27,200 bases of DNA from a virus, in IMG/VR virus record IMGVR_UViG_3300032285_001583, positions 1-27,200 of that record. One strand, written 5' to 3'. The notes beneath the pieces were generated by a model. That model saw nothing but the letters and a program-made list of their open reading frames with translations. It had not been told where the DNA came from and did not search any database. This document shows, piece by piece, positions 1 to 27,200 of this stretch (the first letter of the stretch is position 1; every line of letters begins with the position of its first letter). A program made the translations under genes and the position numbers.

Positions 1-384
1 AACTTTCCTATCCCTGTAAATATTGATTACCAGATTACAACGTACTCACGTCAACCTCGCCACGACCGTGAACTCTTGGCGCAGTTGCTCTACACAAGAC
101 TTCCATTGCGCTTTGGCACATTGGATACAGGTGCGAATAATGCTACTGGCACTACTCGTCGCCTTGATATGTTAGACGTTTCTAAAAGAGACGTTACTGA
201 ACAAGGAAAGCGCCTTTTTGTAAACGCTTTCACTGTGCGAATTTCTTCAGAAATTGCGCCAGAAACCTATAACAAGATGTACAAAGCGTTACAACTCAAC
301 GTCACGGGTCCATCTAATTCTGGAAGCCAAGTTCTTGGCCGAGAATTATATGCACCAATTTCCTTCACCACACCGACACCATAA
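1..384 (+). CDS. Probable tail completion/terminator-type protein (5' partial)
   Basis: The frame is open from the first base, so the gene is cut by the window edge and its true start lies upstream; 127 residues are visible. A TTG at 76 is in frame, but the residues before it (reading VNIDYQITTYSRQPRHDREL) look like normal protein, so it is not the start. The visible part mixes short beta-prone stretches with a conserved-looking RLPLRFGTLDTG segment and has no membrane segment. It sits directly before the sheath gene, where contractile-tailed phages often place a tail completion or terminator protein. That role comes from position only; no diagnostic motif is visible. Confidence 0.5.
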   Translation, partial: NFPIPVNIDYQITTYSRQPRHDRELLAQLLYTRLPLRFGTLDTGANNATGTTRRLDMLDVSKRDVTEQGKRLFVNAFTVRISSEIAPETYNKMYKALQLNVTGPSNSGSQVLGRELYAPISFTTPTP

Positions 385-415
385 GGCACCCCCATCAATC
401 TAGTTAGGAGAAATC

Positions 416-1918
416 ATGGCTTATAGCCGTCCAGGTGTTTACATTAGTGAGCGCCTTCTACCAGCACCTCTAGCAGCAGGTGTAACAGCAAATGCTGCTG
501 GCGCTGTTGTGGCACCTTTTGCACAAGGTCCAGAAGCAGTAACGCTTGTTTCATCTTGGTATGAATTTACTAAGACTTTTGGTGGCTACAACGCTGCCTA
601 CCCAGCAACCTTCCAGGTTGGCGCATACTTCTCAAACGGTGGTCGTGAACTCTACGTTAAGCGTGTTCTTCACTCTGACGCTGCTGCCGCAACTATCGAT
701 ATTGTGACATCAGGAGATGCAACTGTAGCAACAGTAACATCAAAGAATGCTGGCTCTGACGGAAACAACCTTCGTGTTGTTCTATCAGCAGGTTCAGTAT
801 CCAACACATACACACTAACTCTCTACAAGGAAGCAGGAGTCTCTGGCGTTATTGCTGACGATATCCTTCTTGAGCGTTACGAGAACGTAGTATTTGATGA
901 TGCAACATCATCAGACTATGCAGAGACTGTCATCAACTTGGTATCACCAAACATCACAATCTCTGCCAGCGCTGGTGGCACACCAGTAGCAGCAACATAC
1001 CCACTAGCAGGTGGCGCAAACGGTACAGCCGTTGCATCAACAGATTACACATCTTATAAGGGTCGTGGAACTTCAGTATTTGAAGATTTCACATCTCTTG
1101 ACCGTCCACTTGTATTCTTCCTTCCAGCAGTTCAAACTCTTGGCTCAGGCCAAGTTGCTGTATACGATGCAGCATCTTCATGGTCAGCAGCAAATAACGG
1201 TTTCGTTGTTGTAGAAACTGCAGCAGGAAAGACAGTAACAGAAGCGCTCTCATTCTCATCTTCTCTTACAGATACAAGCAACGCTGCTGTGTATTACCCA
1301 TACCTCTACATCTCTGACCCACTAGGTCGTGGTGCTGGTGCTCTTCGTAAGATTGGCCCATCAGGTTCTGTAGTTGGTCTTTACCTTTCAACAGATGCAA
1401 GCCGTGGAGTCTTCAAGTCTCCAGCAGGTATCGGAAGCACAATCCAAGGAGTCGTTGCTGTAGAAAAGACATTCACATCAACAGAACTTGATTCAATGAA
1501 TGCAAGCACTGCTCCAGTTAACCCAATCCGTCAGATTCCTGGCGCTGGTTTGGCTGTCATGGGTGCCCGTACACTTCTTCAAGATGGTACAGCGAACAAG
1601 TATGTCAACATGCGTCGTTCACTTATCTACATCCGCAAGAACCTCAAGAACCTCACAGAGTTTGCAATCTTTGAAAACAATGATGAGCGTCTATGGGCGC
1701 AATTGCGTAACAACATTACAGTGTTCCTTAACGAATACCGTAACCAAGGCGGACTCCGTGGTGCTAATCCTGCAGCAGCATTCTTTGTAAAGTGCGATGC
1801 AGAAAACAACACCGCTCAAGCAATCGCCAACGGTGAAGTCCACATCCAAGTTGGTGTGGCTCTCCAGTATCCAGCAGAGTTCATCGTCATCGACCTCAGC
1901 CAAAAGACGCTGAACTAA
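416..1918 (+). CDS. Contractile tail sheath protein
   Basis: 500 residues. It forms the contractile outer sheath around the tail tube. The N terminus (YSRPGVYISERLL) matches the usual 'PGVY..E' opening of phage sheath proteins, followed by the typical GP(E)AV..V.S..EF...FGG segment near residues 38-57 and GGRELYVKRV near 75-84. The C-terminal part (IRQIPGAGLAVMGARTL near 365-380, then the IYIRKNL and VHIQVGVALQYPAEFIVI segments) matches the conserved C-terminal domain that holds neighbouring sheath subunits together. The middle is rich in Ala/Thr/Ser and is probably the variable outer domain. A clear ribosome site (TAGGAG) precedes the ATG. The tube gene follows directly. Length is typical for the family. 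Confidence 0.95.
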   Translation: MAYSRPGVYISERLLPAPLAAGVTANAAGAVVAPFAQGPEAVTLVSSWYEFTKTFGGYNAAYPATFQVGAYFSNGGRELYVKRVLHSDAAAATIDIVTSGDATVATVTSKNAGSDGNNLRVVLSAGSVSNTYTLTLYKEAGVSGVIADDILLERYENVVFDDATSSDYAETVINLVSPNITISASAGGTPVAATYPLAGGANGTAVASTDYTSYKGRGTSVFEDFTSLDRPLVFFLPAVQTLGSGQVAVYDAASSWSAANNGFVVVETAAGKTVTEALSFSSSLTDTSNAAVYYPYLYISDPLGRGAGALRKIGPSGSVVGLYLSTDASRGVFKSPAGIGSTIQGVVAVEKTFTSTELDSMNASTAPVNPIRQIPGAGLAVMGARTLLQDGTANKYVNMRRSLIYIRKNLKNLTEFAIFENNDERLWAQLRNNITVFLNEYRNQGGLRGANPAAAFFVKCDAENNTAQAIANGEVHIQVGVALQYPAEFIVIDLSQKTLN

Positions 1919-1938
1919 CCCGAAGGAGAAAGTAGACA

Positions 1939-2541
1939 ATGGCAACAGTTATCAACAATCGGTCAACACTTGTTACCGACCCAATCAGAAACTTCCGTTT
2001 CTTGGTTACATTTATTCCACAGGACAGCACAAATACAACACTGACTTCTCTTAAGACAGCGACATTTGGGTTTACTTCTGTATCGGGTATGGCGGTTACA
2101 ACTGACTCTATCCCTTACCGTGAAGGTGGATACAACACAACAGTTCACCAGATTCCTGGTCAAACTTCATTCACACCAATCACACTACAGCGTGGCGTGA
2201 TTCTTAATACTCACCAGAACTATGACTGGATGCGTAACCTTTTTGCAACTGTCAATGCAAATGGTACAACCCGTGCTAAGGACCAGAACTTCCGTTGCGA
2301 TTTGGAAATTCAAGTTCTATCACACCCAATTCCAAAGGCTGGACCAGAAGATACTTCTGCAGCACAGTCTGACCACACAGCAATGCGATTTCACGTGTAC
2401 AACTGCTGGCCAACATCAGTTGCTTACTCTGACCTCAACGCTGGTGACAATGCTTTGTTCGTAGAACAAATGACACTTGTCCACGAAGGCTTTGATGTTA
2501 ACTGGGCACCAAACCTAACAACAGACGCAGCAGACTTCTAA
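1939..2541 (+). CDS. Tail tube protein (gp19-like)
   Basis: 200 residues. It forms the inner tube through which DNA passes. The N-terminal DPIRNFRFLVTF segment, followed by a FGFTSVSGMAVTTDSIPYREGGYN region and QIPGQTSFTPITLQRGV near residues 70-90, is the characteristic pattern of T4 gp19-type tube proteins ('NF.V.I....F..VSGL..E...YREGG...'). Length fits the family. A GAAGGAGAA ribosome site lies before the ATG. Sheath upstream and tail-assembly chaperone downstream is the classical tail gene order, which supports the call. Confidence 0.93.
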   Translation: MATVINNRSTLVTDPIRNFRFLVTFIPQDSTNTTLTSLKTATFGFTSVSGMAVTTDSIPYREGGYNTTVHQIPGQTSFTPITLQRGVILNTHQNYDWMRNLFATVNANGTTRAKDQNFRCDLEIQVLSHPIPKAGPEDTSAAQSDHTAMRFHVYNCWPTSVAYSDLNAGDNALFVEQMTLVHEGFDVNWAPNLTTDAADF

Positions 2542-2553
2542 CAAAGGACTAAC

Positions 2554-3363
2554 ATGACGAACACAATTAGTGCAGCGGCTAATCCCGCATTGGCAAACAA
2601 CATGATTGAAAAGGCTATGGCTGAAAAGCCAGCGCCAACAGAAGTAAAAATTACTCCTCCTTCAAGTAACGTAGTGACGCTCCCTGGCGGGTACATAACA
2701 CCCGCTGGGGACGTCATTCGTGAAGCAGAAGTAAGAGAACTAACTGGAGCAGACGAGGAAGCAATTGCTCGTGCTTCAAACATTGGCAAAGCAATCTTGA
2801 CAATCCTTAACCGAGGAACAGTCAGAATTGGTGACCAGAAAGCAGACGAAAAGATTCTTGACCAGTTGCTCTCAGGAGACCGTGATGCCCTCATCATCGG
2901 AATCTTCAAAGCAACTTTTGGCAAAGAAACTGAGGTTAGTTCTTTTTGTGGTGGGTGTGAAGAGTTCAAGACTATCGGTCTTGATATCGACACAGACATT
3001 AAAACTAAAGTTTTAACAGACCCAATTAACGACCGAGTATTTACTGTAGAAGGAAAGAACAAAGTTTACACAGTTCAACTTCCTACAGGTTCAGCACAAA
3101 AAGAAATGATTAACAATGCTGATAAAAGTTCAGCAGAGTTAAACACCATCATGCTAGAGCACACAGTCATCAATATCGATGGCTCTCCAGTACTCAGCAA
3201 ATTGCAGGTACAAAACCTCGGTCTTACAGACCGTCGTAAAATCATTGATGAAATCAATGCACGAGTCTCAGGACCGCAGTTTGATGAGATTTCTGTTACC
3301 TGCCCAGACTGCGAAAGTGAGGTAAGAGTTCCAATTAATTTTGGAACCTTATTTCGACTCTAA
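2554..3363 (+). CDS. Tail assembly chaperone-like protein (short, unshifted form)
   Basis: 269 residues, AAAGGA ribosome site, lying between tube and tape measure genes, the standard place for the tail assembly chaperone. The N terminus is Ala/Pro-rich and probably disordered. A helical core (VRELTGADEEAIARASN near residues 60-76, then LDQLLSGDRDALIIGIFKAT near 102-121) resembles the phage tail-chaperone / T4 gp26-type domain. Two CxxC pairs (C132/C135 and C250/C253) suggest a zinc-ribbon fold interrupted by about 115 residues. The gene ends just before a second open frame that is entered by a +1 shift (separate entry), as seen in lambda G/GT-type genes. Family placement rests on position, helical core and frameshift architecture. 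Confidence 0.75.
   Translation: MTNTISAAANPALANNMIEKAMAEKPAPTEVKITPPSSNVVTLPGGYITPAGDVIREAEVRELTGADEEAIARASNIGKAILTILNRGTVRIGDQKADEKILDQLLSGDRDALIIGIFKATFGKETEVSSFCGGCEEFKTIGLDIDTDIKTKVLTDPINDRVFTVEGKNKVYTVQLPTGSAQKEMINNADKSSAELNTIMLEHTVINIDGSPVLSKLQVQNLGLTDRRKIIDEINARVSGPQFDEISVTCPDCESEVRVPINFGTLFRL
3352..3357 (+). other. Candidate +1 programmed ribosomal frameshift site (TTT CGA)
   Basis: In the zero frame the codons near the end of the chaperone gene read ACC TTA TTT CGA CTC TAA. A tRNA-Phe on TTT could slip one base forward onto TTC, which it reads equally well, while CGA, a codon that is slowly decoded in many bacteria, waits in the A site. The resulting frame (TTC GAC TCT AAG...) bypasses the TAA at 3361 and stays open to 3511. 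The two frames overlap only between 3326 and 3363, so any shift must occur there. A -2 slip would give the same frame. The exact slip codon is inferred. Confidence 0.6.
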
Positions 3364-3511
3364 GTCAACACCGTACACAACCTTGGTTGCGGAATGGTCA
3401 TCGTTAACAACATCCTTTAGAGGATGGACATTAACTGAGATAAAAGAATTGTCAGCAAGAGAAAGAAAGAACTGGCTAGAAATAGCCAAGTTTATTAGCC
3501 GAAAGGACTGA
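3356..3511 (+). CDS. Frameshift extension of the tail assembly chaperone (T-like domain)
   Basis: The +1 frame adds 51 residues to the chaperone (about 318 in total if the slip is at codon 267). The extension ends in FRGWTLTEIKELSARERKNW followed by LEIAKFI, a Trp-plus-'E(I/M)..(M/L)S.RER..W' pattern resembling the extensions of tail assembly chaperones in other phages. The frame has no ATG or GTG of its own before the conserved part and no ribosome site, so independent translation is unlikely. In lambda, P2 and many others the long form (GT) recruits the tape measure protein; the tape measure gene starts 5 bases downstream here. Without this reading, 3364-3515 would be an unexplained 150-base gap in an otherwise packed region. 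Confidence 0.75.
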   Translation, partial: DSKSTPYTTLVAEWSSLTTSFRGWTLTEIKELSARERKNWLEIAKFISRKD

Positions 3512-3515
3512 GCAT

Positions 3516-5957
3516 ATGAGCATGGTAGGCAAGATTCAGTCCTTGACTGGTGGTGTTGATAAACTTACAAAGAGCGCTGACGCACTCCTTGCTAAGTTAA
3601 CCAAAATTAATGAAGTTGCTGGAAGTAGCATCAACAGCGCTAACCAGGCTATCAACTCTGCTGGCGGTCAATTAAACCTTACTCAAGGAACTAAAGTTCG
3701 TCTTGGTTCGGACAATGCTCGTTTCCCAATGGCAGCACAGATGGCTGCTGGTGGAAACATGTTGTCGGGAAGTATGGGAGGCTTTTCGTTCCTGTCTCCT
3801 GGCACAATGATGGCAAATGCTGGTATTGGCATTGCAACTTCTGCTGTTAATGGTTTCTTAGGTTCTATTCCAGACCTTGGCACAACCATGCAAAATCAGT
3901 TGGGTTACTACCAGGCTGCTCTTAAGTCTCCAGGTATCAGCCGTATGGCTTTGGAACGTTCCACAATTCGTTCAATGAATGGCGGATTTTCTAGCACCCT
4001 TGGCGGCTCTATTACCGCTAGTACATTAGCCTCTGCAGGTTACTCCCCAGGAAGTGCAAACTACCGACAAGCAGTTGGTGAAGTTGGTAACGCTTACAAC
4101 ATGCTTGGAATGGATAACCAAACAGCAGCGGCTTCTGTTGCAAGCATGCATAGCGGAGCAATGGGTGCAAATCTTTTCCAATATGGAATTACTACTTACA
4201 ATCCTAAAACTGGAAAAGATAAAACTACAGGACAAATTGCTAGAGAACTCATGAATGTCATGGGTGCTGGCGGTGCAACAACGGAACAAGTTCGCCAGTC
4301 ATACCAAAAAGGTGCACTAGGTGCCAACCTTTCAACTATGGGATTTGACCAAGCAACACAGACAAGACTCTATCAAGCAATGATTGATATTTCTGCTGGC
4401 AAAAATCCTGACTCAACAAAAGCCAATAAAGGAAACGATAACACAGCGCTAACAGCCGCTGGTCGTATGAACGCTGCTCAAGCAAAGACAATGACTAGTG
4501 TTGAGACAAGTATGACAAAAGGTTTTGAACATGCTGCAGACGCTGTTGAAGCATTTAATAGAGCGTTAACTGGAACTCTAGGTCCCCTTACACAGTTGGC
4601 TGCTGAAGCACAGGGTTTTGTTGGTGGTGTTAAGGGAACTAATGCTGGACCTGCTTTAAAATCTGGAACAAGTATTCTTAAAAAATTAGGTGGAATGGGA
4701 TTGTTTGCTGGGGGAGTTGCACTTTCAGAATTTGGAGTTGGACTTCCAATGATGGCTGTTGGTGCGGGTCTGATGGCAACAGGTGGTGGCTCTAATGGTT
4801 TTGGTGCATCGTTTGGTCGTGGTGGAGGACGTGGTGGCTCTGCTCCCGTCAGTGCGGGAATCAGTGCGGCTTACGGGACGCAAGATACTTCAGGATTATG
4901 GGCCTCAACAAATAACACCCACACAGGAACGGATTACAACGTACCAGTAGGGACACCAGTAACAGCAGCAATGGATGGGGTTGTTTCCAGTACTGACTTA
5001 GGTCCTGATTACGGTATGGCTATTATGGTCGACCATCCTGGTGGCTACCAAACAATCTACGCTCATCTAAGTGAAAAAGACGCCAAAGTTGGTCAGACTG
5101 TTGCAAAGGGTCAACGTCTTGGTAAATCAGGTAATAGCGGTAACTCAACAGGTGCTCACTTGCATTTTGAAGTTCGCCATGGAAAAAACAATCCAGTAAA
5201 TCCTGACAGCATTCTTGGCGGAAGCAACAACGTTCTTAATCCATATTACGCATCAATTCTTCCTACACAAGGTGATGTCACTGGCTCTTCAGCATCAACG
5301 CCTACCTCTACCTCTAACGGTGGCGCAAACCTTAAAGCAACACCAGGAGGAGGGGCTGCTGACGGCAACGCAGTTGCAATGCAACAATGGTTGATGAGCC
5401 AAGGTCTTAGTGCAAATGGTGCAGCAGGAGTTGTATCTAATCTTCTTGCTGAATCTGGCCTTCGCACTGGCGCTGTTGGAGACCAAGGAAGTTCTTACGG
5501 GATTGCTCAATGGCATTTAGGACGCAAAGACAATCTCATGCGCTTTGCAAAGAGTGCGGGTCTAGACCCATCGTCTTTGGACGCACAGTCTCAGTTCCTT
5601 ATGAAAGAACTACGTGGCAAACAATACGGCAGTCTAATGTCAACCCTTAGCGACCCTAACGTTAGTGCCTATGATGCTACTGCTGCTTTTATGAAAACCT
5701 TTGAACGACCAGCCAACACTTCTGTTGAAGCAGTTACTGGGAGATATAACAGAGGACAATCTGCTTTAACCCCAAGCGGTGGTGGAGCATACGGAACTTC
5801 ATTTGGCGATACTTCTGCTGTAACAAACGGTAATAGTACTGTTAATGTCACATTAAAAATTGAACGTGCATCTGACGAAGAGGCGGAACGTTTTGCTCGC
5901 AAAGTTACAGACTACATCCAAAAAGGAACTGAAATCTCAATGATGGGACGTGCATAA
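3516..5957 (+). CDS. Tape measure protein with M23 peptidase and tail-lysozyme domains
   Basis: 813 residues. It sets tail length and probably opens the cell wall during infection. Residues 1-450 are the tape measure part: helical N terminus, Gly/Ala/Ser-rich body and a hydrophobic stretch near 385-425. A LytM/M23 metallopeptidase domain follows at about 450-565 with zinc ligands visible as H469/D473 (HTGTD) and the HLH motif (H548/H550), plus H517. A second wall-degrading domain at about 615-745 (GAAGVVSNLLAESGL, with E646 as candidate catalytic acid, then SSYGIAQWHLGRKDNL) matches the phage tail lysozyme family. The acidic/helical C terminus may contact the baseplate. The start uses GAAAGGA. 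Having both a peptidase and a glycosidase-type domain on a fairly short tape measure is notable. Confidence 0.92.
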   Translation: MSMVGKIQSLTGGVDKLTKSADALLAKLTKINEVAGSSINSANQAINSAGGQLNLTQGTKVRLGSDNARFPMAAQMAAGGNMLSGSMGGFSFLSPGTMMANAGIGIATSAVNGFLGSIPDLGTTMQNQLGYYQAALKSPGISRMALERSTIRSMNGGFSSTLGGSITASTLASAGYSPGSANYRQAVGEVGNAYNMLGMDNQTAAASVASMHSGAMGANLFQYGITTYNPKTGKDKTTGQIARELMNVMGAGGATTEQVRQSYQKGALGANLSTMGFDQATQTRLYQAMIDISAGKNPDSTKANKGNDNTALTAAGRMNAAQAKTMTSVETSMTKGFEHAADAVEAFNRALTGTLGPLTQLAAEAQGFVGGVKGTNAGPALKSGTSILKKLGGMGLFAGGVALSEFGVGLPMMAVGAGLMATGGGSNGFGASFGRGGGRGGSAPVSAGISAAYGTQDTSGLWASTNNTHTGTDYNVPVGTPVTAAMDGVVSSTDLGPDYGMAIMVDHPGGYQTIYAHLSEKDAKVGQTVAKGQRLGKSGNSGNSTGAHLHFEVRHGKNNPVNPDSILGGSNNVLNPYYASILPTQGDVTGSSASTPTSTSNGGANLKATPGGGAADGNAVAMQQWLMSQGLSANGAAGVVSNLLAESGLRTGAVGDQGSSYGIAQWHLGRKDNLMRFAKSAGLDPSSLDAQSQFLMKELRGKQYGSLMSTLSDPNVSAYDATAAFMKTFERPANTSVEAVTGRYNRGQSALTPSGGGAYGTSFGDTSAVTNGNSTVNVTLKIERASDEEAERFARKVTDYIQKGTEISMMGRA

Positions 5958-7276
5958 TGGCAACACGTAAAGACCTTTTACAACAAAAAAAGAATAGCGA
6001 CAATGCTAGAGCACGTTACCAAAAAAGCAAAACAAAAATTACTAACTATAGTAATGAAAGTTTTATTTTAAATGTAAAAAATCTTGAACTTTATAAAAAT
6101 ATTAAAGCGTATGAAAAGATTAGGGCTCAACGTGACACTCTTTATAATGCAAAAGAAAAAGAATATCATCAGACAGATGGTCCAACACTTACAAATGAAC
6201 ACCTTAATGACCTGTTAACTAACACATCTTACGGAAAAAATGGAACACAAACTTTTATAAATCAAATTAAAATTTGGACACAAACAATTAAAGATAACGA
6301 TAAAAAAATTGCTAATTATCAAAAGAAAATTGCTGAACAACAAGTTATCTTTAATAACGGAAGAGGACAAGTTGTTTCAAAACCAAAATCTTTACCAGAA
6401 GCACCTGCAACAGTAACTTCTGAAGGTAATGCTTCTTTTTCAAAAGATTGGAAGTACAACGCTCCTATGGTAAAAAGTGCTTATTTTAATAGCGCTAAAG
6501 GATTAAGTGAAAGCCTTACTGGAGTTACTAATGATGGAAACTTTGTTGACGCTGGCGCCTACCAAGATGCTTTGAATGCTTGGTCTGGAACCACTGGTGG
6601 ACGTGGTACTTTACAGATGGATAGAAAATATGTAAACCAATTAGCGCAAAGTCAAAGCAGCACTGTAGCCCTTGACCCACAGATGTATGGATTTAAATTT
6701 CTTTATAATCCTAAAGAAGTTGCTATGTCTTGGGGACTACAAGACAAAATGGACCCAGAGTTTATTTCTAGTGGTCAAGATGCTTTCAGTGTTATATCTG
6801 CTGGTTTAGTGTCTTCAACTGTTGAACTTACATTGTTGTTAAATCGTGTTGGTGATTTTGCTTATATTAATCAAAACGGTTTAAACCCAAACATTGCGGT
6901 AAACCCTTACCCAAATAGTGTTGACACTGAAGACTTAAAAGAAATTTATACTAAAGGAACTATGTATGACCTAGAGTATTTATTTAAAACAATCAATGGT
7001 CCACACGCTACATTTATATCAAAACTAAATGGCAAAACAGCAGACCGTGGTTGGATGCGCCCTACTTGGGTAGAACTTCACCTTGGTGCTGGAATGCACT
7101 ACCGTGTTCGTATTCGTGAACTATCTGTTACACACTCTATCTTTAATAGTCGTATGGTTCCAATTCTATCAAGCGTTCGCTTAGTTCTTGGACGCTTTAA
7201 TGATGGCCCAGAAACAAGCACATCTAGAGTTTCGTATAACCAACAAACTGGGCTTACCTATAGCCCAAACCCTTAA
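5957..7276 (+). CDS. Baseplate/tube-initiator-like protein (CIS-tube-like) with coiled-coil N terminus
   Basis: 439 residues; starts inside the preceding stop (TAATG). Residues 1-135 are Lys/Asn/Gln-rich and look like long helices or coiled coil. From about 243 (MYGFKFLYNPKEVAMSW) the sequence resembles contractile-injection-system tube-initiator/baseplate proteins of the XkdP/Afp7 kind, which carry an 'F.F.FNP' motif and bridge tube and hub. A conserved-looking C-terminal part follows (WMRPTWVELHLGAGMHYRVR, SRMVPILSSVRLVL). Lying between the tape measure and a LysM-like gene fits a baseplate hub-proximal role. The first third is extremely AT-rich (only 9 of 60 bases at 6061-6120 are G or C), unlike its neighbours. 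Function is assigned by family resemblance. Confidence 0.65.
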   Translation: MATRKDLLQQKKNSDNARARYQKSKTKITNYSNESFILNVKNLELYKNIKAYEKIRAQRDTLYNAKEKEYHQTDGPTLTNEHLNDLLTNTSYGKNGTQTFINQIKIWTQTIKDNDKKIANYQKKIAEQQVIFNNGRGQVVSKPKSLPEAPATVTSEGNASFSKDWKYNAPMVKSAYFNSAKGLSESLTGVTNDGNFVDAGAYQDALNAWSGTTGGRGTLQMDRKYVNQLAQSQSSTVALDPQMYGFKFLYNPKEVAMSWGLQDKMDPEFISSGQDAFSVISAGLVSSTVELTLLLNRVGDFAYINQNGLNPNIAVNPYPNSVDTEDLKEIYTKGTMYDLEYLFKTINGPHATFISKLNGKTADRGWMRPTWVELHLGAGMHYRVRIRELSVTHSIFNSRMVPILSSVRLVLGRFNDGPETSTSRVSYNQQTGLTYSPNP

Positions 7277-7285
7277 GGAGAAAAA

Positions 7286-7561
7286 ATGATTTTTCTTGAT
7301 AGTCGTTACTCTGACGGAACTCTTACTAAAACATACGACCCACGTAAAAATTCCTATGAATTAGTGGTGTACAGAACTTGGCCAAGTTACAATGTTTCTT
7401 TCTTCTATTACGAGTGGAAAGAAACAGACCGACTTGATGTACTTGCGCTACGTCATCTTGGGCAATCAAATTTGTGGTGGCAAATTCTTGATATTAATCC
7501 AGAAATCGTAGATACTTTAGACATTAAACCTGGAACACAGATTCGTATACCAAATGAATAA
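7286..7561 (+). CDS. LysM/gp53-like baseplate protein (tail protein X type)
   Basis: 91 residues with a strong AAGGAG ribosome site. The C-terminal half (DRLDVLALRHLGQSNLWWQ, ILDINPEIVDTL, IKPGTQIRIP, from about residue 47) is a LysM-type fold as used in tail protein X and T4 gp53. In those proteins it makes structural contacts in the baseplate rather than binding cell wall. The N-terminal 40 residues are beta-rich with several aromatics. Its position between a CIS-tube-like protein and the hub is the conserved one in contractile tails. The end overlaps the next start by 8 bases. Confidence 0.82.
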   Translation: MIFLDSRYSDGTLTKTYDPRKNSYELVVYRTWPSYNVSFFYYEWKETDRLDVLALRHLGQSNLWWQILDINPEIVDTLDIKPGTQIRIPNE

Positions 7562-8810
7562 CATAGCCGTCCAAAATCGTACTGGGTCCAAGTTCACAGT
7601 AACCTACCCAGATTTTCCAACAATGACAACCCCACCTCACCATATACGGATTCATCAAGAAGTGGGGCATCACGATGTTGTTGAGTTGTCTTACACACGC
7701 TTTAATGCTTTCTATCAAAGGGTATTAAAAACAGGTGTGCCAATTAAAATTACTTGGAAAAACGACAAGGCTTCTGGAACATTTACTGGGTATGTTATGG
7801 ATGTTACCCCTGTTGTCCAACAATCTTTATACAACCCAACTATTGTTCGATGCATTAGCGCTCCCCTTGCTTTAAAAGAAGGAGGGTATAAAATTTGGAA
7901 AAATCAAACTGGTGCTCAAATTGTTTCTAGCATTGCAAAAGGGTTTGGATTAAAGCCAGTAGTAACTGAAGACAACGTTATATTTTCTCAACAATCTCTT
8001 TCTGGACAAACACATTGGGAAAAGATTCAAGAAATAGCAAAACGTAAAGGTCATGTTGCTCAATGCTACGGCACTGAGTTGCACTTCCATCCTTTAGATA
8101 AAATGATTGATTTAGCAATGACTAGTATTCCTGTGTTCTCGTTTTTTGAGCCGTATACAAATCCTTGGGCTTCTGTTTTATCTCAAACTCTTGACCATTT
8201 CAAACCAACTGGTGGAGACTTTTTTGCTCACGCTGAAAATAAAAGAACTACTAAAACAGTAAGCGTTGTTGACCCTGTGACAGCCAAACTTACAACTTAT
8301 TCTCATAAGGCTAACGGCGTAGGTAAGAACTTACGAGCAACTACTAAAGACCCATTGTTTAAAGAAGTGCTATCTGAAGTCATTACTGGAACAGCAAAAA
8401 TGGCAGAGTCATTGGCAGCAGCCCATGCTCAACTGTCTAGGTTCTCTATCCATGCCGAAGGCAAGGGTCAAGGAGACCCAAGAGTTGCCCCATACAGAAC
8501 CATTGAGATAAATGGCACTGGTTCAACCACTGATGGTTTTTGGGTAATAAAAAAAGTGACCCACATGATTGTTAATGATGGACGTTACCAGATTGATTTT
8601 ACCTGTATGGCTGATGGTACGGATAGGAATATCGCCAGCAGTTCTAGGCCAACCGCTGCTGGAAAAATTCCTGTAAGAAACCTTAACTATGAGACAACCA
8701 CAGGTACCACAGTTAAACCAACATCAGTTAAACTTAATGCTGTAACGCCGCTTATAGCGCAAACAAATGCTGGATGGAAAGTAACTCCAAGACGATGGGT
8801 AGGTAAGTAA
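7554..8810 (+). CDS. Baseplate hub protein (T4 gp27 / P2 gpD-like)
   Basis: 418 residues, translationally coupled to the LysM-like gene (ATGAATAA overlap). The hub forms the ring linking tail tube to central spike. The hub pattern is visible as an early segment with YTRFNAFYQRVL and GVPIKITWKNDKASGTFTGYV (near 60-80), then the IWKNQTGAQIVSSIAKGFGL helix (near 115-135), a LysM-like TVHWEKIQEIAKRKGH equivalent (THWEKIQEIAKRKGH near 158-172) and a C-terminal beta-rich part (GFWVIKKVTHMIVNDGRYQI) typical of gpD-like hubs. The C-terminal tail is basic and Thr-rich. The order hub, gp25, gpJ, spike matches other contractile tails. Confidence 0.85.
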   Translation: MNNIAVQNRTGSKFTVTYPDFPTMTTPPHHIRIHQEVGHHDVVELSYTRFNAFYQRVLKTGVPIKITWKNDKASGTFTGYVMDVTPVVQQSLYNPTIVRCISAPLALKEGGYKIWKNQTGAQIVSSIAKGFGLKPVVTEDNVIFSQQSLSGQTHWEKIQEIAKRKGHVAQCYGTELHFHPLDKMIDLAMTSIPVFSFFEPYTNPWASVLSQTLDHFKPTGGDFFAHAENKRTTKTVSVVDPVTAKLTTYSHKANGVGKNLRATTKDPLFKEVLSEVITGTAKMAESLAAAHAQLSRFSIHAEGKGQGDPRVAPYRTIEINGTGSTTDGFWVIKKVTHMIVNDGRYQIDFTCMADGTDRNIASSSRPTAAGKIPVRNLNYETTTGTTVKPTSVKLNAVTPLIAQTNAGWKVTPRRWVGK

Positions 8811-9211
8811 TGGCTGAAATTGGTATTGCGCTACCGTTTGCCATTGACTCTTATGGCAAGGTAAACACAACTGACCAACAACCAAAGTTGTGGGCTGACC
8901 GTGTTCGCTCTGTTATTGGCACCGCTATAGGTGAACGAGTTATGCGCCCAGAGTTTGGGAGTGAGATTCCCTACGCAGATTTTAAAACAGCAGATGATGC
9001 TTCTGCACAAATCGAACAAACAGTTTTGCACTCATTTGAACAACAGTTAAGTAAGTTGCGCCTTCAGAGCGTAACCACCAGCCTAGATGAATACACTGGA
9101 ACAATAAACGTCACTATCGTATACGCACTGCCAAATCAAGACCTAGTTACGACAACCCTTGGGTTTGCTTCTATCAATGGAACTAACCCAACAGTCAAGG
9201 AGACAATGTGA
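8810..9211 (+). CDS. Baseplate wedge protein, gp25/GPW family
   Basis: 133 residues; starts in the previous stop (TAATG) with GGTAGGTAAG ahead. This small wedge protein helps initiate sheath assembly. The family signature is visible: I(A)LPFAID, then RVRSVIGTAIGERVMRPEFGS (near residues 32-52), where the ERVMRPEFGS stretch is the classical gp25 'GER.M.P.FG' motif, followed by a helix and a two-strand end containing VTIVYALPNQDLVTTTLGF. Length is typical. Although gp25 was once called a lysozyme, the conserved role in contractile tails is structural. Confidence 0.92.
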   Translation: MAEIGIALPFAIDSYGKVNTTDQQPKLWADRVRSVIGTAIGERVMRPEFGSEIPYADFKTADDASAQIEQTVLHSFEQQLSKLRLQSVTTSLDEYTGTINVTIVYALPNQDLVTTTLGFASINGTNPTVKETM

Positions 9212-10761
9212 GCACCACACCCGTTTCAAGTATTCCAATCTCTGTTGATTACACCAGTAAGGATTACTATTCATTACGAGAAGAGTTAATTACTCGTATC
9301 AAAGACCGTGTACCTGAATGGTCAGCATCTGACCCAGCAGACTTTGGTGTGGCTCTTGTTGAGGCGTTTGCATACCTTGGTGACGTTATGTCCTACTACA
9401 TTGACCGAAACGCTAATGAAGCATTTATGGCTACTGCTACACAGAGAGCCAGCGTCCTTAACCTTGCTCAAACTTACGGCTATATCCCAGCAGGCTACCG
9501 TCAATCTTTTACTACATTTACTTTAACAAACACCTCTGATACTCAAGTAACGCTTCCTGCTGGAACGGTATTTTCTGGGGATATTGTTATTGGTGATATT
9601 GTTCAAAAAATTTACTTCACAACAAATGCGGATGCAGTAGTCCAAGAACAAATTGGTGATACAGCAGGAACATACAGCATTACTGCTAACGAAGGTCGAC
9701 CAGTCACACTTGTTTCTAACAACACTAACACTTACGGAGAACTTATCGGCGTATCTGCTGGTACTCCTAATATGACATTTGCATTGGGCGAAGTACCCGT
9801 AGTTGATGGCTCAGTTGAAGTGTATGTGCAAGACGGAGATGTTTACTCAAAGTGGACACAAGTTCAACATTTGATTGACTACAACCCAACTGACCAAGTG
9901 TTCCAAATTACTGTAGATGAAAACAATGTTGTATACGTTAACTTTGGTGATGGAGTATCAGGATTTATCCCTACTAAGTACTCAGAGATACGTGCCAAGT
10001 ACACAGTTGGTGGCGGTATTATCGGTAACGTTAACGCAGCAACTATTACAGAGATTAACTATGTCCCAGGACTTTCTGAATCAGAAACAACTGCATTAGG
10101 GAGTGCACTTACTATCACTAATGAAGCAGCCATTGGTGGTTCTGACCCTGAAACTTTAGACCAAATCCGTATCTCTGCACCTTTGTCTTTGCGTGCTAAC
10201 AACAGAGCAGTTACGCTCCAAGATTACGCTGACCTTGCTCTTGGTGTGACAGGGGTCGGTAAAGCAAATGCTGCGGCAGATGTTTGGACATCAGTCACTG
10301 TTTACATTTCCCCAAGTCGTTCAGCAACAGACACAGACCAACAGCCAGGACTTGATGAAAATGGTGACCCAACCATTGAGTACAACAACCTCAATGCATC
10401 CGTTTTAGATTACTTATCTACCCGTACGCTTCTTGGAACTACAGTCACTGTGCAACCTCCCACATACGTAGATTGCGTACTAAACATTGCTTATACAAAA
10501 CTTCCTCAATACACAACAACAGAGGTTGAGACAGCCATCAAATCAAATATATTGACTACTTTTGGTTACGCTGGAATGAACTTCCAAGATGTTATTTATC
10601 CACAAGACATTGAATTTGTTTTGCAACAAGTTCCTGGAATTAAAGTTGCTAAAGTCCTAGTGCTTCATCGTCAAGGTGGGTCAGGACTCAACACTCTGAC
10701 AGGTACTGCTAGTGAAATTTTCCGTTTCCTAGAAAGCAATGTCACCGTTGGTGAGATATGA
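9208..10761 (+). CDS. Baseplate J / gp6-like wedge protein
   Basis: 517 residues, GTG start in a GTGA overlap with a good AAGGAG ribosome site. It is the major wedge component that carries fibers and transmits the contraction signal. The N-terminal DYTSKDYYSLREELITRIKD, WSASDPADFGVALVEAFAYLGD and YYIDRNANEAFM pattern (near residues 10-70) is the standard opening of phage baseplate-J proteins, followed by ATQRASVLNLAQTYGYIPAG. The middle is a beta-sandwich-like region with NFGDGVSGFIP near 248-258, and the later SAPLSLRANNRAVTLQDYADLA stretch (near 325-345) is another strong J-family signature. Length is typical for a gp6/J hybrid of this type. Confidence 0.93.
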   Translation: MSTTPVSSIPISVDYTSKDYYSLREELITRIKDRVPEWSASDPADFGVALVEAFAYLGDVMSYYIDRNANEAFMATATQRASVLNLAQTYGYIPAGYRQSFTTFTLTNTSDTQVTLPAGTVFSGDIVIGDIVQKIYFTTNADAVVQEQIGDTAGTYSITANEGRPVTLVSNNTNTYGELIGVSAGTPNMTFALGEVPVVDGSVEVYVQDGDVYSKWTQVQHLIDYNPTDQVFQITVDENNVVYVNFGDGVSGFIPTKYSEIRAKYTVGGGIIGNVNAATITEINYVPGLSESETTALGSALTITNEAAIGGSDPETLDQIRISAPLSLRANNRAVTLQDYADLALGVTGVGKANAAADVWTSVTVYISPSRSATDTDQQPGLDENGDPTIEYNNLNASVLDYLSTRTLLGTTVTVQPPTYVDCVLNIAYTKLPQYTTTEVETAIKSNILTTFGYAGMNFQDVIYPQDIEFVLQQVPGIKVAKVLVLHRQGGSGLNTLTGTASEIFRFLESNVTVGEI

Positions 10762-11273
10762 GTTACTCCGTAGACCCTGTTAAACGTTTGCACGGTATTT
10801 ACAGAGCAGTTGTTACTGAGAATAAAGACCCAGAAAATCTGCGCCGTCTTAAAGTTCAAGTACAAACAACTGGACCAGAAATTACTGACTGGGTTTGGCC
10901 TGTAACACCGTCAAGTGTGCAGACTGCGCCTCCAGCCATTGGACAAGGTGTATGGGTTTCTTATATTGGAGGAGACCCTGAATATCCAGTGTGGGTGGGT
11001 GCTTTTGGAAAAAATAAAAGTTCTAATAAACAGATTTACATTAAGCCATTAGAAAATACGGTTTCTTTAACTGGTTTAAACCCATACCTAAAAACAAACA
11101 CAATGAAAGACGGCACCAGTGAGGTAGACCTAACTGACACCCTTATGTTAATGGCTAATAAGTTAAAAACATACGAGACAAGGATTGCCTCATTGGAATC
11201 TCAATTGGTCACTTTGCACAATACTTTAGCCACCCGAACCAGCCCAAGCCATACCCACGGAAGCAACGGGTAA
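10758..11273 (+). CDS. Small central spike / baseplate assembly protein V-like (gp5 OB-fold)
   Basis: 171 residues, ATGA overlap. Residues 10-90 look like the gp5/gpV OB-fold (YRAVVTENKDPENLRRLKVQ, VWPVTPSS, GQGVWVSYIGGDPEYPVWVG), which docks on the hub. Residues 130-160 are a short coiled coil (LKTYETRIASLESQLVTLHN). The C terminus SHTHGSNG holds an HxH pair (H165/H167); in P2 gpV-like spikes an HxH motif at the tip binds iron. No long beta-helix is visible, so the spike would be short or completed by another protein. No lysozyme domain is present, consistent with wall-degrading activity residing in the tape measure. Confidence 0.8.
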   Translation: MSYSVDPVKRLHGIYRAVVTENKDPENLRRLKVQVQTTGPEITDWVWPVTPSSVQTAPPAIGQGVWVSYIGGDPEYPVWVGAFGKNKSSNKQIYIKPLENTVSLTGLNPYLKTNTMKDGTSEVDLTDTLMLMANKLKTYETRIASLESQLVTLHNTLATRTSPSHTHGSNG

Positions 11274-11338
11274 TAGTTCAGGCAGTAAATAGGGGGCAAA
11301 GACGAGAAAATAGACCGACAGGTCCGAGAGGAATATAA

Positions 11339-11791
11339 GTGACAGCATCATATCCAGCATCCGTAAAGTCTTTTACTACAAAGGTTGACTTTACCGATTC
11401 TGTTCTTGCCGAGCACGTAAACAGCCTTCAAGACGAAGTGAACTCCCTTGAATTAAACCTTGGCACTTATTTGCGTACAAGTTCTGGTTGGGTTGGTTCT
11501 TTTGACCAAGTGACCACGACGTGGAATACCCTTAAAGACCGTATTGCTAACATCGAGTACGGCTTGAACGATGCCTATGGAGCGATGATTCCTGCAGGTG
11601 GAACTAGTGGGCAAGTTCTTGTCAAGAGTTCAAGTAGCGATTATGCAACTCAATGGGTTGATGGAAATTTTCTTCCACCACAATCTGGAAACAACGGAAA
11701 GTACTTGACTACAGACGGTTCGTCAGCATCGTGGGCTACAGTTGCTCAAGGTGGAGAAACAATCAGTTCTTTCCTACTCGCTGGCTGCTAG
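11339..11791 (+). CDS. Short fiber-like / receptor-proximal tail protein
   Basis: 150 residues, GTG start preceded by GAGAGGAATAT. Residues 18-85 are helical (LAEHVNSLQDEVNSLELNL, then WNTLKDRIANIEYGL), likely a trimeric coiled coil. Two glycine-containing segments follow that are common in phage fibers: GGTSGQVLVKSSSSDYATQW (near 90-110) and GNNGKYLTTDGSSASWATV (near 119-138), which are imperfect copies of one another (G..GQVL....S....QW and G..GKYL.T.G....SW). It ends in a hydrophobic LLAGC. Location between spike and tail-protein-I-like gene supports a fiber or fiber-adaptor role. The host receptor cannot be read from sequence. Confidence 0.6.
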   Translation: MTASYPASVKSFTTKVDFTDSVLAEHVNSLQDEVNSLELNLGTYLRTSSGWVGSFDQVTTTWNTLKDRIANIEYGLNDAYGAMIPAGGTSGQVLVKSSSSDYATQWVDGNFLPPQSGNNGKYLTTDGSSASWATVAQGGETISSFLLAGC

Positions 11792-11799
11792 GATAAACC

Positions 11800-13743
11800 G
11801 TGGCAAAATACGGTAACTTTTTATACGGCGCTGCTAAATATGGCAATGCGCCAAAACTTGCTTACTCAGTTGAACCGATGTCTATCATCGTGTTGGATTT
11901 TACTCGTACCTTTGTTAGTTGGGCAAACCCCACAGGAACATTCTCTAGAATTCGCCTTGTAAGAAACCAAATTGGATTCCCAGAAACAGCAGAAGATGGC
12001 GTAATTATTTGGGATGAGTTTGCTTCATCAGGAGCCATCAGTCGTTCATCCTTTACTGACGGGCAAGACAACCCTAACGACATTCCATTAATTCCTGGCA
12101 GACCTGTCTATTACAGCATGTTCTTGTTTACTAGCGACAAGGTTTGGGTTAATGCTGGAATGGTTGATGACGTCATCCCATCAAATCACTCCATGCAGAA
12201 AAAAGTTATGGACATAATTCCAAAAGTCTATACATCTAAAGAACAAAGCCCATTGGCAGTAACAGATGAGACTTCAGTCCTGTATTCATTTATTGATGGT
12301 TTTGCTTTTACATTTGAGCAGTTCTTAACCCTTACTGATTTAGTTAGACCAAACCATACAAAAGAAGGTTCTCCCTTTACCCTTGTTCCAATTGAAACAA
12401 ACAACGTTGGATTAAATCCAGAACAAAGTATCCCACTTAAAAATCAAAAACAATTAATTCGTGAAGCGTTTTATATGTACTCACATAAAGGGTTACAAAG
12501 CGGAATTTCAACGTACGCTGAATCTTTGACTGGTTATGCTCCAATAATCACTGTCTCACCTAATCTACTCCTCACTGTTCAAGACTCAACGTTCTACAAC
12601 TCAATTGGTAACTGGGCAGCAACCTCTGCAACAATTACATCGAGCAATGAGCAAGTCCCTGATACCACAACTACTAATCAGATAGACCATGTGTACACCT
12701 GCAAGGTTGTTGCTAGTGGTTCTGGTTACATGCATTTAGGAGATACAGCACCTATCACTAAGGGAGTGCCTGTCAATCCTTCAACAGATTACGTTATGTC
12801 TTGCAAGTTAAAATCACCATCAAGTGCTGGCTCCATAACTATGTCCGTAATTTTCTACGATAAAGACGGCAATGTTACAGGTTCAACTGTTTCTGCAACA
12901 GGGGTTTCAGCAAACAACACATGGAAGAGTTCATCAAAGACTTTTACAACACCAAGTGATGCGGCTTATGCATCTTTGAAGATTGCTTATAGTGCAGCAG
13001 GGACTTACTACATTGACGAGGTGTGCGTACAAACGGGAAGCACAGTTGTTTACGACGAGGCTCGTGCGATTTCTCTTTACTTAACTCCAAATAAAACAAA
13101 CTACATTAAGAACCCATCTTTTGAAGTTAATGTTACAGACAACTGGACAAAGACAGGTACAGCCACAGTTACACAAGATAGCGATATTTCTGACCTTGCA
13201 TATTCTGGAGCAAAAAGCGCCAAGATAATTGCAACTGGTAACTGGACCTACACGTCTAATGCAATCCCAGTTTCTGCTGGTCAATACTATGTAGCATCTG
13301 CCTTAGCGAAGAGCAGTGCAAATCTATCTGTAAAGTTTATTGGAAGAGATAGCGGCGGCAATATAGTTGAGCAAAGTTCTGATAACTCTTTAGGTACCTT
13401 GGCTTCTTGGACACACGTGTCAAGCACAGCCTTGACAGACGTCCTAGACACTGCCTTAGCAACCTATGAGGTTGTTTTCTCTGGCGGTGCTGGAACCTAC
13501 TATTTAGACTGTGTCCAATTTGAACGTGGCGTATCTGCTACTGAGTACTTTGACGGCTCTCTTCCTAGCCAGTTCGGAACTGTATGGGAAGGCACTGCAA
13601 ACAACTCAGTCAGCGACCAGTACTACAACAAGTCCTTTAAGATTCCTCGCCTTGCCTACACCTTGTCCGACTGGACGCCACCAAATGCTTTCTGGAGAAT
13701 TACCTCTGCAGCAGGATTGGAATACACCAACCTGACCGTGTAG
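11800..13743 (+). CDS. Tail protein I-like protein with two carbohydrate-binding-like domains
   Basis: 647 residues, GTG start with AGGA ahead. Residues 1-130 are beta-rich. Residues 135-255 (MDIIPKVYTSKEQ, LYSFIDGFAFTFEQFLTLTD, REAFYMYSHKGLQSGISTYA) resemble phage tail protein I, the wedge component that anchors fibers. Two tandem jelly-roll, CBM4/9-like domains follow, about 258-412 and 428-585; each has an opening aromatic/NW signature (NSIGNWAATSA; NPSFEVNVTDNW) and a matching end (GTYYIDEVCVQTG; GTYYLDCVQFERG), so they look like a duplication. The last 60 residues are aromatic-rich. The inferred role is sugar recognition on the cell surface. No catalytic motif is seen. Confidence 0.72.
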   Translation: MAKYGNFLYGAAKYGNAPKLAYSVEPMSIIVLDFTRTFVSWANPTGTFSRIRLVRNQIGFPETAEDGVIIWDEFASSGAISRSSFTDGQDNPNDIPLIPGRPVYYSMFLFTSDKVWVNAGMVDDVIPSNHSMQKKVMDIIPKVYTSKEQSPLAVTDETSVLYSFIDGFAFTFEQFLTLTDLVRPNHTKEGSPFTLVPIETNNVGLNPEQSIPLKNQKQLIREAFYMYSHKGLQSGISTYAESLTGYAPIITVSPNLLLTVQDSTFYNSIGNWAATSATITSSNEQVPDTTTTNQIDHVYTCKVVASGSGYMHLGDTAPITKGVPVNPSTDYVMSCKLKSPSSAGSITMSVIFYDKDGNVTGSTVSATGVSANNTWKSSSKTFTTPSDAAYASLKIAYSAAGTYYIDEVCVQTGSTVVYDEARAISLYLTPNKTNYIKNPSFEVNVTDNWTKTGTATVTQDSDISDLAYSGAKSAKIIATGNWTYTSNAIPVSAGQYYVASALAKSSANLSVKFIGRDSGGNIVEQSSDNSLGTLASWTHVSSTALTDVLDTALATYEVVFSGGAGTYYLDCVQFERGVSATEYFDGSLPSQFGTVWEGTANNSVSDQYYNKSFKIPRLAYTLSDWTPPNAFWRITSAAGLEYTNLTV

Positions 13744-13753
13744 TATCCAGGCC

Positions 13754-14026
13754 ATGACTGACCTACTCATATCGACACTCATTGTTGGAATCGCTACTGC
13801 TTATGTGATTGAGTTTTTAAACCTCATCACTATGGATGCACTTGGCGTTGGTGCCCTCAATAAATTCCTTACACTCCCACTTAGTGGATTAGGTTTGTGG
13901 CTACTTGATTCACCATTGCGTTATATCGGAGTTGCAATTCCTGCCGCAGCATTTATTGCTACGTGGATTAGTAAGCAGTTAAACAAACCAGTAGTTACTA
14001 ACCTCCCACGTTTGCGTGGTCTCTAA
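13754..14026 (+). CDS. Small membrane protein (possible holin)
   Basis: 90 residues with two or three hydrophobic segments: LLISTLIVGIATAYVIEFL (about 4-23), a weaker LPLSGLGLWLL (about 42-52) and IGVAIPAAAFIATWI (about 58-72), then a basic tail (KQLNKPVVTNLPRLRGL). Size, hydrophobic layout, basic C terminus and position right after the tail fiber gene fit a holin, but no endolysin lies beside it, and the tail-module genes here already carry the wall-degrading domains. The ribosome site is weak. The call as membrane protein is firm; the holin role is a guess. Confidence 0.6.
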   Translation: MTDLLISTLIVGIATAYVIEFLNLITMDALGVGALNKFLTLPLSGLGLWLLDSPLRYIGVAIPAAAFIATWISKQLNKPVVTNLPRLRGL

Positions 14027-14604
14027 TGCAACGTATTGCTGTCATCAGTTTTGATGAGAACGCAGATGTAACTGAAGGTTTAGAACAACTGTTAGAAAAA
14101 TTTGATGAAGCCCACATTTTTTTGGCAGTAGCCAATAACAACAACTTTGTAAAGAGCGCCCTCAAAGCAATACTTTCATACGATGCTTCATTCACTCTTT
14201 TTGTTTCAGAAACGGAAGGGATAGAACACATCCCTCATGAGAACATAACTATCTGCTCCAACCCCATCAAAGAAGTTATGAGGCAGATAGAACCACATGA
14301 CGTTCTTGCTATGGTTTGGGATGACAGTCTTGAGGCTCATGCCGTCCTGCACTCACTAGAGGATTACGGTCTAGAGATGTGGGATATCACGGATGGCTTA
14401 GATATCATCGAGATTGACTACGACAGAGACAGCGAGACCGAAGAACTCTACGACGTCATGTCCTCAACGCTGACCCTGTTTGCAGAAAGCCTTGCCGCCT
14501 ATGTAACCTCTGCCGTGCTGGATGTGCTGACTGAGACCATCCGAGACCGCCTAGCCGAGGAGGACGATATGAAAGACATCTCGCCCTTTGATGACGACCT
14601 GTGA
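14026..14604 (+). CDS. Acidic protein of unknown function
   Basis: 192 residues, TAATG-coupled to the membrane protein. I do not recognise it. The first 100 residues alternate strand and helix (RIAVISFDE, AHIFLAVANNNNF, FTLFVSE, ITICSNPIKEV, VLAMVWDDS), suggesting a small alpha/beta Rossmann-like fold; residues 115-150 are very acidic and the C-terminal third is a helix (SLAAYVTSAVLDVLTETIRD) ending in a DDMKDISPFDDDL tail. The 3' part of the gene is GC-rich compared with the rest of the window (34 of 60 bases at 14461-14520). It overlaps the winged-helix gene by 4 bases, so it may act in the same early pathway. No catalytic motif is visible. Confidence 0.8.
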   Translation: MQRIAVISFDENADVTEGLEQLLEKFDEAHIFLAVANNNNFVKSALKAILSYDASFTLFVSETEGIEHIPHENITICSNPIKEVMRQIEPHDVLAMVWDDSLEAHAVLHSLEDYGLEMWDITDGLDIIEIDYDRDSETEELYDVMSSTLTLFAESLAAYVTSAVLDVLTETIRDRLAEEDDMKDISPFDDDL

Positions 14605-15569
14605 GAATCCCTGCTGAGGCCTATAGCGCCAACCTAACCGATTATCAGTTCCGTCTCCTTGCCACCATATGCCATCTACAAGGCTCTGGAGGCCGTTTTA
14701 AGACCTCTGTAGCCGAGTTGGGTAGACAGACTGGCAAATCATCTGACAAGACCGTCAGAACAGCCCTTAAAGCCCTAGAATCAGCGGGCTTCATAACCCG
14801 TAGCCAGAGCAAGAGAGCCAATGGTTTCAAGGGCATGGACTGGTACGAAGTGGTCGAAAATTACCGCACTGAGGATAAAAATTACCGCACTGTAAATTAC
14901 CGCACCTCACATGACTATAGGTCACGTAGCCAAATAGTAGATAAGCCATTAGTACCTAATAGCCAAGATAGTTATAAATTAAAAGATATTGAGGAAAAGG
15001 ATTTCCTCAAAGAAATAAAGGTACCTATGAGAAAATGGGAAGATGATGGAGAAGACTTGGCAGGCTTTGGGCTTGTCGAACCAAAAGAAGCAAAGCAGCC
15101 ACGGATTAGAAAATCTGACCCCAAAACCCGTGGAAAGCGACCAGAGCATGAGTGGACGCCGATGGATGTTGCTGCAGAGTTTAGTTACCAAGTGGGCCGC
15201 CTATACCCGCTACTTCCAGGTACCGTCAACGTCAAGTCGTTATCGGGAGCCCTTGCAAAGTTCCGAGGACAGTACAACACCACAGCCTTAATCGAGTTAG
15301 AGTTGCTGCGCTTGTTCATGGCAGATGAAAGAAACTTTGAGCAGATTGGCGATGAAGCGCCATTTCTCTACAAGAAGTACCTTGCATCGTTTGGCAAGAA
15401 GATGAACCAAGCACGAGAGAATTTAGGTTTGACAAAGGTCAATGCGCCAGTAGAGACTTCCGTCAAGATAGGCACTCTCACCGCCAGCGATGGTCGTGTG
15501 TTCCAGAACTCGCTCTCTGGTCGTGCACAATTAGAGCGTTATGAAAAACGATTAGGAGCAACTAAGTGA
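14601..15569 (+). CDS. Winged-helix replisome organiser-like protein (lambda O-like role)
   Basis: 322 residues, GTG start in a GTGA overlap. Residues 12-75 form a winged helix-turn-helix (LTDYQFRLLATICHL, VAELGRQTGKSSDKTVRTAL, KALESAGFITRSQSK) like those at the N terminus of phage replication initiators and DnaD-type proteins. A low-complexity linker (about 90-190) contains the peptide NYRT three times, encoded by three direct DNA repeats (separate entry). The C-terminal domain (about 185-300) is helical. The following gene group contains a DnaC-like loader, a DnaB-like helicase and a primase, as for lambda O-P. The inferred role is origin recognition; an ordinary transcription regulator is possible. 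Confidence 0.7.
   Translation: MRIPAEAYSANLTDYQFRLLATICHLQGSGGRFKTSVAELGRQTGKSSDKTVRTALKALESAGFITRSQSKRANGFKGMDWYEVVENYRTEDKNYRTVNYRTSHDYRSRSQIVDKPLVPNSQDSYKLKDIEEKDFLKEIKVPMRKWEDDGEDLAGFGLVEPKEAKQPRIRKSDPKTRGKRPEHEWTPMDVAAEFSYQVGRLYPLLPGTVNVKSLSGALAKFRGQYNTTALIELELLRLFMADERNFEQIGDEAPFLYKKYLASFGKKMNQARENLGLTKVNAPVETSVKIGTLTASDGRVFQNSLSGRAQLERYEKRLGATK
14858..14905 (+). repeat. Three direct repeats (iteron-like, AAATTACCGCAC)
   Basis: The 12-base core AAATTACCGCAC occurs at 14858-14869, 14879-14890 and 14894-14905, with start-to-start distances of 21 and 15 bases, inside the winged-helix gene. The first two copies match over 14 bases (AAAATTACCGCACT). Distances are multiples of three, so the repeats encode a repeated NYRT peptide, but identity at the DNA level, including third positions, suggests DNA is the selected unit. 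Placement within an initiator-like gene and just before an AT-rich stretch is like the iterons in lambda O. Confidence 0.75.
14911..15030 (+). other. AT-rich stretch after the repeats; candidate origin unwinding region
   Basis: In the 60 bases 14941-15000 only 17 are G or C, much lower than the flanking parts of the gene. The stretch follows the three direct repeats and includes a near-repeat (TAGCCAAATAG at 14927-14937; TAGCCAAGATAG at 14960-14971) and a perfect 7-bp hairpin GAGGAAA-AGGA-TTTCCTC at 14991-15008. It lies in the poorly conserved linker region of the winged-helix protein. Iterons next to an AT-rich element is the layout of lambda-type origins; the origin role is inferred. Confidence 0.5.
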
Positions 15570-15658
15570 TTCCACAATCAATGACTGGCGGACAACGCCC
15601 AGTGACAGAAGAAGACGTTCGTCGAATCGTCAAAGAAGAATTGGAAAAACAACAATGA
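15566..15658 (+). CDS. 30-residue charged small protein
   Basis: Short gene MIPQSMTGGQRPVTEED..., with a GTG start overlapping the previous stop (GTGA) and an AGGAG ribosome site at 15554-15558, 7 bases before the start, which is the best reason to accept it. The C-terminal half (VTEEDVRRIVKEELEKQQ) is an amphipathic, highly charged helix. Its stop overlaps the next small ORF by 4 bases (ATGA). Unknown function; it may pair with the membrane peptide that follows. Confidence 0.6.
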   Translation: MIPQSMTGGQRPVTEEDVRRIVKEELEKQQ

Positions 15659-15798
15659 GTTTAGATGCTGGAACAATGCTTGCAATTATGATTGCTCTTG
15701 CCAGTTCAGTCACAGTGATGTGTTTGTTCTGGAAAGAGAACATCGCACTACAACGTCAAATAAAAGTACTACTACACGAGGAGAAGAACAATGGCTAA
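15655..15798 (+). CDS. 47-residue single-span membrane protein
   Basis: Short gene MSLDAGTMLAIMIALASSVT... with one membrane segment (about residues 7-26) and a charged, amphipathic tail (WKENIALQRQIKVLLHEEKNNG). It starts at an ATGA overlap with the 30-residue gene and overlaps the next gene by 8 bases (ATGGCTAA), so three genes are chained with no spare bases. Negative N-terminal and basic C-terminal ends would favour an N-out, C-in orientation. It could be a holin-like or spanin-like peptide, or a membrane anchor for replication; nothing in the sequence decides this. Confidence 0.6.
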   Translation: MSLDAGTMLAIMIALASSVTVMCLFWKENIALQRQIKVLLHEEKNNG

Positions 15799-16078
15799 AA
15801 AAGTTAACGCAATGTTTGAAGCAGAACTTGTAAAGAACCAAGAAAAAGGCGGAGCATGGCTCTGTGAGTTTTCTATTGTCCGTGATGACCAAGAAGCACC
15901 CTCTGCATCAGGTCGTCAAGCATTCTCTAATGCATCAGCAGGTAAGCGTTGGCTTAAGGCTATGGTTCTTGCTAACACACCAAAGAAGAGCATCAAGATG
16001 GTTGCAACAGATGCTCGTGACATCAAGGACAAGCCAGTTCATTTCAACGGCGCTGTAGCATTTAAAATTATTCTTTAA
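15791..16078 (+). CDS. 95-residue protein of unknown function
   Basis: A strong ribosome site (GAGGAGAAGAACA) precedes the ATG. The protein starts with a basic MAKKVNAMFEAELVKNQ, has a central Gly/Ala/Ser-rich part (SASGRQAFSNASAGKRW) and ends in a beta-rich stretch (VHFNGAVAFKIIL). No membrane segment, Cys motif or known fold is visible. It follows the small membrane peptide and precedes the DnaC-like loader by 20 bases, so co-expression with the replication set is likely. I do not recognise its family. Confidence 0.8.
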   Translation: MAKKVNAMFEAELVKNQEKGGAWLCEFSIVRDDQEAPSASGRQAFSNASAGKRWLKAMVLANTPKKSIKMVATDARDIKDKPVHFNGAVAFKIIL

Positions 16079-16098
16079 TTAATTTATTTGGGGGGCAT

Positions 16099-16821
16099 AT
16101 GTACGACATCAATGAGTTGTCATCGCTAAAGCGTCATTGGCTAACTCGCACTTCAAATATCCCACGTCGTTTCTTTGGTCTTGAACCAAAAGACATTAGC
16201 GACCGTGCTGGTTACTTTCCAGATGAAGTAGCGACGTGGATTGATGATGCAGTTAATGGGCATGTCATCAAGCAGATTGGCAACATCGGTGTAAACGGTG
16301 TGGGCTTGCTGTTTGATGGCGGTCCAGGAATTGGTAAGACAACCCACGCTGTTGTAGCCGCTATGGAGTTTCTTCGTAGACTTCCTGATGATGATGCTGA
16401 GGCTTGCAAGGTTCTTGGCGCCAATCAAAAGGATTACGGCCTTGCATTTAAGCCCATCTACTATATGACCTATCCAGAATTTTTGTCTCGTAAAAAGTCA
16501 ACCTTTGATGCGATGCCAGAAGATAAGCGAGAGGCTACATATGAACTTGATGGCTTTCATGGTCGTTCTAAGTTTGATTGGTTAAATGTTCGAGTCCTTG
16601 TCATCGATGACTTAGGAAAAGAATACGGCTCTGATTACAACGACTCTTCATTTGATGAGATTCTGCGTTTGCGTTACGACAAGGCTTTACCCACAATCGT
16701 AACTACAAATGTTAGACTTGAGAACTGGGAAGCCGTGTATAAGGAAGCGATGGCGTCGTTTGCCAATGAAGCCTTTGTGCGAGTCCCTATAATTGGAGAC
16801 GATTTGCGAGCCGCACAATGA
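16099..16821 (+). CDS. DnaC-like AAA+ helicase loader
   Basis: 240 residues, with a very strong GGGGGG-type ribosome site. It would load the replicative helicase onto single-stranded DNA. AAA+ features: Walker A GGPGIGKTT with K80, Walker B VLVIDDLGKEY with D170/D171, sensor-1-type TIVTTNVRLENW near 195-206 and an arginine-finger-like stretch late in the protein. The order and the 'LL..G.PG.GKT' and 'L.IDDLG' motifs match DnaC/IstB-type loaders. The N terminus (about 1-60) is the likely helicase-contacting region. The DnaB-like helicase gene lies about 860 bases downstream, which supports the pairing. Confidence 0.88.
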   Translation: MYDINELSSLKRHWLTRTSNIPRRFFGLEPKDISDRAGYFPDEVATWIDDAVNGHVIKQIGNIGVNGVGLLFDGGPGIGKTTHAVVAAMEFLRRLPDDDAEACKVLGANQKDYGLAFKPIYYMTYPEFLSRKKSTFDAMPEDKREATYELDGFHGRSKFDWLNVRVLVIDDLGKEYGSDYNDSSFDEILRLRYDKALPTIVTTNVRLENWEAVYKEAMASFANEAFVRVPIIGDDLRAAQ

Positions 16822-17126
16822 AAGGCATGAGCGTGGAGAGTTCTTGGAGAACAGTTCAACTGTTTATCTCTGCTAATGCTGCTGGCGTTTTTGAAGTTGA
16901 AGTCGATACTGATACAAAGAAAACCCGTTGTAGTTGTCCTGTGTGGCGCAAAACTTCTATCTGTAAGCACACCAACTTTGTTAAAGAGAAGATGCGTATG
17001 AACAGAGGGCATTACTCAATCCTTGTTCCTAATGAGATATCCGAAGAGTTAGCCGTTGATGCCAGCGATGATGCTGCTAAGTTCCGTGACTTCATAGTTA
17101 GATACGCCAAGGTAGAAGTACTATGA
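16818..17126 (+). CDS. SWIM zinc-finger protein
   Basis: 102 residues, ATGA overlap with the loader. The CxCx8CxH pattern C38-S-C40 ... C49-K-H51 (TRCSCPVWRKTSICKHTNF) is the SWIM zinc-finger signature, found in SWI2/SNF2, MuDR and bacterial proteins and associated with DNA or protein binding. It is preceded by beta-strand-rich sequence (VQLFISANAAGVFEVEV) as is usual for SWIM domains. An SNF2-family helicase is encoded about 3 kb downstream; in some bacteria the two are fused in one protein. Its exact role in this phage is unknown. Confidence 0.8.
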   Translation: MKGMSVESSWRTVQLFISANAAGVFEVEVDTDTKKTRCSCPVWRKTSICKHTNFVKEKMRMNRGHYSILVPNEISEELAVDASDDAAKFRDFIVRYAKVEVL

Positions 17127-17539
17127 AAAACGGAGACATCTCAAATGTCTCCTCTCCTCAAGTAATCTGTATTACGGATTTAGTTGTTGGCTTAGTTCAA
17201 GAGGAGACCAAAAGTTTTTTGACCAAGAAGGTATCTTCTAAGGTTGGAAACATCGACCTACAGAACGCCAACAAACTGTGGGTAATGTCAAACAAGTATG
17301 AGATATCTTTAGAACTGGCTGGCTTTGAAAGCGAAGGCTGGACTGAAGAGTTACTTGACAAAGCATTTGAAAAGTTAGAACGGCGTGTAGTCAACCCATT
17401 TAACTATTGGCAACTCTATGAAGACTCTCAGGAGTTAGTTGCTGGGTTACCTTACCGCCCTAATCTAAAGGCAGTGCTGGACATACCAGGCCGAGTTGCA
17501 CAGTATGGTTCGGCTGGTGTACAAATAGACAACATCTAA
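17123..17539 (+). CDS. 138-residue protein of unknown function
   Basis: Coupled to the SWIM gene (ATGA). No catalytic motif, membrane segment or metal site was seen. Central helices (EISLELAGFESEGWTEELLD, KAFEKLERRV about 68-98) are followed by an aromatic/Pro-rich end (VVNPFNYWQLYEDSQ, LPYRPNLKAVLDIPG). The preserved frame and coupling show a real gene in the replication cluster; the family is not recognised. Confidence 0.8.
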   Translation: MKNGDISNVSSPQVICITDLVVGLVQEETKSFLTKKVSSKVGNIDLQNANKLWVMSNKYEISLELAGFESEGWTEELLDKAFEKLERRVVNPFNYWQLYEDSQELVAGLPYRPNLKAVLDIPGRVAQYGSAGVQIDNI

Positions 17540-17558
17540 TCCTTGAGGGAGGGTTCAA

Positions 17559-17675
17559 ATGGGAAACGTAGCAAACGTTTATTGCCCAATGTGTCATAGT
17601 CATGACGTAAACCGAATATGGGTTAACGGTAATTCATACTTGCAATGCGCCATGTGTGGCGAAAGATTTCACTAA
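17559..17675 (+). CDS. 38-residue zinc-ribbon protein
   Basis: Strong ribosome site GAGGGAGGG before the ATG. Two CxxC pairs, C9/C12 (CPMC) and C30/C33 (CAMC), 17 residues apart, form a minimal zinc ribbon; His residues near the first knuckle (HSH at 13-15) and at the C terminus (RFH) may assist metal binding. It is placed 9 bases before the DnaB-like helicase gene. Too short for more than one domain; it is a plausible replisome accessory or regulator by analogy, not by sequence. Confidence 0.8.
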   Translation: MGNVANVYCPMCHSHDVNRIWVNGNSYLQCAMCGERFH

Positions 17676-17684
17676 GGGGGAAAC

Positions 17685-18935
17685 GTGGCAGCAGACAACG
17701 AAGCACGGCTAGTTAGTAAGGTCATCCGTGACCGAGATATTGTCCCTGCCCTTTCTCGTGGTGTAACTGAGAACTGGTTCTTAGACGATGACAACAAACG
17801 AGTGTGGTCATTTGTCCGTAAACATTATGGAGAGTACAGCGAAGTACCAACAGCCGTAACTGTTAAAGACCATTATCCAAATTACAAAGTACTTGATGTA
17901 CAAGACACTATCGAGTACTTGCTTGACACGATGGTTGATTTCCGTCGACGCATGCTCACTCGTCAAGGTTTGGAATCTGCGATTGAGGAGTTGCAAGAGA
18001 ATAACCACGATGCTGCGTTGCTTGCGATGGAACGCACTATCACTAAAGTTAACGAGCAAGGTGTCCTTGGTACTCACGAGATTGACTTAACGAAGAACAC
18101 CGAACAACGTTACAAGGATTACCAGTCTTTACAGAACGCAGAGTTCCTTGGTATACCAACTGGCTTTGCAAAGATTGATGAAGCAACTGCAGGTTTACAA
18201 GGCGGACAGTTAGTAACGATTATTGCTCCGCCAAAGACTGGTAAGTCACAGATTGCATTGAAGATGGCTATCAACATCCACCTACAAGGCAAGTCACCGA
18301 TGTTCCAATCATTTGAAATGAACAACCATGAACAACAGCAACGCCATGATGCAATGCGCTCCAACATATCTCACGGACGTTTGCGACGAGGCAAACTGCT
18401 ACCAGCAGAAGAGAGCCGCTACATTGACGTTCTCAACAAGATGGAGACAGAGCATTCATTCCATTTGGTTGACGCTGTAAACGGAATTACAGTTTCAGCA
18501 CTTGCTGCAAAGATTGAGCAAACAAAGCCAGACATCGTGTTTGTAGACGGTGTGTACTTGATGCTTGATGAAGTTAGCGGTGAGATGAACACGCCTCAAG
18601 CAATCACTAACATCACTCGTGGCATGAAGCGTTTGGCGCAGAGAATTAACAAGCCAATAGTTATTACTACACAGACTTTGCTTTGGAAGATGCGAGCAGG
18701 AAAAGTAACTGCTGACTCCATTGGTTACTCATCTTCATTCTTCCAAGACTCTGACGTTATCTTGGGTCTTGAACCTATTGATGAAGATGAAGAACTACGT
18801 AACCTCAAGGTTGTAGCCAGCCGTAACTGCGGACCTACAGAGACCGCTTTGACATGGCGGTGGGAGACTGGCTGTTTCCATGATGAAGATGAGGTCTTTA
18901 AGTGCAAGTTTTGCTCCGACTGGAGTCGTGTGTGA
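17685..18935 (+). CDS. dnaB: DnaB-like replicative DNA helicase
   Basis: 416 residues, GTG start with AAGGGGG ahead. It unwinds the fork as a hexamer. Residues 1-130 correspond to the DnaB N-terminal helical domain (ARLVSKVIRDRDIVPALSRG, KRVWSFVRKHY). The RecA-like domain carries Walker A APPKTGKSQIAL (K187), a MFQSFEMN segment equivalent to motif H1a's catalytic glutamate region, Walker B PDIVFVDGVYLM (D288) and VITTQT plus a late IGYSSSFFQDSDVIL stretch. It is slightly shorter than E. coli DnaB. The C terminus has CKFC. A DnaC-like loader and a DnaG-like primase are encoded nearby. Confidence 0.9.
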   Translation: MAADNEARLVSKVIRDRDIVPALSRGVTENWFLDDDNKRVWSFVRKHYGEYSEVPTAVTVKDHYPNYKVLDVQDTIEYLLDTMVDFRRRMLTRQGLESAIEELQENNHDAALLAMERTITKVNEQGVLGTHEIDLTKNTEQRYKDYQSLQNAEFLGIPTGFAKIDEATAGLQGGQLVTIIAPPKTGKSQIALKMAINIHLQGKSPMFQSFEMNNHEQQQRHDAMRSNISHGRLRRGKLLPAEESRYIDVLNKMETEHSFHLVDAVNGITVSALAAKIEQTKPDIVFVDGVYLMLDEVSGEMNTPQAITNITRGMKRLAQRINKPIVITTQTLLWKMRAGKVTADSIGYSSSFFQDSDVILGLEPIDEDEELRNLKVVASRNCGPTETALTWRWETGCFHDEDEVFKCKFCSDWSRV

Positions 18936-19867
18936 TTGATGTCGAAAAGGTTCTTCTTAACCTAGAACTGCCACTGTACTCACAACGTGGTGTTGAGGTT
19001 AATGGCCTATGTCCAATGCACAAAAAACGCACAGGCAAAGAAGACCAGCACCCATCTTGGTGGATTAACTCAGAGACTGGTGTGCACATTTGTTTTTCTT
19101 GCGGTTACAAAGGAAACATCTACACACTTGTTGCCGATGTAAAAGGAATATCATACTTTGATGCACAAGATTACATTGGTGAGAGTGCAGAAGTTCCACT
19201 TGATTCTTTGATGCGCCGTATTAAAGATTTGCCTGAGTACATACAGCCAGAAGAACCAGTGATTGCCATGTCAGAGGCTCGTCTTGCTGTTTACACAACG
19301 CCACCAGATATTGAACTAAAGAAAAGATTCTTAACAAGAGATGCAGTTACTGTGCACGGAGTTCTGTGGGATGCAAAGAACGAAGCATGGATTCTCCCCA
19401 TTCGTGATGCAGATAACGGTTCTTTATTAGGTTGGCAAGAAAAAGGTGCTCGTGGCCGTTTCTTTAAGAACCAACCAGCAGGAGTAAAGAAATCAAAGAC
19501 TGTCTTCGGTGTGCAGTTGATGAGTTCAACACAAGATTTAATTGTTGTGGAGTCACCTCTAGATGCTGTGCGCCTAACTGGTTTAGGACATAACGCCATC
19601 TCTACATTTGGTGCAATCCTTAGCGAAGACCAAGCAAAGATTATGCGCCGAGCATCAAAGATTATTGCTGCATTTGATAACGACAAGGCTGGACACACTG
19701 CGAACGAACAGGTTCGTGTCATGGCTCGTAAATACGGTATGGATTTGTATTACTTTAACTACCGAGGCATTGATGTCAAAGACGTTGGAGATATGACTGA
19801 GGCAGAGATTGAGCACGGAATTAAGACTGCCAAGACTTCCATATTAGGGAAGGCTGCATATCTATGA
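18932..19867 (+). CDS. dnaG: DnaG-like primase (CHC2 zinc finger plus TOPRIM)
   Basis: 311 residues from the GTG at 18932, which overlaps the helicase stop (GTGA) and follows GGAG by 6 bases; an earlier in-frame GTG at 18902 would overlap the helicase gene by 34 bases and is less likely. The zinc-binding domain shows CPMH (C27/H30) and CFSC (C54/C57) with HPSWWIN between. The TOPRIM domain shows VVESPLDAV (E207) and AAFDNDKAG (D249/D251), the acidic metal-binding set. It is short compared with cellular DnaG and lacks a clear helicase-binding C-terminal domain. Product: primers for the phage polymerase. Confidence 0.9.
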   Translation: MIDVEKVLLNLELPLYSQRGVEVNGLCPMHKKRTGKEDQHPSWWINSETGVHICFSCGYKGNIYTLVADVKGISYFDAQDYIGESAEVPLDSLMRRIKDLPEYIQPEEPVIAMSEARLAVYTTPPDIELKKRFLTRDAVTVHGVLWDAKNEAWILPIRDADNGSLLGWQEKGARGRFFKNQPAGVKKSKTVFGVQLMSSTQDLIVVESPLDAVRLTGLGHNAISTFGAILSEDQAKIMRRASKIIAAFDNDKAGHTANEQVRVMARKYGMDLYYFNYRGIDVKDVGDMTEAEIEHGIKTAKTSILGKAAYL

Positions 19868-20076
19868 CTAAGTCAACCCGTCAACTAAAACCTGATTACA
19901 CAGGGACAATGGATTATGCAGAACTAGTGTGCCACGAGTGCCTGCACTGTGAGTCAACCCTGTGGAATGTAAAAGTATCGTTTGAAGATTACGAAATTTC
20001 TCAATACCTACTGGATATGGAATGTGCTGTATGCGGTTCATATGCAAAGGCTCCAACTCCTTTGGATAGACCATGA
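19864..20076 (+). CDS. 70-residue zinc-ribbon-like protein
   Basis: ATGA overlap with the primase. Cysteines at 23, 26, 29 (LVCHECLHCES) and 54, 57 (ECAVCG) form a ribbon-like metal site, C26/C29 and C54/C57 being the likely set. The N terminus is basic (TKSTRQLK) and the middle helical (FEDYEISQYLLDME). It lies between primase and SNF2 helicase with no spacing. Function unknown; it could be a nucleic-acid-binding accessory. Confidence 0.75.
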   Translation: MTKSTRQLKPDYTGTMDYAELVCHECLHCESTLWNVKVSFEDYEISQYLLDMECAVCGSYAKAPTPLDRP

Positions 20077-21647
20077 CATTTCACGGAACTTTAAAACCAT
20101 ATCAAGTTGAGGCTGTAGACAAGATGGCTGCTCGTAAGAAAATGCTAGTTGCTTATGAGATGGGTCTTGGTAAAACGTGTATGACAATCGCTGCGATTGA
20201 GAAGTTAAAAGATGATGGAGAGATTACAAAACCTGTCTTAGTTATTGGGTTGTCTAGCCTTAAATACCAATGGGAAAAAGAAATTAAGAAGTTTTCTGAT
20301 GCAGGTACAACTGTAATAGATGGCGCTAAGTCCGTTCGCTCAGTTCGTTGGATGCGTGGTGTTGAGTGGGAAAACCATACTGACTACATCATCTGTAACT
20401 ATGAAACCATTGTGGCTGATTGGGATTTAATTAAAGATTACGAGTGGGGTGCAGTCATCTGTGATGAAGCCACTGCTATTAAAGGGTTCCGTTCTAAACG
20501 TGCCAAGATGGTTAAGAAACTTGCTTCTAGAATCCCTATTCGGTTTGCATTGACTGGCACACCTATTGAGAACGGTAGACCAGAAGAGGTGTATAGCATC
20601 ATGCAGTTTGTTGATGACTCACTGCTTGGTCGCTTTGATTTGTTTGACCAAACCTTTATTGTACGAAACCACTTTGGTGGAGTGCAGCGTTACCGTAACT
20701 TACCTATCTTCCATGAGAAGATGAAACAAGCATCTGTGCGTAAAGTGCAAACAGACCCAGATGTAGCGCCATACCTTCCTGACACTATTTACCGTGACCC
20801 ACTGCGTGTTCCATTTGATAAGAAGACATCAGTGCTTTATAACTTTATTGCAGATGAACTCAGTAATGAACTGTACGAGGCTCAGCAGTTGTTGGGTGCA
20901 TCGTTCTCATTGTTTGCTCATTACGGCCACGACAGCAAGCCAGGAAGCCCTGCAGACATGATGCGTGGCTCTATCATGTCCAAGATAACCGCATTGCGAA
21001 TGCTGTGCGACCACCCATCGTTACTGGAAAATAGCGCCCAAGCATTTGATAAGCAATTAGGTAATGGAAGCGCATATGCATCCAGCCTAAAAGAACGGGG
21101 CTTATTAGATGGGGTTACTAAATCCCAGAAACTACAAGAGTTAAAGACATATGTAAATGACCATCTAGATACAGACCCAGAGGCAAAAGTAGTAGTGTTT
21201 ACCTCATGGGTAGGGATGCTGGAACTCATTCAGCATGAGGTGGGAGGAACCCTTTACACAGGGAGCATGGATGCCAAGGAGAAAGAAAGAAGCAAGGACA
21301 GATTTATTTCTGACCCTGACTGTCGTGTGTTTATCTCTTCTGATGCTGGAGGTTATGGCGTTGACCTTCCTAATGCGAATCTTCTCGTAAACTACGATTT
21401 GCCTTGGTCAGCAGGATTAGCCGTACAACGAAACGGCAGAATTAAACGAGCCTCAAGTCGATGGCCTAGCATCACAATTCAAGATTTGATTATTGAGAAG
21501 TCTATTGAAGAACGTCAACACGACATGCTTCAACAAAAAAACGCCGTAGCAGATGCTGTTATGGATGGGGTAGGAATCAACGCCAAAGGTGGAGTTGACT
21601 TAACCGTAGGAAGTCTTATAGGCTTCCTACAGAAAGCAAGACCATAG
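20073..21647 (+). CDS. SNF2-family (superfamily 2) helicase/translocase
   Basis: 524 residues, ATGA-coupled. Complete SF2 core: motif I EMGLGKTCMT (K34), motif Ia LVIGLSSLKYQWEKEI, motif II VICDEATAIKG (D131-E-A-T), motif III FALTGTPIENG, motif IV VVVFTSW, motif V SSDAGGYGVDLPNANLLVNYDLPW and motif VI QRNGRIKRASS (Q452 to R456). The pattern of motifs (GLGKT, DEAT, TGTP-IEN, and W..GLAVQRNGRI.R) is SNF2-type. Small phage SNF2 proteins are seen in many actinophages, with roles in replication or recombination proposed. No accessory domain is fused; a SWIM protein encoded upstream may be a partner. Confidence 0.92.
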   Translation: MTFHGTLKPYQVEAVDKMAARKKMLVAYEMGLGKTCMTIAAIEKLKDDGEITKPVLVIGLSSLKYQWEKEIKKFSDAGTTVIDGAKSVRSVRWMRGVEWENHTDYIICNYETIVADWDLIKDYEWGAVICDEATAIKGFRSKRAKMVKKLASRIPIRFALTGTPIENGRPEEVYSIMQFVDDSLLGRFDLFDQTFIVRNHFGGVQRYRNLPIFHEKMKQASVRKVQTDPDVAPYLPDTIYRDPLRVPFDKKTSVLYNFIADELSNELYEAQQLLGASFSLFAHYGHDSKPGSPADMMRGSIMSKITALRMLCDHPSLLENSAQAFDKQLGNGSAYASSLKERGLLDGVTKSQKLQELKTYVNDHLDTDPEAKVVVFTSWVGMLELIQHEVGGTLYTGSMDAKEKERSKDRFISDPDCRVFISSDAGGYGVDLPNANLLVNYDLPWSAGLAVQRNGRIKRASSRWPSITIQDLIIEKSIEERQHDMLQQKNAVADAVMDGVGINAKGGVDLTVGSLIGFLQKARP

Positions 21648-21655
21648 GGGGACAC

Positions 21656-22096
21656 ATGGCAAGAGTAAAACCAACAGAACCACGAGTTGCTGACGTCAAT
21701 GACTTTGAAGCACAAGCAAAGCAGTACTCGTTTGTTAAACAACAACTAGAGTATTGGGAAACACAACAGAAAGAATTAAAAGCAAAGTTGTTTGAACAAC
21801 TTGATGCTGAAGGTGAACCAGACTCATCTGGAAATATTGTTATTGAACTTGATGAAGAAATTGATGGCGCTGTTGCTGTTGTAAAACAACGCCGTGTATC
21901 TCGCAAGATTAACGAAGCACGAGCCTTTGAACTGATTGAAGAAAAAGGTTTAAGAGACCAACTGATTGTTACCAAAGAAGTTGTCGATGAAGATGCTTTG
22001 ATGGCTGCTCTCTACAGCGATGAACTCACTGAAGAAGAGATTGAAGAGATGTACCCACAACAAATTGTTTGGGCACTAGTACTGAAGAAGAGATAA
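21656..22096 (+). CDS. 146-residue coiled-coil protein of unknown function
   Basis: AGGGGGACAC ribosome site before the ATG. Residues 10-50 are a strongly helical, charged segment (DFEAQAKQYSFVKQQLEYW, ETQQKELKAKLFEQLDAEG), followed by a beta-hairpin-like part (GNIVIELDEEIDGAVAVVKQ) and two helices. The coiled coil followed by a strand region resembles host-nuclease-inhibitor or Gam-like proteins in overall shape, but no specific motif was seen. It is coupled to the MerR-like gene, whose start lies two bases after the stop. Confidence 0.8.
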   Translation: MARVKPTEPRVADVNDFEAQAKQYSFVKQQLEYWETQQKELKAKLFEQLDAEGEPDSSGNIVIELDEEIDGAVAVVKQRRVSRKINEARAFELIEEKGLRDQLIVTKEVVDEDALMAALYSDELTEEEIEEMYPQQIVWALVLKKR

Positions 22097-22098
22097 CA

Positions 22099-22575
22099 AT
22101 GGCTGGTCTACGTGGGGAAGATGAAATCCTCGAAGCGTTTGCTGACTTGGAGTACGCTCCTGGGTCAAAGCGCAAACGCCGTGAACCAGACCCAAAGGTT
22201 TCCCGTCGCAAAGCGGGAGAAAGCAATGGTTGGGATGCAAACCCAATCACTAAAACATTAAGTGGAAAAGAAACAGAAGTATTTACTATCGGTGCATTAG
22301 CACAAGCGTTAGAAAAAACTATTGTGACTATCCGCTTATGGGAGCGCAAAGGGTATATTCCACGTGCACCCTACAGACTTCGGTCTAAGACCCTCAAGGG
22401 TCAAAGCACTGGAGGAAACAGGGTGTATACTCGTGCACTCATTGAATCTGCGGTTGAAGAATTTAGCCGTAGAGGATTGCTCGGTTCTGCTCGTGTAGAA
22501 TGGAACCAATACGAAGACCTGACAGAGGCTTTAGTAAAGCGCTGGAAGGACATCACATCCACAGAGAGCCAATAG
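22099..22575 (+). CDS. MerR-like DNA-binding regulator
   Basis: 158 residues from the ATG at 22099, preceded by GAAGAAGAGATAACA; an in-frame TTG at 22069 would reach back into the upstream gene and is not needed. Residues 1-60 are acidic then basic (SKRKRREPDPKVSRRK). Residues 61-125 are a MerR-type winged HTH (VFTIGALAQALEKTIVTIRL, WERKGYIPRAP, then YTRALIESAVEEFSR). The last part is helical and has no metal- or drug-sensing domain. MerR-like phage proteins include excisionases and transcription activators. Placement in the replication cluster suggests an early/late switch or origin-linked role. Confidence 0.8.
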   Translation: MAGLRGEDEILEAFADLEYAPGSKRKRREPDPKVSRRKAGESNGWDANPITKTLSGKETEVFTIGALAQALEKTIVTIRLWERKGYIPRAPYRLRSKTLKGQSTGGNRVYTRALIESAVEEFSRRGLLGSARVEWNQYEDLTEALVKRWKDITSTESQ

Positions 22576-22597
22576 GCCTCATTACCAAAGGAAACAA

Positions 22598-23245
22598 ATG
22601 CCAATAACCAAACCAACAGTAGAGGCAGATTCCTATCTCTCAGAAGATAGCGAAGATGCAATGCCAAAAGTAGGCACCACAGTGCAACAAGGCTGGGATG
22701 CTTTCGATTCACTCGTTCAGGAAAACAACTCTGATTTTCCTACTGACTTCAAGTTCTCCGAATCACCACAGTTGGTGAAGTTCCTTGAAGACCAACCATT
22801 TGCATCATACGAACAGCACTGGATTGAACGCCCAAAGGGTAAGAAGTCTTTTGTCTGCATCGGTGAAGCATGCCCACTATGCGATGTCCTTGGCGATAAG
22901 CCACGTGGCAAGTTTGCATTCAACGTACTTGTGCTCTCAGGTGAGTCACAAGGAGTTCAGATTATGACAGCACCACCATCACTCGCTCGCCAGATTAAGA
23001 AGGCGCACGATGATGAGCGTAAAGGACCTCTTTCAAAGGAGTTCTGGGAAGTTTCTCGTTTAGGTTCAGGCCCAACAACACAGTACACCCTCAACTTTGT
23101 TCGTGGACGTGACCTGACTGAGGAATGGAAGTTAAGCACTGACGCTGTACAAGAGTTAGTAGCAGCCGCTGTACCGTTCACAGCAGAAGTTATTAGAGAG
23201 ACCCCTCGCTCCGAAATGCTTGAGGTTGCTCGCTCTGTAGCGTAA
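22598..23245 (+). CDS. Single-stranded DNA-binding protein, gp32-like
   Basis: 215 residues with AAAGGAAACAA ahead of the ATG. The core reads QHWIERPKGKKSFVCIGEAC then PLCDVLGDKPRGKFAFNVLV, the layout of phage SSBs of the T4 gp32 group. Candidate zinc ligands H74, C87, C92 and C95 mirror the His-Cys3 set of gp32 (H64, C77, C87, C90): the spacing from His to the first Cys is the same (13). The acidic N-terminal 50 residues are separate from the core; gp32's acidic tail is instead C-terminal. Downstream, LTEEWKLSTDAVQELVAAAV is helical. The polymerase gene follows after the hairpin. Confidence 0.8.
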   Translation: MPITKPTVEADSYLSEDSEDAMPKVGTTVQQGWDAFDSLVQENNSDFPTDFKFSESPQLVKFLEDQPFASYEQHWIERPKGKKSFVCIGEACPLCDVLGDKPRGKFAFNVLVLSGESQGVQIMTAPPSLARQIKKAHDDERKGPLSKEFWEVSRLGSGPTTQYTLNFVRGRDLTEEWKLSTDAVQELVAAAVPFTAEVIRETPRSEMLEVARSVA

Positions 23246-23257
23246 GTACGCTTCCAC

Positions 23258-23297
23258 GTGAGGGAGCCTGTTCATATAACGGTTCAGGCTCTCTCAC
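23258..23297 (+). terminator. Strong intergenic hairpin (terminator or regulatory RNA structure)
   Basis: Stem GTGAGGGAGCCTG (23258-23270) pairs with CAGGCTCTCTCAC (23285-23297) over 13 bp with one G-U pair, around a 14-base loop. It lies in the 76-base gap before the DNA polymerase gene. No run of T follows the stem (ACCAAAACTTTTGAGG), so it is not a standard intrinsic terminator; it may be a processing site or a leader structure. TATAAC in the loop (23275-23280) resembles a -10 box, but no matching -35 was found. Confidence 0.65.
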
Positions 23298-23321
23298 ACC
23301 AAAACTTTTGAGGGGATTTAA

Positions 23322-25322
23322 ATGAACATCATTACAACCAAAGAACAATTAAAAGAACTTGTTGAGTTTTACTCCAAGGTAGATGCTTTTGCATTTGACG
23401 TTGAAACAGTTGGTGAAAACCGAATCCAACCAAAAGTAAACGATGTTATGTGGATTTCACTAGCAACAGAAGGTCGTACAGACGTAATTCCTATGGGTCA
23501 CCCTAATGGTGAGTTTTTGCATTGGGATAAAGAGATGTTGCTTAGCGGTCAGCGTAAAGCCGCAGCAGGTAAACCGTTAACTGATGCAGACTACTCAAAG
23601 AACCAAGCAAAGTGGAAACCAGTCTTCGATGCACCGCCAGCACAGTTACTTCCTGGTGATGTATTTAAAGCGCTTAAGCCATTGTTCTTTAGTGACAAGT
23701 TAAAGATTGGTCACAACGTTAAGTTTGATTTAAAGTCTATTGCTAAGTACTACCGTGGCGTTGTTCCCAGCAAGCCATACTTTGACACATTGATGGCGTC
23801 TTTTATCATCGACAACCGTAGCCGTAATGCGTTGGGTCTTGCTGCATGTGCTGAACGAGAACTTGGTATCAAAGTTGAAAAAGGTATTGGTGCAATGGTT
23901 GAGGTGCACTCCTTTAGCGATGTTGCACACTATTCTGGTTTTGACTCCGAAGTAACTTGGAAGTTGTACAAGGCTTTAGATGCAAAGTTACAAGGCAGCC
24001 TAAAGAAGGTATGGCAGTTAGAGATGGATGTTGTAGCAGCCTTGTGCGATATGGAATTAACTGGCGCAAACATCGATGTAGAAGAGTTAAAAGCGTTGAA
24101 GTTACGACTTGAAAAAGATATTGACGATGCTAAAGCAAAAGCATGGAAACTTACTGGGCGCCCGTTCTCTATGAACTCTATTAAAGAGAAGCAGGAGTTG
24201 CTGTTCTCTCCTAAGCCAGAAGGTCGTGGTATCAAACCAAACCTTCGTATCCGTGTTGCTTTGACTCTAAAGGGTCAAGATGTAGCAGCAACTAACCCTG
24301 CAGCATTAGGTATTCAGCATTACTCCGTATCTTCTGACGCCCTTGAGTTTTACCGCAAGAAGGATGAGTTGGTTGACGCAATCTTGGAGTATCAAGACTT
24401 AAACAAGTTGATGACTACTTACGTAATGCCATATCTTGGTGGAGAGATTACTCGCACAACAATGGGCAAAGAAAAGATTGTGGATAAAAAGAGCCTCATG
24501 ATTGATGGCAGAGTCCACACAAACTTTAAAGCGCATGGAGCAGAGACTGGACGTTTTTCCAGTAGTGACCCAAACCTACAAAACATCCCTAGTAGTGGAC
24601 AGTACGGAAAGTTGATTCGTAACCTGTTTGTTGCACCACCTGGATACAAGTTAGTAGTTGCTGACTACTCACAGATTGAGCCTCGTGTGATTGCAGCGTT
24701 TTCTGGCGACCCAATTATGGTCAACAACTACATGACTGGTGGAGATATCTATACAGCCATTGGTGACACCATGGGAGTTGACCGTAAGGCTGGAAAGGTT
24801 CTTGTACTTGCGATTGCTTATGGCGTTGGCCCAGAAAAGATTGCACAAAGCATTGGTTGTTCGTTGGCAGATGCTAAAGACTTACTCAATCGATTTGAAG
24901 AACAGTTTCACGATATCTCTAAGTACAAGGCAAAGGTTATCCGCCAAGCAAGTGGTCGAGGCCCTACGCCGTATGTTGAGACTATCTTTGGACGTCGCCG
25001 TTACATCCCAGAGTTAAAGAGCAAAGACCGTGGTCTTAAAGCAAGGGCTGACCGTCAAGCATTTAACACCGTTATTCAAGGTTCTGCTGCAGATTTGATG
25101 AAATTAGCAATGGTTAGAGCACATTCTTGTTTTGTTGATGAACCAGATGTGAATGTCGTTTTGACTGTACACGACGAACTCGTTACAGTTGCACGTGAAG
25201 ACCTCGCAGAAGAAACTGCCGAAGCAATTCGGGAGTCAATGGAAGGCATCCACCTACCAGAGATTACAGTTCCTCTTATTGCCGATGTAAAGATAGTTAA
25301 CAAGTGGGGAGAAGCAAAATGA
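23322..25322 (+). CDS. polA: Family A DNA polymerase with 3'-5' exonuclease
   Basis: 666 residues, TTTTGAGGGG ribosome site. It replicates the phage DNA. The proofreading exonuclease (about 1-240) shows D26/E28 (AFDVET), D136 (HNVKFD) and D208 (SGFDSEV). Polymerase motifs: TGRFSSSDPNLQNIP, motif A ADYSQIEPRVIAAFSGD (D448, P454 where most enzymes have Leu), O-helix RKAGKVLVLAIAYG with R488, K492, L496 and Y500, and motif C LTVHDELV (H617/D618/E619). L496 aligns with E. coli Phe762. No 5' nuclease domain. Metagenomic surveys have linked the Leu variant to slower or temperate phages; that is an association, not proof. Confidence 0.97.
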   Translation: MNIITTKEQLKELVEFYSKVDAFAFDVETVGENRIQPKVNDVMWISLATEGRTDVIPMGHPNGEFLHWDKEMLLSGQRKAAAGKPLTDADYSKNQAKWKPVFDAPPAQLLPGDVFKALKPLFFSDKLKIGHNVKFDLKSIAKYYRGVVPSKPYFDTLMASFIIDNRSRNALGLAACAERELGIKVEKGIGAMVEVHSFSDVAHYSGFDSEVTWKLYKALDAKLQGSLKKVWQLEMDVVAALCDMELTGANIDVEELKALKLRLEKDIDDAKAKAWKLTGRPFSMNSIKEKQELLFSPKPEGRGIKPNLRIRVALTLKGQDVAATNPAALGIQHYSVSSDALEFYRKKDELVDAILEYQDLNKLMTTYVMPYLGGEITRTTMGKEKIVDKKSLMIDGRVHTNFKAHGAETGRFSSSDPNLQNIPSSGQYGKLIRNLFVAPPGYKLVVADYSQIEPRVIAAFSGDPIMVNNYMTGGDIYTAIGDTMGVDRKAGKVLVLAIAYGVGPEKIAQSIGCSLADAKDLLNRFEEQFHDISKYKAKVIRQASGRGPTPYVETIFGRRRYIPELKSKDRGLKARADRQAFNTVIQGSAADLMKLAMVRAHSCFVDEPDVNVVLTVHDELVTVAREDLAEETAEAIRESMEGIHLPEITVPLIADVKIVNKWGEAK

Positions 25323-25696
25323 GTAGTGCAGACTGGTGGGCTAAACAATTAGGTACACAACCTGCAGCACCGCAACACGCACGTCCAGCAGACGTTCCAA
25401 TGCCGCCATCACAACAACCGATGACGCAGTACACACCGCCACAACCGCAAACTCCATCGTTGCGTATTGGTAGTGCAGAGCAAACAGCAACTTGCCCAGA
25501 TTGTGGTGGTAACAACTATATGTCTGTACAGAATGCAAAGCCACGTTGTTACGACTGTGGTTACCCAGTAGAACAATCAGGCAGTCGCTTTGGTGCACTT
25601 ACTGGTGCAAAAGTAGAAGGAACAACAAAATCTTCAATCGGTAATGATGTCGCAAGTAACTGGAACCCACAAGGAATCATCGGAAGGATTAACTAG
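25319..25696 (+). CDS. Zinc-ribbon protein with Pro/Gln-rich linker
   Basis: 125 residues from the ATG at 25319, overlapping the polymerase stop (ATGA) with GGGGAGAAG ahead; a GTG 15 bases earlier is in frame but lies in the polymerase gene. Residues 1-18 include SSADWWAKQLG, followed by a Pro/Gln-rich disordered stretch (about 15-50), then a zinc ribbon (CPDCGG, CYDCGY, about 59-90) and a flexible tail ending in WNPQGIIGRIN. The build (N-terminal short motif, linker, zinc ribbon) suggests an adaptor or nucleic-acid-binding accessory to the polymerase or recombinase flanking it. Function unknown. Confidence 0.78.
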   Translation: MSSADWWAKQLGTQPAAPQHARPADVPMPPSQQPMTQYTPPQPQTPSLRIGSAEQTATCPDCGGNNYMSVQNAKPRCYDCGYPVEQSGSRFGALTGAKVEGTTKSSIGNDVASNWNPQGIIGRIN

Positions 25697-26742
25697 TGAA
25701 TGACGAAGCCAAAAAAGTTATGGCGCTCCTCAACAAAAAGTTTGGGGACAATGTGGTGGTTGTCGCTTCTGACATTAGGAGTGACCTTATTCCTCGCATT
25801 ACCAGTGGTTCTACTACATTGGATTACGTCCTTGGAGGAGGATTTCCAGGAAACCAGTGGAACGAATTAATTGGAGAACCTTCACACGGTAAGACCGCAC
25901 TAGCACTTAAAACTATCGCTGCAAACCAAGCAAAGAATCCAGAACACACAACCGTATGGGTTGCTGCAGAACAATGGGTTCCTGAGTATGCAGAGATGTG
26001 TGGCGTTGATACTAGCCGTGTCATCGTTATTGAGACCAGCATTATGGAAGAGGCGTATCAGTCTGTAATCCAGTTTGCTGAGTCTAAGTCTGTAGATGCA
26101 ATCGTCATCGATTCATTGCCAGCGCTATCTCCTGCACCAGAAATGGAGAAGGATATGAGCGAAGCAACCGTTGGTCGTGGAGCACTCCTTACCAACAAGT
26201 TCTTCCGTGTTGTGGGAACAGCGATGAAGCGTTCTCTTGTAGAAGATGAACGTCCAGTTCTTGGTCTTATCATCAATCAGTACCGCATGAAGATTGGTGT
26301 TATGCATGGAGACCCACGCACTACTCCTGGTGGAGAAGGAAAGAACTATGCATTTTTTACTCGTTGCGAAGTCAAGCGTGATGAATGGATTGAGATTGGT
26401 TCTGGAACAAATAAAATTCGTGTAGGACAACGGATTAAGGTTCGCACATTAAAGAACAAGACTGCTCCACCACAGCGACTTGCATACTTTGATTTTTATT
26501 TTGCAGAAGGCGGGGATTGCGCTCCTGGTGAGTTTGACTTTGCTAAAGAGGTTGCAGCACTTGCAGTTGTTAAGAACATTGTTCAACGCAAGGGCGGTTG
26601 GTACTACTTTGGTGAACGCAAATGGCAGGGCATTGAACCTGTTATCCAAAGCATCCGTGAAGAGATTGAACTTAAAGAAGAACTGCAAAAGTTAGTTTTT
26701 GAATCCAATGACCTACCAATGGCGGAGGAAGTAAATGCCTAA
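25696..26742 (+). CDS. recA: RecA/UvsX-like recombinase
   Basis: 348 residues, GTG start overlapping the previous stop by one base (TAGTG) with GGAAGGATT ahead. It pairs single strands with homologous duplex for recombination-dependent replication and repair. Core: substrate segment ITSGSTTLDYVLGGGFPGNQW near 33-54, Walker A GEPSHGKTA (K66; RecA proper usually has GPESSGKTT), VWVAAEQWVPEYA with the catalytic-type glutamate near 95, and Walker B DAIVIDSLPAL (D139). An IINQYRMKIGVMHGDPRTTPGG stretch corresponds to the loop 2 region. The C-terminal domain differs from bacterial RecA. A resolvase-like gene follows. Confidence 0.93.
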   Translation: MNDEAKKVMALLNKKFGDNVVVVASDIRSDLIPRITSGSTTLDYVLGGGFPGNQWNELIGEPSHGKTALALKTIAANQAKNPEHTTVWVAAEQWVPEYAEMCGVDTSRVIVIETSIMEEAYQSVIQFAESKSVDAIVIDSLPALSPAPEMEKDMSEATVGRGALLTNKFFRVVGTAMKRSLVEDERPVLGLIINQYRMKIGVMHGDPRTTPGGEGKNYAFFTRCEVKRDEWIEIGSGTNKIRVGQRIKVRTLKNKTAPPQRLAYFDFYFAEGGDCAPGEFDFAKEVAALAVVKNIVQRKGGWYYFGERKWQGIEPVIQSIREEIELKEELQKLVFESNDLPMAEEVNA

Positions 26743-26980
26743 GAAGTTTACTGTTAATGACCAAGACTGGGCACAAACATTAGAGAAAGGTGTAGAGGAC
26801 TACACCGACATGCTTATGGATGCCGTCTACGAAGGCACTGATGATGAGATATCAGAAACTATTTCAGGTGAACCATTCTGTGGTTGTGCCCAATGTTTCT
26901 GGCGTGAAACACTTTTCTACCTTGTTCCCCGTTTGCTGGAGGGCTACGAAGAGGGCAAGGTAGAACTTCTTGAAGAGTGA
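26735..26980 (+). CDS. 81-residue acidic protein with Cys cluster
   Basis: GGAGGAAGTAA precedes the ATG, which lies inside the recA end (8-base overlap, ATGCCTAA). The protein is acidic (DQDWAQTLEKGVEDYTDMLM, EEGKVELLEE) and has a FCGCAQCFWRE cluster, Cys at 49, 51 and 54, too few for a standard ribbon unless it dimerises or uses other ligands. The C-terminal helix (LFYLVPRLLEGYEEGKVELL) is amphipathic. Unknown; by location a partner of the recombinase or of the endonuclease that follows. Confidence 0.78.
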   Translation: MPKKFTVNDQDWAQTLEKGVEDYTDMLMDAVYEGTDDEISETISGEPFCGCAQCFWRETLFYLVPRLLEGYEEGKVELLEE

Positions 26981-27200
26981 AGGTCAGAAACAATCTCAGA
27001 AGCATGAGAAAAGACTTGCTAAAAAAGTTGGCGGTTCAAAAACTGCTGCTTCTGGGGCTTTCTGGTCTCGCAAAGGGGACGTTCGTTCTCACGATTTACT
27101 AATCGAACACAAGTGGACTGGAAAGAAATCTTTTTCAATCAAAGCAATTGAAGTTGAAAAGATTGTTACAGAGGCAATTATTGACAGCAGAATGCCAGTG
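26970..27200 (+). CDS. PD-(D/E)XK endonuclease / Holliday junction resolvase-like (3' partial)
   Basis: The frame is open from 26964 to the window end; the first plausible start is TTG at 26970 with AAGG about 10 bases upstream, overlapping the previous gene by 11 bases. 77 residues are visible. KHEKRLAKKVGGSK near 10-23, then GAFWSRKGDVRSHDLLIEHK (about 29-48) shows the PD-(D/E)XK active-site layout: Asp in GDV followed by E-x-K in IEHK, then a KSFSIKAIEVEKI helix. Small phage nucleases of this kind act on branched DNA. The alternative frame starting at the GTGA overlap (26977) gives a short peptide that stops early, so it was rejected. Confidence 0.75.
   Translation, partial: MKSEGQKQSQKHEKRLAKKVGGSKTAASGAFWSRKGDVRSHDLLIEHKWTGKKSFSIKAIEVEKIVTEAIIDSRMPV

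Follow-up and report, generated by a model that had tools for sequence, protein, structure and literature searches.

The window, by which we mean the whole stretch of 27,200 nucleotides that was analysed (positions 1 to 27,200 of the IMG/VR record IMGVR_UViG_3300032285_001583), carries several tail genes on its plus strand. A tail sheath protein (416..1918; PF17482, E 1e-9; phrog_23, E 6e-48) indicates that the phage has a contractile tail. It is followed by a tail tube protein of the T4 gp19 family (1939..2541; PF06841, E 5e-27), the upstream neighbour of the gene that we call G (2554..3363). Under standard decoding G has 269 aa, and its match to PF12322, its match to phrog_150 and an AlphaFold (AF2) model point to a tail assembly chaperone / T4 gp26-gp51 family protein. 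Further downstream on the same strand lies the tape measure protein (3516..5957), with matches to phrog tape measure families. At just 813 aa, this tape measure protein nevertheless holds both an M23 peptidase (PF01551) and a phage lysozyme domain (PF18013).

The zero-frame end of G reads GGA ACC TTA TTT (3352-3354) CGA CTC TAA (3361-3363), with one codon (CTC) between the presumed A-site codon and the stop. The +1 frame is free of stops from 3326 to 3511, where it ends with TGA (3509-3511), and it reads EFQLILEPYFDSKSTPYTTLVAEWSSLTTSFRGWTLTEIKELSARERKNWLEIAKFISRKD, a stretch that includes the motif pointed out in an earlier sequence-only reading of this DNA; the coordinates and the interpretation of the frames given there were correct. 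The predicted +1 shift site is UUU_C (3352..3355, plus strand), and after TTT the +1 frame would read DSKSTPYTTLVAEWSSLTTSFRGWTLTEIKELSARERKNWLEIAKFISRKD. The resulting extension, T (3356..3511, plus strand; 51 aa, DSKSTPYTTLVAEW...ISRKD), is predicted to be reachable by the shift only, as suggested by conservation of the frame, by selection and by hhalign homology. The predicted GT fusion would have 318 aa and the junction ...VPINFGTLF-DSKSTPY.... Only four bases separate the end of T from the tape measure ATG (3516), and the tape measure gene lies directly downstream.

As the same reading had proposed, T has no credible start of its own. The only common start codons in the +1 frame between 3326 and 3440 are TTG 3341 and TTG 3383, with Shine-Dalgarno pairing of −2.9 and −1.6 kcal/mol, respectively, versus −5.8 to −9.6 kcal/mol for six other genes of the window. 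The open +1 frame alone is unconvincing: it continues for 49 codons past the stop, and 45 to 94 such codons are present in some of the window's other genes. It is conservation that decides.

Relatives were collected by scans of IMG/VR and of bacterial genomes, giving 146 analysed loci. Two of these, from Burkholderiales (L176 and L177), belong to a different type; with the window included, the remaining 144 were condensed to 104 distinct G+T pairs in 34 clusters at 70% identity. They originate from IMG/VR contigs, cultured Streptomyces phages and actinobacterial chromosomes, with identities down to about 30%. The chromosomal sample is small, with 4 carriers among 396 Actinomycetota genomes in a PF12322 survey. 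One short contig (L163), binned as a Bacillota MAG, is a full G+T relative and may be viral.

The +1 frame of T was retained in 80/80 loci of the first scan and in all 104 distinct pairs, so that the T-like extension seen in the window is conserved at homologous loci. All 104 pairs have TTT as the shift codon, followed by C in 101 and by T in 3, and the zero-frame stop lies 0 to 3 codons past it. At two loci (L106 and L138), which read TTC TTT CGY, it is the TTT that aligns with the shift codon. Codon usage does not explain the preference: in the 13 representatives whose GC content is 61% or more, phenylalanine elsewhere in the gene is encoded by 3 TTT to 61 TTC, but 13/13 have TTT at the site. 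By comparison, the flanking codons are variable. The preceding codon is mostly a leucine codon (TTG, CTG and TTA, besides ATC, GTG and ACC; UUA in the window), and the A-site codon is CGN in 85/104 (CGA in the window), with CGA, CGC, CGT, CGG, CTC, CTG, CAA, CAG, CCG and the stop TAA all seen among the relatives.

T is protein-coding sequence in its own frame and under purifying selection. This is judged from the fact that synonymous changes exceed nonsynonymous ones in the frame of T alone: over 35 independent pairs we counted 449 synonymous versus 346 nonsynonymous codon differences in this frame, and 92/691 and 75/706 (synonymous/nonsynonymous) in the remaining two. The cultured Streptomyces phages GiJojo, BRock, pSt2308 and LuckySocke show the same layout, with CTG TTT CGC GAA CTC or CTG TTT CAG at the site and, in GiJojo, a predicted junction ...NVGILF-ANSD....

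Programmed +1 frameshifting at TTT in the tail assembly chaperone gene is the best reading of these data and, in our judgement, a highly probable one. It is favoured because TTT_Y is invariant, because T lacks a start of its own and because other relatives carry T in frame with G; the proposal of a tail assembly chaperone with a programmed +1 shift, made from the window alone, is supported on the same grounds. In the proposed mechanism, most ribosomes would read the zero frame, stop at TAA 3361 and produce G. In a minority, the P-site tRNA-Phe on UUU (3352-3354) would slip by +1 while the A site holds CGA (3355-3357), and would re-pair on UUC (3353-3355), its preferred codon. These ribosomes would then read through T to 3511 and produce the 318-residue GT.

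The common denominator of the sites is likely to be a fully paired move of tRNA-Phe (anticodon GAA) off UUU and onto UUC or UUU, because the A-site codon varies while UUU_Y stays constant. The sequence-only reading had singled out TTT CGA, with a slow CGA codon. The TTT and the following pyrimidine hold throughout the 104 pairs, but a slow CGA is unnecessary; as a general requirement it is ruled out by the varying A-site codon, and it could act as a modulator at most. In bacteria, UUU_Ynn has been described as a sequence at which +1 shifts occur with particular ease (PMC5009743), and for influenza PA-X a re-pairing of tRNA-Phe from UUU to UUC has been argued (PMC3498833). Thus, the mechanism may be called uncommon in the present setting, as had been expected, but the site itself belongs to a known shift-prone kind.

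Other genes of the window contain few such words. In-frame TTT followed by C accounts for 13 of their 193 TTT codons versus about 34 expected, and TTT_CGN was found 0 times in the 22 other genes checked versus about 7 expected. This scarcity is compatible with avoidance of a slippery word, although the expectation is based on first-base composition and dinucleotide effects may contribute. A conserved downstream RNA structure at the shift site is not supported, as folding was weak (mean z −0.66). Upstream Shine-Dalgarno-like pairing exceeded a synonymous-codon control in 29/35 relatives, but not in the window.

The assignment of the chaperone gene to the gp26/gp51 family is added here and was absent from the sequence-only reading. 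G (about 270 aa, with CxxC motifs) matches PF12322 T4_baseplate with 40.3 bits (cut-off 24.5) and phrog_150 'baseplate hub' with E 3e-9. A search of the PDB by sequence gave no significant match, and neither did a search of Pfam and NCBIfam with the phage T alone. The AF2 model of G has a mean pLDDT of 87.5, and its two best Foldseek matches in the PDB are the two chains of 2OB9, the HK97 tail assembly chaperone, with probabilities of 0.99 and 0.97, the next match being at 0.44; the match rests on the Foldseek probability, as the E values are 0.07 and 0.31 and the TM score by query length is 0.23. We infer that the locus encodes a G/GT pair of tail assembly chaperones within the T4 gp26/gp51 family, with functions assigned by analogy. 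As in lambda, G would form a coat on the tape measure protein of the adjoining gene, and the T part of GT would recruit tube subunits.

Homologues of T are also found in injection-system-like clusters. The phage T matched the T group of these clusters with 96% and E 5e-9 in hhalign, and column-shuffled controls reached at most 2%. This group is composed of the C-terminal part of single-frame proteins (L179 and L180) and of the −1-frame extension in Burkholderiales (L176 and L177). In L179 and L180, both actinobacterial, G and T form one continuous ORF with no recoding. In the Burkholderiales loci (L176:5700-5860 and L177:5690-5860), T lies in the −1 frame after GCT/GGT TTT TTT TTG, a long run of T's, so that a ribosomal −1 shift and polymerase slippage are both possible there. 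The Burkholderiales T resembles DUF6760 (PF20546), with E 7e-5 and 0.003, under the cut-off. The group to which this T of injection-system-like clusters belongs is homologous to the phage T; there, T is reached by −1 or in frame.

T4 itself has two PF12322 genes: gp26 has 208 aa and ends in ...KEFFELL, and gp51 has 249 aa and an extra C-terminal stretch. The profile alignment of full GT with full gp51 spans the junction and continues to the C-terminus (91%, E 9e-7). In hhalign, the gp51 tail matched T alone with only 36%, and T merged with the injection-system T with 65%, versus at most 0.4% for shuffled controls. Both T4 proteins share the Pfam family of G, the in-frame C-terminal tail of gp51 aligns with T, and gp26 is without this tail, as is G. 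The difference is that T4 uses two paralogous genes and no shift, whereas the window has one gene and a predicted shift. The comparison suggests that T4 reaches the same two kinds of protein via the paralogues 26 (G-like) and 51 (GT-like).

Distant single-gene cases, each type known from one or a few genomes, add further routes to T. A +1 arrangement at the aligned phenylalanine is present in Bacillus SP-15 (TTT_CAC), Streptococcus GXN1 (TTT_CGT), Microcystis Mel-JY01 (TTT_TGG), Flavobacterium immuto and others, with an ambiguous shift position in immuto and Listeria LIS04. A −1 arrangement after T_TTT_TTC or T_TTT_TTT is seen in XacN1, RAS14, Atu_ph07, PA5oct, PBECO4, GAP32, Munch, RaK2 and Phosso. 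These are jumbo phages (L190, L195, L196, L212-L217), and the −1 extension that T_TTT_TTY would give to their 'baseplate hub' gene has apparently gone unrecognised. The −1 arrangement also occurs in Aeromonas phiAS5 (L219:3180-3390), a member of the Straboviridae, T4's own family, and in Synechococcus DSL-LC02 (L218:3650-3870); in both, gp26 ends in GAT TTT TTC GCC TGA and a gp51-like T follows in the −1 frame. Finally, Pseudomonas Cygsa01 (L220:2809-2982) has a separate ATG-started T ORF that overlaps the stop of G (TAATG); its annotation, putative baseplate hub assembly catalyst, is also that of gp51. An independently started second gene among homologues had been named beforehand as evidence against a shift; an independent start of T is rejected for the group of the window, and Cygsa01 is one distant case.

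Taken together, the predicted routes to T among relatives are +1 (UUU_Y), −1 (U_UUU_UUY), in frame, a separate ORF and, in T4, a paralogue. A review describes G-T frameshifting as widely conserved 'except T4' (PMC5009743). In cyanophages, the first 200 residues of gp51 are missing and the C-terminal similarity is kept (PMC3037559), as would be expected of a T domain translated from a shifted frame. We consider it fairly probable that T4-type contractile tails and many contractile injection systems share one underlying G/GT recoding system, and that the route to GT was swapped repeatedly. T4 would then be no exception, with gp51 as its GT, and the 'truncated' cyanophage gp51 would be a T domain that receives its N-terminus from gp26 via −1.

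Several other explanations of the window have to be weighed. T could be a small gene of its own, not fused to G and expressed through re-initiation or a non-standard start, which we regard as improbable. Short ORFs with internal starts are annotated in GiJojo, BRock and LuckySocke, and the overlapping ATG of the distant Cygsa01 indicates that T can exist alone. However, any ATG around the junction is present in just 11/35 representatives, at scattered places and with no common start position; the TTGs of the window are without Shine-Dalgarno sequences; and the start annotated in GiJojo removes the first residues of T. Furthermore, G and T are joined in frame in L179, L180 and gp51, and an invariant TTT_Y would be purposeless for a separate gene. 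Entry into the same frame by a −2 ribosome move, which the sequence-only reading had allowed for, or by slippage of the RNA polymerase, is very improbable. A −2 move yields the same frame as +1 and is used by Mu (PMC3498833), but tRNA-Phe would have to face UAU, UGU, UCU or similar, because the preceding codon varies, and for polymerase slippage there are three T's only and no homopolymer. The predicted tryptic junction peptides differ, being VPINFGTLFDSK for +1 and VPINFGTLFFDSK, with an extra F, for −2.

A sequencing error or a decayed gene, in which an indel has split a single G-T frame, would fit with the in-frame GT forms of some relatives. This has a negligible probability, as it is refuted by the recurrence of the site across dozens of independent metagenomes and in the genomes of cultured phages; the zero-frame stop is moreover always 0-3 codons past TTT, and T is under purifying selection. 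Somewhat more room, though still unlikely, has to be left for real recoding with structural products, where G would belong to the baseplate hub as a subunit and GT would be present in the virion as a minor component. The family is named baseplate hub in phrog_150 and in GenBank records, and evidence for gp26 in the hub is cited in PMC3004832. In the same source, on the other hand, gp26 and gp51 appear among the hub assembly chaperones and gp51 is given as absent from the particle, and in the window the gene sits before the tape measure and has an HK97 chaperone as its best fold match. Conserved +1 recoding in a tail chaperone of the T4 gp26/gp51 family is strongly supported by the sequence comparisons, and the gene very probably yields two forms of a protein that assists tail building, via a one-base skip at UUU-C.

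Lambda-type G/GT genes (lambda gpG/gpGT, HK97 gp13/gp14, P2 E/E') share with our locus the position before the tape measure and a short, startless 3' extension in a shifted frame. They usually shift by −1 at a heptamer, whereas the predicted shift here is +1 at UUU_Y, and G is a PF12322 protein of ~270 aa. Tail chaperone frameshifts are also annotated in other contractile actinophages (ErnieJ, PMC5122674). The influenza A PA-X site UCC_UUU_CGU and the amalgavirus UUU_CGN (PMC3498833; PMC9559581) have the same P-site UUU, the same +1 direction and, as in most of our relatives, CGN in the A site. Unlike PA-X, the present site lies in a bacterial phage tail gene, with UUA/UUG/CUG and not UCC in the E site, and its A site may also hold CTC, CTG, CAA, CAG, CCG or UAA. 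The likeness is one of mechanism and not of descent. Among phages, +1 shifts in tail or capsid genes are known from Listeria phage PSA (cps/tsh), SPP1, the HSTV-2 chaperone and the SEA-PHAGES forward cases used by PRFect (PMC10885494). PSA differs in that its shift takes place on a proline codon followed by a pseudoknot or a stop (PMC5009743), and none of the +1 cases that we found described for these phages belongs to the gp26/gp51 family. A search of published papers, including a minority of the subscription literature, found no paper linking PF12322, gp26/gp51 or DUF6760 with frameshifting.

As tail +1 recoding is already known as a kind, the interest of these findings is greater for T4 and related tails than for the +1 site alone. 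Homologous genes appear to switch among +1, −1 and no recoding at one position, and the PF12322 family would supply bacterial UUU_Y +1 sites in large numbers, a natural counterpart to influenza PA-X. In deposited genomes of the group, GT and the T domain seem to be missed or mis-started. T is unannotated in pSt2308 (L083), and its annotation in GiJojo, BRock and LuckySocke begins only at a start codon within the extension (L081:4833-5030, L082:3842-4024 and L084:3881-4036, respectively).
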